DNA from: Robertkochia solimangrovi
GTDB lineage: Bacteria > Bacteroidota > Bacteroidia > Flavobacteriales > Flavobacteriaceae
Direction: 5' to 3'
Assembly (NCBI RefSeq): GCF_007279655.1
Contig: NZ_QKWN01000001.1
Coordinates: forward strand, 186,001-250,000
Length of the DNA stretch: 64,000 bases
The notes under the pieces are model-generated. The model ran no database searches, was not told where the DNA came from, and saw nothing but the letters and a program-made list of their open reading frames with translations. Below are positions 1-64,000 of this stretch, one piece after another. How positions within the stretch are numbered: the stretch's first letter is position 1; every line of letters begins with the position of its first letter. The position numbers were made by a program, and so were the translations under genes.

Positions 1-112
1 ATACGTCGAGTTCCGAGTTTTGTCCTCGCGTTATTATAAGTTTAACTTTTTTAACAACCAGAATGCAACGGGTTGAAAAAAACAGTGTGTTTTTGGCAAC
101 AATTCGGTCATT

Positions 113-1261
113 TTATAGCGTTCCACGCATTTCCTGTTCCCTTTCAATCGCCTCAAAAAGGGCTTTAAAGTTTCCTTTACCAAAGGATTTTGCACCTTTT
201 CTTTGAATTATTTCAAAGAACATAGTCGGCCTGTCGAGAACTGGCTTTGTAAATAGCTGTAATAAATAGCCTTCATCATCCCGATCGATCAAGATTCCCA
301 ATTCCTTAAGCGGCTCCAGATCTTCGTCTATTTCACCTACACGATCCAGAACTGTATCATAATAGGTCTCGGGAACATAGAGAAATTCCACACCTCTTGA
401 CTTAAGCGCTTTGACTGTTTCAATAATATTATCGGTAGCAACTGCAATATGCTGGACACCGGCTCCATTATAGAAATCGATATATTCTTCGATCTGAGAT
501 TTTTTCCTCCCTTCAGCAGGCTCGTTGATCGGAAATTTGATCCTTCCGTTTCCATTGCTCATCACTTTACTCATCAAGGCTGTGTAATCGGTGGAAATAT
601 CCTTATCGTCAAAGGAAACCAATTGGGCAAATCCCATAACTTTCGCATAGAATTGACACCATTTATTCATCTCATTCCAACCAACATTACCCACCATATG
701 ATCGATATACTTAAGTCCGACCGGAGCAGGCTTAAATTCCGGATTCCATGCTTTAAAACCAGGCATAAACGCTCCGGAATAATTCTTTCTTTCCACGAAG
801 ATATGTACGGTTTCTCCATAGGTATGAATCCCTGACAAAACAACCTCCCCTTGGTCATCAGAAATAGTCTTCGGCTCCATATAGGGCTCTGCTCCACGCT
901 TAACGGTTTCTTCAAAACTTTGAGTTGCATCATCGACCCAAAGGGCAACCACTTTCACCCCATCTCCATGTTTTTCAATATGCGCATTCACATCGCCTCC
1001 CTTTTGCAAAGGAGAAGTCAGCACTAACCTGATCTTATCCTGCTGAAGTACATAGGAGACCCGGTCTTTCATTCCTGTTTCCAAACCCGAATAGGCAACC
1101 GGTTGAAAACCCCACGCGGTTTGGTAATAATGGGCCGCCTGCTTGGCATTCCCAACATATAATTCAACGTAATCTGTTCCCAGCAATGGCAGAAAATCCG
1201 CTGCTGACTCAACTGTTTTATCAAGGTTTAAAGATGATGTATCTGTAGTCATAATATTCAA
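113..1261 (-). CDS. hppD: 4-hydroxyphenylpyruvate dioxygenase
   Basis: Converts 4-hydroxyphenylpyruvate to homogentisate in cytosolic tyrosine breakdown, a non-heme Fe(II) reaction. The 382-residue protein has two VOC halves (about 28-160 and 182-355). The three expected iron ligands are visible in order: His188 (in IDHMVGN), His271 (in GVQHIAVAT) and Glu350 (in FFEIIQRKG). Length is normal for bacterial HPPD. The next enzyme of the pathway, homogentisate dioxygenase, lies upstream on the same strand, 191 bp away, so the pair forms a catabolic cluster. An alternative start is Met4 at 1252. The 191-bp gap contains no clear promoter and no terminator that I can identify. Confidence 0.95.
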   Translation of the reverse strand: MNIMTTDTSSLNLDKTVESAADFLPLLGTDYVELYVGNAKQAAHYYQTAWGFQPVAYSGLETGMKDRVSYVLQQDKIRLVLTSPLQKGGDVNAHIEKHGDGVKVVALWVDDATQSFEETVKRGAEPYMEPKTISDDQGEVVLSGIHTYGETVHIFVERKNYSGAFMPGFKAWNPEFKPAPVGLKYIDHMVGNVGWNEMNKWCQFYAKVMGFAQLVSFDDKDISTDYTALMSKVMSNGNGRIKFPINEPAEGRKKSQIEEYIDFYNGAGVQHIAVATDNIIETVKALKSRGVEFLYVPETYYDTVLDRVGEIDEDLEPLKELGILIDRDDEGYLLQLFTKPVLDRPTMFFEIIQRKGAKSFGKGNFKALFEAIEREQEMRGTL

Positions 1262-1452
1262 TTTTTATCATATCCCGCATCCTGTTAAAGCAATGATCTG
1301 ACCACTAGGAACAGCGAAGATATGATCGTTTTTTTAATAGCAATTTAGTAATACTCCCAATAAATTCAAGCTCGCTTAGCTGCCTGACTCAATGAAATTA
1401 CCTCACCACATCGCTCTGAGATGAGCCGTTATGTCTACTCTGTAATTAAGCA

Positions 1453-2610
1453 TTAGTCAAGCCAGGATTTATGATAAGATTCATCTGCAATCTCCATCGC
1501 TTGTTTAGTAACCTTAAGCGGCTTGAACGTATCTACCATCACAGCGAGTTCGTCGGTCTTTGTTTTACCGATACTTCTCTCAACAGCGCCCGGATGCGGA
1601 CCATGAGGTATGCCGGCCGGATGTAGCGAAATATGTCCTTTATCAATATCATTCCTACTCATAAAATCACCGTCAACATAGTACAACACCTCGTCTGAAT
1701 CAATATTGCTGTGATTATAAGGAGCCGGAATACTTTCCGGATGGTAATCATACAACCGGGGCACAAAACTGCACACTACAAAAGCATCCGTTTCAAAGGT
1801 CTGGTGAACCGGCGGCGGCTGATGTATCCTGCCAGTTATGGGTTCAAAATCATGAATACTCAAGGCATACGGGAAATTAAATCCGTCATAACCCACAACG
1901 TCAAACGGATGTGTAGCATAGACCACATCGAATATTTCTTCCTGTTTTTTGATCTTGATCAGAAAATCACCTTTTTCATCATTGGTTTCCAGGGTTTCGG
2001 GGACTCGGATATCCCTTTCACAAAAAGGAGAATGTTCCAATAATTGTCCAAACCAGTTTCGGTATCGCTTAGGGGTGTATATAGGCCTTCTCGATTCCAC
2101 TATAAAAAGACGGTTATCTTCATCATCAAAATCCATTTTATAAATAGTCCCTCGCGGAATCAGCAAATAATCGCCATACCCAAATTTCAGATTTCCGAGA
2201 TGCGTTCGCAAGGTACCACTTCCTCTATGAATGAAGACAAGTTCATCCGCATCGGCATTCTTATAGAAATATTCAGTGGATCTGTTTTCCGGTGCGGCAA
2301 GAATTATGGTACAATCACTATTGGTAAGCACAGGAACCCTGCTCTCCAGATAATCTTTGGCAGGTTTAACCCTGAAACCATGAAAACGATAGGACTTTAT
2401 ATTATTTTCAATAGCGATCTCCGGAGAAACCTTTCTTTTACCCAGAATCTCCTTTACCTGTGTCGGACGATGTACATGATACAGGTTGGTCGACATTCCG
2501 TCAAAACCAATGGTGCCAAAAAGTTGTTCGTAATACAGTGACCCGTCGGGTTTCTTAAAGATGGTATGTCGCTTATGAGGTATATTTCCAAGTCTATGAT
2601 AAAAAGGCAT
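1453..2610 (-). CDS. hmgA: homogentisate 1,2-dioxygenase
   Basis: Ring-cleaving Fe(II) dioxygenase that turns homogentisate into maleylacetoacetate, the step after HPPD. A cupin-type protein of 385 residues from this start. The C-terminal part carries the His-rich segment HPAGIPHGPHPG, typical of the family's metal and substrate site. The frame is open back to 2634 (eight more residues), but I prefer the ATG at 2610. It gives the usual MPFYHRLG start, and a promoter-like GATATTTG lies on the minus strand at 2632-2639, overlapping the upstream ATG. It follows the patatin gene by about 60 bp on the same strand. Identity is secure; the start is probable. Confidence 0.93.
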   Translation of the reverse strand: MPFYHRLGNIPHKRHTIFKKPDGSLYYEQLFGTIGFDGMSTNLYHVHRPTQVKEILGKRKVSPEIAIENNIKSYRFHGFRVKPAKDYLESRVPVLTNSDCTIILAAPENRSTEYFYKNADADELVFIHRGSGTLRTHLGNLKFGYGDYLLIPRGTIYKMDFDDEDNRLFIVESRRPIYTPKRYRNWFGQLLEHSPFCERDIRVPETLETNDEKGDFLIKIKKQEEIFDVVYATHPFDVVGYDGFNFPYALSIHDFEPITGRIHQPPPVHQTFETDAFVVCSFVPRLYDYHPESIPAPYNHSNIDSDEVLYYVDGDFMSRNDIDKGHISLHPAGIPHGPHPGAVERSIGKTKTDELAVMVDTFKPLKVTKQAMEIADESYHKSWLD

Positions 2611-2672
2611 TTCGCAAACGTTTGAATATTCCAAATATCGGAATAATAAAGGAGATTCCTGCTAATAATTTC

Positions 2673-4904
2673 TTAAAACCAGAACCCTACATTTACTGAC
2701 CAGAAACTGTTATTTCCTTCAGGTGACCAGTTATATTTCAACTCGACCGGTCCTACGAATGACTCGAAACTATATCCACAGGCATATCCCGTATAATCTG
2801 GCACTTTAAACCACTCTCCTCCTTCAAAGATATTGTCATCTGCATTCGCAAAATTGGCCATAAAATTTATGTGACTTTTAGGGATAAACTCCCAATCGAG
2901 ATTCAAAGAAGTCTTCACATAACTATCCCCCCCAAAGCTCAGATATTCATACCCTACAAAAGGAGACATGTTCACCGGCAGATCATTACCGTAGCCACCC
3001 AGGATGAAATCGAGCGAACCGATCTCTGCATCCCCCAGAGTGAAACCACCTTCCATAAACAAATTCATAGATAAACGATGATATACCGGCAATGCAAAGC
3101 CCATTTTTAGTTTTGCCACTGAATACCCCATAATATCTCTGGGCTTGTAATCGGTTCCGAACATATAGGTATTCCAGTCTGCATCAAAAAAGAAACCCCT
3201 GGTCGGAAAATATTTATCATCCAGCGAATCGAACTTTATAAAAGCATAAGGCCCTAAGTAATTACTGTTATAAAACACCAGTTTACTTTGTTCTTCCGGC
3301 ACCACGGTTTCCGTTTGGATTTTCAGTAATTCATGCTCAACACCCAAACCTACATTAAACTCCTCATTCCAAACCGTTTGCATATAAATCTGGTTGACAA
3401 GATCATCGAATTCCAGATCCAGCTTATTAACAGTCGACAATAAATTCGGAGCAGTCTCAGCTGCAAAATTAAAATCGATATCCTTCACAAAGGTGTTGAA
3501 TCTCGATCGAACCCCCAGACTCCAATAAAACCCCTTATCTATATAATAGTCGAAATTATAACGAAGATTATCACCAAGAATAAAATCAAACGACGCAACA
3601 TCATCTTTAAATAATAAATGCTTTTTGGTAATATTGATAAGGCCTGCTGTCTGATAAAGATCATCATAATGCACACCGAGTTTGAGGAAGGTCTCCGTAG
3701 TCCTTTCTTTTACATGCAGGTCCAACGCATACCCGTCCTCATTTGGCCTGATCACATATTTCAAACTTTTAAAGTTATTAGTAGCAGCCAGGGTATTGAA
3801 CCCTTGATCCAATTTCTGAAAATTGGTGTATTGTTCTGTGTCATATCTTAATTTCCCCTTGATATAAGCCCTGGAATATTGCTCATTCCCTCTGATATAA
3901 ACACTATTGATATGAAAACTATCCAGTTTCTGAATTGGATAGTGCTTACGCAGCTCTCCGGATTGCAACATGGCAAGACTATCTAAAGGAATCTTCTGCT
4001 TCAATGCCGCACGATATCCATTGTTAATGATACTGTCTCCCTGATCAAAGGAGATAACGGAGTAATCCTTAATATCCGGTTTAACATAGATATCGGTTTC
4101 TCCCCGCTTGTTCTTCATATCATTCACGGTCCGGTAATTATTGATCTGCAGCAACACTCCAGTCGCTGAATTCAATTCATCTCTTTTGGATAATGGGTCC
4201 TGTACATCCACCCCTATAATAATATCAGCCCCCATAGCCCTTACCTCATCGATCGGATAATTGTTCACCACCCCACCATCGATCAAAATACGATTTTCGA
4301 TCTCAACGGGTTCAAAAAGTGAAGGAAACGCACCACTTGCAGTAATAGCCAACGGCAGATAACCTCTATCCAGCTTCACCATTTCACCAGTCTCCACATC
4401 GGTCGCAATACAGAAGAAAGGGATCGGTAATTTATTGAAATCCTCTACATCATTAACGTGGAATAACAGTTCATTGAGCAGGTTATAGACATTCTGCCCT
4501 GTTGAAATAGCAGAAGGAAAAGAGATTCGTAATTTTTCAAACGGCAGCTTTAATGCATACTTCTCCTGATTCTGTTTCTCATAAAAGGACATAGTGGAAC
4601 GAGGCACATACCCCTGAATCAGTTTGGTGAAATCAACATCTTTAAATATGGAATCGAGCTCATTGGCCGAATAACCCGATGCATATAAAGCACCTACGAT
4701 CGCCCCCATCGAAGTACCTCCGATATAATCGATTCTTACACCCGATTCTTCGATAACCCTCAAAGCACCGATATGAGCCAATCCTTTAGCCCCTCCACCA
4801 CTCAGAACGAGACCGACTTTCAGGTCATTATCAAAGGCTTCTTCCTGTGCATACAGAGAGAAAGCCAACCCGATGAATACGATTAGTAAGTATTGTTTCT
4901 TCAC
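2673..4904 (-). CDS. patatin-like phospholipase fused to outer-membrane barrel (PlpD-like)
   Basis: A 743-residue protein with a signal peptide (1-20) and then a patatin domain (about 28-225). The patatin domain has the glycine-rich oxyanion loop SGGGAKG, the nucleophile motif GGTSMGA (Ser65) and the DGG catalytic aspartate motif near residue 209. A POTRA-like segment follows (about 325-400, beginning FHINSVYIRGNEQ). The C-terminal 340 residues look like a BamA/TpsB-type beta barrel ending in an aromatic residue (VGFWF). This is the layout of type Vd secretion proteins such as PlpD, in which the barrel holds or exports a lipase. Lipase activity on membrane lipids is inferred from the intact Ser-Asp dyad. 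uvrC starts its own unit upstream and ends 20 bp before this gene. Confidence 0.9.
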   Translation of the reverse strand: MKKQYLLIVFIGLAFSLYAQEEAFDNDLKVGLVLSGGGAKGLAHIGALRVIEESGVRIDYIGGTSMGAIVGALYASGYSANELDSIFKDVDFTKLIQGYVPRSTMSFYEKQNQEKYALKLPFEKLRISFPSAISTGQNVYNLLNELLFHVNDVEDFNKLPIPFFCIATDVETGEMVKLDRGYLPLAITASGAFPSLFEPVEIENRILIDGGVVNNYPIDEVRAMGADIIIGVDVQDPLSKRDELNSATGVLLQINNYRTVNDMKNKRGETDIYVKPDIKDYSVISFDQGDSIINNGYRAALKQKIPLDSLAMLQSGELRKHYPIQKLDSFHINSVYIRGNEQYSRAYIKGKLRYDTEQYTNFQKLDQGFNTLAATNNFKSLKYVIRPNEDGYALDLHVKERTTETFLKLGVHYDDLYQTAGLINITKKHLLFKDDVASFDFILGDNLRYNFDYYIDKGFYWSLGVRSRFNTFVKDIDFNFAAETAPNLLSTVNKLDLEFDDLVNQIYMQTVWNEEFNVGLGVEHELLKIQTETVVPEEQSKLVFYNSNYLGPYAFIKFDSLDDKYFPTRGFFFDADWNTYMFGTDYKPRDIMGYSVAKLKMGFALPVYHRLSMNLFMEGGFTLGDAEIGSLDFILGGYGNDLPVNMSPFVGYEYLSFGGDSYVKTSLNLDWEFIPKSHINFMANFANADDNIFEGGEWFKVPDYTGYACGYSFESFVGPVELKYNWSPEGNNSFWSVNVGFWF

Positions 4905-4924
4905 AGTGTTAAATTAAAGAATTT

Positions 4925-6712
4925 TCAATGAAGCGCCTTATAAATTTTTGCTGCCTTTGAAGCGCCCACAACTTCGGTAAGACTTTCAAGTGATGCCTCT
5001 TTTATACGTTTTACGGATTTAAAATTCCTGTAGAGTTCTTCAGCGGTTTTTTTACCGATTCCGTCAATATTTTCAAGTTCCGAACCTATTGCAGATTTAC
5101 TTCTTTTATTTCGATGAAAGGTAATCCCAAAACGATGTGCCTCATTTCGCAACTGTTGTATGATCTTTAGCGTCTCAGACCGCTTATCGAGATACATCGG
5201 TACTGGGTCATCCGGATAATAGATCTCTTCAAGACGTTTTGCAATCCCGATAATTGCAATTTTACCTCTCAAACCTAAAAGATCCAGACTCTTTAATGCT
5301 GAACTCAATTGCCCTTTACCCCCATCGATCACGATAAGCTGCGGCAACTCCTCACCTTCTTCAAGCAACCTGCGGTACCTGCGATGCACAACCTCCTCCA
5401 TGGAAGCAAAATCATCTGGTCCATCCACAGTTTTTATGTTAAACTTCCTGTAATCCTTTTTACTGGGCTTCCCGTCTTTAAAAACCACGCATGCGGCAAC
5501 AGGATTCGTACCCTGTATATTTGAATTATCAAAACATTCAATATGGCGCGGCTCTCTGGAGAGCCTCAGGTCAGATTTCATCTGAGCCATGATCCTGTTC
5601 GTATGACGGTCAGGATCCGTTATCTTTATTTGTTTAAAACGTTCCTGTTTATAAAATCGTGCATTTCTTTCAGAAAGTTCCACCAATCTTTTTTTATCAC
5701 CCAGCTTTGGAACCGTAACCTTGACATCTTCCCCTACATTGATCTTAAAGGGAACATAGATCTCCTTGGATCTTGAATGGAACAAATTTCGGATCTCAGT
5801 CACTGCAAGTTCAAGCAACTCCTTATCAGATTCATCCAGTTTCTTCTTCATCTCTACGGTATGCGCACGAATTATAGAGCCAAATGACAATTGAAGAAAA
5901 TTGACATAACCATAGCCCTCATCAGATATAATGCTAAATACATCAACGTTACTGATCTTTGGATTCACCACAGTCGATTTCACCTGATAGTTTTCAAGAA
6001 CTTCTATTTTCTCCTTGATACGCTGGGCATCTTCAAATTTCATTTCAGCGGCATACGCCTTCATCTGCTCCCGAAACTGCTGCAACGAATCCTTGAAATT
6101 CCCCTTGATAATTTCTCTTATGGCCGCAATTTGCTCATCATAGGATTGTTGCGATTGCAAACCCTCACAAGGCCCCTTACAATTACCCAAATGATATTCC
6201 AGACAGACTTTATATTTCCCGTTTTCTACCTTAGCAGCGGAGAGATCATAATTGCACGTACGTAAGGAATAAAGTCCCTTGATCAGATCCAGTAGGGTTC
6301 TGATGGTCTTCATGCTGGTATAGGGACCGTAATATTCCGAACCATCACGAATAACTTTTCGTGTTGGAAAAACCCTGGGAAATCGCTCATTCTTAATACA
6401 GATCCACGGATAAGTCTTATCATCTTTCAGCAAGACATTATAGCGAGGTTTGAATTTTTTGATCAGATTGTTCTCAAGTAGTAATGCATCGGTTTCGGTA
6501 GGCACTACAACATGCTTGATAGAACTGATCTTTCGCACCAAAACTCTTGTTTTTCCATATTCATGGTTCTTAACAAAATAGGAAGTGACTCTTTTTTTAA
6601 GATTTTTAGCCTTTCCTACATAGAGTATAACGTCATTTTTATCATAAAACTGATAGACCCCGGGACTCTCGGGTAACGTTTTTAACTGGATATCAAGTGG
6701 AGTTTCCTGCAT
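4925..6712 (-). CDS. uvrC: excinuclease ABC subunit C
   Basis: Nuclease subunit of UvrABC nucleotide excision repair, making both incisions around a lesion. Domains in order: an N-terminal GIY-YIG nuclease (about 10-95, SPGVYQFYD and ILYVGKAKNLKKR), a Cys-containing segment (about 150-185), a UVR motif that binds UvrB (about 205-240), an RNase H-like 5' nuclease (about 375-540, with ECFDNSNIQG and VIDGGKGQ), and C-terminal tandem helix-hairpin-helix (about 545-595, IDGIGKKTAEEL). At 595 residues it is full length. A minus-strand -7 promoter element, TAACTTTG, lies at 6747-6754, 35 bp before the ATG. Confidence 0.97.
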   Translation of the reverse strand: MQETPLDIQLKTLPESPGVYQFYDKNDVILYVGKAKNLKKRVTSYFVKNHEYGKTRVLVRKISSIKHVVVPTETDALLLENNLIKKFKPRYNVLLKDDKTYPWICIKNERFPRVFPTRKVIRDGSEYYGPYTSMKTIRTLLDLIKGLYSLRTCNYDLSAAKVENGKYKVCLEYHLGNCKGPCEGLQSQQSYDEQIAAIREIIKGNFKDSLQQFREQMKAYAAEMKFEDAQRIKEKIEVLENYQVKSTVVNPKISNVDVFSIISDEGYGYVNFLQLSFGSIIRAHTVEMKKKLDESDKELLELAVTEIRNLFHSRSKEIYVPFKINVGEDVKVTVPKLGDKKRLVELSERNARFYKQERFKQIKITDPDRHTNRIMAQMKSDLRLSREPRHIECFDNSNIQGTNPVAACVVFKDGKPSKKDYRKFNIKTVDGPDDFASMEEVVHRRYRRLLEEGEELPQLIVIDGGKGQLSSALKSLDLLGLRGKIAIIGIAKRLEEIYYPDDPVPMYLDKRSETLKIIQQLRNEAHRFGITFHRNKRSKSAIGSELENIDGIGKKTAEELYRNFKSVKRIKEASLESLTEVVGASKAAKIYKALH

Positions 6713-6746
6713 AATAATTCCCTGATTCAGGATTGAATCGCTGACA

Positions 6747-6754
6747 CAAAGTTA
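6747..6754 (-). promoter_or_regulatory. -7 promoter element for uvrC
   Basis: On the minus strand this reads TAACTTTG, an exact match to the Bacteroidota -7 consensus TAnnTTTG, 35 bp upstream of the uvrC ATG. No good TTTG -33 element lies at the standard 19-bp spacing; the nearest is 23 bp away. Inference from consensus only. Confidence 0.4.
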
Positions 6755-6889
6755 GTGGTCCATTAAGAAATCTCATGCAAATTACAGTAATTTAAACTTT
6801 ACAACAACCTTCTTTTAACCTCAAAGAAGCTACTATTCATCTAATAATCAATGCAAGACTCAAATTATTAATTATATTTACCATGTTAA

Positions 6890-7327
6890 ATGTCCCAAAC
6901 AACGAGTACTGAATATAAAATGCCTGAAATGGAAGGAAAAATTGACTTAACCTTAATTATCAGTAAAGATCAGAATTACCTGGAAATGTCTGCCCGGTCC
7001 TTTGAGATCAATCAATCTTTATTGCATATTGAAAAGATCGCTTCTCCAGAATCTGCATGCGAAACTCTTTCCCGACGATTATCTGAAGACGCTTCGATCA
7101 AGAATATACTATTCGATATAAATATGGAATGGTGTACGGCCAGATCACTTTTTGAAAATCTGAGTAAATACAGCACTGAATCTCCTAGCTGCCTGAACTT
7201 CTTTTTATTGAACAGCGGAATAAACAGACTTGAAGCGCAAGCGATCGAGGAAATCAATTTTCATTCACCTCACAATATCAAAGGTATTTCAGTGAATGAG
7301 CTACATAATATCACTGAAGCCATCTGA
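6890..7327 (+). CDS. small protein resembling a degenerate response-regulator receiver
   Basis: Not firmly recognised. The 145-residue soluble protein has the alternating strand/helix rhythm of a CheY-like receiver. A first strand is at about 18-25 (IDLTLIIS). A strand ending in an aspartate, ILFDINM (Asp76), resembles the phosphoacceptor strand ILLDINMP. A strand at about 105-112, FFLLNSGIN, corresponds to the Ser/Thr switch region of flavobacterial receivers, and NIKGISVNEL corresponds to the KPLS-type loop. The acidic pair after strand 1 is reduced to one Asp27, and the invariant Lys-Pro is lost, so phosphorylation is doubtful. It sits 3 bp ahead of the 5-formyl-THF cyclo-ligase gene and is probably cotranscribed with it. 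The receiver assignment is my inference from pattern alone. Confidence 0.6.
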   Translation: MSQTTSTEYKMPEMEGKIDLTLIISKDQNYLEMSARSFEINQSLLHIEKIASPESACETLSRRLSEDASIKNILFDINMEWCTARSLFENLSKYSTESPSCLNFFLLNSGINRLEAQAIEEINFHSPHNIKGISVNELHNITEAI

Positions 7328-7330
7328 TCA

Positions 7331-7900
7331 ATGGAAAAGGCCCGACTCCGTAGCCTGTATAAAAAGTTGCGAAACGAGCTTGGCAGCGATGAAATCGAAT
7401 CAAAGAGCATTTCAATTGCCAACCAAGCTTTAAAAATGGATATATGGAATCATAATTGTTACCATATCTTTCTCAGTATTGAACAACAAAAGGAGATCGA
7501 CACTTCCTTTCTACTAAGTATTCTTCAAGGTAAAGACAAAGACATTACCGTTTCCAGATCAGATTTTAAAACAGGAGAATTGGAACATATACTCCTAACC
7601 GACAACACCAAAATCAGCATTAATAATTACGGTATCCCTGAACCGGTAAACGGAATAGCTATCTCTCCTGAAAATATCGATGTTGTTTTCATCCCGCTTC
7701 TTGCCTATGACGAACATGGCAACCGAATTGGATACGGAAAAGGATTCTACGATCGCTTTCTGAGTAAATGCAAGGCTAATACCAAAAAGATCGGACTTTC
7801 CTTCTTTCCACCAGAGCATAAGATCACGGATATCCATGAAGGCGACATTCGGCTTGATGCATGCATCACACCAGAAGCTATTTATTATTTTGAAGTTTAG
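7331..7900 (+). CDS. 5-formyltetrahydrofolate cyclo-ligase
   Basis: ATP-dependent conversion of 5-formyl-THF to 5,10-methenyl-THF in one-carbon metabolism (MTHFS/YgfA family). The 189-residue protein starts with the family's basic helix (KARLRSLYKKLRNEL). It carries the signature VVFIPLLAYDEHG followed by RIGYGKGFYDRFL at about 118-145, the ATP/folate-binding loop. Length is typical. It follows the receiver-like gene by 3 bp. Its TAG stop overlaps the convergent lspA stop by 4 bp, so there is no room for a conventional terminator between the two. Confidence 0.95.
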   Translation: MEKARLRSLYKKLRNELGSDEIESKSISIANQALKMDIWNHNCYHIFLSIEQQKEIDTSFLLSILQGKDKDITVSRSDFKTGELEHILLTDNTKISINNYGIPEPVNGIAISPENIDVVFIPLLAYDEHGNRIGYGKGFYDRFLSKCKANTKKIGLSFFPPEHKITDIHEGDIRLDACITPEAIYYFEV

Positions 7901-8523
7901 TCTTCCTTTTTCTTTGGAAAGGCTTTCTTATTAAAAACGATCAAAACCCCTACTCCTGTACTGATCGCCGTATCTGCAATATTAAAGACCGGCTCAAAGA
8001 ATCTGAAGTTTTTACCTCCTACAACGGGCACCCATTCTGGCCATGTGGTATCGATCATTGGAAAATGAAGCATGTCGACCACTTTACCATGAAATAACGA
8101 CCCATAAGGTTCAGATGAAAACAAGGTTGCCACCTGCCCATAAGAATCATTGAAAATGACTCCGTAAAACACTGAATCAATAATATTACCCAAAGCACCG
8201 GCAAAGATCAGAGATATTGCAACCATAAGGGTTATGCTACTCTTTTTTCTGGCAGAATCATATAACCAGTAACCGATTCCACAGATTGCCACAATACGAA
8301 ATAAGGTAAGCGCAAGCTTTCCGGCTTCCTCAGAAACAAATGGAATTATATCGCTAATTCTTGTACCCCAGGCTGCCCCTTCATTCTCTATAAAGAGTAT
8401 TCTGAACCAACTGAAGACTTCGGTATATTCACCGAGTACAAAATGAGTCTTAATATAAATCTTTGAGAACTGATCGATCAAAAGGATCAGCACGATAAAC
8501 AGCGTAGCTTTCTTTAACGACAT
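7897..8523 (-). CDS. lspA: lipoprotein signal peptidase (signal peptidase II)
   Basis: Inner-membrane aspartic protease that cleaves prolipoproteins at the lipobox Cys. It serves the many lipoproteins in this window (azurin, DUF1080, efflux MFP and OMF, DUF4382). The 208-residue protein begins with a membrane helix containing DQFSKIYIK. It has the two catalytic Asp blocks: GNIIDSVFYG in the middle and FNIADTAISTGV near the C-terminus. It is longer than the ~165 residues of E. coli LspA because of an extra loop between the Asp blocks, which is usual in Bacteroidota. Its stop overlaps the convergent cyclo-ligase stop by 4 bp. Confidence 0.96.
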   Translation of the reverse strand: MSLKKATLFIVLILLIDQFSKIYIKTHFVLGEYTEVFSWFRILFIENEGAAWGTRISDIIPFVSEEAGKLALTLFRIVAICGIGYWLYDSARKKSSITLMVAISLIFAGALGNIIDSVFYGVIFNDSYGQVATLFSSEPYGSLFHGKVVDMLHFPMIDTTWPEWVPVVGGKNFRFFEPVFNIADTAISTGVGVLIVFNKKAFPKKKED

Positions 8524-8600
8524 TATTTCAGCGTGTCTAATTTTAATTCGTTATTTCGGTTCACAACCGGTAGGTATGCAAGAAGCCAAAAATAAGAATA

Positions 8601-9278
8601 TTATTCGTTTTCATTGATGTGTATATTTCCATTGACTGAATTAAATCGGAATTCACTTCCTCCCGGAACAACCTTTCCTTTAAAAATCTTACCATAGGAA
8701 GATTCTGCCCTGGCGATGACGCCTTTTATACCGGAAGCATGGATGTCGCCTGAAAATGTCCTTACCTCTATAAGTCCTGAAGTACCGACAAGGAATACAG
8801 GACCATCATAGGTCTTGATCTCCAAATCAGAGAAATTCCCTTTTGGCAACACTCTTGTGGCATGACCACTTAATGAAACTTTCACGGATTCCGGAACACT
8901 GATCACCAGATCAACAGAAACAACTTTATGAGCACTGAGTTTATCATTCGGATCTTTAAAAAGCGGCATAAACCTGCTTTCCACAAAAAGACTGGATCCC
9001 TTCTGATCTGCAGTGATCACAAGATCATTCCTGTACTCTCCCTCCATAGAAGCTATAATCGTAACCGAAGGTTTTCGATGGGTGTGTAATTCCACTCTGT
9101 ACATCTGATCTGCATTGATATTAACAGAAGTAAGGTCATGGGCATCAAACACCTTTTCCAATACTTTCTGTGCAGCAGCCGGACTAACGGATGCGAACAA
9201 AGAAAAGAACAGAAATGCTACAAAAAAACGCTCTTTGACAGAGCGTTTGTATAGTAAAAAGTTATTTATCCGATTCAA
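8601..9278 (-). CDS. exported protein of unknown function (adhesin-like beta-helix type)
   Basis: Not recognised beyond a secreted beta-rich protein. It has a signal peptide (KERFFVAFLFFSLFASV then AAAQ) and then about 190 residues of alternating beta-strands. These include LEIKTYDGPVFLVG and IEVRTFSGDIHASG, the repeated pattern seen in DUF4097/DUF2807-type putative adhesins. The start is uncertain: the frame is open to 9329 but overlaps the dksA-like gene, and no ATG lies between 9320 and the signal peptide. A TTG at 9278, just after the upstream stop, gives 225 residues and is my choice. A strong terminator hairpin (9222-9248) falls inside this 5' part, so expression may depend on read-through or on a start I have not identified. 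Confidence 0.7.
   Translation of the reverse strand: MNRINNFLLYKRSVKERFFVAFLFFSLFASVSPAAAQKVLEKVFDAHDLTSVNINADQMYRVELHTHRKPSVTIIASMEGEYRNDLVITADQKGSSLFVESRFMPLFKDPNDKLSAHKVVSVDLVISVPESVKVSLSGHATRVLPKGNFSDLEIKTYDGPVFLVGTSGLIEVRTFSGDIHASGIKGVIARAESSYGKIFKGKVVPGGSEFRFNSVNGNIHINENE
9222..9248 (-). terminator. intrinsic terminator after the dksA-like gene
   Basis: On the minus strand AAACGCTCT, a 5-nt loop GTCAA, then AGAGCGTTT followed by four more T: a perfect 9-bp stem with a U tract, 31 bp after the dksA-like stop codon. It lies within the 5' end of the longest reading frame of the next gene (8601-9278). Confidence 0.85.
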
Positions 9279-9279
9279 A

Positions 9280-9663
9280 TCAACTTTGCATATTCTTTGC
9301 TTCGATACTGAGTGTTGCATGAGGAACAAGTTTCAATCGCTCTTTATTGATCAGCTTTCCTGTAACTCTGCATATACCATAGGTCTTATTCTCAATACGA
9401 ACCAAAGCATTCTTAAGATCCCTGATGAATTTTTCCTGACGGATCGCAAGTTGCGTGTTCGCTTCCCTGCTCATGGTCTCTGACCCCTCTTCAAACGCCT
9501 TAAATGTAGGCGAGGTATCATCGGTACCATTGTTACCGTCATTTTTATATGAGCTCTTCAACAGATCCAGATCCATTTTAGCTTTTTCGATCTTATTTTC
9601 AATAAGAACTCTGAATTCATCCAGGTCCTTATCCGAGTACCTTACTTTAATATCTGCATCCAT
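9280..9663 (-). CDS. TraR/DksA family transcriptional regulator
   Basis: RNA-polymerase secondary-channel binding protein of the DksA/TraR family, expected to modulate transcription in stringent-type responses. The 127-residue protein starts at MDADIKVRY. The frame is open to 9744, but that would run into ileS, whose stop is at 9668, only 4 bp from this ATG. It has a long N-terminal coiled-coil (about 8-80), then the C-terminal TYGICRVTGKLINKERL followed by PHATLSIEAK. Only the first of the four zinc-finger cysteines remains (C, then T, P, S-type residues), so the finger probably folds without zinc. It is cotranscribed with ileS and ends in a strong terminator. Confidence 0.9.
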   Translation of the reverse strand: MDADIKVRYSDKDLDEFRVLIENKIEKAKMDLDLLKSSYKNDGNNGTDDTSPTFKAFEEGSETMSREANTQLAIRQEKFIRDLKNALVRIENKTYGICRVTGKLINKERLKLVPHATLSIEAKNMQS

Positions 9664-9667
9664 AGTA

Positions 9668-12600
9668 CTAGTGTTTTTGTATGAACAATCTGGTATTGAC
9701 CTCATCAAAAGCAATATCTGTGCCGAGTTCAAGGTGTTCTTCAAAATTCAAATGTGCTGTCAGTGTCTCTGCTTTTATATATTCAAGATTACTCTGAACA
9801 GCCTCTTCTACAAATCCATCTTTCTGAAGCTTGACATCAATTTTATCAGTCACTTCAAAACCGGAATCCTTACGAAGGTTTTGAATTCTGTTCACCAATT
9901 CTCTCGCAACTCCTTCTTTGCGGAGGTCTTCGGTGATTGTAACATCCAGGGCTACTGTAATTGCTCCTGAGCTGGCCACTAACCAACCTTCTATATCCTG
10001 CGATGATATTTCAACTTCATCGCATTCTAAAATAATACTTTTTCCATTAATATCAAGTGTGATTGACCCCTCCCGTTCGATATGTTGTATATCTTTTTGG
10101 TCGAATGCACTTATTGCATTGACAATCAACTTCATATCTTTACCGAAACGCGGACCTAACACCTTGAAATTCGGTTTGATCTGTTTCACCAGTATTCCGG
10201 AAGCGTCATCGATTAGTTCGATCTCTTTGACATTAACCTCCGACTTTATCAGGTTTTCCACCTCCTTGATCTCAGCCTTCTGAGCTTCGTCAAGAACCGG
10301 AATCATTACTTTTTTAAGGGGTTGTCTCACTTTGATCATTTCCTTCTTACGCAATGACAACACAAGGGAAGAAACGATCTGAGCTTTTTCCATTTTGCTC
10401 TCCAGTGATTTATCAACAAAATTTTCAACACTTACCGGAAATTTTGCAAGGTGAACACTCTCGCTTTTCTCCTTTCCGGAAACAGCATTCAAGTCTCTGT
10501 ACAACTGATCCATAAAGAATGGCGCCACCGGGGCTCCCAGCTTAGCAACAGTTATGAGACAGGTATATAACGTCTGATACGCTGATATCTTATCCGTCCC
10601 GTAATCACCTTTCCAAAAACGTCTTCTGCTCAAACGTACGAACCAGTTACTCAGGTTCTCCTGAACAAAATCAGAGATAGCACGACTCGCTTTTGTCGGT
10701 TCATAATCTGCAAATGCCTCATCGACTTTAGCGACAAGTGTATTTAACTCTGAAAGAATCCAGCGATCTATTTCCGGACGTTGCTCGAAAGGCACTTCAT
10801 CTTCCGCGTATGTGAAATTATCGATATTCGCATACAGACTAAAGAACGAATAGGTGTTGTAAAGCGTACCGAAGAACTTCCTTCTTACTTCTGCTACGCC
10901 TTCCAGATCGAACTTAAGGTTATCCCATGGATTGGCATTACTGATCATATACCAACGGGTGGCATCCGGGCCATACTCCTCAATGGTCGTAAACGGATCT
11001 ACAGCATTCCCCAGTCTTTTAGACATTTTCTGTCCGTTCTTATCGAGTACGAGTCCGTTTGATACTACATTCTTATAGGCAACAGAATCGAATACCATGG
11101 TCCCGATAGCATGAAGTGTATAAAACCAACCTCTGGTCTGATCGACACCTTCTGCAATATAATCTGCAGGAAATGCTTTACCTTCATCGATCTTTTCCTT
11201 ATTCTCAAAAGGATAATGCCATTGTGCATAAGGCATTGATCCGGAATCGAACCATACATCGATCAGATCACTCTCACGTTTCATTTCCTTACCTGAAGGA
11301 GCCACGAGAACGATCTTGTCTACTACATTTTTATGGAGATCCACTTTTTCATAGTTCTCCTCACTCATATCCCCAACAACAAAGTCATCGAATATATCCT
11401 GTGCCATGAAACCTGCAGCAACAGATTTTTTCATTTCAGCTTTCAATTCCTCAACAGAACCTATGATCAGCTCCTCTTTACCGTCTTCCGTTCTCCATAT
11501 CGGCAAAGGTATTCCCCAGAATCGGGAGCGTGAAAGATTCCAGTCATTGGCATTTTGCAACCAGTTTCCGAATCGACCTTCACCGGTTGCTTTAGGCTTC
11601 CAATTGATCGTTGTATTCAGATCGAACATACGATCTTTAATTTCAGTCACTTTGATGAACCAGGAATCCAGCGGATAATAAAGTACCGGCTTATCAGTTC
11701 TCCAACAATGCGGATAACTATGGACATATTTTTCAACCTTAAAGGCTTTATTCTCTTCTTTGAGCTTGATAGCGATCTCTACATCTACAGACTTCTCCGG
11801 AACTTCGGCATCACTGTAATACTCATTCTTCACATATTTACCGCCGATCTCAGCTAATTCTTCACGAAATCTTCCCTGAAGATCTACCAGTGGTACAGGA
11901 TTGTTATTCTCATCCAGTACCAGCATCGGTGGCACTTCAGGTTTCGCTTCTCTGGCTACCTTGGCATCATCCGCACCAAATGTCGGTGCAGTATGTACAA
12001 TACCAGTACCATCTTCAGTAGTTACGAAATCTCCCGAAATAACACGGAATGCATTTTCCGGGTGTTGATACGGCAACGCATAATTCAGCAACTGCTCATA
12101 ACGAGATCCGACGATAGCTGCTCCTTTGAAGGATGCGACCACAAGGAAAGGTATCTTCTTGTCTTCGCTGCTATAATTCTCAAGATCAGTCTCGCTTTCA
12201 GCTTCAGTATATTTTCCCGCAAAGGTTTTTGATAACAGTGGCCTCGCCAACACCAGGTTAACCGGTTCAAAGGTATATTGATTAAAGGTCTTTACCAGTA
12301 CATAATCAATTTTCGGCCCTACAGTAAGAGCAGTGTTTGATGGTAAAGTCCATGGTGTTGTGGTCCAGGCAAGAAAATGCACGGCTCCAAACCCTTGCAG
12401 AACTTCCGGAAGACTATCCTGTACCGCTTTGAACTGCGCGATTACGGTAGTATCCGAAACGTCCTTATACGTACCCGGCTGATTTAGCTCATGTGAACTC
12501 AAACCGGTACCGGCCTTTGGTGAATAAGGCTGAATGGTATAACCTTTATACAGCAGATTCTTATCATAGATCTGTTTCAGCAACCACCAAACGCTTTCCA

Positions 12601-13066
12601 TGTATTTGGATTTATAGGTAACATACGGATCTTCCATATCCACCCAATACCCGATCTTACGGGTCATATCATTCCAAATATCAGTATATCGCATCACTGC
12701 CTTTTTACAGGCAGCATTATATTCTTCAACAGAGATCTTTGTCCCGATATCTTCCTTGGTAATACCGAGTTCCTTTTCTACTCCTAGCTCCACAGGAAGA
12801 CCATGGGTATCCCATCCGGCTTTTCTTTTAACCTGAAATCCTTTCTGGGTTTTATATCTACAGAAAATATCCTTGATCGTTCGGGCCATTACGTGGTGAA
12901 TACCCGGTAAACCGTTAGCGGACGGCGGGCCTTCAAAAAACACGAAGGGTTTATTGCCCTCTCTTTCGGTAATACTTTTTTCAAAAATGCCATTATCTTC
13001 CCAGTACTTCAGAATCTCTTCTGCAGTACGTGGTAAATCCATTGCCTTATATTCTGTAAACTTCAT
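9668..13066 (-). CDS. ileS: isoleucyl-tRNA synthetase, IleRS2 type with swapped HIGH motif
   Basis: Charges tRNA-Ile. At 1132 residues with a long C-terminal region it is the eukaryote-like IleRS2 form rather than the ~940-residue bacterial type 1. The first signature is at residues 55-58 and reads G-I-H-H where HIGH (H-x-G-H) is expected; the context GPPSANGLP before it aligns without gaps. The second signature, KMSKR, is at 680-684. The editing domain is present (about 195-400, with WTTTPWTLPSN and GTGIVHTAPTFGADD). The C-terminal half holds the anticodon-binding helical domain. The swapped motif is known from IleRS2 enzymes with extreme mupirocin resistance; resistance here is inferred. 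Confidence 0.97.
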   Translation of the reverse strand: MKFTEYKAMDLPRTAEEILKYWEDNGIFEKSITEREGNKPFVFFEGPPSANGLPGIHHVMARTIKDIFCRYKTQKGFQVKRKAGWDTHGLPVELGVEKELGITKEDIGTKISVEEYNAACKKAVMRYTDIWNDMTRKIGYWVDMEDPYVTYKSKYMESVWWLLKQIYDKNLLYKGYTIQPYSPKAGTGLSSHELNQPGTYKDVSDTTVIAQFKAVQDSLPEVLQGFGAVHFLAWTTTPWTLPSNTALTVGPKIDYVLVKTFNQYTFEPVNLVLARPLLSKTFAGKYTEAESETDLENYSSEDKKIPFLVVASFKGAAIVGSRYEQLLNYALPYQHPENAFRVISGDFVTTEDGTGIVHTAPTFGADDAKVAREAKPEVPPMLVLDENNNPVPLVDLQGRFREELAEIGGKYVKNEYYSDAEVPEKSVDVEIAIKLKEENKAFKVEKYVHSYPHCWRTDKPVLYYPLDSWFIKVTEIKDRMFDLNTTINWKPKATGEGRFGNWLQNANDWNLSRSRFWGIPLPIWRTEDGKEELIIGSVEELKAEMKKSVAAGFMAQDIFDDFVVGDMSEENYEKVDLHKNVVDKIVLVAPSGKEMKRESDLIDVWFDSGSMPYAQWHYPFENKEKIDEGKAFPADYIAEGVDQTRGWFYTLHAIGTMVFDSVAYKNVVSNGLVLDKNGQKMSKRLGNAVDPFTTIEEYGPDATRWYMISNANPWDNLKFDLEGVAEVRRKFFGTLYNTYSFFSLYANIDNFTYAEDEVPFEQRPEIDRWILSELNTLVAKVDEAFADYEPTKASRAISDFVQENLSNWFVRLSRRRFWKGDYGTDKISAYQTLYTCLITVAKLGAPVAPFFMDQLYRDLNAVSGKEKSESVHLAKFPVSVENFVDKSLESKMEKAQIVSSLVLSLRKKEMIKVRQPLKKVMIPVLDEAQKAEIKEVENLIKSEVNVKEIELIDDASGILVKQIKPNFKVLGPRFGKDMKLIVNAISAFDQKDIQHIEREGSITLDINGKSIILECDEVEISSQDIEGWLVASSGAITVALDVTITEDLRKEGVARELVNRIQNLRKDSGFEVTDKIDVKLQKDGFVEEAVQSNLEYIKAETLTAHLNFEEHLELGTDIAFDEVNTRLFIQKH

Positions 13067-13101
13067 TTATCTAAAAAAATACCTTGTCGTATTAAAGTTG
13101 G

Positions 13102-13109
13102 CAAAAATA
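13102..13109 (-). promoter_or_regulatory. -7 promoter element for ileS
   Basis: Minus-strand TATTTTTG, an exact TAnnTTTG match, 35 bp upstream of the ileS ATG. There is no TTTG at the -33 position. The rest of the 230-bp gap up to recO (13110-13296) shows no ORF and no T-box or riboswitch that I can recognise. Confidence 0.4.
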
Positions 13110-13296
13110 CTAAATTTCAGCGAATTGACCCTTTATTAAACCTTTAAAATACCGTAAAGCAAAGCGTTCCCGGATTTAAATCACTGTATTTCTGAATATT
13201 TCCATAAATTAAAAGCGGGACAATTCTGACCACGGCGAATATACACCTGCCTCATTAACTTTCCAAGTGTTCAGATTCTTCAAACGCAACCACGCT

Positions 13297-14013
13297 CTAG
13301 TGAAATACCGATTGCAGGATATCGAGTGATTTCGGCTTTCGGAATCCGTGAAGATGTATCTGATAATATTCAACGAGCATATTCAACATACGCACCCGTT
13401 GACCTCGATTCATGCGTACTGAAGACATATTCTCAAAACCGGCCTCCATCAGCGATGAAAGTATATCCAAAAGATCACCGGACGCTGAGGGATTTAGCGT
13501 ATTTTCCACCAATTCACCTTCAACAAGATCGAAAACAGGAGCCCCTTCATTAGAAAAATCAGGATAAAACCCCAAAAATCGGGTAAGATGAAGCATAAAT
13601 ACAATATGAAAACTCGCCATATCTTCATTCTCATCCAACCAGTCTGCAGCTCTGATGATAAAATCATACAGGTCCGGATCATCATCGGTTTCCTGAACAC
13701 CGTATTGTACTACTTCTGCTAAGAACATCACCAGACTTGATTTCACAATATCGGTCTGAAGACTTTGATAATGATGCGCCAGTCTTACTTCCCGAAGGGT
13801 CTCCAGGGAACCTTTATCTTTATGAGAAGCGACAACCTCCAATTGCGTAAAAGGCTGGAAATATCCCGGTCTTATCTTCTTCTTTCCAGGAGAACGAACC
13901 CCTTTAAGCATATACGATCTCAAACCGTAATTCTCCGTAAGCAATCTTGCGATGAGACTGGACTCACCATACTTGATTACTGAAAGTACTATTGCATTGG
14001 TTTTAACGAGCAT
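13297..14013 (-). CDS. recO: DNA repair protein RecO
   Basis: Recombination mediator that loads RecA on SSB-coated DNA with RecR (RecFOR pathway). The 238-residue protein has the N-terminal OB-fold signature (LVKTNAIVLSVIKYGESSLI, then LRSYMLKGVRS at about 32-42). A helical C-terminal domain follows (about 85-238), ending in GFRKPKSLDIL. The usual zinc-finger cysteines found in many RecO proteins are absent. Length and order fit the family. It is followed by a 230-bp gap before the ileS start; gdhA with its own terminator lies upstream. Confidence 0.93.
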   Translation of the reverse strand: MLVKTNAIVLSVIKYGESSLIARLLTENYGLRSYMLKGVRSPGKKKIRPGYFQPFTQLEVVASHKDKGSLETLREVRLAHHYQSLQTDIVKSSLVMFLAEVVQYGVQETDDDPDLYDFIIRAADWLDENEDMASFHIVFMLHLTRFLGFYPDFSNEGAPVFDLVEGELVENTLNPSASGDLLDILSSLMEAGFENMSSVRMNRGQRVRMLNMLVEYYQIHLHGFRKPKSLDILQSVFH

Positions 14014-14042
14014 TGTTATTACGTATATCTCAGGGTAAATGT

Positions 14043-14076
14043 AAAAAAAAACAGCCTCCCGGTAAGGGGAGGCTGT
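14043..14076 (-). terminator. intrinsic terminator of gdhA
   Basis: On the minus strand ACAGCCTCCC, loop CTTACC, GGGAGGCTGT, then eight T. It is a perfect 10-bp GC-rich stem about 20 bp after the gdhA stop, and it separates gdhA from recO. Confidence 0.92.
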
Positions 14077-14098
14077 CTTGAATTTATGATAGAAAGAA

Positions 14099-15448
14099 CT
14101 ATACTACGCCCTGAGCGAGCATTGCATCGGCAACCTTAACGAAACCGGCAATATTGGCACCCTTAACATAGTTGATATAATCCCCTTCTTTACCATGCTC
14201 TATACATGAATTATGAATACTTTTCATAATTCCTTTAAGCTTTTCATCTACCTCTTCACGTGTCCAGCTGTAACGAAGTGAGTTCTGAGCCATTTCAAGT
14301 CCTGAAGTAGCCACACCACCTGCGTTAGATGCTTTACCAGGAGCAAAAAGGATTTTCGCTTCATGGAAAGCAGTGATCGCTTCCGGAGTACAAGGCATAT
14401 TTGCCCCTTCACTCACGCAGATACAACCATTTTTAAGCAGAGAGGCCGCATCATCACCATTCAACTCGTTCTGAGTTGCACATGGCATCGCAACATCACA
14501 TTTCACATTCCAAGGAGTCTCTCCTGCAAAAAATTCAGCATTTGGATACTTCTTAACGTACTCAGAGATTCTACCACGTTGCACATTCTTAATATGCATA
14601 ACGTGTGCGAGTTTCTCTTCATCGATACCCTCTTTGTCGTAGATATAACCGGATGAGTCAGATAGTGTCACCACTTTTCCTCCCATCTGATTTACTTTCT
14701 CTGTTGCATACTGAGCCACATTACCCGAACCTGATACCACCACGGTTTTACCCTCGATACTATCATTTCGTGTTTCCAGCATATTTTGTGCAAAATATAC
14801 ATTTCCGTAACCTGTTGCTTCAGGTCTGATCAATGAACCACCCCAGGAAAGACCTTTTCCGGTCAGTACTCCTGTGAACTCATTTCTTATTTTTCTGTAC
14901 ATTCCGAAAAGGAATCCGATCTCACGGCTACCTACCCCGATATCACCCGCAGGCACGTCGGTATTAGCTCCGATATGACGGAACAGTTCACTCATGAAAC
15001 TGTGACAGAAACGCATGATCTCGTCATCTGATTTTCCTTTAGGATCAAAATCTGATCCTCCTTTACCTCCTCCCATAGGAAGGGTGGTAAGGCTATTCTT
15101 GAATACCTGCTCAAAGGCAAGGAATTTAAGAATACTCATGTTTACGGTTGGGTGAAATCTAAGACCGCCTTTATAAGGACCAATAGCAGAGCTCATCTGG
15201 ATACGGTAACCACGGTTTACATGGATCTCTCCTTTGTCGTCAACCCACGGAACTCTGAAAGTGATCGCACGTTCCGGTTCAACCATACGAAGAAGAATGT
15301 TCTTACCATTATAGATCTCGTGCTGAGCGATGTAAGGAATTACAGTTTCTGCAACTTCCTGTACGGCCTGAAGAAATTCAGGCTCATGAGAGTTACGGAG
15401 GGTAACTTCCTCCATAAACACTTTAATTTTTTCGTCCATTGCGTTCAT
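14099..15448 (-). CDS. gdhA: NADP-type glutamate dehydrogenase
   Basis: Reversible reductive amination of 2-oxoglutarate to glutamate, the main ammonium-assimilating step when ammonia is plentiful. A 449-residue hexameric-type enzyme. The Glu/Leu/Phe/Val dehydrogenase domain holds the glycine-rich substrate loop PMGGGKGGSDFDPKG (about 123-137, with the catalytic Lys). The Rossmann domain has VVVSGSGNVAQYA, starting near residue 238. Overall length and the GRKGASSFD-like region match the ~450-residue NADP-dependent class. It is monocistronic: a terminator lies downstream and a -7 element, TAATTTTG, 38 bp upstream. An alternative start is Met4 at 15439. Confidence 0.96.
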   Translation of the reverse strand: MNAMDEKIKVFMEEVTLRNSHEPEFLQAVQEVAETVIPYIAQHEIYNGKNILLRMVEPERAITFRVPWVDDKGEIHVNRGYRIQMSSAIGPYKGGLRFHPTVNMSILKFLAFEQVFKNSLTTLPMGGGKGGSDFDPKGKSDDEIMRFCHSFMSELFRHIGANTDVPAGDIGVGSREIGFLFGMYRKIRNEFTGVLTGKGLSWGGSLIRPEATGYGNVYFAQNMLETRNDSIEGKTVVVSGSGNVAQYATEKVNQMGGKVVTLSDSSGYIYDKEGIDEEKLAHVMHIKNVQRGRISEYVKKYPNAEFFAGETPWNVKCDVAMPCATQNELNGDDAASLLKNGCICVSEGANMPCTPEAITAFHEAKILFAPGKASNAGGVATSGLEMAQNSLRYSWTREEVDEKLKGIMKSIHNSCIEHGKEGDYINYVKGANIAGFVKVADAMLAQGVV

Positions 15449-15485
15449 AAAATGTTGGATAATTGTGAACTTTAAAATTTCGCCG

Positions 15486-15493
15486 CAAAATTA
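15486..15493 (-). promoter_or_regulatory. -7 promoter element for gdhA
   Basis: Minus-strand TAATTTTG matches TAnnTTTG exactly, 38 bp upstream of the gdhA ATG. No matching -33 box at the usual distance. Confidence 0.4.
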
Positions 15494-15541
15494 TGCAAAT
15501 AATTAAATTTAAGCAGCTATTTTTTATTTATTTAATAAAAT

Positions 15542-16696
15542 TTAACCTAATGCCTGCTCCAGATCAAAAATAAGATCCCTACTGTCTTCAATACCTACAC
15601 TCAATCGAATCAATGAATCTTTTATACCACTTTCCAACCTGACTTCTTTAGGGATGGATGCATGTGTCATACTCGCAGGATGCCCCGCTAGTGATTCGAC
15701 TCCCCCTAAAGATTCTGCAAGCGTAAACACCTTTAGCTTTTCAACAATAGCGATCGCCTGCTCATAATTGTCTCCGGAAACATTAAAAGAAACCATTCCA
15801 CCAAAGTCAGTCATTTGCCGTTTAGCGATCTCATGGTTCGGATGTTCTTCGAATCCAGGCCAGTACACCACATCAACTGCAGGATGCCCTTTTAAAAACC
15901 CAGCAACTCTTGCAGCATTCTCACAATGCCTTTGCATACGCACATGCAGCGTTTTGATTCCCCGAAGAACGAGATAACTGTCAGACGGCCCCAAAATAGC
16001 ACCACTCGCATTTTGTATAAAATAGAGCTTTCCTGCCAGTGCATCGTCATTAACCACCAGACCACCGGCAACCACATCACTATGACCTCCGAGATATTTA
16101 GTCGCGGAATGCATGACTATGTCTGCCCCGAGATTCAAAGGAAGCTGTAAAAAAGGAGAAGCAAATGTATTATCAACCGCTACCAAAATACTCTTTCCAC
16201 GTACCAGATCAGCTACTGCCTGAATGTCTATAATATTTAATAAAGGATTAGTGGGTGTCTCAATCCAGATCAATTTTGTTGCTGTAGTTACGAGTGCAGA
16301 AACAGATCCTGCATCTCTCATATCGGTATAATGAAACTTTATTCCCGCTTTTTTATAGAGCCGTTCAAATAATCGGTAACTACCGCCATAAAGATCATTC
16401 GTCGCAATAACCTCATCACCGGGTTCCAATAATTTCAATACTGCATCAATGGCAGCAAGTCCGCTTGCAAACGCCAATCCATACGCACCATTCTCGATGC
16501 TGGCCAGACTATTTTCCAATGCAGATCTGGTCGGATTAGCGCTACGTGAATATTCAAAACCTTTATGTTTTCCGGGAGAAGATTGTGCATACGTTGAAGT
16601 TTGATAGATGGGCGGCATGACCGCACCGTATGCCTTATCCGGGGTTTGTCCACCGTGAATCACTTTAGTGTTAAACCCAAAATCTGACTTCTTCAT
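15542..16696 (-). CDS. cystathionine gamma-synthase / gamma-lyase family PLP enzyme
   Basis: Trans-sulfuration enzyme of the Cys/Met metabolism PLP family (fold type I). The 384-residue protein has the PLP lysine at Lys200 in MHSATKYLGGHSD. It also has the conserved YSRSANPTRSALE near the N-terminus, the IETPTNPLL strand (about 145-153), and SLGGVESLAGHPASMTH near the C-terminus. The sequence does not let me separate MetB (synthase) from CGL (lyase). Many flavobacterial members are annotated as cystathionine gamma-synthase. It is transcribed from a textbook promoter at 16718-16748 that overlaps a divergent one for the next gene. Confidence 0.92.
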   Translation of the reverse strand: MKKSDFGFNTKVIHGGQTPDKAYGAVMPPIYQTSTYAQSSPGKHKGFEYSRSANPTRSALENSLASIENGAYGLAFASGLAAIDAVLKLLEPGDEVIATNDLYGGSYRLFERLYKKAGIKFHYTDMRDAGSVSALVTTATKLIWIETPTNPLLNIIDIQAVADLVRGKSILVAVDNTFASPFLQLPLNLGADIVMHSATKYLGGHSDVVAGGLVVNDDALAGKLYFIQNASGAILGPSDSYLVLRGIKTLHVRMQRHCENAARVAGFLKGHPAVDVVYWPGFEEHPNHEIAKRQMTDFGGMVSFNVSGDNYEQAIAIVEKLKVFTLAESLGGVESLAGHPASMTHASIPKEVRLESGIKDSLIRLSVGIEDSRDLIFDLEQALG

Positions 16697-16717
16697 AAGC
16701 GATGGTTATTCATAAAA

Positions 16718-16748
16718 CAAAATTACTGTTTAGTTTTCGGTAAACAAA
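16718..16748 (-). promoter_or_regulatory. Bacteroidota-type promoter of the cystathionine gamma-synthase gene
   Basis: On the minus strand TTTG (16748-16745), 19 bp, then TAATTTTG (16725-16718). Both boxes and the spacing match the TTTG-N19-TAnnTTTG consensus exactly. The start codon at 16696 leaves a leader of about 15 nt. Confidence 0.75.
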
Positions 16749-16764
16749 GAAGGTCTTATCTTTA
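16734..16764 (+). promoter_or_regulatory. divergent promoter for the DUF3298-like lipoprotein gene
   Basis: TTTT (16734-16737), 19 bp, then TATCTTTA (16757-16764): one mismatch in each box against TTTG-N19-TAnnTTTG. It interleaves with the minus-strand promoter at 16718-16748, so RNA polymerase could probably occupy only one at a time. Confidence 0.5.
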
Positions 16765-16788
16765 TTCCCAAATATGAATCCGGATACA

Positions 16789-17535
16789 ATGAAACTTAAA
16801 TTTGCCCTTCTCTCCCTCATAGCTGGCGTGATGATCTCCTGCGGAAAAGACAACGAAATGCAATTTGAACATTACACTCTAATCTCAGACAATTGTGATA
16901 AATGTGTAAATGTGGATATCGATATTCCATTGGCTAAATCATCGGAAAGAAAGGCAAGAAAGATCAATGACCAACTGAATTCACATATTGTAAAACTGAT
17001 TGATTTCTCAGACAAAGGTGATGCTGAAGATATTAAATCGGCTATCAAATCCTTTGAAAAAGCCCAGTCTCAACTTCTGAGTGAATTCCCTGAAGCTCCG
17101 GCAAAATGGGAGGCACGTATCAAAGGGGAATTAAGCGACCAAACGAATGATTTAATCTCTATTCATCTCGACTCCTACATCTATAGTGGAGGAGCTCATG
17201 GATACGGCAGTGAATCCTACCTGAACTTTGACCCTGGCACTGGTGATTTGCTCACCGCTGACGATTTGTTCAAATCTACCGGTTCATTTCAGGATTTTGC
17301 AGAAAAAAAATTTAGAAAAGACCACGGACTGAAAACGGATGAAAATATAAACAGTCAGGGCTTTATGTTTGAAGAAGACCGATTTGTACTTCCTAACAAT
17401 ATTGGATTTACCAGAGATTCTCTATTCCTTGTCTACAATCCTTATGAAATCGCAGCCTATTCAGAAGGAAGAATCTATGTGGGATTTAAATTAGCTGAAG
17501 TTCAGGAATTTTTAAAGGTAAACAACAAACCTTAA
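16789..17535 (+). CDS. DUF3298/DUF4163-type lipoprotein
   Basis: Exported lipoprotein of unknown role, 248 residues. The signal peptide MKLKFALLSLIAGVMIS ends in a lipobox Cys (ISCGKD). The mature part has the layout of DUF4163 plus DUF3298 proteins: a long helical stretch, then SIHLDSYIYSGGAHGYG (about 120-136), the family's GGAHG motif, and a C-terminal NIGFTRDSLFLVYNPYEIAAYSEG block. I chose the ATG at 16789 over 16774 because the promoter -7 box ends at 16764, which would leave almost no leader for the earlier start, and because the signal peptide begins at 16789. B. subtilis RsiV, an anti-sigma factor that binds lysozyme, shares the DUF3298 fold, but no such role is evident here. Confidence 0.85.
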   Translation: MKLKFALLSLIAGVMISCGKDNEMQFEHYTLISDNCDKCVNVDIDIPLAKSSERKARKINDQLNSHIVKLIDFSDKGDAEDIKSAIKSFEKAQSQLLSEFPEAPAKWEARIKGELSDQTNDLISIHLDSYIYSGGAHGYGSESYLNFDPGTGDLLTADDLFKSTGSFQDFAEKKFRKDHGLKTDENINSQGFMFEEDRFVLPNNIGFTRDSLFLVYNPYEIAAYSEGRIYVGFKLAEVQEFLKVNNKP

Positions 17536-17562
17536 TTCTTTTATAAAAGTTATAAAGACAAC

Positions 17563-20124
17563 TTATCTCTTGAGCGTAAAATGTCCTTTACTGATAAGAG
17601 TGCCATCAAGGTTCTCGACACGAAACCAATAATCTGAAGCCGGAAGCGGACTACCATTAAAATTACCATCCCAACCCGAACCTGTGGTTGTCATTTGTTT
17701 TAGCAATTTACCATATCTGTCATATACAAATACTATGGCATGATCAGCACAATCTCCATTTAATCCATATGCCTGCCAGGTATCATTTACCCCATCTCCA
17801 TTCGGACTAAAATAATTCGGGAAACCGACTACACAGATCTCAGAAACAGTGGTGCCACATCCATTTCGATCACGGACATAAATATTGTATTTACCTCCGG
17901 ATAGCCCTTCAAATTCAGAGGTCTCGACATAGTTTATACCGTCGATACTATACTCGTAATCCCCCATTCCGGTTGCTATCACTTCGATCGTATTCTCTCC
18001 CGCAATACTGCCATCATCGATCTCAACACCAGCAATTACCGGTTGTGATGATCTCAAAACAGTGACCAAAGCTTCTGACTCACACTTTTCAGGTGAAGCT
18101 GAAATAGCTTTCACCGTATAATCACCCTCTGAAAAAACCTCTGCCCGGGTTCCCCCTGCAAATAAGTGTCCGGTCGCATCATACCACTCATAACGATACG
18201 TAGGATCGTTTCCGGAAACTCTCAGTACGACACTGCGACTTCCATCACATAAATACACCGGGGAAATCACCTGAATTTCAGGGAGAAGTTCAATCTGAAG
18301 TCTGACATAAGGTCCGAGATCAACACACCCACCATTATTTGCATCTTCAATCTTGACAATCAAAATCTCCCCAAAAGCACTATTGCTATTCACATAATTC
18401 AAATCTGTAATTTCATTTAGCCCTAATAAGGCATCCTCTTCAGAATGATAGAATTTGAAAATTAGGCCCGAAGGATCACTGAACGTATTTTGCAACTCCG
18501 CTATTGCAGAATTAAGATCAAACTGCGCGACACCATTACCATTTACATCACATGCACTCAAAACTACTTCAAAATCTGCCGGCAATACGATAGCGGTAAT
18601 ACCCAACGTAATTTCGGTGGTATCAAAACAACCAAATTCATCAACTGTATTTAAGTAAATCGTTGAAAAAGCATCATTTCTGAAAGCGGCAATATCCACA
18701 ATAGAAGATTCTACAAAATTATCACGGGCATCATTTAGATCTGTGTAAAAATAGAACGTATATAAACTGCTGTCCAGAGATAATATCCCGGGAATTCTAC
18801 TCAGATCATAAAAGGTTATCCCATCACCATCCGGATCACATTGATCATATTCAAAAGATAATGGTACGGCCGGAGGCTGATGAAGCTCCAAGTCAACATT
18901 AGTTACCGCATAACAGCCTTTATCGATATCCGTCAACCTGGCATATACCGATCTGGTCGGGGAATTACTTTCATAGGTTTCAGGACCAACGATTGGGTTC
19001 GTGTTGGTGGAGGCATCGTTTAATGATTCGTAATACGTGATCATAATCTCAGCATCTGATCGCCCATTACGTAATACCTCATCAAAGGCGGTGAGGTTAA
19101 AAATTCCAAGACCATCTCTATCTGAATCACAGATCAACATAGGATCGGGTGTCCCGGCTTCCGGAGCATAGATAGAGATAATCGCAGGTTGCGAAGCCAC
19201 CATACAATTCGGACTATCAGCATTAGACGCCTCGAATGCCATATAACGGTATTGCCAACCCTCCTCAAAACCTGAAATTATGAGTTGAGATCCGGTTTCA
19301 CCATTAAGATCTATCCACGTATTTCCGTCATCAACACTTCGCTGCCATTGAAATGCAGGATTATCAAATGGATTTCCTGCAGGATCAAGTTCCAGTGTCA
19401 ATGCATCATCTTTACAAACTCCCGACTCAAAATCTGCATTCGAGGCTTCGATATCACTTAATGAACTACAAGCACGAAAACTGATATCATCTATCGCCAG
19501 GTCATTACCACATCCTCCCGGACCATTATTAATGAGTACAACCTCAACAGAATCCACTCCTGATGGCACGCGAAAATCAAATGAATAGCGCCTCCACTGA
19601 GGAGTACTGGTTGAATTAATATCTCCGGTCTCTAAATTTCCCAGGACATTTCCATTTCCATCTTCGACCTGAAAAATTATGTTATTAGGCACAACATTAT
19701 CACAATACTGAAAATTGCTTACCAGTAAATTCATAAAATAAGCGGAAAACTCGAAAACCTGCCCCTCACACAATCCGGAAACCGTTCGTCTATAAAAAGC
19801 ACCCGTATCATAGTCGGCATTAACGATCAACATATAACCTTCCCCTTCATCATCATCCGTATGATCCAGCGTGTCAAAAAAACTATCTAACCCATATCTT
19901 CCATTGATCGAGATGGTATATTCCCCATCCTGAACATCCTGAACAGATTTGTACCGATACGTTGTTACCCCGGCGGGTAATGCAGGTCCATAAATAGCGC
20001 CGGTAAGAGAATTATTCCCAAAATCTTCTGTGAAGACAGGTTCACCGTAATTACCACCACATAATTGTGCAGTAACAGACTCAAAAACGGTCAACAGTAG
20101 GAAAAGTAGTAGATATCTAAACAT
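17563..20124 (-). CDS. T9SS type B (gliding-motility-associated C-terminal) secreted protein
   Basis: Large cell-surface or secreted protein of 853 residues with a signal peptide (1-19). An N-terminal region of about 200 residues resembles a carbohydrate-binding/lectin-like sandwich (WRRYSFDFRVPSGVDSVEVVLIN). A series of Ig-like or MSP-type repeats follows, several beginning with a C-D-x-(D/N)-G-x-G pattern (CDSDRDGLGIFNL, CDPDGDGITFYDL, CDVNGNGVAQFDL). The C-terminus, FPNYFSPNGDGVNDTW followed by RYGKLLKQM and GWDGNFNGSPLPASDYWF, is the type B sorting domain recognised by the type IX secretion system. It is likely an adhesin; the ligand is unknown. It stands alone between convergent and divergent neighbours. 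Confidence 0.92.
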   Translation of the reverse strand: MFRYLLLFLLLTVFESVTAQLCGGNYGEPVFTEDFGNNSLTGAIYGPALPAGVTTYRYKSVQDVQDGEYTISINGRYGLDSFFDTLDHTDDDEGEGYMLIVNADYDTGAFYRRTVSGLCEGQVFEFSAYFMNLLVSNFQYCDNVVPNNIIFQVEDGNGNVLGNLETGDINSTSTPQWRRYSFDFRVPSGVDSVEVVLINNGPGGCGNDLAIDDISFRACSSLSDIEASNADFESGVCKDDALTLELDPAGNPFDNPAFQWQRSVDDGNTWIDLNGETGSQLIISGFEEGWQYRYMAFEASNADSPNCMVASQPAIISIYAPEAGTPDPMLICDSDRDGLGIFNLTAFDEVLRNGRSDAEIMITYYESLNDASTNTNPIVGPETYESNSPTRSVYARLTDIDKGCYAVTNVDLELHQPPAVPLSFEYDQCDPDGDGITFYDLSRIPGILSLDSSLYTFYFYTDLNDARDNFVESSIVDIAAFRNDAFSTIYLNTVDEFGCFDTTEITLGITAIVLPADFEVVLSACDVNGNGVAQFDLNSAIAELQNTFSDPSGLIFKFYHSEEDALLGLNEITDLNYVNSNSAFGEILIVKIEDANNGGCVDLGPYVRLQIELLPEIQVISPVYLCDGSRSVVLRVSGNDPTYRYEWYDATGHLFAGGTRAEVFSEGDYTVKAISASPEKCESEALVTVLRSSQPVIAGVEIDDGSIAGENTIEVIATGMGDYEYSIDGINYVETSEFEGLSGGKYNIYVRDRNGCGTTVSEICVVGFPNYFSPNGDGVNDTWQAYGLNGDCADHAIVFVYDRYGKLLKQMTTTGSGWDGNFNGSPLPASDYWFRVENLDGTLISKGHFTLKR

Positions 20125-20235
20125 AAATCTCTCAAAAATAACATATTTTAAACATGAAAATTATAAAATCATCAGGAAACATCGGGGTATTTTACTGAGA
20201 AGCCTGATATTTGCAGTAATCAACGAGATTTTCTT

Positions 20236-20601
20236 ATGAATAAATTCATCTACCTAAGTACCTGTGATACCTGTAAACGCATTTTAAAAGCTCTTGATCT
20301 TCCGGAAAATGTTGTCCTGCAAGACATAAAGTACGATCCGGTAAGTGTTACAGATCTGGAACATATGAGAAAATTTGTCCCCGATTATGAATCACTTTTC
20401 AATAAAAGAAGCAGGCTTTACAAGGAACAAGGCCTTAAAGACAAGAATCTTACAGATGAAGATTATAAACGATTGATCCTTGAACATTATACCTTCCTCA
20501 AAAGACCTGTCCTGCTTGCCGATGATGCCATGTTTGCCGGAAACAGCAAAAACACCATCGAAGACGCTGTAATCTATGTTAAAGAAAATCTCAGGAATTA
20601 A
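20236..20601 (+). CDS. ArsC/Spx-family thioredoxin-fold reductase
   Basis: A 121-residue protein of the ArsC family (thioredoxin-like fold). The N-terminal YLSTCDTCKR gives Cys10 and Cys13, so it has a CxxC pair in place of the single catalytic Cys of plasmid ArsC, as in the YffB/Spx branch. The basic LKRPVLL near residue 90 matches the substrate-binding Arg region. No arsenic-resistance gene lies nearby, so arsenate reduction is not supported by context; a general thiol role is equally possible. The TAATG junction overlaps the start of the EamA transporter gene by one base, which suggests translational coupling. Confidence 0.85.
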   Translation: MNKFIYLSTCDTCKRILKALDLPENVVLQDIKYDPVSVTDLEHMRKFVPDYESLFNKRSRLYKEQGLKDKNLTDEDYKRLILEHYTFLKRPVLLADDAMFAGNSKNTIEDAVIYVKENLRN

Positions 20602-21494
20602 TGAATAACAGAACACTGGCACTACTCGCTGCTTTCGGAGCCAGTATCATATACGGAATAAATCATACGGTCGCAAAAGACCTTATGCCCGTTTATATCA
20701 AACCATTCGGACTGATTCTCCTCAGAGTTCTGGGTGCATCTGTATTATTTTGGATCATCGGATTAAGCGGCCCGAAAGAGAAGATCGAACGTAAAGACAT
20801 GTTGCGTTTTGTAGCCTGTGCATTATTTGGAATGGTGATCAATATGCTAATGTTCTTTAAAGGCTTGAGCCTTTCCACGCCTATCAACAGTTCGGTGATA
20901 GCCACTCTATCACCTATCATCGTCTTTATTCTTTCTGCCATGTTTATCAACGAAAGGATCACACTGATCAGATCGCTGGGAATAGCACTTGGCTTTGCAG
21001 GAGCACTGACATTGGTACTTTATGGGGAAGAACGCCAGTTCAACGCCCCCAATATACCCTTAGGCAATATTTTATTTATGATAAATGCAACCAGTTATGC
21101 CATTTATTTGGTCCTGGTGAAACCACTTACTGCAAAATATCACACCTTCACCCTGATGAAATGGTTGTTTCTGATCGGTGTATTCATCAATCTGCCGGTA
21201 ACACTCGGCGAATTTTTGGAAGTAGAATGGACAGCACTGCCATTCGAAGCCATCTGGAGAATGGCATTTGTAGTGATCGGAACTACATTTATGACCTATT
21301 TGCTTAATATTTATGCGTTACGCATGTTAAAAGCTTCCACGATCGGTGCCTTTATTTATTTACAACCTTTGATAGGGATTATCTATGCGATGTTAACCGG
21401 TGCCGACAAGCTTGATCTGTTGAAAATACTTGCCGGCAGCATGGTTTTTCTCGGCGTATATCTCGTCACTAAAAAAACACCGGAATCAGCTTAG
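20601..21494 (+). CDS. EamA/DMT superfamily transporter
   Basis: Inner-membrane transporter with about ten predicted helices in two EamA repeats (about 6-140 and 152-290) over 297 residues. The first repeat begins LALLAAFGASIIYGINHTVAK. The second ends LKILAGSMVFLGVYLVTKK. Substrate cannot be told from sequence; family members export amino acids and other metabolites. It shares one base with the ArsC-like gene upstream. Its stop overlaps the convergent thioesterase stop by 9 bp. Confidence 0.92.
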   Translation: MNNRTLALLAAFGASIIYGINHTVAKDLMPVYIKPFGLILLRVLGASVLFWIIGLSGPKEKIERKDMLRFVACALFGMVINMLMFFKGLSLSTPINSSVIATLSPIIVFILSAMFINERITLIRSLGIALGFAGALTLVLYGEERQFNAPNIPLGNILFMINATSYAIYLVLVKPLTAKYHTFTLMKWLFLIGVFINLPVTLGEFLEVEWTALPFEAIWRMAFVVIGTTFMTYLLNIYALRMLKASTIGAFIYLQPLIGIIYAMLTGADKLDLLKILAGSMVFLGVYLVTKKTPESA

Positions 21495-21962
21495 ATCCAC
21501 AGGTTTTTTAGCATATTTACGGGTATCCTCCCGCGTTAAGATTCTAAAATCATCTGACCTGATCGCTTTATCGAATAAACTGAGCATCTGTTCCGGAAGA
21601 GGAATAAGCTTACGCGTTTTAAGATCCATCCATCCACCCATGATTTCGCAATGGGCAATGTTGCGATTCTTATAATCATAAAAATTATGCTGAAACTCGA
21701 AGAACATCCCATCTTCACTCATCCCCGTAAAATCCAACGTAACTCGTACCGGTTTTCCTGAAAAAGCTTCCCGGAAATAATAAATATGTTCATAGAACAA
21801 AACCGGACCAATATTCAATTCACCGAGTACATGATGATCGATTCCATGTTCTATAAGGAAAGTCATCCTTGTATGTGCTGCAAATTCAATATATGCTTTA
21901 TTCGCTAAATGCCTGTTTGCATCCAGATCATTCCATCTAACTTCAAATTCTTTAATATACAT
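21486..21962 (-). CDS. acyl-CoA thioesterase (hotdog fold, 4HBT)
   Basis: A 158-residue single hotdog domain of the YbgC/4HBT type. The N-terminal VRWNDLDANRHLANKAYIEF holds the family's D-x-(N/D)xH pattern, with the likely catalytic acid in WNDLD. Hydrolysis of short or medium acyl-CoA thioesters is the expected reaction; the acyl group is unknown. It stands alone on the minus strand and ends inside the last codons of the EamA gene. Confidence 0.88.
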   Translation of the reverse strand: MYIKEFEVRWNDLDANRHLANKAYIEFAAHTRMTFLIEHGIDHHVLGELNIGPVLFYEHIYYFREAFSGKPVRVTLDFTGMSEDGMFFEFQHNFYDYKNRNIAHCEIMGGWMDLKTRKLIPLPEQMLSLFDKAIRSDDFRILTREDTRKYAKKPVDLS

Positions 21963-22052
21963 CGCTCTAAATTTTTATTATGCTTGCATAGCAAAAAGTA
22001 AAATTACGGATGATTTTGTCAAATCGAATTATCTTTACGAAAAAATAAGGCC

Positions 22053-23036
22053 ATGCCGTTAATTTCTTCCGATTACGATCCACCGATTTTGTTCCGAAAC
22101 ACACACATCGCAACAATCTATTCCGGTACTATAAGGAAGGTAAACGGACTTACACAAATCAGGGAAACAATTCCAACACCAGACGATGATTTTATGGATC
22201 TCGACTGGAGCTATGCCTATGAAACTACTGAATCCACCACCGATCGGTTAATAGTTATACTCCACGGACTTGAAGGAAATGCTCAACGACCATACATCAC
22301 CGGAGTAGCAAAGATCTTCAATAAAAAAGGCTTCGATGCCTGCGCCATGAATTTCAGAGGTTGTAGTGGTACTCCCAATAAACTGTTTCGATCCTATCAT
22401 TCCGGCGTAACAGAGGATCTTGCCTGTATCATCGATCATATAACTGCAAATCATTCTCATTACCGATCAGTAGTTCTATTTGGATTTAGCCTGGGCGCTA
22501 ATGTTACATTAAAGTATCTCGGGGAAACTTCAAAAGTGCCGGACATTATCAAGGCCGCTGTTGCGGTTTCAGCTCCTTGCGACCTTTACGATGCCATGTT
22601 GGAACTCCATAAACCTGTGAACTTCCTGTACGCTCTTCGATTCAAAATGAATTTGATCGAAAAGCTTAAGATCAAAAAAGAACAATTTCCCGAACTGGTC
22701 AGTGATGCTGATATCAAAAGCGTACATAAACTTCGGGATTTCGATGAAGTCTACACCTCCCGCGCACATAATTTTAAAGATGCAGAAGACTATTACAGGC
22801 GAGCCAGTTCTTTGCCGGTGCTGGAAAATATCAACATCCCGGCACTGTTACTCAACGCAACAAACGATAGTTTTCTAGGCATGAATTGTTACCCGATAGA
22901 AATAGCAAGGAAGAACCCATTTCTATTTCTGGAAATGCCCGAATACGGCGGACATGTCGGATTTTTTGAAAAAGGTAATATCTTCTTTAATGAGCAACGT
23001 GGAATATCATTCATTTCGGAAATACTATCTCTTTAA
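22053..23036 (+). CDS. YheT-family alpha/beta hydrolase
   Basis: A 327-residue alpha/beta hydrolase of the YheT/ABHD1-3 group. The N-terminal HIATIYSGTIRK is the family's characteristic opening. The nucleophile elbow is GFSLGAN (about residues 147-153). Later come LLNATNDSFLG (acid) and GGHVGFFEKG (catalytic His). Carboxylesterase activity is expected; the physiological substrate is unknown. A possible weak -7 box, TATCTTTA, sits at 22030-22037, too close to the ATG to be convincing. Confidence 0.9.
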   Translation: MPLISSDYDPPILFRNTHIATIYSGTIRKVNGLTQIRETIPTPDDDFMDLDWSYAYETTESTTDRLIVILHGLEGNAQRPYITGVAKIFNKKGFDACAMNFRGCSGTPNKLFRSYHSGVTEDLACIIDHITANHSHYRSVVLFGFSLGANVTLKYLGETSKVPDIIKAAVAVSAPCDLYDAMLELHKPVNFLYALRFKMNLIEKLKIKKEQFPELVSDADIKSVHKLRDFDEVYTSRAHNFKDAEDYYRRASSLPVLENINIPALLLNATNDSFLGMNCYPIEIARKNPFLFLEMPEYGGHVGFFEKGNIFFNEQRGISFISEILSL

Positions 23037-23118
23037 AAAACGGGCATTCTTTCTGTTAATCCCATAAAAGCAAGATAGATTAATTCATTATATTCGTGTA
23101 ATAAATAAAATTTCACTT

Positions 23119-23631
23119 ATGAAGACCACATTGAAAATAGCAACACTCTTATTAACGCTGTTCATCGTAGGATGCGGACAGGATAAGAAGAAAAAAGAAG
23201 GATTTGAATATCAGCAACAAACCGAAAAGGAAACCCCTGCTGCAACAGAATCAAAATCTCAGAATGAGATTGTGATCACCGCCGATGACATGATGAAATA
23301 TAATAAGAAAGAAATTCGTGTTAAGGCAGGTGAAAAAGTAACCCTTACCCTTAAGCACATCGGGAAACTGGATAAAAAAGTAATGGGACATAACTGGGTA
23401 TTACTAAAGCAAGGAGTTGATCTGGTCGATTTCGCTACAGAGGCAACCACTGCTATGAATAATGAATATATCCCTGAAGGAAGTGAAGATTTCATCGTAC
23501 ACACCAAACTTTTAGGGGGTGGTGAATCTGATACGATCACATTCGACGCACCAGAACCAGGAACCTACCAGTTCCTATGCAGCTTCCCCGGACATTATGG
23601 AATGATGCAAGGTACATTCATCGTTGAATAA
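23119..23631 (+). CDS. azurin-family blue copper lipoprotein
   Basis: Periplasmic electron carrier, 170 residues. The signal peptide ends in the lipobox IVGCGQD, then a charged linker of about 30 residues leads to the cupredoxin domain (about 50-170). The type I copper ligands are visible: His in MGHNWVLL (azurin His46) and the C-terminal loop FLCSFPGHYGMMQG, which holds Cys, His and Met. The lipidated form with a linker is common in Bacteroidota, where it is thought to shuttle electrons to terminal oxidases or protect against oxidants. It probably forms an operon with the DUF1080 gene 8 bp downstream. Confidence 0.95.
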   Translation: MKTTLKIATLLLTLFIVGCGQDKKKKEGFEYQQQTEKETPAATESKSQNEIVITADDMMKYNKKEIRVKAGEKVTLTLKHIGKLDKKVMGHNWVLLKQGVDLVDFATEATTAMNNEYIPEGSEDFIVHTKLLGGGESDTITFDAPEPGTYQFLCSFPGHYGMMQGTFIVE

Positions 23632-23639
23632 ACATTGAT

Positions 23640-24506
23640 TTGAAGCATATAACCACCCTCTTAGCCTTACTTGCCCTTCTTTCCTGTAAAACGGAAGAAA
23701 AAAAGGGTACCGATACGGAAGTTCAGGACATACAACAACCCAAATGGATCCAACTATTCAACGGGAAAGACCTGTCGGGTTGGACACCTAAGATCACGAA
23801 GCATCCCATTGGTGACAATTACATGAATACTTTTCGTGTATCCGACAGTGTGATCGAGGTAAATTATGACGGGTATGAGCAGTTCGATAAACAATACGGA
23901 CATCTTTTCTATGAAAAGCCTTATTCTGCCTATTTCCTCGCCGTAGAATACAGATTCAAAAATGAACAAGCCAATGGAGGTGAAGGTTGGGCATGGAGAA
24001 ACAGCGGTGCTATGCTGCATTCGCAGCCTCCGGAAACTATGACTGTTGATCAGGACTTCCCCATTAGTATCGAAGGGCAGTTTCTTGGCGGTAACGGTAC
24101 TGACCCCAGAAGCACGCAAAATCTTTGCACTCCTGGCACATCCGTTTTTATTGCAGATACACTGTATACTCCGCATTGCATCAATTCCGACTCAAAAACC
24201 TTCGATGGTGATCAATGGGTAAGAGCAGGCTTTCTGGTATTGAAAGACTCTCTTATTCAACATTACGCCAATGGAGAAATGGTTCTGGAATATACGCACC
24301 CGGAAAGAGATGAAATACTTCCCGGAACAGATACCGGACTGAAACTGGAAAAAGGGTATATCTCCCTTCAAAGCGAGAGTCATCCCATCGAATTCAGAAA
24401 AGTCGAGATTATTGATCTGGATAGTCTTTATAATGACAAATCCTCTTTACAAAAGGAGATTGACCTTATAAGAGACTTTGAAAAAAACTATAAACTCTCG
24501 CAATAG
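23640..24506 (+). CDS. DUF1080 / 3-keto-disaccharide hydrolase domain lipoprotein
   Basis: A 288-residue lipoprotein starting at TTG (23640). The peptide MKHITTLLALLALLSC ends in a lipobox and there is no better ATG, so the TTG start is well supported. The body is one DUF1080 beta-sandwich (LAM/concanavalin-like): WIQLFNGKDLSGWTPK near residue 40, NSGAMLHSQPPETM in the middle and GYISLQSESHPIEFRKVEI at the end, the family's closing strands. DUF1080 proteins act on 3-keto-glycosides or bind sugars at the surface. It lies 8 bp after azurin and is followed by a strong hairpin terminator. Confidence 0.9.
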   Translation: MKHITTLLALLALLSCKTEEKKGTDTEVQDIQQPKWIQLFNGKDLSGWTPKITKHPIGDNYMNTFRVSDSVIEVNYDGYEQFDKQYGHLFYEKPYSAYFLAVEYRFKNEQANGGEGWAWRNSGAMLHSQPPETMTVDQDFPISIEGQFLGGNGTDPRSTQNLCTPGTSVFIADTLYTPHCINSDSKTFDGDQWVRAGFLVLKDSLIQHYANGEMVLEYTHPERDEILPGTDTGLKLEKGYISLQSESHPIEFRKVEIIDLDSLYNDKSSLQKEIDLIRDFEKNYKLSQ

Positions 24507-24511
24507 AAAAT

Positions 24512-24543
24512 AAAAAACCGGAAAGTCAACTTTCCGGTTTTTT
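24512..24543. terminator. bidirectional intrinsic terminator
   Basis: AAAAAACCGGAAAG, loop TCAA, CTTTCCGGTTTTTT: a perfect 14-bp stem with A and T tracts on the flanks. It serves the DUF1080 gene on the plus strand and the TolC-like gene of the efflux operon on the minus strand. Confidence 0.95.
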
Positions 24544-24561
24544 GTCTTCTTTATTTTTGGT

Positions 24562-25962
24562 CTATTGCCAACCCCCTCCTAAAGAGCGGTACAGCTCAAC
24601 AACTCCTTTCAATCTTGTAACACGTAATTCGGTTAGTGATAACTCAGAGCTAAGCGCATTATCCTGAGCGTTCAAAACTTCAAGATAATTTACCATACCC
24701 TGATTCAGAAGTTCTTCCGAATAAGCTGAAGCCTTTTCATTTGCATCCAGCTCCATCTCTTTTATTCCAATCTTCTTTTCAGCAGCGTCAATAGTATACA
24801 ATGCATCTGAAACTTCCCTTCCGGCATTCAACAAAGTTTGCTTATAGGAAATAAAAGCTTGCTCCTGTCTTGCCTGACTCGCTTCATATTCAGACCGTAT
24901 TCTTCTACCATTAAAGATTGGTTCTGTAAGGCCAGCAATAATTGTATTGAAAAAAGAGCTGGCACTTAACCAATCTGAAAATTCAAGACTTTGCAACCCT
25001 GCATTTCCAGTAAGAGTAAAAGACGGATAGAAGTTAGAACGAGCAACATTGGTCAGCTCAAAGGCGTTGACCAATCCAAATTCTGAAGCCACCACATCCG
25101 GGCGGTTTTGCAATAAAAGATACGGCACTCCGGTTTTCAATTCCGGATCAAGAACCTGATCTTCCAATGCACTTCGCTCTACAGGACCGGGATTCTCACC
25201 AAGCAATATTGAAAATGAATTTTCCAGAACCTTGATACTATAGACCAGATCAATCTCCAATGCCTGTGTACTGTATAATTGAGCTTCGGTTTGTTTTACC
25301 GCCACTTCGTTGACCATGCCGGCCTCTTTTAATCCTTTGATCGTTTCGACACTCTTCAACCTGTTTTCGAGAGTACGTCTTGTGATCGCAAGCTGTTTAT
25401 CAAGAGAAAGCAATTGGTAATACGTGTTAGCCACAAGTGCAACCAACTCAGTTTTCACCGCCTTATGAGCTGTTTGAGTTTGAAGATATCCAGCCTCATA
25501 AGCTCTTTTATTACTTCTGATCTTCCCCCAAATGTCTGCCTCCCACGAAACATTCAGACCCATTTCATATTGCGTCAGAATTCCGGAAAAAATACTTCCG
25601 AACTGACCATTTTCTGAATTATCTGTTCTCGTAGCTGTGGCAGAATAATTAACTGTTGGATAATAACCGGCCTTCCCTTGTTTCAAATATGCTTCTGCTG
25701 CATCGATCTGAGTTAATGCGATGCGTATATCCATATTATTCTGTAAAGCAGTATCGATATGCCTCACCAGTATGGGGTCTGTAAAAAGTTCTTTCCATGA
25801 GACCATCCCGAGTGACGTGCTGTCAACATCGAGCTGATCTGTTCGGTATAGCGCTTCCGTTTCCATTTCCGGACGCTCATAATTCTTAGCCACAAAACAA
25901 GATTGTAATAAAAATGGTATTGTAATGATAACTAAGAGTCGTAAATATTGTGATCTTTTCAT
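24562..25962 (-). CDS. RND efflux outer-membrane factor (OprM/NodT family lipoprotein)
   Basis: Outer-membrane channel of the tripartite pump, 466 residues. The signal peptide ends in a lipobox (LLQSCFVAKNYERPE), followed by two OEP repeats (about 60-250 and 265-460) of long coiled helices. RPDVVASEFGLVNAFELTNVARSNFYPS is the typical block in the middle. It is 7 bp downstream of the inner-membrane RND gene and ends the operon at the bidirectional terminator. Confidence 0.95.
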   Translation of the reverse strand: MKRSQYLRLLVIITIPFLLQSCFVAKNYERPEMETEALYRTDQLDVDSTSLGMVSWKELFTDPILVRHIDTALQNNMDIRIALTQIDAAEAYLKQGKAGYYPTVNYSATATRTDNSENGQFGSIFSGILTQYEMGLNVSWEADIWGKIRSNKRAYEAGYLQTQTAHKAVKTELVALVANTYYQLLSLDKQLAITRRTLENRLKSVETIKGLKEAGMVNEVAVKQTEAQLYSTQALEIDLVYSIKVLENSFSILLGENPGPVERSALEDQVLDPELKTGVPYLLLQNRPDVVASEFGLVNAFELTNVARSNFYPSFTLTGNAGLQSLEFSDWLSASSFFNTIIAGLTEPIFNGRRIRSEYEASQARQEQAFISYKQTLLNAGREVSDALYTIDAAEKKIGIKEMELDANEKASAYSEELLNQGMVNYLEVLNAQDNALSSELSLTELRVTRLKGVVELYRSLGGGWQ

Positions 25963-25969
25963 AAGTTAG

Positions 25970-28900
25970 TTACTTATCTAAAGTTTCTGTTTGCAAATTT
26001 TCCTCAACAGGCGCACCCGTAAATCTTTCCTGTAACCATTGGAATATTACATATAATGTAGGTATGATAAATACCCCTAATATGGTTCCTATCAGCATCC
26101 CTCCGGCTGCACCCGTACCGATCGAGTTATTTCCTGATCCACCTACACCTTTTGCCAACACTAATGGCATAAGTCCGAGTATAAATGCAAAAGAGGTCAT
26201 AAGAATCGGTCTCAAACGGGCTTTTGCTCCGTGAACAGCTGAGTCTACCAGGGATTCTCCACGTCTTCGTCTCTGTATAGCGAACTCCACTATCAGAATC
26301 GCATTCTTAGCGAGAAGTCCGATGAGCATCACCAGTGCGATCTGGAAATAGATATTGTTTTCCAGTCCGAGAAACTTGGTTGAGAAATAGGCTCCAAAAA
26401 CTCCTAGTGGTAAAGACAGGATAACCGAGAACGGCAACAAATAACTCTCATATTGAGCAGCAAGCAGGAAGTAAACAAATACAATACTCAATACGAATAT
26501 CAGGATCGTCTGACTACCTGAAGCAACCTCTTCCCGGGTTAACCCTGAATAGTCGATTCCATAATTTGCATCCAGTTTTGACACTTCCTCTTCAATGATG
26601 CGAATAGCATCACCCGTACTGTATCCCGGATTTGAAGCACCGGTGATCTTCGTGGAATTAAACAGGTTGAAACGTGTTACAGACTGAGGCCCGTACACCC
26701 TGTTTAGTGTGATAAACTGAGTAATCGGCGTCATTTCACCGGTATTGGTACGTACATATAAGGCTTCCAGAGAAGTCTTATCGGCTCTGTCTTCAGGAAG
26801 TGCCTGGACATAAACACGATACTGCTTACCGAACCGGGCAAAATCAGCGGCATAAATACCCCCGATATACCCCTGCAAGGTTGCAAAAATATCACTTACC
26901 GTAACCCCTTTTTCCTTAGCCACAGGTATGTTAATATCGAGCTCATACTGAGGATATTTGGTATTGAAAGATGACTGGGCATACTGAATTTCAGGATGCT
27001 TCATCAATGACATCATAAATTCCTGATTGGTTTTATCCAGATCGGTGAACGATCCTCCTGATCTATCCAGCAGATTTACTTCAAAACCGGACGAAATACC
27101 GAATCCAGGGATACTTGGTGGTTCGAAAAATATGATGTTTGCATTCGGGATCGTCGCTGCTACACCAAATAATTTTTTGATCAAGGCTGTCGAAGAAACA
27201 GAATCTTCCTCCCTTTCTGACCAATCTTTGAGCTTGATGAATCCAAGCCCATAATTACTTCCCTGTCCGCCTAAGAGACTGAATCCATTAATCATAGACA
27301 CTCCATCTACTCCTGGTAAATTAGCTGCCCGATCATAGATTTCTTTGGTCACAACATTGGTCCTATCAAGTGAAGAACCTGCTGGAAGTTCTACATTTAC
27401 AAAGATTAATCCACGGTCTTCATTTGGAACAAAACCTGTAGGGAGTGTTTTGGTAGTCCATAAAATTCCCACCACGGCGAGTATCAATACAACACCGGTG
27501 ATCCATTTATGTTTGAGGAGGAACCCTAAAGCCTTTCCGTAACGTTCAACTGTGGCATTAAAGCCCTTATTAAATCGGTGGTAGAACTTCTGCAGGAAAT
27601 TCATATTCTGTTCGTGATGATCATCATGAGGTTTCAGGAACAGGGCACAGAGCGCCGGACTCAATGTCAAGGCATTTACCGCTGAAATAAAGATAGAAAC
27701 CATCAGAGTGATTCCGAATTGTTTATAAAAAACTCCTGTCGGCCCTTGCAGGAAAGTAACCGGAACGAATACCGCAGACATCACCAGGGTGATCGATATG
27801 ATCGCTCCGGATATTTCATGCATTGCATCAAGAGTTGCTTTTTTAGCGCTTTTAGCTCCTTCATCCAGTTTGGCATGTACTGCTTCCACCACTACGATCG
27901 CATCATCCACAACGATACCGATCGCAAGAATCAATGCGAACAGGGTTAACAGGTTCAGGGAGAATCCAAACACATTCAGGAAGAAGAATGTACCTATGAT
28001 CGATACCGGAACCGCGATCGCAGGGATCAGCGTTGAACGCACATCCTGAAGGAAGATGAACACTACGATAAATACCAGGATAAAGGCTTCGATAAGGGTA
28101 TGCAACACCTTATCTATAGATGCTTCGAGGAAGTCGTTCGTATCATAATTGATGTAAACTTCCATACCCGGAGGAAAATCTTTCTTCAATTCATCTAGAT
28201 TCAACTTAATCGATTCGATGATATCCTGAGCATTTGAACCTTTGGTCTGGTAAACCGCCATGTTAATACTCGGATATCCTTTTGTTGTAGCGGAAGTAAC
28301 ATACGAAAATGCATCCAATTCTATATCCGCAACATCGGAAAGCCGAAGGAATTTACCATTCCCCAATGCCTTAATGATGATATCACTATATTGGTTTTCG
28401 GTTTTGTAACGGCCTGGATATCTGATCACATAAGAGAATTCTTCTCCACTGTTCTGCCCCAACGAACCTGCAGCCGCCTCGAGACTCTGCTCTTTCATCG
28501 CTCCGATAACATCAGCTGGCATCAGGTTATATGCTTTTAGTTTCTCTGGCTTTAACCAGATACGCATGGCGTAATCCTTACTTGAAAATACGTTAACGTC
28601 ACCAACCCCTTTGATACGCTGTAAGGCAGGTATAACATTGATCTTCAGATAGTTTTGAACATAAGTATCACTGTAATCCTCGTTAGTTGAATATACGGAA
28701 AGGAACATCAGCGAACTGGTTTGTTGTTTCTGAGTAATCACACCAGTTTGTATTACCTCCGAAGGAAGTAAAGGGTTTGCCCGGGAAACACGGTTCTGAA
28801 CGTTTACTGCCGCAATATCCGCATCTGTATTCTGGTCGAAATACACCGTGATATCTGCAGTACCGTTATTCGTAGCGGTAGAAGTTATATAGGTCATTCC

Positions 28901-29119
28901 TTCCACCCCGTTGATCTGTTCCTCAATAGGGATGATCACACTTTCCAAGACTGTTTCCGCATTTGCTCCGGGATAGGTAGCGGTCACCTTAATGGTAGGT
29001 GGCGCAATATCCGGGTATTGCTCCACCGGAAGCACGGTTATCCCGAGTACTCCCAGAATCACTATTAAAATGGAGATCACTGTAGACAATACAGGTCTCT
29101 CAATAAATGTCTTTAACAT
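25970..29119 (-). CDS. RND multidrug efflux permease (HAE1, AcrB-like)
   Basis: Proton-driven inner-membrane pump, 1049 residues, full length. TM1 begins at residue 10 (VLSTVISILIVILG). The central helices carry GIVVDDAIVVVEAVHA near residue 405, with the paired Asp of TM4 that relay protons. Two large periplasmic loops and the C-terminal TM7-12 (ILPFSVILSLPLGVFG and ALVMLIGLLAKNAILIVEFA) complete the AcrB layout. Substrates probably include drugs and detergents, as for HAE1 relatives. It lies between the MFP and OMF genes of the same pump. Confidence 0.97.
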   Translation of the reverse strand: MLKTFIERPVLSTVISILIVILGVLGITVLPVEQYPDIAPPTIKVTATYPGANAETVLESVIIPIEEQINGVEGMTYITSTATNNGTADITVYFDQNTDADIAAVNVQNRVSRANPLLPSEVIQTGVITQKQQTSSLMFLSVYSTNEDYSDTYVQNYLKINVIPALQRIKGVGDVNVFSSKDYAMRIWLKPEKLKAYNLMPADVIGAMKEQSLEAAAGSLGQNSGEEFSYVIRYPGRYKTENQYSDIIIKALGNGKFLRLSDVADIELDAFSYVTSATTKGYPSINMAVYQTKGSNAQDIIESIKLNLDELKKDFPPGMEVYINYDTNDFLEASIDKVLHTLIEAFILVFIVVFIFLQDVRSTLIPAIAVPVSIIGTFFFLNVFGFSLNLLTLFALILAIGIVVDDAIVVVEAVHAKLDEGAKSAKKATLDAMHEISGAIISITLVMSAVFVPVTFLQGPTGVFYKQFGITLMVSIFISAVNALTLSPALCALFLKPHDDHHEQNMNFLQKFYHRFNKGFNATVERYGKALGFLLKHKWITGVVLILAVVGILWTTKTLPTGFVPNEDRGLIFVNVELPAGSSLDRTNVVTKEIYDRAANLPGVDGVSMINGFSLLGGQGSNYGLGFIKLKDWSEREEDSVSSTALIKKLFGVAATIPNANIIFFEPPSIPGFGISSGFEVNLLDRSGGSFTDLDKTNQEFMMSLMKHPEIQYAQSSFNTKYPQYELDINIPVAKEKGVTVSDIFATLQGYIGGIYAADFARFGKQYRVYVQALPEDRADKTSLEALYVRTNTGEMTPITQFITLNRVYGPQSVTRFNLFNSTKITGASNPGYSTGDAIRIIEEEVSKLDANYGIDYSGLTREEVASGSQTILIFVLSIVFVYFLLAAQYESYLLPFSVILSLPLGVFGAYFSTKFLGLENNIYFQIALVMLIGLLAKNAILIVEFAIQRRRRGESLVDSAVHGAKARLRPILMTSFAFILGLMPLVLAKGVGGSGNNSIGTGAAGGMLIGTILGVFIIPTLYVIFQWLQERFTGAPVEENLQTETLDK

Positions 29120-29137
29120 AATTTGTCGTTCTTCCGA

Positions 29138-30262
29138 TTATTTAAACAATACTGTTGCAGGTTTAATGATACTATCGAATGGTGTAGTCTGAGGAATGAT
29201 CCCCATACCATTACGTAGCTTTCCTGCACCTTCTGCCACGATGAGATCTCCCTTATTCACTCCGGAAGAAATAACATATAGATTGTTAACCACATCTTTG
29301 ATATCCAGTTTTACCGATTTAACCGTATTGCTATCGGAAACACGATAAACAAAAATATTTCCTTGTTGTTCAAATGTGGATACCTGAGGCACCACGATCG
29401 CATCTTTATAAGTCTTAGGGATCATCACTTTTCCACTATTCCCGTTGGTAAGTAATTTACGCGGGTTATCAAATACCGCTCTGAATGTAACAGTACCGGT
29501 ATTAGGATCGATCTGACCAGTTACGGTTTGAATTTTCCCTTCGACCGGATACACCGATCCATTGGCTAGCTGTAGCTTAACATCAGGAAAATTCGCTACT
29601 CTTTCCGTTAAAGTTTCACCGGGAGTATTTTGAAGGAAATCAAGATAGTCCTTTTCATTCATGGTGAAATAGGCATAAACCTGCTCAATGTCGATAACCT
29701 TTGTAAGTGCTACCTGGTCACTCGGACTCACAAGTGCACCTTCTCTAAAAGGTATACTACCAACATATCCGTTTACCGGGCTCTTTACCGTTGCATAACC
29801 AATATTAGCAGCGATACTGTTATAGTTGCTTTTAGCTTGTGCAAGATTTGCCTTTGCAGTTTCCAATTGCACATTACTGATGATGTTCTTTTCTACCAGA
29901 GGTACAAGTTTGTCAACTTCTACCTGCGCAACATTAACCCGGGCCTTGGCAGCTTCTGCATCCTGACTCAGGGTTTGAGTTTCGAGTTTGAATAAGGCTT
30001 GTCCTTTTCGCACACGTTGTCCTTCATCAACGAGGACCTTTTGAATATATCCGGAAACTTTAGCTCGCACATCGCTATTGATAACCCCTTCGATACTCAC
30101 AGGAAAAACATTATATCCTGTCAATGTCATAGGCTCGAGATTCGCCACCGGAAATGGCAGTTTCTGAGCTCCCTGGGGTGTAGCTGCACCATTCTCCTCA
30201 CCACAGCCGACAGCCAAAATGGCTACCAGAGTTAATAATATCAAATTTGATCTTAGCTTCAT
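29138..30262 (-). CDS. RND efflux periplasmic adaptor (AcrA-like membrane fusion lipoprotein)
   Basis: Adaptor that bridges the AcrB-like pump and the outer-membrane factor, 374 residues. The lipobox is AVGCGEENG. The lipoyl/barrel-sandwich half-motif, VRAKVSGYIQKVLVDEGQRVRKGQALF, starts near residue 65. A helical hairpin (about 100-165) and the second lipoyl half, ATVKSPVNGYVGSIPFREGALVSP, follow, then beta-barrel and membrane-proximal domains. It is the first structural gene after the regulator, 26 bp downstream of it. Confidence 0.96.
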   Translation of the reverse strand: MKLRSNLILLTLVAILAVGCGEENGAATPQGAQKLPFPVANLEPMTLTGYNVFPVSIEGVINSDVRAKVSGYIQKVLVDEGQRVRKGQALFKLETQTLSQDAEAAKARVNVAQVEVDKLVPLVEKNIISNVQLETAKANLAQAKSNYNSIAANIGYATVKSPVNGYVGSIPFREGALVSPSDQVALTKVIDIEQVYAYFTMNEKDYLDFLQNTPGETLTERVANFPDVKLQLANGSVYPVEGKIQTVTGQIDPNTGTVTFRAVFDNPRKLLTNGNSGKVMIPKTYKDAIVVPQVSTFEQQGNIFVYRVSDSNTVKSVKLDIKDVVNNLYVISSGVNKGDLIVAEGAGKLRNGMGIIPQTTPFDSIIKPATVLFK

Positions 30263-30288
30263 TAGTTATTCTGATTTTGATTTTGATT

Positions 30289-30801
30289 TTACGAAATAGT
30301 ATTTGATAGGGTCACTTGAAATTCTTCCACTAATTTGATCATTCCATCTAAAAAATTGAGATACCCTGTATGAATTCGGCAATCATAAGCTTTATCATCT
30401 CCATTATTGACAAGTTTGGCATTACAAGCCAATTTAAACTCCATAAGTTTAATATGGATCTCCCGTTCCTTTTGCCAATTCTCTAATAACATTTCAATTC
30501 GTTCACGGAAATGAAACGGAGTGATTCTGTAGTACCGCTTTCTTTCACCAGACTTGGTGTAATAATCGATCCTGTTAAGTTTAACCAGAAGATTTAAATT
30601 CGTGGAAATGGTACTTTTACTTGCCTGCAGCGTTTCTACCAGTTCATCGAAGGTAACGCCGTGTTCACTTTCCATGATCAGATGCGCAAGGATACGGCCA
30701 GCCATTGGAGGCAGATCATCCTTCATTTCGATGAATACGCCCAATTGCTCCACAAGATCCTTTCTTCGCTTTTCGATATGTTCTGAACTCAATTCTGACA
30801 T
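30289..30801 (-). CDS. GbsR/MarR-type transcriptional regulator of the efflux operon
   Basis: A winged-helix repressor of the GbsR branch, 170 residues from the ATG at 30801. The longest frame starts with TTG at 30822, but that codon lies inside the -7 box, so the ATG (MSELSSEH) is the real start. The wing and recognition helix lie in GVTFDELVETLQASKSTISTNL (about 55-76), followed by SGERKRYYRI. A long C-terminal helix probably dimerises. It heads the pump operon. A 13-bp-arm palindrome in its own promoter suggests that it represses itself and the pump. The inducing ligand is unknown. Confidence 0.93.
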   Translation of the reverse strand: MSELSSEHIEKRRKDLVEQLGVFIEMKDDLPPMAGRILAHLIMESEHGVTFDELVETLQASKSTISTNLNLLVKLNRIDYYTKSGERKRYYRITPFHFRERIEMLLENWQKEREIHIKLMEFKLACNAKLVNNGDDKAYDCRIHTGYLNFLDGMIKLVEEFQVTLSNTIS

Positions 30802-30819
30802 TTTGGAAAATATGAAATG

Positions 30820-30850
30820 CAAAGATACCGTTAGTTCGGTACAAACCGAA
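30820..30850 (-). promoter_or_regulatory. promoter of the GbsR-RND efflux operon
   Basis: On the minus strand TTCG (30850-30847, one mismatch to TTTG), 19 bp, then TATCTTTG (30827-30820, exact TAnnTTTG). The ATG at 30801 leaves about 13 nt of leader. Confidence 0.65.
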
Positions 30851-30857
30851 CCAACGG
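30828..30857. promoter_or_regulatory. operator-like palindrome of the efflux operon
   Basis: CCGTTAGTTCGGT, spacer ACAA, ACCGAACCAACGG: 13-bp arms with 12 of 13 matching. It starts directly next to the -7 box and covers the spacer and the -33 box. Position and symmetry fit an operator for the dimeric GbsR-type regulator; binding is inferred. Confidence 0.7.
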
Positions 30858-30958
30858 AACTATAATGTTTTGTTAAATTAATCTAGGGAGAAAAATGTGC
30901 TGAAAAATGTGCTTAACTGCTGTATATCAGCGATATAAAATTAGTTAATTTTAAGCGC

Positions 30959-32104
30959 TTATTCTTTCTCTTCAGCCAATTCTTTAATATTTAACATTTT
31001 CGACATATTCATATAATAGGTCGAAGAAGCTTTTATTCGGCGAAGTAAAACAGGTAAAACAGCTAACAGTAGCAATACAAACCCGGTAATAAATATGGTG
31101 ACAGGATTTGTAAATAACTTATCTGAACTTAAAACGAAAAGGATAAATACTACGGAAATCGGGAGTGAAAATGCAAGTATTGCAATTGCAAAATTCGTGT
31201 CGAAGGTCTTTTTTTCCATACCGAGCTTATTTTCCTCTGCATCGACCATCGCGATATGCATAAATGGCCAGAAGCTACAAGCACTGAGTGAAAAGGCGAG
31301 AATGAGAAGAATATCGCCATCAACTTCGATATTTCCTAACCAAACAAGCAATCCACCCAGGATCATGGCAAGTCCGGCTCTAAAGCTCAACAGACTAAAT
31401 ATAGTACCCATCTGATGCTTTTTAAGCTTAACTGCAAGCCCGATGTATAACAGCACCAATGGTGTCATTATATAGGATAATCGTTCGATTATGTCTTTCA
31501 GGAAAACAGGAAAGTCGTTCAGATGAATTCCAAGCATTATAAAGGCGATAGCTGCAAACATCAACAGATTAACAGGTTCTGCCAGCATTTTTTTAACGAG
31601 AGCCCAAAGTTTATCTTTACGGGATTCCTCCTTCAAAAAACCTTCACAGTTCTTTCGGAACCAACTTAAAGCTACAAGATAAAGGATCAACAGCACAAAA
31701 ATCTTATTCCCAAGATCTGCCATCGCCGCTTTAGCCAGAAAATCGTGGCCCAGAAATTCCAGGACAAATGGAAAGCATGATAAACCCGGAGCCAGGGAAG
31801 GTAGCAGCATACGAGAAGTACGTCCAACCGGAGAACTTTTATCGATACCGATAAGATCTAAAAAACGGGGAGTTACAAGAAAGAAAATAACATTTAACGC
31901 AAGCGCAAGAAGCGGTAACATTAAAAACGTCAGGTCGATCTTAACCTCGAGCAATGCGATAAATATAGTCGCTGGTAAAGCAAGATTAAGTATAATCTTT
32001 TTAAGCCCGTCTGTTTCTTCTTTACTGCTGAACTTACTTTTCAATATAACCCCGATGACCATAAAAGAAATGAACACCAGGGTTTTACTCAAAACAACAT
32101 TCAT
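30959..32104 (-). CDS. AEC-family permease (auxin efflux carrier type)
   Basis: Inner-membrane transporter with about ten helices in two inverted halves, 381 residues (LVFISFMVIGVILKSKF, then LFAAIAFIMLGIHLN for the second half). A P-x-L-A-P-G-L-S-C type stretch (LLPSLAPGLSC) is the helix-breaking crossover. Family members move malate, malonate or auxin-like anions; the substrate here is unknown. The gene starts 12 bp after the aminotransferase stop and is probably cotranscribed with it. Confidence 0.88.
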   Translation of the reverse strand: MNVVLSKTLVFISFMVIGVILKSKFSSKEETDGLKKIILNLALPATIFIALLEVKIDLTFLMLPLLALALNVIFFLVTPRFLDLIGIDKSSPVGRTSRMLLPSLAPGLSCFPFVLEFLGHDFLAKAAMADLGNKIFVLLILYLVALSWFRKNCEGFLKEESRKDKLWALVKKMLAEPVNLLMFAAIAFIMLGIHLNDFPVFLKDIIERLSYIMTPLVLLYIGLAVKLKKHQMGTIFSLLSFRAGLAMILGGLLVWLGNIEVDGDILLILAFSLSACSFWPFMHIAMVDAEENKLGMEKKTFDTNFAIAILAFSLPISVVFILFVLSSDKLFTNPVTIFITGFVLLLLAVLPVLLRRIKASSTYYMNMSKMLNIKELAEEKE

Positions 32105-32116
32105 TCAAAATAGGAT

Positions 32117-33301
32117 TTATAGTAATACCTCAGTGATGGCATTGGTAAATTTCTTCATTTCATCCATGGTCCCGATACTTACACGACACCAGTCTTTATC
32201 CCAGTAATTGAAGGCTCGAACCCCAATCCCTTTAGAAGTCATTGACTCAAGGAATTTCTTCGGCTCCATTTCAATCGGAAAAATAACAAAATTGGTTTCT
32301 GAAGGAATTGGATCAAAGCCATTCGCCTTCAGATAATCCACGGTATAATCCTTTGCTTTAGATATCTTATCTTTACAGTCTTCAAGAAACGCAGTATCTT
32401 TCATACTTGCGATCGCAGCCATAATAGAAGGTCCTGTGATCCCCATTCCTCCACGAGTGATCTCACTGATCGTCTCGATTGATTTTTCACTTCCGATCAT
32501 ATAACCGATGCGTAATCCGGCCATACCATGGATCTTTGAAAAAGTCCTCGAAACAAAAACATTTCGACCTTTAGCAACAAGTGGCGCCATGGAATCAGCG
32601 ATGCCATTTTTACTAAGTTCGATATAGGCTTCATCAACAAATACCGGAACTTTTTGAGACACTCGGTCACAAAAATCATACAATGCCTTAGCATCCGTAG
32701 CAGAACCGGTCGGGTTATTTGGATTCGTGATATATACTAATTTGGTTTCGGAATCGATCGCATCTTCCATCGCTTTCAGATCATGTTGAAAATCTGCCGT
32801 TAGACGTACAGGCCTCCATTCTCCACCCATAGCCTTTGAAACATGGATCATCGACATATAACAAGGGTCTCCGGTTACGATGTTACCACTATGCACAAAA
32901 GAAAGCATTCCAACTTTTTCGAGAAGGTCGGAAGATCCGGGCCCCATCATAATCTGCTTGGTCGTAACCCCTTCTTTCTCGGCGATCATACCCATTAAAT
33001 CATACAGCGTTCTCCAGGAATAACGGTTCCCGGTTTTCATTTCAGCCTGAAATGCCTGTAACGCTTTTGCCGAAGGCCCGTAAGGATTTTCATTTGCATT
33101 AAGTCTGCTGACAACAACATCTTTTTTGTCATCTATCAGATACTCCTTTAAGGGAGAGCCTGAAGACCATTTAAAGTTGAAGGAATGTGGAACATATTTC
33201 TGTTCTCTGGCAAAAATACCGGTAGGTACAAGACTAAGGGCTCCCAGTGAAAACGCACTATTGCGCAACCAGGCTCTTCTGCTTTGATTTTCTGGATTCA
33301 T
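32117..33301 (-). CDS. Tat-exported PLP aminotransferase (HisC-like)
   Basis: Fold-type I aminotransferase of the histidinol-phosphate/tyrosine group, 394 residues. A twin-arginine signal is visible at the N-terminus (SRRAWLRNSAFSLGALSLVPTG), so a PLP enzyme is probably folded before export to the periplasm. The PLP lysine is in SRTFSKIHGMAGLRIGY (near residue 240), NPNNPTGS is the substrate loop, and NANENPYGPS the N-terminal motif. No histidine biosynthesis gene lies nearby, so the role in the periplasm is unknown. The AEC permease gene lies 12 bp downstream, which hints at a shared substrate. Confidence 0.88.
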   Translation of the reverse strand: MNPENQSRRAWLRNSAFSLGALSLVPTGIFAREQKYVPHSFNFKWSSGSPLKEYLIDDKKDVVVSRLNANENPYGPSAKALQAFQAEMKTGNRYSWRTLYDLMGMIAEKEGVTTKQIMMGPGSSDLLEKVGMLSFVHSGNIVTGDPCYMSMIHVSKAMGGEWRPVRLTADFQHDLKAMEDAIDSETKLVYITNPNNPTGSATDAKALYDFCDRVSQKVPVFVDEAYIELSKNGIADSMAPLVAKGRNVFVSRTFSKIHGMAGLRIGYMIGSEKSIETISEITRGGMGITGPSIMAAIASMKDTAFLEDCKDKISKAKDYTVDYLKANGFDPIPSETNFVIFPIEMEPKKFLESMTSKGIGVRAFNYWDKDWCRVSIGTMDEMKKFTNAITEVLL

Positions 33302-33378
33302 CGGTTAATTGGTTTTTGATCCCTAAATTTAAGCAGAATTCAAGCTGATTACAACTGGAATATTATAATAAAACGTGC

Positions 33379-33405
33379 ATTAATTTCAGTTTTATTGAAA
33401 TTAAT
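33379..33405. repeat. 10-bp inverted repeat
   Basis: ATTAATTTCA, 7-nt spacer, TGAAATTAAT, perfect, in the 137-bp gap between the 131-aa gene and the aminotransferase gene. There is no T tract after either arm, so it is more like an operator or RNA hairpin than a terminator. Confidence 0.5.
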
Positions 33406-33438
33406 TACATCAATACTAAGAATTTTATGTTAAAAATG

Positions 33439-33834
33439 TTAAGGACGTAGGATTCCTTTCAGTCCCATAACAGGAATTTCTGTTTCATTCATCTCATCAA
33501 TTGAATCGGAATCAAATGTATAGACCGTTTCATACATCTTGTTCCCCTCAAAAAAAGTCACTAAAAACTCATTTTTAAAAGAAATAAGGGCTTCCGTCAA
33601 AAACTCGACCTTTGCATACGAATTTGGTTCCATTTTTTCGATACTACGTCGCATCACAGAGGTTTTTTGAGTATTAAACTCACCTCTCGAAACGACCAGG
33701 ATCATATCGATAGTAGCAGACCGGTTATTGATGATATACATATTCCATACATCAGCACCCAGATCCTCATTAAAACCTTTGACTGCTGCCATATATACAC
33801 TTTCAACTTCCGGTATCTCGATATCCTTTTTCAT
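33439..33834 (-). CDS. conserved-looking small protein of unknown function next to pheS
   Basis: A 131-residue soluble protein with no motif I recognise. It is acidic (starts MKKDIEIPEVESVYM) and beta-rich, with strands such as WNMYIINNR, DMILVVSRG and EFLVTFFEG, and ends EIPVMGLKGILRP. It has no signal peptide or membrane helix. Codon use resembles neighbouring genes. It starts 13 bp after the pheS stop and is probably translated from the same message. A role linked to translation is suggested only by position. Confidence 0.7.
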   Translation of the reverse strand: MKKDIEIPEVESVYMAAVKGFNEDLGADVWNMYIINNRSATIDMILVVSRGEFNTQKTSVMRRSIEKMEPNSYAKVEFLTEALISFKNEFLVTFFEGNKMYETVYTFDSDSIDEMNETEIPVMGLKGILRP

Positions 33835-33847
33835 TCAGAAGTAAATA

Positions 33848-34870
33848 CTATAAAGCAGATTTGAACTGTTTCAGGAATCTGATGTCATTCTCACTCAACA
33901 TTCTGATATCAGAAATCTGATGTAATAACAATGCTATCCTGTCGATTCCCATCCCAAAAGCAAAACCGGAATAGGTTTTTGAATCGATACCACAATTCTC
34001 AAGTACATTCGGATCAACCATACCACAACCCATTATCTCCAGCCATCCGGTTCCCTTGGTCATTCGGTAATCAGTCTCAGTTTCGAGTCCCCAATATACA
34101 TCTACCTCAGCACTTGGTTCTGTAAACGGGAAATATGATGGCCGTAATCTAATCCTGGATTTACCGAACATTTCAGTGGTAAAATACTGCAATGTCTGTT
34201 TAAGATCAGCAAATGAAACACCCTTGTCTATATACAAACCTTCCACCTGATGAAAAAAACAATGTGATCTCGCAGAGATCGCTTCATTTCTATAAACGCG
34301 GCCAGGAGAAATAGTTCTTATAGGAGGCTGGTTATTCTCCATGTATCGCACCTGCACCGAAGAAGTATGGGTTCTTAAGAGGATATCCGGATCGGTCTGT
34401 ATGAAGAAAGTATCCTGCATATCTCGTGCAGGATGATATTCCGGAAGATTAAGGGCGGTAAAATTATGCCAGTCATCCTCCATTTCAGGACCTTCTGAAA
34501 CATTGAAGCCGATACGTGAGAATATCTCAACAATTTGATTTTTTACGATAGAAATCGGATGTCTTGAGCCCAGTTCAAAAGGTGCTCCGGGCCTTGTCAG
34601 ATCACCATATTGTTTAACCTGCTCCTGTCCGTTCTCAAGGATCTCCTTAAGACTGCTTACCTTGTCCTGTGCAAGATCCTTCAATTGGTTAATGGCCTGA
34701 CCATATTCCTTTTTCTGATCGTTGGGAACATTCCTGAACTCTGCAAAGAATTCATTGATCAATCCCTTTTTTCCTAAATATTTAATTCTGAAAGCCTCTA
34801 TCTCATCTGCCTTATCAGCATTAAACTTTTCAACCTGAGATATATGTTCCTTAAGCGTATCGATCATCAT
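33848..34870 (-). CDS. pheS: phenylalanyl-tRNA synthetase alpha subunit
   Basis: Catalytic class II subunit of the tetrameric PheRS that charges tRNA-Phe. A 340-residue protein with the N-terminal coiled-coil arm (about 1-85), then class II motif 2, ISPGRVYRNEAISARSHCFFHQVEG, and motif 3, FAFGMGIDRIALL, at the C-terminus. There are two ATGs in a row (34870 and 34867). A -7 element, TAAATTTG, is at 34890-34897 on the minus strand. pheT is not in this window. Confidence 0.97.
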   Translation of the reverse strand: MMIDTLKEHISQVEKFNADKADEIEAFRIKYLGKKGLINEFFAEFRNVPNDQKKEYGQAINQLKDLAQDKVSSLKEILENGQEQVKQYGDLTRPGAPFELGSRHPISIVKNQIVEIFSRIGFNVSEGPEMEDDWHNFTALNLPEYHPARDMQDTFFIQTDPDILLRTHTSSVQVRYMENNQPPIRTISPGRVYRNEAISARSHCFFHQVEGLYIDKGVSFADLKQTLQYFTTEMFGKSRIRLRPSYFPFTEPSAEVDVYWGLETETDYRMTKGTGWLEIMGCGMVDPNVLENCGIDSKTYSGFAFGMGIDRIALLLHQISDIRMLSENDIRFLKQFKSAL

Positions 34871-34918
34871 AGTTCAAACTTTGAGTGTGCAAATTTAATC
34901 ATCTTAATTAAAATAACA

Positions 34919-35614
34919 TCAGTACGGGACAGGCAGTTTTACTTTTCGGTCTTCATATAAATACCGAATGATGAAGAATACCGCAATTCCGCCAAACAAA
35001 TGCCATAACCAATGCGTTCCGATATCCGAAAAATCCTGTCTCCTATCAAGTACTCTGAAAATTATGGCTACTGAAAAAAACGTAAATGCCAATACCACAT
35101 CACCTACATTCCTGTAACCGGTACGAAACAGATATATCAACAAAGGCACCAGCAATGTGATTGCCGTTACAATATAACCGATGGTAATACTTACTTGGTG
35201 AGGAAAAGGCAGGTTGCGAACGATAAGGGATGTGCCCAATATCAGTAATGTTACCATAATACGCATCGACCAATTCTCCCAAAGTCTGAAAATAAGATAG
35301 ACCACCGCACTGAAGCATAAAAGCACAATTGGAACCCAATCCATGAGCAGCCATATTTCGTGACTCCGGGTACCGTGAAACAAGGTACCGCCTATCCAGC
35401 CGATAAACAAAACAGGTAAAACAAGACTTAAATAGCGCTGATCATTACGATTTTTCCAAACTCTGACTCCCCAAAATATAACGATAAATAGAAAAACAAG
35501 ATTACTGAAAGTATTGAACGGCTCAACAGGGATCCGACCCATTAACGTCTCCGTGTAGATCGGCCCCGTATCATTGGGCAGTTGAAACAACAGCATTCCT
35601 GTATTCAAATTCAT
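34919..35614 (-). CDS. alkaline ceramidase-superfamily membrane hydrolase
   Basis: A 231-residue integral membrane protein with about seven helices. It matches alkaline ceramidases (CREST superfamily) at each signature: EPFNTFSN (31-38, the Ca-site-like N-terminal block), FHGT with His80 then Asp92 in LLMDWVP, and HWLWH with His201 and His205 near the C-terminus, the three zinc histidines. The Ser four residues before the first His in ACER enzymes is Gly76 here. Hydrolysis of the amide of a ceramide or similar sphingolipid is inferred; many Bacteroidota make sphingolipids. Its ATG overlaps the stop of the upstream 118-aa gene by one base. Confidence 0.78.
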   Translation of the reverse strand: MNLNTGMLLFQLPNDTGPIYTETLMGRIPVEPFNTFSNLVFLFIVIFWGVRVWKNRNDQRYLSLVLPVLFIGWIGGTLFHGTRSHEIWLLMDWVPIVLLCFSAVVYLIFRLWENWSMRIMVTLLILGTSLIVRNLPFPHQVSITIGYIVTAITLLVPLLIYLFRTGYRNVGDVVLAFTFFSVAIIFRVLDRRQDFSDIGTHWLWHLFGGIAVFFIIRYLYEDRKVKLPVPY

Positions 35615-35970
35615 CAGTCGATATATTTCTTTTCAAGGAAGTACTGAACAAGCGCCTCCTTCATCAATACACTCTGCTCTCCGGCCTTTAATGAAGGTAA
35701 TTCTTCCTTCAAAGTATAATGTGGCCAACCATCATCGTCATAGAAGTCAAATTCATAATATCCAAAAGGCTCCAGCAATCTGCATATCGCAATGTGCATG
35801 AGATTGACCTTCTCATCCTTTTTAAATTTACGGTTTAGTTGTTGCAATTCCTGTACCCCCACCAAATAGATGATAGCATCCAGTTCCAGAATATCACCAT
35901 CTGCAAATCTTTCCGATAATTTACCGGTCAATAGTTCCCATCTTCGCTTTAATTCTTCATCACGTGTCAT
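35614..35970 (-). CDS. small cytosolic protein of unknown function
   Basis: A 118-residue soluble protein starting MTRDEELKRRWELL at 35970. The frame is open back to 36096 but would cross the divergent cvpA-like start, and a TATTTTTG box on the minus strand lies at 35986-35993. Features: an N-terminal helix, ELDAIIYLVGVQELQQLNRKF, and the run FGYYEFDFYDDDGWPHY (about 78-94). I cannot assign a function. Its stop overlaps the ceramidase-like start by one base, so the two are probably coupled. Confidence 0.75.
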   Translation of the reverse strand: MTRDEELKRRWELLTGKLSERFADGDILELDAIIYLVGVQELQQLNRKFKKDEKVNLMHIAICRLLEPFGYYEFDFYDDDGWPHYTLKEELPSLKAGEQSVLMKEALVQYFLEKKYID

Positions 35971-35985
35971 AGCAGGTATTTTCTG

Positions 35986-36017
35986 CAAAAATAGAAAGTT
36001 CAAATGACTTATATTTG
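35986..36017. promoter_or_regulatory. divergent -7 elements between the 118-aa gene and the cvpA-like gene
   Basis: Minus strand TATTTTTG at 35986-35993, 16 bp before the 118-aa gene start. Plus strand TATATTTG at 36010-36017, 18 bp before the cvpA-like ATG. Both match TAnnTTTG exactly; -33 boxes are not clear. The two transcripts would diverge from a 24-bp region. Confidence 0.45.
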
Positions 36018-36034
36018 TTATAAACACTGACTTG

Positions 36035-36559
36035 ATGAATTTTATCGATATTGTACTTGGCGGCCTCCTCCTTTTTGGTTTAATCCGAGGACTCATGAAA
36101 GGATTTTTTATCGAAGTCGCTTCTTTAGTAGCACTTATCGCCGGTATCTACGGAGCTATCCATTTCTCTTATTTTGCTGGCGACTATCTGAGCTCAAAAC
36201 TTGAATGGGAAGAACGATATATCAATCTCACAGCTTTCGCCATCACTTTCGTAATTATCATTATCGCCATAGCTTTCCTCGGAAAATTACTGACAAAAAT
36301 TGCGAATATGGCTGCTCTTGGATTATTAAACCGCATACTTGGTGGAATATTTGGATGTCTTAAGTTTGCTGTTATACTCGGAGCCTTTCTATTATTCTTT
36401 GACAAGACCAACAATACGCTGGGCCTTCTCGATAAGGATCAAACAAATTCATCGATCCTATACGAACCGGTTAAAGCGGTAGGTTCATTTGTGTTTGACA
36501 GCATCTTTAATACTAAAGAAGATAATTTGGAAGTCATCCCTGATCTCCGAAAGGCATGA
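36035..36559 (+). CDS. CvpA family membrane protein
   Basis: A 174-residue inner-membrane protein with four helices. The N-terminal FIDIVLGGLLLFGLIRGLMKGFF is the typical CvpA opening, and YINLTAFAITFVIIIIAIAFLGKLL the next long helix. E. coli CvpA is needed for colicin V production and bile/envelope resistance; the molecular role is not known. I use the ATG at 36035, not the TTG one codon before. A hairpin terminator lies about 35 bp after the stop. Confidence 0.87.
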   Translation: MNFIDIVLGGLLLFGLIRGLMKGFFIEVASLVALIAGIYGAIHFSYFAGDYLSSKLEWEERYINLTAFAITFVIIIIAIAFLGKLLTKIANMAALGLLNRILGGIFGCLKFAVILGAFLLFFDKTNNTLGLLDKDQTNSSILYEPVKAVGSFVFDSIFNTKEDNLEVIPDLRKA

Positions 36560-36593
36560 TCAGTTTTACAACAGGAAAAACATTTTAAATTAA

Positions 36594-36626
36594 AAGCCCC
36601 GTGTAAACACACAGGGCTTATATTTT
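36594..36626. terminator. terminator between cvpA-like gene and carbonic anhydrase gene
   Basis: AAGCCC, one mismatch, GTGT, loop AAAC, ACAC, then GGGCTT and ATATTTTTT. The T-rich tail is on the plus strand, so it serves the cvpA-like gene; the arms could also end the convergent carbonic anhydrase message. Confidence 0.75.
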
Positions 36627-37253
36627 TTATCCAAGATCATAGATCTTCATGATCTCATCCAGAATACCGGGAAGATCCACATTCAGATCAATCAGATTTC
36701 CGGTATGAATATCAAATACCCACCCATGTACCTTCAGGCCTCTTTCCTTATAAGCCTTCTGTACTGCAGCAGTTTTGATCAGGTTTACACACTGCTCTTG
36801 TACGTTCAATTCCACCAATCGCTCATAACGCTTCTCTTCATCAGTGATCGCTTCAAGCTCATCCTTATGGAGCCTGTAAACATCTCTGATATTACGTAGC
36901 CATGGGTTAAGAATACCCAGATCGGCCGCCTGCATGGCAGCTTTAACACCACCACAGCTATAATGCCCACAAACCACAATGTGATTTACTTTCAAATGAT
37001 TTACCGCATACTCGATAACAGAAACGGCATTTAGATCCGTTCCGATCACCATGTTGGCGATATTACGGTGCACAAAAACATCGCCGGGACCCAGGCCCAT
37101 CAGATCCTCTGCAGTCACACGGCTGTCCGAACAACCGATGTAGAGCATCTCAGGACTTTGTCCTTTTCCCAGTTCGTCAAAAAAATCACTATTTATTGCG
37201 AGTTTCGATGCAACCCAATTCTTATTGTTCTCAAATACTTTACTAATATCCAT
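36627..37253 (-). CDS. beta-class carbonic anhydrase
   Basis: Interconverts CO2 and bicarbonate. A 208-residue beta-CA with the zinc ligands visible: Cys in CSDSRV (with the catalytic Asp-Arg dyad), and His and Cys in HYSCGGV (about 97-103). The helix before the first motif and the C-terminal IHTGNLIDLNVDLPG are typical. It sits 30 bp downstream of the SulP transporter gene on the same strand; together they suggest bicarbonate uptake and hydration. Confidence 0.95.
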   Translation of the reverse strand: MDISKVFENNKNWVASKLAINSDFFDELGKGQSPEMLYIGCSDSRVTAEDLMGLGPGDVFVHRNIANMVIGTDLNAVSVIEYAVNHLKVNHIVVCGHYSCGGVKAAMQAADLGILNPWLRNIRDVYRLHKDELEAITDEEKRYERLVELNVQEQCVNLIKTAAVQKAYKERGLKVHGWVFDIHTGNLIDLNVDLPGILDEIMKIYDLG

Positions 37254-37283
37254 TATATAAAACTTTTAATTTCTATGATAAAT

Positions 37284-38867
37284 TTACGCAGCAACTTCCT
37301 TTCTTCTAAGGAAAATATCTATAAAACTATCCGGATTATGAAATTCTCCCCGGTTCGAGATAACCCTGATATCAATGTTCTTTGCTTTTGACTTATAAGC
37401 AAACTCATCCAGAATTTCCAGAATATCATAATTCAAACGAATCGTCTTACGCACGTCCAGTTCGAGAAATGTATTATCTGGCAAATTATTCAACTCTCTC
37501 AATATCGCTCCCTTGTTTAGGAAGGAAACCTCCTCTGCCAATGTCATTCTAACCCTATGATCACCGTTGTCATTTTCATGAATATGCAAAAAGTGCGAGT
37601 TTTTATAACTGCGAATAAGAATAGAAGTTATACCTACGGCCAATCCTAAACCGATACCCATTAAAAGGTCTGTAAATACCACTCCGATCACAGTAACCAC
37701 ATAAGGGATAAACTGGCCTTTTCCAAGCTTATACATTTCAACAAATTTAGCAGGACTTCCCAGCTTGTAACCGATGATCAATAGCACTGATGCCAACACG
37801 GCTAATGGAATTTGATTGATTAGATTTGGAATCAGAATAATCGCCAGCAATAGCCACAAACCATGCATTACGGTAGATAATTTAGTTTTACCGCCAGATT
37901 GAACATTGGCAGAACTCCTAACGATCACCTGAGTGATTGGGAGACCCCCAATCATTCCGGAAACGATATTCCCAGTTCCCTGAGCAAACAATTCTCGATT
38001 GGTAGGTGTCACTCTTTTCTCCGGATCCAGTTTGTCTGCAGCTTCAACTGACAACAGAGTTTCAAGACTTGCAACAACGGCAATAGTCACACCGATTACC
38101 CATACTTCATAATTGGTGATCGCACCAAAGTTCGGGAAAGTAAATTGCCCGAAAAAGGATGAAATTCCATCAGGAACAGGTACGCTTACAAGATGTTCAT
38201 CCATAATAGACAAACCTGTAGAAGGATCTACAAACGTATTATAAATGATACCTACGATTACCGCTACCAAAGGTCCCGGAACAATCTTAAAGAAATTGTG
38301 CTTTTTGGCCAACACTTTATCCCATACCAGAAGTATTGTTAGTGATATCAACGTTACCAAGACCGCCCCCATAGAGATATGATCCAGCATTGAACTCAAG
38401 GCAGAAAAGGTGTTTTCACCATCTGCCTGGAAAAAGTCAAGATCTCCTTCATAATCGGCATCGTACCCTACTGCATGTGGTAATTGCTTCAGGAAAATAA
38501 TAATTCCGATACCTGCGAGCATACCCTTGATCACTGCTGAAGGAAAATAATAACCGATAACTCCGGCCTTCAAAATACTAAGGATAATTTGCAGGATACC
38601 ACCTATAATCACTGCAAGCAAAAAGGTTTCATAGCTTCCGAGTTTAGTTATTGCGGTTAATACGATTACGGCCAAACCGGCTGCAGGACCACTAACACCG
38701 AGTTGTGATCCACTCAAGGATCCGATCACAACTCCTCCTATAATCCCTGCGATCAAACCGGAAAATAAAGGAGCTCCACTTGCTAAAGCGATCCCTAAAC
38801 ACAATGGCAACGCAACAAAGAAGACTACCAGACTTGCCGGCAAATCATTTTTAAGATATTTAAACAT
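37284..38867 (-). CDS. SulP/SLC26 anion transporter with STAS domain
   Basis: Inner-membrane anion transporter, 527 residues. About twelve helices (LPASLVVFFVALPLCLGIALASGAP opens the SLC26 core, GSLSGSQLGVSGPAAGLAVIV follows, the latter the family's anion-site motif) precede a C-terminal STAS domain (about 440-520, FLELDVRKTIRLNYDILEILDEFA). BicA-type members carry bicarbonate with sodium; pairing with beta-carbonic anhydrase supports that role here, but sulfate is possible. The upstream gap (38868-38948) holds a 9-bp inverted repeat at 38884-38916. Confidence 0.92.
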   Translation of the reverse strand: MFKYLKNDLPASLVVFFVALPLCLGIALASGAPLFSGLIAGIIGGVVIGSLSGSQLGVSGPAAGLAVIVLTAITKLGSYETFLLAVIIGGILQIILSILKAGVIGYYFPSAVIKGMLAGIGIIIFLKQLPHAVGYDADYEGDLDFFQADGENTFSALSSMLDHISMGAVLVTLISLTILLVWDKVLAKKHNFFKIVPGPLVAVIVGIIYNTFVDPSTGLSIMDEHLVSVPVPDGISSFFGQFTFPNFGAITNYEVWVIGVTIAVVASLETLLSVEAADKLDPEKRVTPTNRELFAQGTGNIVSGMIGGLPITQVIVRSSANVQSGGKTKLSTVMHGLWLLLAIILIPNLINQIPLAVLASVLLIIGYKLGSPAKFVEMYKLGKGQFIPYVVTVIGVVFTDLLMGIGLGLAVGITSILIRSYKNSHFLHIHENDNGDHRVRMTLAEEVSFLNKGAILRELNNLPDNTFLELDVRKTIRLNYDILEILDEFAYKSKAKNIDIRVISNRGEFHNPDSFIDIFLRRKEVAA

Positions 38868-38883
38868 AAAAGAATAAGTTTAT

Positions 38884-38916
38884 GATCTTTCCTTTCTGGT
38901 TAATTTTGGAAAGATC
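38884..38916. repeat. inverted repeat upstream of the SulP transporter
   Basis: GATCTTTCC, 15-nt spacer, GGAAAGATC, perfect arms, 17 bp before the SulP ATG. It has no T tract. It could be an operator or leader hairpin. Confidence 0.45.
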
Positions 38917-38948
38917 TGGTTAAGGTTTTTTGTACTTTACGATGTTAA

Positions 38949-39269
38949 CTAACTTAAACTGATATGTTCAGGTGGAGGTAATAATAATTCCGGATGAAAC
39001 GAATAACGTGACATTTCGTTGGAAGCTATAATATTTTGAGAAGTTTCTTTTATTTCAAAAGTATCCTTCAGAAAATCTTCAAAATAAAGAATGTGTTTGG
39101 CACTTTTTTCAACACCGGTTTCGTGTTTCTCTTCTTCCTCAGCGAGATTGTAGAAATAGGATACATCTGCACTGTTATCTGTAAGAATTATAAGTGAAGG
39201 ACTTAAGATAAATGTGCAGAAGGTAACTAATATAAGATACAGGTATATTTTTCTATCCTTCTTCAACAA
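38949..39269 (-). CDS. small acidic membrane or exported protein
   Basis: A 106-residue protein not recognised by motif. One N-terminal membrane helix (about 8-30, YLYLILVTFCTFILSPSLII), no cleavage site that I can call, then an acidic cluster (NLAEEEEKHETGVEK, about 42-56) and a hydrophilic tail ending LLLPPPEHISLS. Short proteins with a signal-like helix and an acidic run are often seen near anion or cation transporters in flavobacteria, as here next to SulP and carbonic anhydrase. Whether the gene belongs to that unit or the Bat operon upstream is unclear. Confidence 0.6.
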   Translation of the reverse strand: MLKKDRKIYLYLILVTFCTFILSPSLIILTDNSADVSYFYNLAEEEEKHETGVEKSAKHILYFEDFLKDTFEIKETSQNIIASNEMSRYSFHPELLLPPPEHISLS

Positions 39270-39325
39270 TTTGATTTTTGGAATCTCAAATTTAAGAGGA
39301 ATATACCATTCTTTTGTTAATTTAT

Positions 39326-40099
39326 TTAAAAATCTTTGACTTCACGAAGCTCTTCAGAAGGTAACCAACCGATCTTTCCATCGCTTAGCTGGATCTTTTT
39401 CCATTCACCCATCGCTTCCAGAACATTCACCTTAGTACCCTCATGTAACTGAAAGACATCCTGACTTCCCATATTAGGTTCCGACTTGACCGTAGTCTCA
39501 GCGGCGAAGATGATGGCAGGATCGGCTCTGTTCTCTACACCTTGTTGATGAAAGGCAAAGAATATACTCAACACAGCAAATATGAGCAGAACCATACTCA
39601 GGGAGAAATACAATCGCTTTTTCAATTGAACCGAAGAAAAATAGTATACCAGAAAGAAGATCACAAAGGCAAACATCAGCACGATAGACAACACACTCCA
39701 TGAAGTATAACTCATGACACCTACATAATTATCAAAGATCTTTGCCAATCCGGTTTGCGGTAATTTATCGATCGCATCGATGGTCATATTCCTCGCAAAT
39801 GCCAGGTTATTTTGAATATCCTCATCATTAGGCATAAGTTGAAGCGCCCGTTCATAATAGAGTATACTCGGTCCAATCTGATTCAGTTTGTAATAACAAT
39901 TACCAATATTATAATATAATGCTGCCGAATGCTGCCCACTTTCTGCGATCTCAAGATATTTACCAACCGCTTCCTGATACGCTCCTGCGTTATACAACGT
40001 CCCGGCTTCCTCGAAAATCTTATCGTTTTGAGCATAACCGAATACCGTGGAAAGCAATGCCACTACTAACAACATGTATGATCTGAATAAATCTTTCAT
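39326..40099 (-). CDS. batE: BatE: TPR and SH3-domain protein
   Basis: Last gene of the Bat operon. From the ATG at 40099, 257 residues. A signal peptide (MKDLFRSYMLLVVALLSTVFGYAQ), three TPR units (about 25-120, with ALYYNIGNCYYKLNQ and ILYYERALQLMPNDEDIQNNLAFA), two membrane helices (about 138-195) and a C-terminal bacterial SH3 domain (about 205-255, VNVLEAMGEWKKIQLSDGKIGWLPS). The frame is open to TTG 40132, and ATG 40111 is also possible; both would overlap or touch the BatD end at 40113. Bat proteins form a membrane complex linked to aerotolerance and stress in Bacteroidota. Confidence 0.88.
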   Translation of the reverse strand: MKDLFRSYMLLVVALLSTVFGYAQNDKIFEEAGTLYNAGAYQEAVGKYLEIAESGQHSAALYYNIGNCYYKLNQIGPSILYYERALQLMPNDEDIQNNLAFARNMTIDAIDKLPQTGLAKIFDNYVGVMSYTSWSVLSIVLMFAFVIFFLVYYFSSVQLKKRLYFSLSMVLLIFAVLSIFFAFHQQGVENRADPAIIFAAETTVKSEPNMGSQDVFQLHEGTKVNVLEAMGEWKKIQLSDGKIGWLPSEELREVKDF

Positions 40100-40112
40100 T
40101 CTCGTATACATC

Positions 40113-41888
40113 TTAAACGATTTGTTTATCAATCCTTGAAATCACTCCCGCAGCCTTCTCATAATCGTTTTCCATTTCTGTAACAGTAGAAGGCGTATAT
40201 CGTGCGAGTTCGCAGCTATTAAGTATACCGATAAACGCTTCGGTCTCTTCCAACTTAACAGATCTGCCGGATAATAATTCCCGTATTCTGTCTTTGCTTA
40301 GTTCCGTAGTAGTGATCTTTAATTTAGCCTTAAGATAATTATGCAGTGCGCGTTCCAGAGATTCATAGAATGATTCCTGACTACCTAGGTTTTTACGCGC
40401 TTCGGACAAATATTTTCTTGCAAGCTTGTTAGCCTTTCTGACCCTGTTCCCTTCAACATCCATCGCGATGGCCTTCCTTTTCTTACCCACACCGATTGCA
40501 ATCGGTATCAATAACAAAGGACCTAACAACAACACATAGTACAACGACGTATTAAAGAATCCCCCTTTAACCTTGGATGACAGATTCGCATCCAGTTTCA
40601 GGAATCTGAACTGAGACTTATCGGCCACCACGGGTTGTTTCGTGTTGACGTCATTAGTATTGGCTACAGTAGTGCCTGATGATGGCCCTTCATAAACGTT
40701 TATAAGCGCCTGCGCTGAGCTGATGGATTTATATTTCTCCTCTTTCGGGTCGAAGTAGGAAAATGACACGGAAGCCACCGGATATTTTCCTTTATATTGT
40801 GGCACGATGGTATAGCTTTCAGTCACCTTACCTCGCATTCCAGTAATATAAGTACTCACCTGTTCTTCGAATTCGGGTTCATACACCTCCAATGCACTTG
40901 GAAGGGTAAGCTTTGGAAGATCGAACAATTTAAGATTACCACTCCCGGATACTACCATTCTTGCGGTCAGCGATTCGTTGGCTTTAAGATCGGATTTTGA
41001 TAACAGAACATCAAATTGAAAATTCCCTACGGCTCCGGTAAAATCCGCCGGCTTTCCTTTTTCCGGGAGTGCCTTCACATCGATAACCTTCTTTCCTGCA
41101 GTTACACGCTGATTTGCCTGTTGGAACACTCTTCCCCCGAAAATATCACGTCGATTAGTAGGAACCTCTACCTTCACTTCCAGTGTAAGGGGTTCAATTT
41201 CGAGTTTGCCGCTTTTTTGTGGATAAAGCACCACCTTTTTCAGCACAACAACCCTGTATTGCTTACCTTCATAAATCGCATTCTCCGCCCGTAGTCTTTT
41301 GATCTCTATATTTTGCGACCAGAAGTTATTATACTTCGGATTATCGATAGGTATATAATCATAAAGGTTGACATCAGGAGACACATAAAGCTTGTATTCA
41401 ACACTAACTGCTTCATTCATATAAGGCTTAGAATCGGACACTTCTGCGACCAGATGCAACTTTTCAGCCGCGATATCTTCCGGCGATTTCGGCGCATTCG
41501 GATTATCTACTGCAGCCGTTACCTCTATATTCAAAGGAAGTGTCTTATAGGTTTCACCGCCAATCTCAACCGTTGCCTGTTTAATCGTAAAATTTCCCTT
41601 TTCCAGGGGCGTTAAGATATAGGAATATGTTTTTGAATAGGAACGCTTACCATTTGCCCATTGATTACTGATGGATTGATTTGGCCCCATCAAAACCCGA
41701 AAACCTTCAAAATTAGGAGGTGTGAAATTATCACCATCCTTATTCATGGCAAAATCGATCCTCAAGCGTTCGTTCACACCAAGTTTACTCTTACTCACAG
41801 AAGCATTGAATTCCACCGCATCTTCCTGTGAATATCCAGCAAAACCCGTGAGTATTAAAAATAATAATATGTAAGCTTTTAATTTCAT
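40113..41888 (-). CDS. batD: BatD protein
   Basis: A 591-residue membrane protein with a signal peptide (MKLKAYILLFLILTGFAGYSQ). A long beta-rich periplasmic part follows (about 22-430, including VSVEYKLYVSPDVNLYDY), then a membrane helix (about 452-475), and a cytosolic C-terminal helical region with ARKYLSEARKNLGSQESFYESLERALHNYLK. This is the layout of BatD/oxygen-tolerance proteins. The frame is open to TTG 41924 but the ATG at 41888 starts the signal peptide. It lies 29 bp after the BatC stop. Confidence 0.9.
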   Translation of the reverse strand: MKLKAYILLFLILTGFAGYSQEDAVEFNASVSKSKLGVNERLRIDFAMNKDGDNFTPPNFEGFRVLMGPNQSISNQWANGKRSYSKTYSYILTPLEKGNFTIKQATVEIGGETYKTLPLNIEVTAAVDNPNAPKSPEDIAAEKLHLVAEVSDSKPYMNEAVSVEYKLYVSPDVNLYDYIPIDNPKYNNFWSQNIEIKRLRAENAIYEGKQYRVVVLKKVVLYPQKSGKLEIEPLTLEVKVEVPTNRRDIFGGRVFQQANQRVTAGKKVIDVKALPEKGKPADFTGAVGNFQFDVLLSKSDLKANESLTARMVVSGSGNLKLFDLPKLTLPSALEVYEPEFEEQVSTYITGMRGKVTESYTIVPQYKGKYPVASVSFSYFDPKEEKYKSISSAQALINVYEGPSSGTTVANTNDVNTKQPVVADKSQFRFLKLDANLSSKVKGGFFNTSLYYVLLLGPLLLIPIAIGVGKKRKAIAMDVEGNRVRKANKLARKYLSEARKNLGSQESFYESLERALHNYLKAKLKITTTELSKDRIRELLSGRSVKLEETEAFIGILNSCELARYTPSTVTEMENDYEKAAGVISRIDKQIV

Positions 41889-41917
41889 TTCAAAGATGAA
41901 AATACAACTATTTTTCT

Positions 41918-42838
41918 TTACCAATCTTTCTCAGTCTTAACCGGCTGACCTTTAACCTTTTTAGCATTTACCTTCTCCTGAACCTTCTTTTCTTCATTGT
42001 TCATCGCTTCCAGGATATTTTTTATCTGCTGAGGAGACAACTGATTCGGACGCGGCTTACTTCCTCCTTCCTCCTGAGGTTTCTTCTGTTGATCCTTTTG
42101 CTGATCCTTCTTTCCATTATCCTTTTGATCATCCGACTGGTCGCTGTCCTTATCCTGATCACCTTCATTTTGATCCTGCTTATCCTTATCTCCTTCCCCC
42201 TGGTCTTTCTGATCTTGTTGCTGATCCTTCTGATTCTCGTCTTTATCCTGTTGATCTTTGTTTTGATCTTTATCCTTGTCCTGGTCTTGCTTCTGATCAT
42301 CCTTATCCTGATCATTATTCTTTTGCTCGTCCTGTTGCTTTTTTAGCATTTCCTTTGCCAACGCCAGGTTATATCGGGTTTCTTCGTCGGAAGGGTCATT
42401 TCTAAGGGCTTCCTTATAGGCATCCACCGCCTTCTGATATTCCTTATTCTTCATGAAAACATTCCCCATATTGTGAAATGCCTTATGTTTTGAAGGCTTA
42501 TCTTCCGCTGCCGTCCCTGCTTCTTTGTAACGCATGAATGCCTCACCGTAACTATTATTGTTATAATAAACATTCCCAAGATTATAGGGAGCTGAAGCAT
42601 TTTTACCACTTTTATCGATCGCTTTACGATAATTCATCTCAGCATCAACAAAATCCTTTGATTTCACCTCTTCATTCCCTTCCCAGGTATAATTCAGTGA
42701 CTCCTTTAGATTTTTCGCTTCCATTTTCTCCTTATCTTCCTGTGCTAAACCGGAAACAACCATCATGAATATAATAAGTTGAATGGTCGGCAAACATACT
42801 TTTCTTATGAAAACCGACGTGTCACAGAAAACATTCAT
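41918..42838 (-). CDS. batC: BatC: TPR protein with Asp/Gln/Lys low-complexity tail
   Basis: About 306 residues from ATG 42838 (signal MNVFCDTSVFIRKV then LPTIQLIIFMMVVSGLAQ). The frame is open to 42877, overlapping batB. Several TPRs occupy about 30-155 (APYNLGNVYYNNNSYGEAF, AFHNMGNVFMKNKEYQKA, ETRYNLALAKEMLKKQ). Residues about 160-275 are almost only D, Q, K, N and E, a disordered hydrophilic stretch typical of BatC. The C-terminus is SPQQIKNILEAMNNEEKKVQEK. TPRs probably hold the VWA partners BatA and BatB. Confidence 0.9.
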   Translation of the reverse strand: MNVFCDTSVFIRKVCLPTIQLIIFMMVVSGLAQEDKEKMEAKNLKESLNYTWEGNEEVKSKDFVDAEMNYRKAIDKSGKNASAPYNLGNVYYNNNSYGEAFMRYKEAGTAAEDKPSKHKAFHNMGNVFMKNKEYQKAVDAYKEALRNDPSDEETRYNLALAKEMLKKQQDEQKNNDQDKDDQKQDQDKDKDQNKDQQDKDENQKDQQQDQKDQGEGDKDKQDQNEGDQDKDSDQSDDQKDNGKKDQQKDQQKKPQEEGGSKPRPNQLSPQQIKNILEAMNNEEKKVQEKVNAKKVKGQPVKTEKDW

Positions 42839-42848
42839 TTTTTTAGAA

Positions 42849-43901
42849 TTAACGTTCATCTTCATCAGATTTTTCATTAAACAGATTTAATTTTCTCAAC
42901 CAGGCTGTTTTTCTTTCCAATAAAAAGAAATCCAGAAATAAGAATAAAATAGCCCCTGCGATGAACCATTGAAACTGATCCTTAAAATCAGCAAACTGTT
43001 TGGCTTCGAATTCGGTTTTATCCATTTTATCAAGGGCATCTTTCACAAACTCTATAACATCATCGGTATTACTACCATTGATATATCCGCCATCCCCTTC
43101 TTCGGCAATACTTCTGAGCATCGCTTCATCCAGCTTGGTCATCACAACATCTCCGTTACCATCCTTCTTATAAGACTGAATAACGCCGTTATATCGCAGT
43201 GGAATTGGCGCTCCGTTCACATCCCCGATACCGATCGTAAAAATTTTGATACCTTCGTTTCTGGCTTCCTCTACCGCCTCTGAAACATTCTGCTCGTGAT
43301 CTTCACCGTCCGAAATTATGAACAATACACGATTGGTCTGATCCTGATCATCATAATACGTCTTTGCCAGTTTAATCGCGTCACTAATTGCCGTCCCCTG
43401 AGAAGACATCATATCCGTATTCATATTCTGCAAAAACATTTTTGCGGCAGAATAATCAGTGGTTATCGGCAATTGCGGATATGCCTTAGCCGCATAGGCA
43501 ATAATGCCGATCCTGTCACTTGCCAGACTGTTTATGATTTCAGAGGCAATTCTTTTCGCTTTTTCCAAGCGACTTGGTGCAATATCCTCCGCCGCCATAC
43601 TTTTGGATACATCAATCGCAAAAACAATGTCAACACCTTCCCTTTTAACGGTTTCAAGTTTCGTGCCGATTTTTGGATTAACCAAAGCAATGCTAATACA
43701 AGCAAGAACCAGCGATAAGAGTATCAATTTCAGAACTGGCTTAAAAACCGAACGATCCGGACTTAGTTTCTTCAGAAGTTCAGGATTGGCAAAATACCGC
43801 TGTCTGTTCTTCTTCCACAATGAAAGCATCAGAAATAAGAACACCAGTACCGGAATAACCAGCAATCCGTAAAAATATATTTTCTCGTCTAATTGATACA
43901 T
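42849..43901 (-). CDS. batB: BatB: membrane VWA-domain protein
   Basis: A 350-residue protein with two N-terminal helices (about 10-27 and 55-75), a von Willebrand factor A domain (about 88-280) and a C-terminal helix (about 310-330). The MIDAS metal site is intact: DVSKSMAAEDI and FIISDGEDHEQ. It abuts batA without a gap. VWA domains in Bat proteins are thought to bind partner proteins through a divalent metal in the periplasm. Confidence 0.93.
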   Translation of the reverse strand: MYQLDEKIYFYGLLVIPVLVFLFLMLSLWKKNRQRYFANPELLKKLSPDRSVFKPVLKLILLSLVLACISIALVNPKIGTKLETVKREGVDIVFAIDVSKSMAAEDIAPSRLEKAKRIASEIINSLASDRIGIIAYAAKAYPQLPITTDYSAAKMFLQNMNTDMMSSQGTAISDAIKLAKTYYDDQDQTNRVLFIISDGEDHEQNVSEAVEEARNEGIKIFTIGIGDVNGAPIPLRYNGVIQSYKKDGNGDVVMTKLDEAMLRSIAEEGDGGYINGSNTDDVIEFVKDALDKMDKTEFEAKQFADFKDQFQWFIAGAILFLFLDFFLLERKTAWLRKLNLFNEKSDEDER

Positions 43902-44903
43902 CTATACAAAACTTCTAAATACAGTATAACGCAATAAAACTTCCATCAACAATAATAAACCGGCAATTATAGCCAGCGGCCTGAACATCTCATGCTTATT
44001 GTAATATTTTATTTCCTCTATATCGGTCTTTTCCAATTTATTGATCTCTTCATAAATCTCAGAAAGCTTTTCATTATTCGTTGCTCTGAAATATTTTCCA
44101 CCGGTTTGTTCGGCAATGTTCTGTAAAAGATCTTCATCGATCTCCACATTTCTAAACCCGTATCGAAAACTTCCATCAAGATTATACCCTACCGGTGTTT
44201 CCGCCTGACCGTTCGTACCAATACCAATTGTGTATGCTTTTATTCCGAATTCGACGGCCAGTTCAGCAGCCGTGGCTGGTTCGATGAAACCGGAATTATT
44301 TACTCCATCCGTCAGCAATATAATCACTTTACTTTTTGCCTTACTTTCTTTCAACCGGTTTACCGCAGTCGCAAGACCCATGCCGATCGCTGTTCCATCT
44401 TCCAGCTGGCCGAATTTGATATCTTCGAGTGAACGCAATACAATTGCCTTATCACTGGTAATCGGAGTTTTGGTAAAACTCTCTCCGGAATAAACAACAA
44501 GTCCGATTCGGTCATTTCTACGCTCCTTTATAAAATTCGCTGCCACTTTTTTCAATGCGGTCAGCCTGTTTGGCTTCAGATCTCTTGCCAGCATACTGGA
44601 AGACATGTCTATCGCCATCACGATATCAATACCCCTCGTTGTCTTTGTACGGGTAGAAACATCTTCCGTTTGCGGGCGAGCCATCGCAGTGATGAGTGCC
44701 GCCAACGCAACCAATCGCAAGGCAAACAACAAAGGCTTCATCGAGGTAAGAATCGATCTTGAAACCTTGAATCCCTTAATACTTGACAGCTTCAGTGATG
44801 CTGTTTCCTTTTTATGCCTGAAAACATACCATACTATAGCAAGCGGCAGTAAAAGAAACAGCCAAAAGAACTGTGGATTAGCAAATTGTATATTCTCAAA
44901 CAT
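43902..44903 (-). CDS. batA: BatA: membrane VWA-domain protein
   Basis: A 333-residue protein with the same plan as BatB: helices near 8-25 and 58-75, a VWA domain (about 90-290) with an intact MIDAS site (AIDMSSSMLARDL and ILLTDGVNNSG), then a C-terminal helix (about 308-328). It follows the 560-aa gene by 2 bp and touches batB. BatA and BatB probably pair, with the TPR proteins as partners. Confidence 0.93.
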   Translation of the reverse strand: MFENIQFANPQFFWLFLLLPLAIVWYVFRHKKETASLKLSSIKGFKVSRSILTSMKPLLFALRLVALAALITAMARPQTEDVSTRTKTTRGIDIVMAIDMSSSMLARDLKPNRLTALKKVAANFIKERRNDRIGLVVYSGESFTKTPITSDKAIVLRSLEDIKFGQLEDGTAIGMGLATAVNRLKESKAKSKVIILLTDGVNNSGFIEPATAAELAVEFGIKAYTIGIGTNGQAETPVGYNLDGSFRYGFRNVEIDEDLLQNIAEQTGGKYFRATNNEKLSEIYEEINKLEKTDIEEIKYYNKHEMFRPLAIIAGLLLLMEVLLRYTVFRSFV

Positions 44904-44905
44904 TT

Positions 44906-46588
44906 CTAACCTTCTGTTTTAAAATCGATAGAATTAACTATTCTGTTCATCACCTCTTCTGCATATCGATCCTCACTGTCATATACCATGATCAATTGTT
45001 GAATTCCTCCATTATGAACAAAGTTCAACAAGGTATACTCTGAACGTCTTACTTTATCAGAACCTTTAACCGGCACATTCAGGGTTCCATAAACCTTAAG
45101 TCCTTCCTTACCAGTCGGACTCGTATATTTTTCTTCTTTCACAATCAAATTGGAAGCCCCAGCTTCCTCCAGTATTTTGATCGCATTATCGATGGCCTTC
45201 TCAGGTTCAATCTTTGAATCTTTCTTAAAAGTAGTTACACTTAAGTTGATATAGAACTGATCTTCAAGTGTTCCCATTGCGAAAATCTGATTTCCAAAGA
45301 TTTCTCCTACGATATCTTCAGGTAACTCCCGATCTACTCTTTTTAATACGCCCGGGGTTTCAATATAAATAGAAGGATATCCATAATCACTTCCAACCCA
45401 ATTTGTTTCAAGCATCGCTTTAGTTGGGTGCCCCGTGATCGTATCCTTAACATTATGAAATCCATAATACGTTATCAGACCACCGGTTGCTACCAAAAGA
45501 AATACTGCGGCTGCAACAACACCATACACCAACTGTTTCTTTCTCTTTTTCTTTTCGAGAAGTTCCAGATACTGCTCATCATGTAACAATTCCTCCTCAG
45601 TTGGCTCGGGCAAAGCTTCATGAGTTTTCTCTAGTATATCCTCAACCGTCTTTCGATCTCTTCCGATAATCGTGTTATCCGGTTTCGATTTAGCAAATTT
45701 CACCAGGTCAGCTGTACGCAACACCATTTGAAATTGCTTTAAAGTATCGTTCTCAAGTTTAAGGTTACCCGAATCCTTCAGCATCTCCAGTTTAGCGATA
45801 AGCTCATCGGTAGTACTTTCCAGTGCCGTCACATGAACATCCTCTTCGATATACGCTCTGACGATATTGGTGAGTTCAGTATAGTATTCTTTATATTCTG
45901 ATTGGATCAGATATTTAGATTCATCCAGATGTTTTAACTGTAATTTCGCCCGGTCATAAGCAGGCAATAAAGCTACCTTCTCCTCTTCGGTTAACTTTGG
46001 TTTTCGGAAGAAGAACCAATAAGTGATAAAAGACAGCCCCAGCAGTATTGCCAGAATCCATAAGGCCAATCGGATCAACCAGGAATTATCCCGCTGAACT
46101 TCCTGAAAGCCCTTGATATCATACATACGCTGTTTCAATGTATCTACCACAACTGTATTGACATCGATTCGAAGGGAGTCTGTAAAAAGTGGTCTGTTAC
46201 CCACCATTATCTGCTGAGTAGGAAGTGTATAGCTACCGGAGTCGAACTGAGTCAGGGCATATTCCTTAATCAGGTTAAACCGGTCTCTGTTTCTGATGGT
46301 ATCAATCGGAAGATCTTCAACCACTTCCAAGGGTAAAAAGGTTTGCCCTTCCGGGAAAAAAACCTGCTCTGTAGAATCTGCATCAACCTCAACTCTGAAT
46401 TTGATCTGTTCTCCGATTCTAATCTTGGTAGTATCAACCGTTGTTTTAACTGTAGGTTCCTGCTGTGCAAAAATCCCGGAAGAAAATAAAAATACACACA
46501 GGCATAAAAACCCACAACCGGAAAAAATACGACCGGCCACCCGGGATTCGGGTCGTTTTAGTACGCTATGTTCATATAACCATCTCAT
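44906..46588 (-). CDS. 560-aa membrane protein of the MoxR/Bat operon
   Basis: Conserved-looking operon member with no enzyme motif. A signal-like helix (about 23-41, CGFLCLCVFLFSSGIFAQ), a beta-rich periplasmic part (about 42-165, TTKIRIGEQIKFRVEVDADS-like Ig/BatD fold), a membrane helix (about 170-192), a helical cytosolic part (about 200-345) with EYYTELTNIVRAYIEEDV, a second helix (about 352-378), and a C-terminal domain (about 390-560). The middle resembles the BatD C-terminal helical region. It sits between DUF58 and BatA, with gaps of 3 and 2 bp, so it is part of the complex by position. Confidence 0.8.
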   Translation of the reverse strand: MRWLYEHSVLKRPESRVAGRIFSGCGFLCLCVFLFSSGIFAQQEPTVKTTVDTTKIRIGEQIKFRVEVDADSTEQVFFPEGQTFLPLEVVEDLPIDTIRNRDRFNLIKEYALTQFDSGSYTLPTQQIMVGNRPLFTDSLRIDVNTVVVDTLKQRMYDIKGFQEVQRDNSWLIRLALWILAILLGLSFITYWFFFRKPKLTEEEKVALLPAYDRAKLQLKHLDESKYLIQSEYKEYYTELTNIVRAYIEEDVHVTALESTTDELIAKLEMLKDSGNLKLENDTLKQFQMVLRTADLVKFAKSKPDNTIIGRDRKTVEDILEKTHEALPEPTEEELLHDEQYLELLEKKKRKKQLVYGVVAAAVFLLVATGGLITYYGFHNVKDTITGHPTKAMLETNWVGSDYGYPSIYIETPGVLKRVDRELPEDIVGEIFGNQIFAMGTLEDQFYINLSVTTFKKDSKIEPEKAIDNAIKILEEAGASNLIVKEEKYTSPTGKEGLKVYGTLNVPVKGSDKVRRSEYTLLNFVHNGGIQQLIMVYDSEDRYAEEVMNRIVNSIDFKTEG

Positions 46589-46591
46589 CGG

Positions 46592-47458
46592 TCAGGCTCT
46601 GTTTTTAAAATACCCCATTAACTTAACAACATAACTTTCGTCTACCCGGCAACTCAATGACCCGGCACCGCTTTTGCTGAAAATGGATTTATAATAATTT
46701 ACTTTGTCTTTATAATAAGCTGAATAGGCGTTTCTGACTTTCTTGGATTGTGTATTCACCAGCAATAGTTCACCTGATTCTGCATCTTCCATATTCACTA
46801 CTCCCAGATTAGGAATACTTTCCTCTCTTGCATCATAGATTCTGATCCCCGTTATATCATGACGGTTTGCAGCGATCTTAAGGGTAGATTCATAAGACTC
46901 GGATATAAAATCAGATAAAGCAAAAACGATCGCTTTTTTCTTCATCACGCTGGAAAGAAATCTAAATGCCTCAGAAATGTCGGTCTTTTTACTGGTCGGA
47001 GTGAACTCGATAAGTTCTCTGATAATCCTTAAGACATGAAATCTTCCTTTTTTAGGGGGAATATACAACTCGACAACATCTGAAAAAAGAACGAGTCCGA
47101 TCTTGTCATTATTCTGCATAGCAGAGAAGGCCAGTGTAGCCGCAATCTCGGTAATCATCTCCCTTTTGAATTGATTCGAGGTACCGAAAAGTTCCGACCC
47201 ACTGACATCGACAAGCAACATCATGGTCAATTCGCGTTCCTCTTCAAAAACCTTCACATAGGGCTCATTGTATCTGGCAGTAACATTCCAGTCGATATTT
47301 CGCACATCATCACCGAACTGATATTGACGCACTTCGCTGAAAGTCATTCCACGTCCTTTAAATGTAGAATGATACTCCCCGCCAAAGATATGATCACTCA
47401 ATCTCCGGGTCTTGATCTCAATTTTTCTTACTTTCTTAAGTAATTCTTTGGTATCCAT
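46592..47458 (-). CDS. DUF58 (VWA-like) protein of the MoxR operon
   Basis: A 288-residue soluble DUF58 protein. GDDVRNIDWNVTARYNEPYVKVFEEERE (about 50-77) is the DUF58 signature, followed by a VWA-like core with LLVDVSGSELFG (metal-site region) and IVFALSDFISESYE. It is paired with MoxR AAA+ ATPases in this operon type and is probably the substrate or adaptor of the ATPase. It lies 69 bp after moxR. Confidence 0.93.
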   Translation of the reverse strand: MDTKELLKKVRKIEIKTRRLSDHIFGGEYHSTFKGRGMTFSEVRQYQFGDDVRNIDWNVTARYNEPYVKVFEEERELTMMLLVDVSGSELFGTSNQFKREMITEIAATLAFSAMQNNDKIGLVLFSDVVELYIPPKKGRFHVLRIIRELIEFTPTSKKTDISEAFRFLSSVMKKKAIVFALSDFISESYESTLKIAANRHDITGIRIYDAREESIPNLGVVNMEDAESGELLLVNTQSKKVRNAYSAYYKDKVNYYKSIFSKSGAGSLSCRVDESYVVKLMGYFKNRA

Positions 47459-47527
47459 TATTAGGGTTCAAGGTTTAGGCTTATCATTACAGGGAATGAG
47501 CACCGGAAAAGGTGCTTTCAGCAATTC

Positions 47528-48529
47528 CTATGGAACCTCAATCTCATTTACGATCTTGTTAATAATATCTTCGGAAGAAATATTTTCGGCCTCTGCCTCA
47601 TATGTAATTCCGATCCTGTGACGAAGCACATCCAGAACAACAGCTCTAACATCTTCAGGAATTACATATCCCCTGCGTTTGATGAAGGCATAACATTTTG
47701 CTGCCGTCGCAAGGTTTATACTACCCCTTGGTGAAGATCCAAAACTGATAAGGGGTTTTAAGTCGGATAGGTTATATTTTTCAGGATATCTGGTTGCAAA
47801 GATGATATCAAGAATATATTTTTCGATTTTCTCATCCATATACACCTCTCTGACAGCCTGTTGTGCTCTAAGGATATCATCAAGACTTACGACCTGGTTC
47901 ACCTTTTCAAATCCACCTTTCAAATTTGCGCGGATGATTAGCTGCTCTTCATTAAGCTTAGGATAATCAATAACGGCTTTTAACATGAATCGGTCAACTT
48001 GTGCTTCCGGCAAGGGATAGGTTCCCTCTTGTTCTACCGGGTTTTGAGTTGCCATTACCAGAAAAGGTTTATCCAGAATAAAGGTTTCATCACCTATGGT
48101 AACCTGCTTTTCCTGCATAGCCTCCAGAAGTGCAGATTGTACTTTAGCCGGAGCCCTGTTAATCTCATCAGCTAACACAAAATTGGCGAAGATCGGTCCC
48201 TTTTTGATCGAAAAATCATTTTCCTTGATATTGTATATCAATGTACCCACAACGTCTGCAGGTAAGAGATCGGGGGTGAACTGAATCCTGCTGAAACTCC
48301 CGTGAACAGCTTTTGCAAGTGTATTGATCGCAAGTGTCTTTGCCAGACCCGGAACACCTTCCAACAGGATATGTCCCTGACCCAGAAGGCCTATCAGTAA
48401 TCGCTCAACCATATGTTGCTGACCAACGATCACCTTGTTCATCTCTCTTGTCAATACATCAATAAAAGCACTCTCTTTCGCAATTTTTTCGTTAATAAGA
48501 CTGATATCTATAGTACTTTCTTGCTCCAT
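47528..48529 (-). CDS. MoxR-family AAA+ ATPase
   Basis: Chaperone-like AAA+ ATPase, 333 residues, first gene of the Bat operon. Walker A is ILLEGVPGLAKTLAI (about 55-69), Walker B is VLADEINRAP (about 118-127), sensor 1 MATQNPVEQEGTYPLPEAQ and an arginine-finger region EAQVDRFMLK follow, then a C-terminal lid (about 230-325). MoxR proteins help metal insertion or assembly of VWA-protein complexes. No good promoter box is visible in the 153-bp gap upstream, which also holds the terminator of the DUF4382 gene at 48630-48658. Confidence 0.95.
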   Translation of the reverse strand: MEQESTIDISLINEKIAKESAFIDVLTREMNKVIVGQQHMVERLLIGLLGQGHILLEGVPGLAKTLAINTLAKAVHGSFSRIQFTPDLLPADVVGTLIYNIKENDFSIKKGPIFANFVLADEINRAPAKVQSALLEAMQEKQVTIGDETFILDKPFLVMATQNPVEQEGTYPLPEAQVDRFMLKAVIDYPKLNEEQLIIRANLKGGFEKVNQVVSLDDILRAQQAVREVYMDEKIEKYILDIIFATRYPEKYNLSDLKPLISFGSSPRGSINLATAAKCYAFIKRRGYVIPEDVRAVVLDVLRHRIGITYEAEAENISSEDIINKIVNEIEVP

Positions 48530-48629
48530 TTGTGTTAATTTTTTAAGGCATCAATATAACACCCTATCTTGTAGCACGCAAATTGAAAATTAATTTAGAC
48601 TGACGCTGTTAATAATAGGTTAAAAAACA

Positions 48630-48658
48630 AAGAGTAGCCCTGGGTTAGGGCTACTCTT
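48630..48658 (-). terminator. intrinsic terminator of the DUF4382 gene
   Basis: On the minus strand AAGAGTAGCCC, loop TAACCCA, GGGCTACTCTT, then TGTTTTTT: a perfect 11-bp stem with a T-rich tail, 24 bp after the stop codon. Confidence 0.9.
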
Positions 48659-48682
48659 AATAATTATTTATGACAATTTAAC

Positions 48683-49768
48683 TTACTCTAAAGTAATTTG
48701 ACCAATGTCAAGCACTTGACCGGGAACTACTGTAACTTCAGCAATCTCCTTAACCTCGATTTCCGAACCTTCTTCCGGCGTTATAGTAATGACATAAACC
48801 CCTACCGGCAAATTGTAAAAAGTAAAGGTTCCGTCTTCAGCAATTGCGGTCGTATAAAGTTCAGTTCCCACCATAACACTTGCTTCTCCGGAAAAAGATT
48901 CATTGGTTACCGTTCCGGTAACCGCACCAACACCTTCCATCATACTCAGCGTCACTGCATCGGTTTCTGTAAGGTCTCCGTTAACTACTATAACACCCTC
49001 GATGATCGTTTCATTATAACCTGATGCAGGATCCGGTGTGATGAGCACATCATATGTTCCCGCAGGAACTCCATTTAAGACGAATATACCGTTTTCATCG
49101 GTATAGGCCGAAATCGTTTCTTCTCCGACAACTACACTAGCCATAACCTGAAAATCAAAAGGGGTAATCGCTCCCTGGATCTTTCCGGAGGTTGCGATCG
49201 TACTTGCATAAAGAACAGGATGTAAATTATATTTTCCGGAACCTCCGGCTTCCACAACGATCGATTTATCCACATCAAAATCTAAAAGAAAATCATAAGT
49301 ATATCCGGGCTCAAGGGTTTCATTTACCTTTATCTTTAATCCGGACTGCATAGCACTCGGAGTATCCAGATCCATCATTTCACCATCGATCTCAACAGAA
49401 TTATTCTCACCCAACAACAATCTTATCTGTGAAATTTTTCCTGCAGGCACTTCATTGTCAGCCAATACTACAGAAATACCACCGGTTAATTCCAACAAGT
49501 TATAAACCCCTGCTTCGATATTACCGATACTTTGCCATCCACCACTATTCTCTTCTTCACCTTCTTCAATAGCACCATAATTTACCAGAACATCCTGTAT
49601 ATCGACATAAACTGCATCATAATCTCCCGGGGCATCTGTCAGATGAATTCTTAGATTTGCAGTTTCAACACCCATTCCGTTATCATCATTATCACTACAC
49701 CCGATTAAAAAGGTAAAAGCAAACAATGATGTAAATAGCTGAATGATAGATTTTTTGTTCAATTGCAT
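48683..49768 (-). CDS. DUF4382 lipoprotein with carboxypeptidase-regulatory-like repeats
   Basis: A 361-residue surface lipoprotein. The signal peptide ends in LIGCSDND. DUF4382 follows (about 35-190), with LRIHLTDAPGDYDAVYVDIQD, the family's conserved opening. Two beta-sandwich repeats come next (about 195-270 and 278-358), each with the (G/N)xY/F-P-x-G-x-Y-x-V pattern (FVLNGVPAGTYDVLI and FTFYNLPVGVYVITI). Role unknown; such proteins are common surface lipoproteins of Bacteroidota. It is expressed alone, with a terminator downstream and a 254-bp gap upstream (49769-50022) where I see no ORF or clear promoter. Confidence 0.88.
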   Translation of the reverse strand: MQLNKKSIIQLFTSLFAFTFLIGCSDNDDNGMGVETANLRIHLTDAPGDYDAVYVDIQDVLVNYGAIEEGEEENSGGWQSIGNIEAGVYNLLELTGGISVVLADNEVPAGKISQIRLLLGENNSVEIDGEMMDLDTPSAMQSGLKIKVNETLEPGYTYDFLLDFDVDKSIVVEAGGSGKYNLHPVLYASTIATSGKIQGAITPFDFQVMASVVVGEETISAYTDENGIFVLNGVPAGTYDVLITPDPASGYNETIIEGVIVVNGDLTETDAVTLSMMEGVGAVTGTVTNESFSGEASVMVGTELYTTAIAEDGTFTFYNLPVGVYVITITPEEGSEIEVKEIAEVTVVPGQVLDIGQITLE

Positions 49769-50022
49769 ACGTAGTTTTTTTATAATTCGTAGTACTATTT
49801 ATACGCTAAGAAAAAGGGGCTTAGATGTTAAAGACTGTTAAACCTGATTCCTATCAAAGTTTGAAGCCTCTGTAAGCATGTTTTCTGCCTACATAATTCT
49901 ATAACAATAACGCATTAAATTTAACTTTATTAGAGATTGGCTGTCCTAATTAATCTTTACCGATTATTTGAGATCCGGCAATTACTCAGGAATACGTAAT
50001 TTTACAATTCGAAATAATTCCT

Positions 50023-50886
50023 ATGACCTTTTCAAAAATAATCGCAGGTACAATGACCTGGGGAAGCTGGGGTAAAAACCTCTCAGTTTCGGAAATGAGC
50101 CGTCTGATCCATCATTGTTTTGATAATGGGATTGACAGTTTTGACCATGCTGATATATATGGTGGATATACGACGGAACAAGAATTCGGTAAAGCCTTTA
50201 AAGCAACAGGTCTTTCTCGGGACAAAATGAAATGGATCACAAAATGTGGTATTCAATACATTGCAGAATCGCGAAATAATCATGTCAAACATTATGACCT
50301 GTCCAAAGACTATATTATCAGGTCTGCAGAAGAAAGTTTAAAAAACCTCCAGACTGATCATATCGACCTTTTCCTTTTACACAGGCCTAGTCCTTTAATG
50401 CATCCGGATGAGATCGCAGCTGCCGCTGCGCACTTAAAAGTATCCGGTAAGATCCGTGAATTCGGACTTTCAAATTTTTCTCCGTCACAGAGTGATCTCG
50501 TCATGAGCAAAACAACGATATATGCCAACCAAATACAATTCTCCCTCACCCATGCAGAAAGCATGTGGAACGGGGATCTCGACTATATGATGCTCAACAA
50601 CATAGTCCCTATGGCCTGGAGTCCATTGGGTTCTGTGTTCAAGGAAAATACGCCACAATCAGAACGCCTAAAACGATCTCTTTTTAAATTTATCGAAAAA
50701 TATCGTGGAACAGCTGATCAGTTACTATTGGCCTGGATCCTGAAACATCCATCCGGAATACTTCCCGTTATCGGAACCACCAATCCGGAACGGATCAGTA
50801 ATTCGGTAAAAGCCATCGACATGAAACTTGAAACCGAAGATTGGTTTGAAATGGTTCAGGAAAGCCAGGGTCACCGAGTTCCATAA
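50023..50886 (+). CDS. aldo/keto reductase (YdhF-like)
   Basis: NADPH-dependent oxidoreductase with a TIM barrel, 287 residues. The catalytic tetrad can be read: Asp and Tyr in FDHADIYGGY (about 40-49), Lys in KWITKCGI (about 74) and His in DLFLLHRPS (about 119). The NADPH region is PVIGTTNPERI near the C-terminus. Closest in pattern to E. coli YdhF; substrate unknown. The SDR gene starts 17 bp downstream, so the two oxidoreductases probably form one unit. Confidence 0.93.
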   Translation: MTFSKIIAGTMTWGSWGKNLSVSEMSRLIHHCFDNGIDSFDHADIYGGYTTEQEFGKAFKATGLSRDKMKWITKCGIQYIAESRNNHVKHYDLSKDYIIRSAEESLKNLQTDHIDLFLLHRPSPLMHPDEIAAAAAHLKVSGKIREFGLSNFSPSQSDLVMSKTTIYANQIQFSLTHAESMWNGDLDYMMLNNIVPMAWSPLGSVFKENTPQSERLKRSLFKFIEKYRGTADQLLLAWILKHPSGILPVIGTTNPERISNSVKAIDMKLETEDWFEMVQESQGHRVP

Positions 50887-50903
50887 AACTTAAAATACAA
50901 AAA

Positions 50904-51662
50904 ATGAAAACATCCAAAACAGCACTCATCACAGGAGCAACCAGCGGAATCGGACTCGCTGTAGCCGAAGAGTTTGCAAAGCACAATATCCGATTGATTC
51001 TCTGCGGACGGAGAAAAGAACGCCTGAAAGAAATATCAGACAGATTAGAAACCCAAACCGATGTTTATACACTCAGTTTTGATATCAGAGATCGAAACGC
51101 CGTATTTGACAATATAGCCTCTTTACCTGAGGATTTCAAGCAGATCGATATCCTTATCAACAATGCTGGTAATGCCCATGGACTCGAACCCATAGCAGAG
51201 GGTAATGTGGATGATTGGGAAGCTATGATCGACATTAATGTAAAGGGTTTGCTTTATGTTTCCAAGGCAGTTATACCAGGTATGACCTCAAGAAAGAGTG
51301 GCCATATTATCAATCTTGGATCTACTGCCGGTAAAGAAGTTTACCCTAAAGGAAATGTTTACTGTGCCAGTAAGCATGCAGTCGATGCCATAAATCAGGC
51401 TATGCGTATCGATCTGAATGAATATGGTATTCGGGTTGGAGCAGTAAACCCGGGAATGGTAGAAACAGAGTTCAGCAAAGTTCGCTTTAAGGGCGATGAA
51501 CATCGAGCCAATGCTGTCTATCAGGGATTTGAACCCTTGCAGGCAAATGATGTGGCCGAGATCATTTATTTTATCGTTTCACGCCCTGCACATGTGAACA
51601 TTGCCGACCTTGTAGTCATGTCAACTGCTCAGGCAAGTAGTACCATAGTTAAAAAGGATTGA
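50904..51662 (+). CDS. short-chain dehydrogenase/reductase (YdfG-like)
   Basis: NADP-dependent SDR, 252 residues. GATSGIGLAVAEEF is the cofactor loop (about 11-24), NNAGNAHG follows (about 86-93), and YCASKHAVDAI (Tyr/Lys pair near residue 155) is the active site. The C-terminal EVETEFSKVRF-like region (MVETEFSKVRFKG) matches the YdfG/serine-3-dehydrogenase group, which oxidises 3-hydroxy acids such as serine and malonic semialdehyde derivatives. Paired with the AKR gene; the next gene is preceded by a long inverted repeat beginning at its stop codon. Confidence 0.93.
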   Translation: MKTSKTALITGATSGIGLAVAEEFAKHNIRLILCGRRKERLKEISDRLETQTDVYTLSFDIRDRNAVFDNIASLPEDFKQIDILINNAGNAHGLEPIAEGNVDDWEAMIDINVKGLLYVSKAVIPGMTSRKSGHIINLGSTAGKEVYPKGNVYCASKHAVDAINQAMRIDLNEYGIRVGAVNPGMVETEFSKVRFKGDEHRANAVYQGFEPLQANDVAEIIYFIVSRPAHVNIADLVVMSTAQASSTIVKKD

Positions 51663-51719
51663 ATATCTTTATAGTGCCCGAAACTCAATTCCGGTTAACC
51701 GGCGGGCACTTAAAGATAT
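51663..51719. repeat. long inverted repeat before the Schlafen/AlbA gene
   Basis: ATATCTTTA, one unpaired T, AGTGCCCG (left arm, 51663-51680) pairs with CGGGCACT plus TAAAGATAT (right arm, 51703-51719): 17 bp with a single bulge. The loop holds a perfect 12-bp palindrome, CCGGTTAACCGG (51691-51702). It ends 4 bp before the ATG and has no T tract, so it is not a normal terminator. Each arm reads TATCTTTA, a -7-like box, on one strand. Confidence 0.8.
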
Positions 51720-51723
51720 AGCC

Positions 51724-52860
51724 ATGATCAATAAACGCCTGCTTGTAAAGAACCTTCTGGCTCATAACGACGAAAATAGTTTTTATGACAAGAAGCGCTT
51801 TATCAATATAGGTGACAAGGAAGGTAAAGCTAAATTCATCAAGCATATCTGTGCGCTTTCAAATTCCAACCCTAAGAACAATTCCTTTATTGTAGTGGGT
51901 GTCGAAGATGAAGACAATCGAATAGTAGGAGTTGATTTTTTTGATGACAGTAAACTTCAAAATCTGGTGAATGCCTATATCGAAAATCCCCCGATTATAT
52001 CTTATGAAAACATCCCCTTCCCTCAATTACCTGAAGGTAAAGTGGTCGGACTTGTCACGATACGATCAACCGGAAAGCTTTGTGCTCTAAAGAAGAATAT
52101 CTGGAAATACTGGGGCGGTAGTGTTTTCTTCAGAGACGGCTCGATGAGCATGCCTAAGGTATTTGATATTCACATCAGGGATGTGAATTCACAGATCGTT
52201 GCTGAAATAGAGAAACATGCGCAAAACAACATCGAACTCACACTGGACGGAGTTATCGATTTTATTAATTACCGTCATGCCGATCTGGAATCAAACTATA
52301 AAGTCTTTAAGGAGCAGTTCGTGGTCTGCTGGGCAGGACTGGCAAAGAAAATAAAAGATCGAACTTATTATTCAAGAGTTGATATCGAATTGATCAATGA
52401 ACAGGTTAAATTGTTCTATTCAGCGCTGGATGAAGTAGAGATCAGCGTTACTGATAATTCTTTTACTACCACAGAATATGTAAAACTTGGGTTAAACGGA
52501 CAAAAAAAATTCTACCCTTTGGAGGAAGTTGTTATTACATTTCGTGATAACGGACTTTATAAACTGGACAGTAAACTGATCTTTGAGCCACCGCAATACG
52601 ATCGCAAAATGCTGTATCATTTGTTTAATTCCAACAATGCTATCCTGGAACGACTTAAAAAACGACTTTCGTTAAGTGAACGTGACGAAAAAGACCTCAA
52701 GAATCTTCCCGCAACTCATCTGATCTGCTATTTGAACGGGTTTGAAGGTGCTAAGCAAATGTTAGAAGATTACCGATGGTTTGTCAAGGATCACGATAAA
52801 GAAACCTATCAGTCGCTCAAAGAAGCATTGCGAATACTTCGCAAAGTTCGCTATTCATAA
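51724..52860 (+). CDS. Schlafen/AlbA_2-type putative nucleic-acid-binding protein
   Basis: A 378-residue cytosolic protein. The N-terminal 150 residues fit the AlbA_2 (Schlafen) domain: a KFIKHICALSNSNPKNNSFIVVGVEDEDN segment (about 36-64) followed by IVGVDFFDD, the strand that carries the domain's conserved glycine. Eukaryotic Schlafen proteins with this fold cleave tRNA or bind nucleic acid; bacterial members are mostly of unknown role and often annotated as ATP-binding. The C-terminal 230 residues are helical without a motif I know. It sits alone after the 17-bp-arm inverted repeat. Its stop overlaps the convergent sugar-kinase gene by 10 bp. Confidence 0.75.
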   Translation: MINKRLLVKNLLAHNDENSFYDKKRFINIGDKEGKAKFIKHICALSNSNPKNNSFIVVGVEDEDNRIVGVDFFDDSKLQNLVNAYIENPPIISYENIPFPQLPEGKVVGLVTIRSTGKLCALKKNIWKYWGGSVFFRDGSMSMPKVFDIHIRDVNSQIVAEIEKHAQNNIELTLDGVIDFINYRHADLESNYKVFKEQFVVCWAGLAKKIKDRTYYSRVDIELINEQVKLFYSALDEVEISVTDNSFTTTEYVKLGLNGQKKFYPLEEVVITFRDNGLYKLDSKLIFEPPQYDRKMLYHLFNSNNAILERLKKRLSLSERDEKDLKNLPATHLICYLNGFEGAKQMLEDYRWFVKDHDKETYQSLKEALRILRKVRYS

Positions 52861-53801
52861 TCGGAAAGCCTTCGCAGATCCGGCATTGCCGGAATAGCTC
52901 CGTAATTTAATGTGGTAATTGCCCCTGCTTTATTCGCCAAAGTTGCCATGGTACAGAGCTTATTAAGATCATTCAATTCTTTTAACGGACTTTCATACTT
53001 GGATAATTGCCATAAAAAACAACCGACGAATGCATCTCCGGCACCGGTGGTATCCTTCGGATTCACCTTGATGCTATCAACCAATTCTGAGGAAGTTCCA
53101 TTACTGATCAAAACGCCATTGGCGCCCAAAGTGATCGCCAAGGACATTACGCCAAGATCATGCAGATCTGCACAAGCTTCTTTCAGGGCTTTGCGTCCGG
53201 TAATAAGCATAGCTTCCTCTTCACTGAATTTACCGAAATGTGTATGCCTGAGGTAAGGCATAACCTTTTCAACGAATATCGTCTCTCTTCCTTTCCAAAG
53301 ATCAATTCTGAAATTCGGATCAAAGCTGATCAAACTACCTGACGTAACAGCATCTAACAAGTGATTGTAATAGGCAGCTTCGAGTTCACCTCCTAAAAAC
53401 GATGTGGCGGCACCAAAATGAAAGATATCATTTACGAATTTCGTTCTGAGTTCAGGATTATATTTGAGCATGGCATCCGCCCCACGACTAAACACAAATT
53501 CCCTTTCACCAGTTTCATCAAGTGCGACAAATGCCAGCGTGGTAAACACATCAGATCGGGTTACAAATTGTGTATTGATACCAATCTCTGAAATGGTATC
53601 GATTAGAAAAGTCCCGAATGCATCCTTTCCAACACAACCTACAAAATACGAATTGCCTCCGAGCAGGGAAACTGCAGCTGCAACATTTGCCGGAGCTCCT
53701 CCGGCTTTCTTTGAAAAAACCTGAGCCTCAGCAAGAGCACCTCCCGGGGTTTCTGCCACAAAATCGATCAGCATTTCTCCAAAACAAATCACATTCTTCA
53801 T
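52851..53801 (-). CDS. PfkB-family sugar kinase (fructokinase-like)
   Basis: ATP-dependent ribokinase-fold kinase, 316 residues. GGAPANVAAAVSLLGG (about 31-46) is the first PfkB signature. DTTGAGDAFVGCFLWQL (about 250-266) is the second, with the catalytic Asp. The N-terminal ICFGEMLIDF is typical of fructokinases. Fructose is the most likely substrate, inferred from overall pattern only. There is no sugar-transport gene nearby. The gene is transcribed alone from the divergent region 53802-53922. Confidence 0.93.
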   Translation of the reverse strand: MKNVICFGEMLIDFVAETPGGALAEAQVFSKKAGGAPANVAAAVSLLGGNSYFVGCVGKDAFGTFLIDTISEIGINTQFVTRSDVFTTLAFVALDETGEREFVFSRGADAMLKYNPELRTKFVNDIFHFGAATSFLGGELEAAYYNHLLDAVTSGSLISFDPNFRIDLWKGRETIFVEKVMPYLRHTHFGKFSEEEAMLITGRKALKEACADLHDLGVMSLAITLGANGVLISNGTSSELVDSIKVNPKDTTGAGDAFVGCFLWQLSKYESPLKELNDLNKLCTMATLANKAGAITTLNYGAIPAMPDLRRLSDYE

Positions 53802-53922
53802 CTCACTGTAATAAACGATTATTTTAAAGATAGCGAAATTTAATTGAGTACTGCCTGCATCCTATAATTGAAAATCCATGCGTATCTTTATAGTCATTTT
53901 TAAATTTACGAAGAGAACTGAA

Positions 53923-54657
53923 ATGACGCAGAGAACTTATGTCATAGGAGATATTCATGGTGCATTGAAGGCACTGGATCAAGTATTGGATAAAGCGCCC
54001 CTGCAAAAGGGAGATAAACTTATCTTTCTGGGAGATTATGTGGATGGATGGAGCGAATCACCCGGAGTGATTGATCGGCTGATCGAGATTCGCGATAATT
54101 ATGAATGTATTTTTATTCGTGGAAACCACGATGATCTTTTTTTGAAATTCCTGTTGACCGGGAAGAAAAATGATCAATGGCTGATCCATGGTGGAAATGC
54201 CACCCTTGAATCTTATCAGGATATCCCGAATTGTAAGCTTGAAATTCACCGCACCTTTCTGGAATCTCTCGAGAACTACCATTTAGATGAACAAAATCGA
54301 TTGTTCCTACATGCAGGATTCACCAGTTTACATGGAATTGAAAGAGAATATTTCGAAGAGATGTTTTATTGGGATCGCAGCTTATGGGAAATGGTAAAAG
54401 CTCTGAATCCTAACCTTGACATTACCGATCCATTGTATCCGGACCGATTGAAACATTATCATGAGATCTTTATCGGCCATACTCCTACGACCCGAATAGG
54501 TTATGATGTTCCACTTAATTTCGCCTCTGTATGGAATCTCGACACCGGAGCCGCTTATATGAGTCCGCTAACCATTATGGATGTAGAAACCAAGGAATAC
54601 TGGCAAAGCGATCGCGTAAATAAACTATATCCTGATGAACCAGGGAGAAACCGATAA
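53923..54657 (+). CDS. serine/threonine-type metallophosphoesterase
   Basis: A 244-residue calcineurin-like phosphatase of the PrpA/PrpB type. The metal-binding motifs come in order: GDIHG (about 9-13), GDYVDG (about 37-42), GNHDD (about 68-72). The frame is open back to 53878 (15 more residues), but the ATG at 53923 (MTQRTYVIGDIHG) is the likely start, and a -7-like TATCTTTA is at 53883-53890. It probably dephosphorylates Ser/Thr or small phosphoesters; partner unknown. A hairpin terminator follows the stop. Confidence 0.92.
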   Translation: MTQRTYVIGDIHGALKALDQVLDKAPLQKGDKLIFLGDYVDGWSESPGVIDRLIEIRDNYECIFIRGNHDDLFLKFLLTGKKNDQWLIHGGNATLESYQDIPNCKLEIHRTFLESLENYHLDEQNRLFLHAGFTSLHGIEREYFEEMFYWDRSLWEMVKALNPNLDITDPLYPDRLKHYHEIFIGHTPTTRIGYDVPLNFASVWNLDTGAAYMSPLTIMDVETKEYWQSDRVNKLYPDEPGRNR

Positions 54658-54660
54658 AAT

Positions 54661-54688
54661 AATCCCCTGCTTTACAGCAAGGGATTTT
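54661..54688. terminator. convergent terminator hairpin
   Basis: AATCCC, mismatch, TGC, loop TTTACA, GCA, mismatch, GGGATT, then TT: a 9-bp stem with one mismatch and a short T run, just after the phosphatase gene and 16 bp from the convergent 173-aa gene end. Confidence 0.65.
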
Positions 54689-54703
54689 GTTAACTTTTGA
54701 TTT

Positions 54704-55225
54704 TCAAAGTCGGCCACCGTCTAATTTATCCTGCCATTCCAGCAACTTTTTCCATTTACCTTCATAAGCAAGTCGTGCTTGTTCATGCCAGGTTTCAGGA
54801 TCATGCACCACAAATCGTTCTCCTTCCGAGTCAAGTATTTCCTGACATCTTGCAACTGTGGTTTCTGAAAGATCCTTCCAGGTCTTAATTCCATGTTTAT
54901 GAAAAAGCTTTTCGATTTCCGGACCGATCCCCTCCACAACTTTCAGATCGTTTTCCTTAATGGATTTACCAAATACAGATTTTGCCAAAGCAGCATCAAA
55001 AGGTATCACCGCAGCTGCGGCAAAAGCAGCAGAAGTTTCGGCATTGCTTTTCGCAACGGTAAGTTCAGACCTGCATTTTGCCAGATCTTTTTCCAAAGAA
55101 ATATATTTGCTTTTCCATTCATCCAGTTCGGAAGTATTGCCGCCGGAAAGTAATTTCCCTAAAAGATAACCCAGGATCGCACAAATGACCCCTGTAATTA
55201 TTGGAATGATTAAACACCAGTTCAT
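54704..55225 (-). CDS. membrane-anchored helix-hairpin-helix protein
   Basis: A 173-residue protein with an N-terminal membrane helix (about 4-27, CLIIPIITGVICAILGYLLG). A coiled-coil follows (about 33-72), then a helix-hairpin-helix-like module (about 92-130, LKVVEGIGPEIEKLFHKHGIKTWKDL), resembling HHH_5/H3TH domains, and a charged C-terminus with WHEQARLAYEGKWKKL. Such domains bind nucleic acid or proteins; the membrane anchor is unusual. The OmpA-like gene lies 20 bp upstream on the same strand, so the two form a small operon ending at the convergent hairpin. Confidence 0.75.
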   Translation of the reverse strand: MNWCLIIPIITGVICAILGYLLGKLLSGGNTSELDEWKSKYISLEKDLAKCRSELTVAKSNAETSAAFAAAAVIPFDAALAKSVFGKSIKENDLKVVEGIGPEIEKLFHKHGIKTWKDLSETTVARCQEILDSEGERFVVHDPETWHEQARLAYEGKWKKLLEWQDKLDGGRL

Positions 55226-55245
55226 AATATATATTTATAAGTTGA

Positions 55246-56142
55246 TTAATTAATTGTTATCACCGTTCTTCGGTTCTCTGCCCGACCTTCTTCAGTCGTA
55301 TTATCAGCCACAGGCTCTGTTTCACCCTTAGAATCGACAGTAATCCTGTCTGCCGGGATTCCATGAGAGACGAAATAATCCTTAACGAACTGTGCGCGTT
55401 CCATTCCGAGTTTTTGATTGAACTCCGAAGAACTCTTATTATCAGTATGGCCTATGATATGACAACTAACATCATCAGACATATGTACATATTTTGCGAT
55501 CTGCACCACTTTCTCCCGTTGCGTATCCGTTAGCGGAAAGCTACTTTCACCATAATCGAAATGAACGACCAATGGACGGTCCCGGAGCAGTACTGCCAGA
55601 GAATCCAGCGTTGTTTCATTCATTTCAGCAGCTCCGGAAAACACAAATTGTACCGGACCATAATAAATACTATCCTGCTGAACAAGACTTGAACCCTCTT
55701 TCCCATAGAAGTTGATCTGTTTTGGATTGACACCTCTGGACACGAAATAATTTTTGATATGGGTCGCACGGGCAATACCCAGATTGGGATAAGGCGAGGA
55801 ATTGGTTTCACCGGCTTCATAGAGCCCGGTAATATCGATAAACTTACCTGGATTATTATTCAAATACACTTTTACTGAATCAACTCCATCCCTTACACCA
55901 CTTGAAAGCGGTCTGAGGATATCATAATTCGAATCATTAAAATTGAAGTTGTCATTCGTCGTATATGCAAAACTTCCGTCTGCATCCTGAATGTTCAAAG
56001 GGTTCGTTTTGACCGTGGTTGAAGGTGTCGCCACAGGAGTGACCACTACTTCAGAGACATTACAACACAGCCACCAATTCAAAATAGTTCCGACAATGAT
56101 CGTCAGTACTATACCAAATAGGTAAAGAGATTTTTGTGCCAT
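55246..56142 (-). CDS. OmpA-family protein with two OmpA-like domains
   Basis: A 298-residue envelope protein. The N-terminal helix (about 4-25) with WWLCC acts as an anchor or signal. A first, degenerate OmpA-like domain spans about 65-165 (VKVYLNNNPGKFIDITG then LGIARATHIKNYFVSRGVNP). The second, canonical peptidoglycan-binding OmpA domain spans about 190-298 (IIGHTDNKSSSEFNQKLGMERAQ, then SKGETEPVADN and AENRRTV). The tandem arrangement is visible by the repeated RA-x-x-(I/V)-K-x-Y-F-V-S pattern. It likely ties the envelope to peptidoglycan. Cotranscribed with the membrane HhH gene. Confidence 0.88.
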   Translation of the reverse strand: MAQKSLYLFGIVLTIIVGTILNWWLCCNVSEVVVTPVATPSTTVKTNPLNIQDADGSFAYTTNDNFNFNDSNYDILRPLSSGVRDGVDSVKVYLNNNPGKFIDITGLYEAGETNSSPYPNLGIARATHIKNYFVSRGVNPKQINFYGKEGSSLVQQDSIYYGPVQFVFSGAAEMNETTLDSLAVLLRDRPLVVHFDYGESSFPLTDTQREKVVQIAKYVHMSDDVSCHIIGHTDNKSSSEFNQKLGMERAQFVKDYFVSHGIPADRITVDSKGETEPVADNTTEEGRAENRRTVITIN

Positions 56143-56702
56143 TATAAGTTGTTGATTATTAATTCATTATAAATTTAATCAAAAAATGAGAAGAATCCCT
56201 TCACACACCATTTTATTTCCTGTTAAATACTGATCTTGAACAATTTGAATGCAAATGAGTATTGGTTAGCTGCCATGTGAATGGTCGGCGGTAGTATAAT
56301 CAATAGGGTATATGTTAGAATGTTACGTGTTACTCTGTGAAGATATAGGTTATTGGCGTCAGGAAGTAAGTAGTAAGTGGTTCGTTGGAGATTTTAATTC
56401 TTTGCATTACGGTTAGCCTAACCTGATGTCCAATTAACAGACCTGAAAAAGACTCTAATTCATACCGATTCCTGAACGGCATCCTCTGAGCCCAAAAAAA
56501 CCTGAGCCTGCGAAGAACACTTTCACCACAAGTCACTCAAGCATTAAGGATTAAAAGCCCTAAATAGCGACGACACTTACAGCGGCGCAAGCAGGCAACA
56601 ACACTCGACGCATGCGCAGCAAAGGATCCTTCCTCGCCGGTAGGCAGTATCGTCACTTTCCAGTGCGACTGCAGACGATAAGATTTTATCCTCCCTCCTT
56701 TT
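56143..56702. other. 560-bp intergenic region without a recognised gene
   Basis: No credible ORF (only a 68-codon frame at 56330-56536 with no family features). The first 200 bp are AT-rich. From about 56550 the base composition rises in GC, with GCGGCGCAAGC-type stretches unlike neighbouring intergenic DNA. Two small structures: GGTTAG-C-CTAACC at 56411-56423, and a hairpin TATCGTC/GACGATA (56648-56680) with an inner CAGT/ACTG. No tRNA, IS ends or direct repeats that I can see. Confidence 0.5.
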
Positions 56703-58133
56703 TCAATCAATTGAATTTCCCTCGGTGATCTTATCGATCATCCCTTTAAATATAAACCCATGAAACGGTAGTACTGCATACCAATACAGCCTTCCTGCTA
56801 ATCCCAGTGGACGGAAAGTTGCCGTTTGAACCAAGAGGTCACGTTCCAGACGAAATTCAAGCCAGGCTTCTCCAGGTAATTTCATTTCCGCAAAAAGCAA
56901 TAAACGTCCTTCCTGCTCATCGGCATACAAGACTCTCCAGAAATCGAGCGCATCACCAGACTCTATCATAGATTCGTTCGTTCTCCCTCTTCGCAGTCCT
57001 ACGCCACCTACTAACCTATCCATAAAGCCCCTTAATTTCCACATCCAGTTACCATAATACCAGCCATGCTGACCACCGATCATCCAAATCGCTTTTATAC
57101 ATGCCTTACGATCCTTCACCCTTTTCTTCCTGATATCCCTAAAACACCCAAATACCGGAACTTCCAGAAAATCCGATAGATTGATATTTAATCCGCTACT
57201 CACATAAGCATCCTTCCAACTGGAAACAACAGCATTACTTTCGATCTTTTTAAACGCCCTTTCCAGAGCCTCACGGTAACTGATGGCCTTAAGCTCCAGC
57301 ATATCCTGTAAACGGGTATCCCTGCAAACCACCTCAATCTTCATACTGTCGACAAGGGCTATTGCCAACATATAGGAAGTAGAGGTAACAAAATACAACC
57401 AGTACGATGATAACCTGGGGGTCATTACGGGAACTACAAGGATCGAACGCCTGAGTTTTCTCACCGCTGCAAATCCAAGCAACATCTGCTTATAGGAAAG
57501 AATGTCCGGCCCACCGATATCAAAATCCTGATCATAGGTTTGCGTATTGAATACCGTTTTAGAAAGCAACGTGATCACATCGGTAATACCGATAGGTTGA
57601 CATTTGGTATTCACCCATTTGGGTGCAATCATAACCGGTAGTTTTTCCACAAGATCCCTTATGATCTCAAAAGAAGCACTTCCGGATCCGATGATAATAC
57701 CGGCTCGTAAGGTAGTAAAATGAAATCCACCTTCTTTTAAAGTATCTTCAACCTGTTTTCTGGAAGACAAGTGCTCGGAGAGTTCTTCCTCATTCACGAT
57801 TCCACTGAGATAAACTACATGTTTGACCCTCGTGTGTTTTAAGCGGTTTCGAAAGTTACGTGCAGCCCTCAATTCGAGTTCACGATAATTTTTATTCCCG
57901 GACATCGAATGCACAAGATAGTATGCCCCGTCGATATCTTCTGGTATGTTAGCAAGGGTAGATTCGTCAAGTAGATCCAGAATGACTACACTGGTAGCAG
58001 CTCTTACGGATTCAGGAATATGAATTCGATCAGGATCTCTGACACAGCAAATCACTTCATGTCCTTCTGAGATCAGTACCGGTAAAAGTCGCTTCCCGAT
58101 ATATCCCGTTGCTCCTGTCAATAATATTTTCAT
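56703..58133 (-). CDS. NAD(P)-binding SDR with DUF2867 domain
   Basis: A 476-residue two-domain protein from ATG 58133 (MKILLTGATGYIGKRLLPVL); the frame is open seven residues further to 58154. N-terminal extended-SDR Rossmann fold (about 1-300) with GATGYIG and a HSMSGN stretch in place of the usual YxxxK. C-terminal DUF2867 (about 320-470), with RVLYADEQEGRLLLFAEMKLPGEAWLEF. The family includes putative NADH-binding reductases and epimerase-like proteins; substrate unknown. Nothing upstream ties it to a pathway. Confidence 0.88.
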   Translation of the reverse strand: MKILLTGATGYIGKRLLPVLISEGHEVICCVRDPDRIHIPESVRAATSVVILDLLDESTLANIPEDIDGAYYLVHSMSGNKNYRELELRAARNFRNRLKHTRVKHVVYLSGIVNEEELSEHLSSRKQVEDTLKEGGFHFTTLRAGIIIGSGSASFEIIRDLVEKLPVMIAPKWVNTKCQPIGITDVITLLSKTVFNTQTYDQDFDIGGPDILSYKQMLLGFAAVRKLRRSILVVPVMTPRLSSYWLYFVTSTSYMLAIALVDSMKIEVVCRDTRLQDMLELKAISYREALERAFKKIESNAVVSSWKDAYVSSGLNINLSDFLEVPVFGCFRDIRKKRVKDRKACIKAIWMIGGQHGWYYGNWMWKLRGFMDRLVGGVGLRRGRTNESMIESGDALDFWRVLYADEQEGRLLLFAEMKLPGEAWLEFRLERDLLVQTATFRPLGLAGRLYWYAVLPFHGFIFKGMIDKITEGNSID

Positions 58134-58237
58134 GCTTTCATCTTTCACGTTCATTTAAGGAAGATCCACTACCCGCAACCAACGCATCGAATGTCTTCTC
58201 TTAAAGATAACTAAAAAGATGGAGAAGTGAATCCATA

Positions 58238-58621
58238 TCAGAAGTCCTGATCGATTCGCCAGGGAGGATATAATCGGTTTAGCCCGGCATGATACAAAAT
58301 AATTCTATTTCCATCGGGGTCCTTTAATCGGGCCTCTCGCCATAACCAGGGCTGGTCTTCAGGCAATTCATCAAAAACGATACCCGCGGAGATCAGCATC
58401 TGAACGTGCATATCGAGATCTTCGCATTCAAAATACACCCAAATACCAGGTTCAGGAATTTCTTCCACAAAATGGAGTGAAAATGAACTATTCCCATCAG
58501 GACATTCGAACCTGGCATATTTCGGCAAAGCACTTACAATAAGTTTCAGTCCGAGTTTTTGGTAAAACGGAACCGAAATATTCAGATCTGCAGAAGGCAC
58601 TGTAATCTGGTTCAAATTCAT
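58238..58621 (-). CDS. VOC/glyoxalase-family protein
   Basis: A 127-residue single VOC module: LNQITVPSADLNISVPFYQKLGLKLIV opens the first beta-alpha-beta-beta-beta unit, and the second ends in EARLKDPDGNRIILYHAG with the usual metal-side Glu/His positions. Such proteins include glyoxalases, dioxygenases and antibiotic-binding proteins; the type cannot be settled. It starts 4 bp after the bestrophin stop and is probably cotranscribed. Confidence 0.85.
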   Translation of the reverse strand: MNLNQITVPSADLNISVPFYQKLGLKLIVSALPKYARFECPDGNSSFSLHFVEEIPEPGIWVYFECEDLDMHVQMLISAGIVFDELPEDQPWLWREARLKDPDGNRIILYHAGLNRLYPPWRIDQDF

Positions 58622-58625
58622 GGGA

Positions 58626-59534
58626 TCACATTATATACTCTCCGTCGACACTTTGAACGGGTTCAGGAATATCTTTTTCATTAAGAGCTTCCAGTAAATT
58701 GATCTCGATGGTTCGGGTGATCTGATTTAGAGGAATACCAGTTATGATATCATCAAACGGATTCAACAGGGTTATCCCTATTTTCTGTGTTGTGAGGAAT
58801 ACATAACCGACCAGCGTTCCTACAATGATCGAATAAGCCCCCAGACTTCCTGCAGAAGCGAGCGTCACAAAAACGATAAAGATCCAGGTAAAGAGCTTGG
58901 TATAATAATTATAGGTTGTTGGAAAAACCGTATTGGCTATACGCTCAGATTTCCCCATTCCATCGCAGAAATTAACCAACATTTTATTGAGCTCAATAAA
59001 CCGAAAACCATCAATATCGCCTGAACTGTACACCTTATTTAATTCACGTGTTTGTATGTTGAGAATTGCATTGGCTTTATTACTCTCTGAACGCACATGT
59101 GAGACTTCGTCTTCAGAAATATATTTGATATATTCTTCTTCAACAGATTTTCGCAATCCTTGCTTCAAAGCATAAAGGAAAGCAATATGACGATGCACCA
59201 TCTCCCTGATCACCCTATCAGGTTCCGGCCCTGTATGGTTTGTTTCGATAAAATATATCACCTGGCGAGCCCAGGTCCTGGAATCATTTACCAAGGCTCC
59301 CCAGATCTTTCTGGCCTCCCACCACCGGTCATAAGCCTGATTATTTTTAAAACCGATGAAAAAAGCAAGGGCTGTACCGAGTACGGAAGGGATCAGTACC
59401 GGAATTCCGATTTTCGAATCGGGAATTAACAAATACAACACATAGGTTGAAACACAAAGGGTAAGGTCCACTAAAAAATGACTACCGGTACCGGAAACAA
59501 TATTATGAATATTGACTCTGTTCGAAATGAGCAT
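58626..59534 (-). CDS. bestrophin-family anion channel
   Basis: A 302-residue homologue of bacterial bestrophins (pentameric ion channels; KpBest-type). N-terminal helices (about 20-65, LTLCVSTYVLYLLIP) precede FKNNQAYDRWWEARKIWGALVNDSRTWARQ (about 62-91), the family signature. Further helices lie at about 208-255 (FTWIFIVFVTLASAGSLGAY), and NPFDDIITGIPLNQI near residue 260 is the conserved C-terminal motif. Bacterial members studied conduct sodium, human ones chloride. It lies upstream of the VOC gene. Confidence 0.92.
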   Translation of the reverse strand: MLISNRVNIHNIVSGTGSHFLVDLTLCVSTYVLYLLIPDSKIGIPVLIPSVLGTALAFFIGFKNNQAYDRWWEARKIWGALVNDSRTWARQVIYFIETNHTGPEPDRVIREMVHRHIAFLYALKQGLRKSVEEEYIKYISEDEVSHVRSESNKANAILNIQTRELNKVYSSGDIDGFRFIELNKMLVNFCDGMGKSERIANTVFPTTYNYYTKLFTWIFIVFVTLASAGSLGAYSIIVGTLVGYVFLTTQKIGITLLNPFDDIITGIPLNQITRTIEINLLEALNEKDIPEPVQSVDGEYIM

Positions 59535-59618
59535 AATGCAACTGGATCGTTAGATATTATGGTTGAAGGTACGAATTAAAAAAATAAACATTTGGCTTTT
59601 CAATAGTCATGAACCCGG

Positions 59619-60464
59619 CTATGAATATCTTTTTAATTCAAAAAGTGTGATTTCAGGTCTGACATTGAATCGTATTTGCCAAAGATTCCCCAAAGCCCTG
59701 TTTATATATAACATCCTACCATCATAGAGATCGATCTTACCGCATGTATACCTTTTGTTTTTTACAGGTATTACAGGCGCTGGAAGGAAAGGTGGTTTAC
59801 ATTGTCCGCCATGGGTATGACCTGACAGAATCCAGCCTTGATAATCGTTCCATACATCAAGGTCGCAAACGTCCGGATTATGACACAATACAATCGTTGG
59901 TTTGGCAGGGTCATGTTCAGACATGACCTTTAAAGGGTCGAAATTCAATGCCCAATAATCATCGAGTCCGATAATATTTAATCCATTGAATAGCCATTGT
60001 TCATTTTTAAGAACCTTGATCCCATGATCTTCCAACAGGCTAGATACATGATCTGCAACCTCCTGCTGGGCATAACCAACACCATAATCATGATTACCCA
60101 GAATACCAGCAGTACCCAGCTTACCCTGAACTGCAAACGGTAACACCTCCTTCAATTGTGAAAATTGAGAATCGTTTTCGTAAGTTATGTAATCTCCGGT
60201 ATATACAACGAAGTCTGGTTCGAATTTCTGTGCTTGCTGAAAGGAATCAATAATATATTGATAATCAAAACGATCTCCCACATGAATGTCACTGATCTGC
60301 ATCAGCAATTTTCCATCCAGATGTTTCGGAAGATTTTTAACCGGCATTTTCACCTTCACAAATTCCAGCCAGAAAGGCTCCACCTGCCATGAATAAAGAC
60401 CTCCTAATACACCAACTCCAATCAATCCGAAGAATCCTCTTTTAATGAATTTCCTTCTACTCAT
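59619..60464 (-). CDS. Tat-signal metallophosphoesterase (YkuE/YaeI type)
   Basis: A 281-residue calcineurin-like phosphoesterase. The N-terminus MSRRKFIKRGFFGLIGVGVLGG is a twin-arginine-like signal, so it is probably on the outer face of the inner membrane. Metal motifs: SDIHVGD (about 54), YTGDYI (about 91), GNHDYG (about 121), LCHNPD (about 194), GHTHGG (about 216). YaeI and YkuE act on lipid-linked or nucleotide phosphates. There is no operon partner. Confidence 0.9.
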   Translation of the reverse strand: MSRRKFIKRGFFGLIGVGVLGGLYSWQVEPFWLEFVKVKMPVKNLPKHLDGKLLMQISDIHVGDRFDYQYIIDSFQQAQKFEPDFVVYTGDYITYENDSQFSQLKEVLPFAVQGKLGTAGILGNHDYGVGYAQQEVADHVSSLLEDHGIKVLKNEQWLFNGLNIIGLDDYWALNFDPLKVMSEHDPAKPTIVLCHNPDVCDLDVWNDYQGWILSGHTHGGQCKPPFLPAPVIPVKNKRYTCGKIDLYDGRMLYINRALGNLWQIRFNVRPEITLFELKRYS

Positions 60465-60582
60465 TCAGACAAGGATATTATATCATTCATAATTTACGTA
60501 TACAGTATTGAAAATAGTTTAAAAACAACCAATGATCCCCAAATAACGATATTGAATATATCCCACAAAATATCGCGTATTC

Positions 60583-62481
60583 CTATTCGATATAGAGATT
60601 CCTGCTTTTGGGATACTTCACCTTGTATTTAAGATCCAGTTCTTTGGCGGTATTAGGTTTCAAACTGAATAGCCATTTCACTTCTCCAGTGGTTTCATCC
60701 AATTTACCTTTTGAAAGTTCTTCCACCTCAACAGCGATCTCCTCCAGCATCGCCACCGGAATCTGATCCAGGATCATCAATTGAATTTCCTGATCCTTAT
60801 TATTTCTAACTACGGTCTTCCAGGATCTGGTTTCCTCCTTTTTACTTCCGATGAATTGTCTTGTGGTGAAATCCCGGACCTTCTCACGGGTTACGACTAC
60901 TTGCTTATCTCTTCCTAAAGAAAATTCGAGCGTATCCTTTGCATATCGTACATCCATGATGGTTTTCCCCACATAGGTTTCTTCAAAAAAGATATTGGCT
61001 TCACCCTCCAAAAGATTATACTTCTCCCAATCGGTGATACTAGCGATCAAAAATGCCTCACGTTCGATTTTTGGCACACTGTAGTACCTGAAATCTACCG
61101 GAAGTTCATAGTAAGCCATATCGACCGTATAATTCTTATTATCTGAGTTTATGGTATAAGGAGTCTTGATCTCGAAATCTACTGTTGTCTGATTTCTTAC
61201 CTGAACACTGGTATTCGCAATACTCGCCGCACCTCTAATCTTAACATTGGATTTATCCTTTCCAATCTGAACACCGGCAACCCTTCCTTGCAACACATCT
61301 GTAACGTTCGTTGATCGCTGTGATCCATACCCAACGACGACGACTTCTTCCAATTGATTCGTATCTTCCTGTAAGGCTATATTCATAGCATTCCCATTTA
61401 CAGGTACAGTTTTATTAGTGTAACCAAGATAAGAAAAGATTAAACGGGAATCCGCATCCGGAACCGTAATGGAGTACTTACCATCAAAATCAGTAATAGT
61501 ACCTATTGTGGTACCCTCCACCATAACATTGGCTCCGGGAATCGGCTGGCCTTGGTCATCGAAAACCACACCACTTATCGTATTGTTCTTTGTAAGTCCG
61601 TATGTTGGAGGCGCCACGTTATAATTCAAAAAATAGGTGCGTAATTCCGGAGCTATTCCGGAAATATTCGGGTCAGCCGAAGAGAATTTAAGCTTAACGT
61701 TCTTCCAGTCTACCTTAGTATCCTGTTTCACGTTAGCCTTATAGATGAGCTGTACCGGTTCGTCGATCTTGTCTGCACGGATATCATAGGATGGATACCA
61801 TCCTGCGTTCCCTACTGTATAGCTAAGCTGAACGGGGAAATTTCCGGAAGATTTCACCTCTACTTTTACAAGAATTTCTCCGGAAGCATATTGTTTCTTT
61901 GAGGTGATCGTTTGAATCTGATCATTGATATTTCGAAATTCCTCATTTAATTTTTCAAGATTCTTTTCACGTTCTAATGATTTCATACGAAGCTCTGTCA
62001 GCCTGTTTCCAAAATAAACGGAAGCCTGTTGTAAATTGGCAACACTGAGTTCGTCATTCTTCCCACCGATATTACGGTTATCATGTAGAAATCGCACTTC
62101 TTCCGTTAAAATATCGATATGGGTACGTTCCAGTACGATCTTGTCATTGAGACTTTCTCGTTTTTTTTCTAAATCTTTTAGTTCTTCTGATTTCTCAAGT
62201 TCATTCAGATAATTCTGCTGATGATTGACAGCCAAAACTGTAATGGCTCCATCAGCACTGGCCTGAATACTCTTGGCATCGATAAAAGGGGAAAGCGACA
62301 CAAATTTTAATACATTGATCCCCTTAGGCAGTTCCACCCTCTTCTGACGTGTGACCTGAGCACCATCCAGAAATACCGTAACTTCTTTAATTTCTGTTTT
62401 TACGTCTTTAAGGGGAAGTTCCTGCGCATGAGAAAAGTTTAAACACAAAAATGCTATCAGAACTTTAAAAATAGTTTTCAT
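60583..62481 (-). CDS. DUF4139/MuiA-like protein with inserted SusC-type segment
   Basis: A 632-residue exported protein (signal 1-19, LIAFLCLNFSHAQ). N-terminal DUF4140 (about 30-80), a long coiled-coil (about 95-195), then DUF4139 in two parts (about 205-290 and 430-632). Between them, at residues 299-425 (61207-61587), sits a CarboxypepD_reg domain (TISGVVFDDQGQPIPGANV, then VEGTTIGTITDFDGKYSI and YLGYTNKTVPV). A SusC-like plug start follows (LEEVVVVGYGSQRSTNV, then LQGRVAGVQI and VKIRGAASI). There is no barrel. MuiA-family proteins affect exopolysaccharide (mucoidy) in proteobacteria; function here unknown. Confidence 0.85.
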   Translation of the reverse strand: MKTIFKVLIAFLCLNFSHAQELPLKDVKTEIKEVTVFLDGAQVTRQKRVELPKGINVLKFVSLSPFIDAKSIQASADGAITVLAVNHQQNYLNELEKSEELKDLEKKRESLNDKIVLERTHIDILTEEVRFLHDNRNIGGKNDELSVANLQQASVYFGNRLTELRMKSLEREKNLEKLNEEFRNINDQIQTITSKKQYASGEILVKVEVKSSGNFPVQLSYTVGNAGWYPSYDIRADKIDEPVQLIYKANVKQDTKVDWKNVKLKFSSADPNISGIAPELRTYFLNYNVAPPTYGLTKNNTISGVVFDDQGQPIPGANVMVEGTTIGTITDFDGKYSITVPDADSRLIFSYLGYTNKTVPVNGNAMNIALQEDTNQLEEVVVVGYGSQRSTNVTDVLQGRVAGVQIGKDKSNVKIRGAASIANTSVQVRNQTTVDFEIKTPYTINSDNKNYTVDMAYYELPVDFRYYSVPKIEREAFLIASITDWEKYNLLEGEANIFFEETYVGKTIMDVRYAKDTLEFSLGRDKQVVVTREKVRDFTTRQFIGSKKEETRSWKTVVRNNKDQEIQLMILDQIPVAMLEEIAVEVEELSKGKLDETTGEVKWLFSLKPNTAKELDLKYKVKYPKSRNLYIE

Positions 62482-62604
62482 CGAATATTGATTGCTTGAA
62501 TAATTTATTTACAGCATTTAAAGTAAGAAAATAATTATAGTAACCTGAACTTTGTCATGAACAAATTGTGAACTTATCACTGCAGGTTCCAGGTAAAATG
62601 AAAA

Positions 62605-62630
62605 AGCCCGGATCTAAAAAAATCCGGGCT
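62605..62630 (-). terminator. intrinsic terminator of the DHA2 transporter gene
   Basis: On the minus strand AGCCCGGAT, loop TTTTTTAG, ATCCGGGCT, then TTTT: a 9-bp perfect stem, 45 bp after the transporter stop. Confidence 0.85.
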
Positions 62631-62675
62631 CGTCAAAATAGCTGACTAACTTAATTAAAAACTACCACTTATTGT

Positions 62676-64000
62676 TTAATGAGCTGCAGCGGAAGCGTTC
62701 ACTTTCCCAGCACCTTTTTTGATCATCAATACAAAGGGAACACAAATTAAAAATACAAGGCCTATTCCCAAAAATACATCCATATAAGATAGTACGGTTG
62801 CTTGTTTATTTACCGACAGGTCTATCATTTTCAGAGCCTGTTCTCTGGCTCTGTCAAATGAAAATCCTTTTGACATAAAAGAGTGTGTCAATGCTGTTAT
62901 TCGTTCCTGAACGTTGAGTTTTATGGTTGACAAGTGACTTACCAGGTCGGATCGGTGTACCTGATTCTGCCTGGAAATATAGGTCGTGATCAAGGCGATA
63001 CCGAAAGATCCTCCTAACTGTCGCATCATTCCTGTAAAGGCGGCTCCATCACCGATTTCCTGTGGTTTCAACGAAGAAAGGGACAAGGTTGTTATCGGCA
63101 CGAACAATAATCCGAGACCAAGTCCTCGCACTATAAGTAACCAAAAGAAATGTTCTTCACCCGTGCTTGGCGTCAGCAGATTATGTGCCCAAAGACTATA
63201 TAGGAAGAAAATCGTAAAACCACCTGCCACCAGATATTTTTGTGACACACCCCGCTGCAACAATCTACCGATGATCGGGAGCATCAATCCCGTTGTAAGT
63301 GAACTTGGGATCAACAATAAACCAGCCTGTGTAGCCGTCCATCCCATGATAGACTGCGTATACAACGGAATAATAAACGTGGATCCGAAGAGTCCGAATC
63401 CTAGAACAAAAGTCAGGATCGCACCCACACTCAGGTTCTTATTCTTTAAAACACGCAGGTTCACAATCGGGAATTCATACGTAAGTTCCCGCCAAATAAA
63501 CAGGTAGGCCCCAAGAAATGCAGTAATTGAAAAGAATATGATCGAACCATTAGCAAACCAATCCTCCTCCTGTCCCTTTTCCAGCACATATTGGAGTGAT
63601 CCCACTGCTAGGATCAGGAAAATGATACCCAGCCAGTCAATCTCCTTAGCCGTTCTTTTAGAACCGTATTTTGGACTTTTAACGAACTGAAGTGTCAGGA
63701 AGAATGCTGCGATCCCCACAGGGATATTTATATAGAATATATAAGGCCAGGAGTAATTATCGATAAAATAACCTCCAAGGGGCGGCCCCAGGGTGGGACC
63801 AACGATCACTCCCATCCCATAAATAGCCTGGGCCATTCCTCTTTTTTCCGTTGGAAATGTTTCAGTGATGATCGTTTGTGCAGTGACCAGTAATGCTCCA
63901 CCGCCAAGACCCTGAATGAATCTGAACAGCACCAGTTCCCAAATCCCGTTTGCATTCCCACATAAGAAGGATGAAATGGTAAAGATCAGAATAGAAGCTG
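62676..64000 (-). CDS. DHA2-family MFS drug exporter (EmrB/QacA type), 5' end beyond the window
   Basis: Proton-coupled multidrug exporter, truncated by the window end at 64000. The frame continues past the GTG at 63932 (first readable residues ASILIFTISSF, then LCGNANGIWEL). Motif FRFIQGLGGGALLVTAQTI is the TM4-5 region, and GMGVIVGPTLGPPLGGYFID is motif C of DHA2 (14-helix) exporters. PIVNLRVLKNKNLSVG and the C-terminal helices complete the pattern, with the usual long loop between the halves. EmrB-like members work with an EmrA adaptor; that gene is not in the window. Confidence 0.93.
   Translation of the reverse strand, partial: ASILIFTISSFLCGNANGIWELVLFRFIQGLGGGALLVTAQTIITETFPTEKRGMAQAIYGMGVIVGPTLGPPLGGYFIDNYSWPYIFYINIPVGIAAFFLTLQFVKSPKYGSKRTAKEIDWLGIIFLILAVGSLQYVLEKGQEEDWFANGSIIFFSITAFLGAYLFIWRELTYEFPIVNLRVLKNKNLSVGAILTFVLGFGLFGSTFIIPLYTQSIMGWTATQAGLLLIPSSLTTGLMLPIIGRLLQRGVSQKYLVAGGFTIFFLYSLWAHNLLTPSTGEEHFFWLLIVRGLGLGLLFVPITTLSLSSLKPQEIGDGAAFTGMMRQLGGSFGIALITTYISRQNQVHRSDLVSHLSTIKLNVQERITALTHSFMSKGFSFDRAREQALKMIDLSVNKQATVLSYMDVFLGIGLVFLICVPFVLMIKKGAGKVNASAAAH

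Follow-up and report, generated by a model that had tools for sequence, protein, structure and literature searches.

A swapped class I signature motif, GXHH, in the type 2 isoleucyl-tRNA synthetase of a flavobacterium and its sampled relatives in the Bacteroidota

The window, which is the whole 64,000-nucleotide stretch of DNA analysed here, encodes an isoleucyl-tRNA synthetase (IleRS) in which the class I signature motif HXGH is replaced by GIHH. We put at about 90% the probability that this enzyme is the sole, housekeeping IleRS of its host and belongs to type 2 (IleRS2), that His57 is catalytic and mupirocin binding weak, as predicted by analogy with characterised enzymes, and that the swapped state is inherited and common to the phylum as sampled. 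The sequence, type, single copy, context and distribution of the enzyme were observed directly.

Results

The ileS gene lies at positions 9668 to 13066 on the reverse strand and, read from its ATG start, encodes a protein of 1132 amino acids. The product scored 990.4 bits against the NCBIfam equivalog model TIGR00392, for which the curated cut-off is 621.4, which places it in the IleRS family. It contains the Pfam domains PF00133 (class I catalytic), PF08264 (anticodon-binding) and PF19302 (DUF5915), the last of which spans residues 938-1131. The reading frame is intact, and the editing-domain stretches TTTPWTLP and EDGTG are present.

The swapped motif was located in the ORF translation at residues 55-58 (12893 to 12904, reverse strand), between GPPSANGLP and VMARTIKD, confirming the original prediction of GIHH in an otherwise normal context. 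In gap-free phmmer alignments to solved structures, GIHH lay opposite HVGH in the P. megaterium (8c8u, 8c8v and 8c9d) and T. thermophilus (1ile) IleRS2s and opposite GVHH in chain 8c8w. The first and third positions of HxGH are thus exchanged, as had been proposed by eye, and the site, in register with HXGH, has the features that define G/AXHH enzymes, namely Gly (or Ala) first and His third. It had also been suggested that a true HxGH nearby in the protein would speak against the swap; none was found, and the 1132-aa protein contains no H.GH, G.HH or A.HH string other than GIHH.

By the sequence hallmarks tested, the window IleRS is a type 2 enzyme. Its best solved relatives are IleRS2s: a P. 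megaterium IleRS2 chain scored 777 bits, whereas no type 1 chain exceeded 309 bits, and the region of the second motif alone gave 188 bits to type 2 versus 70 bits to type 1. Type 1 enzymes have been characterised by the signatures Tyr59, NKIL and SSL and type 2 enzymes by HYPFE (Cvetesic et al. 2016, PMC4861432). The two type 1 signatures checked, Tyr59 and NKIL, are both absent: alignment places Ser49 (12920 to 12922, reverse strand) at the site of the type 1 Tyr in GPPYANG (E. coli Tyr59), and ARTIKD stands for NKIL. GPPYANG is present in both IleRS1 outgroups. The type 2 (eukaryote-like) signature HYPFE is found at residues 617-621 (11204 to 11218, reverse strand). Phe or Thr is given for type 2 enzymes at the Tyr59 site (PMC4861432), from which Ser would be a small departure. 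Residues 881-1132 contain one Cys only (Cys1015), and the type 1 C-terminal zinc-binding motif is therefore missing; a C-terminal domain without this motif is a hallmark of type 2 (PMC10485003, section 8). On our own reading, Ala61 would be the counterpart of Asn70 of P. megaterium IleRS1, a residue that contacts mupirocin (PMC10485003, section 9).

The original prediction had called for a search for a second ileS elsewhere in the genome. One copy over the family cut-off was found in the assembly (4.4 Mb, 23 contigs, rated 100% complete), and that copy is the window gene. The other genome matches were ORFs of 880, 960 and 717 amino acids, all under the ileS cut-off, which were taken for the Val, Leu and Met relatives of IleRS. 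Apparently, the window enzyme is the ordinary and sole IleRS of this flavobacterium.

The genes around ileS are arranged in the order recO, ileS, dksA-like, small ORF and lspA. The upstream neighbour recO (13297 to 14013, reverse strand) was identified by PF11967 and PF02565, and lspA, encoding lipoprotein signal peptidase (7897 to 8523, reverse strand), by PF01252. Directly downstream of ileS lies a dksA/traR-type zinc-finger gene (9280 to 9663, reverse strand; PF01258, 30.3 bits), for which we infer a start at an internal ATG of the mechanical ORF (9280 to 9744). A dksA match was present on the ileS strand in all 80 of the named relatives listed, at -73 to +68 bases from the end of the ileS match, which upholds the dksA-like neighbour and housekeeping context noted at the outset. 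In these 80 loci, of which some had clipped flanks, lspA was found on the ileS strand in 75 and recO in 44. From the inferred start, the dksA-like protein has by eye a single Cys, and the four-Cys zinc site of the PF01258 family therefore looks lost. The ORF between dksA and lspA (8601 to 9329, reverse strand) had no Pfam match, and a similar stretch was seen in 26 of the 80 named loci listed. Elsewhere in the window, the ORFs at 113 to 1261 and 1453 to 2634 (both reverse strand) resemble by eye 4-hydroxyphenylpyruvate dioxygenase and homogentisate dioxygenase, two enzymes of tyrosine degradation.

The closest named relatives of the window gene among the matches listed are Flavobacteriaceae, with 81-82% and 79% identity. 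The IleRS tree, which had one non-Bacteroidota IleRS2 only and long outgroup branches, placed the gene inside the Flavobacteriaceae, with L035 as its neighbour (support 92) and Allomuricauda and Maribacter close by. The G+C content of ileS is 42.2%, compared with 40.6% for the window; between 3.4-kb segments the standard deviation is 1.0%. Gene order, G+C content and tree agree in giving no support for recent transfer of ileS, and, within the family, the earlier statement that nothing pointed to transfer is upheld. In Riemerella anatipestifer, a 102-kb sequence labelled as a plasmid (NZ_CP081938.1) carries ileS (GIHH, KMSKR), dksA, lspA and lepA (locus L241); with genes of a core kind aboard, it is possibly a chromosomal fragment that was closed as a plasmid.

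The distribution of the swap was investigated in 395 genomes drawn evenly from the window's phylum, which is Bacteroidota, as the named relatives of the window gene belong there. A match at E <= 1e-100 was found in 391 of them; of the remaining four, G346 gave a fragment and G176, G338 and G354 gave matches under the ileS cut-off. G176 is rated 100% complete yet has no ileS over the family cut-off, probably through an assembly gap. Letters were read for 278 distinct genes, the window gene included, comprising 80 named loci (all those among the matches listed being Flavobacteria or Bacteroidetes relatives) and genes from 198 of the 391 matching draw genomes. The motif site read GIHH in 222 genes, GVHH in 48, GLHH in five and GMHH in one, and was unreadable in two, one truncated (L136) and the other, whose frame has an internal stop, represented by its longest matching piece (L267). 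All 276 readable sites thus carried GXHH, and the readable genes covered 54 of the 55 family labels of the draw. Canonical HIGH was found in the outgroups, namely Paenibacillus IleRS2, Fusobacterium IleRS1 and Shinella IleRS1.

Several loci were left out of these counts: two entries for the window gene itself (L001 and L145), two identical to other loci (L013 and L014, to L068 and L062), two representing the same genes as others (L131 and L144, as L231 and L232), 13 with a best ORF under 300 bits and 10 without an ORF match, these being other synthetases or fragments. The letters of G272, in which a match was found in a frame with an internal stop, were also left out; in L233 the motif site was readable and the second motif was not. 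An HxGH string within the first 160 residues of the L278 ORF was rejected as belonging to an upstream stretch of the open frame, the aligned site being GIHH.

From these sequences, the swap looks fixed in the phylum and would be a trait of the group rather than of the host, although with 198 of the 391 matching genomes read by letter a rare reversion of the kind described in Deinococcus-Thermus (PMC10485003) could escape the sample. Since all 276 readable sites in the phylum have it, the swap carries no sign of special adaptation in this host. The swap put forward in the original prediction therefore stands, whereas its scope as a trait of a single host does not.

The second class I signature loop also departs from consensus, reading KMSKR for KMSKS at residues 680-684 (11015 to 11029, reverse strand; sequence reading). 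In the 278-gene set, this loop read KMSKR in 131 genes, KMSKS in 130 and KMSKT in 11, with five single or double variants and one unreadable. We compared the fifth place in a 208-gene set. Of its genes, 134 formed a class-level set, comprising families f1-f12 together with the 80 named loci, and 74 came from elsewhere in the phylum. Arg was present in 123 of the 134 class-level genes versus one of the 74 others, among which Ser (62) and Thr (7) prevailed. The Tyr59-site stretch in the same 208 genes read GPPSANG in 134, GPPTANG in 58 and GPPTVNG in 15, and was unreadable in one. On a 104-row tree the KMSKR label needed five changes, and Ser occurred inside the KMSKR class in a Flavobacterium clade, in Myroides and in one f8 row, which we read as returns from Arg. 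Outside the class, KMSKS stands in 62 of 74 genes and every readable first motif is GXHH, and a link between KMSKR and the first-motif swap is therefore unsupported.

Discussion

The biochemistry of swapped motifs has been described by Brkic et al. (2023, PMC10485003), who counted 86 G/AXHH motifs among 163 prokaryotic IleRS2s and none among the IleRS1s; in sections 6, 8 and 11 of that paper, type 2 is the sole IleRS type reported to tolerate the swap. Exchanging the motif in either direction shifted the mupirocin Ki roughly 175- to 820-fold: from 0.20 to 35 µM on changing HVGH to GVHH in T. thermophilus IleRS2, from 1.08 to 460 µM on the same change in P. megaterium IleRS2, and from 6600 to 8.1 µM on changing the natural ALHH of D. 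radiodurans IleRS2 to HVGH (PMC10485003). These data bear out the statement, in the original prediction, that some IleRS2s have a GxHH form which gives extreme mupirocin resistance. The GVHH mutants of the T. thermophilus and P. megaterium enzymes had a decreased kcat and an increased KM. The motif helix of type 2 enzymes is shifted, and the third His replaces the first and is modelled to clash with mupirocin (PMC10485003).

The window IleRS has, in its sequence, what the published G/AXHH mechanism calls for. By analogy with the characterised GXHH/AXHH IleRS2s, the shifted motif helix of type 2 enzymes would let a His fit at position three, so that His57 could substitute for the absent first His in the transition state. 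His57 would also be expected to clash with mupirocin, and binding would consequently be predicted only at tens of micromolar to millimolar. The level of insensitivity is not readable from the motif alone, because the published Ki values for GXHH/AXHH enzymes span 35 µM (the T. thermophilus mutant) to 6600 µM (D. radiodurans). The window enzyme departs from the characterised ones in its KMSKR loop and in the Ser for which PMC4861432 gives Phe or Thr. Natural mupirocin insensitivity of the host is, on the strength of this analogy, a well-founded prediction, and the swapped state would have been inherited by the host, phylum-wide as sampled, rather than acquired by it.

The swap might instead be a resistance trait acquired or selected in the host or its near relatives, for example by way of pseudomonic-acid producers. 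GXHH IleRS2s are hyper-resistant (PMC10485003), and marine Pseudoalteromonas make thiomarinols, which are pseudomonic-acid hybrids (PMC3069032). However, GXHH fills every readable site across nearly all family labels, many of them far from the window, the window gene falls within the Flavobacteriaceae on the tree, and the gene order is conserved. Acquisition as a recent or host-level event is mostly refuted, and we regard this explanation as very improbable. A little less probable still is that a second, canonical ileS does the housekeeping and the GIHH gene is a specialised resistance copy. Some genomes are known to carry an additional IleRS2 gene or to have one on a plasmid (PMC10485003, section 11), but a single ileS exceeded the cut-off here in an assembly rated complete; barring a further gene missed by the draft of 23 contigs, this idea is refuted.

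The absence of the first catalytic His could also mean that the enzyme is impaired or has another role, for mutation of this residue in several class I enzymes cuts activation about a thousandfold (PMC10485003, section 6). Against this, the enzyme is the sole IleRS found in the genome, its frame is intact with both editing-domain stretches retained, and the natural ALHH enzyme of D. radiodurans has a kcat of 45.5 per s (PMC10485003), which makes impairment even more improbable. A sequencing or assembly error, in favour of which no point was found, has a negligible chance of being correct, as GXHH recurs at all readable sites, in the window and in other assemblies. An inherited GIHH motif in a functional, sole housekeeping IleRS2 is the reading that we prefer.

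A broader reading, to which we would give slightly less than even odds, is that GXHH became fixed a single time, close to the base of the Bacteroidota, and has since been retained as an independent catalytic arrangement regardless of each lineage's exposure to the drug. The phylum would then be target-insensitive, and a change from KMSKS to KMSKR would have been added in the window's class, leaving both class I motifs there off consensus. If GXHH is invariant in the Bacteroidota, the phylum is predicted to be target-insensitive to mupirocin, genome surveys should not score its ileS as acquired resistance, and it offers many natural enzymes for testing if resistance or catalysis is what maintains the swap. 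Anaerobes including Bacteroides have been reported to be mupirocin-resistant.

Among the literature matches listed, no mupirocin measurements on Bacteroidota were recognised: mupirocin-resistance genes were predicted from annotation alone in Candidatus Ornithobacterium hominis (PMC10835994) and Flavobacterium spartansii (PMC5714932), and PMC7564983 names mupirocin in its staphylococcal panel. Brkic et al. (2023) was the sole paper recovered on searching the literature for GXHH together with IleRS, and none of the matches listed joins IleRS2 with Bacteroidetes or Bacteroidota. The main text of Brkic et al. contains neither "Bacteroid" nor "Flavobacter", though its figures and supplement may differ, and that of Cvetesic et al. 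contains neither "Bacteroidetes" nor "Flavobacter". The swap itself is already published; its phylum-wide scope is a useful addition, without a claim that this scope is unreported.

Compared with known systems, the window IleRS is homologous to MupA and MupB, the mupirocin-resistant IleRSs (NCBIfam NF000257 and NF000258). It was rejected as either of them, its scores of 733 and 762 bits being far under the 1900-bit cut-offs; moreover, mupA is carried on staphylococcal plasmids, whereas the window ileS is a single gene in a chromosomal context. The IleRS of Plasmodium falciparum shares the KMSKR loop but has HYGH as its first motif in place of GIHH (PMC12077802). The canonical IleRS2s of P. megaterium (8c8u), T. 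thermophilus (1ile) and Paenibacillus cellulosilyticus (L237) are of the same type as the window enzyme, the first two being its best solved relatives, but carry HXGH where it has GIHH, and the T. thermophilus and P. megaterium enzymes have mupirocin Ki values of 0.20 and 1.08 µM (PMC10485003). The G/AXHH IleRS2s of Streptomyces griseus and D. radiodurans agree with it in type, swap and housekeeping role (PMC10485003). Mupirocin hyper-resistance was found for the G/AXHH enzymes of that study and is only predicted for the window IleRS, which is set apart from the S. griseus and D. radiodurans enzymes by its GIHH form, its Bacteroidota host and its KMSKR loop.
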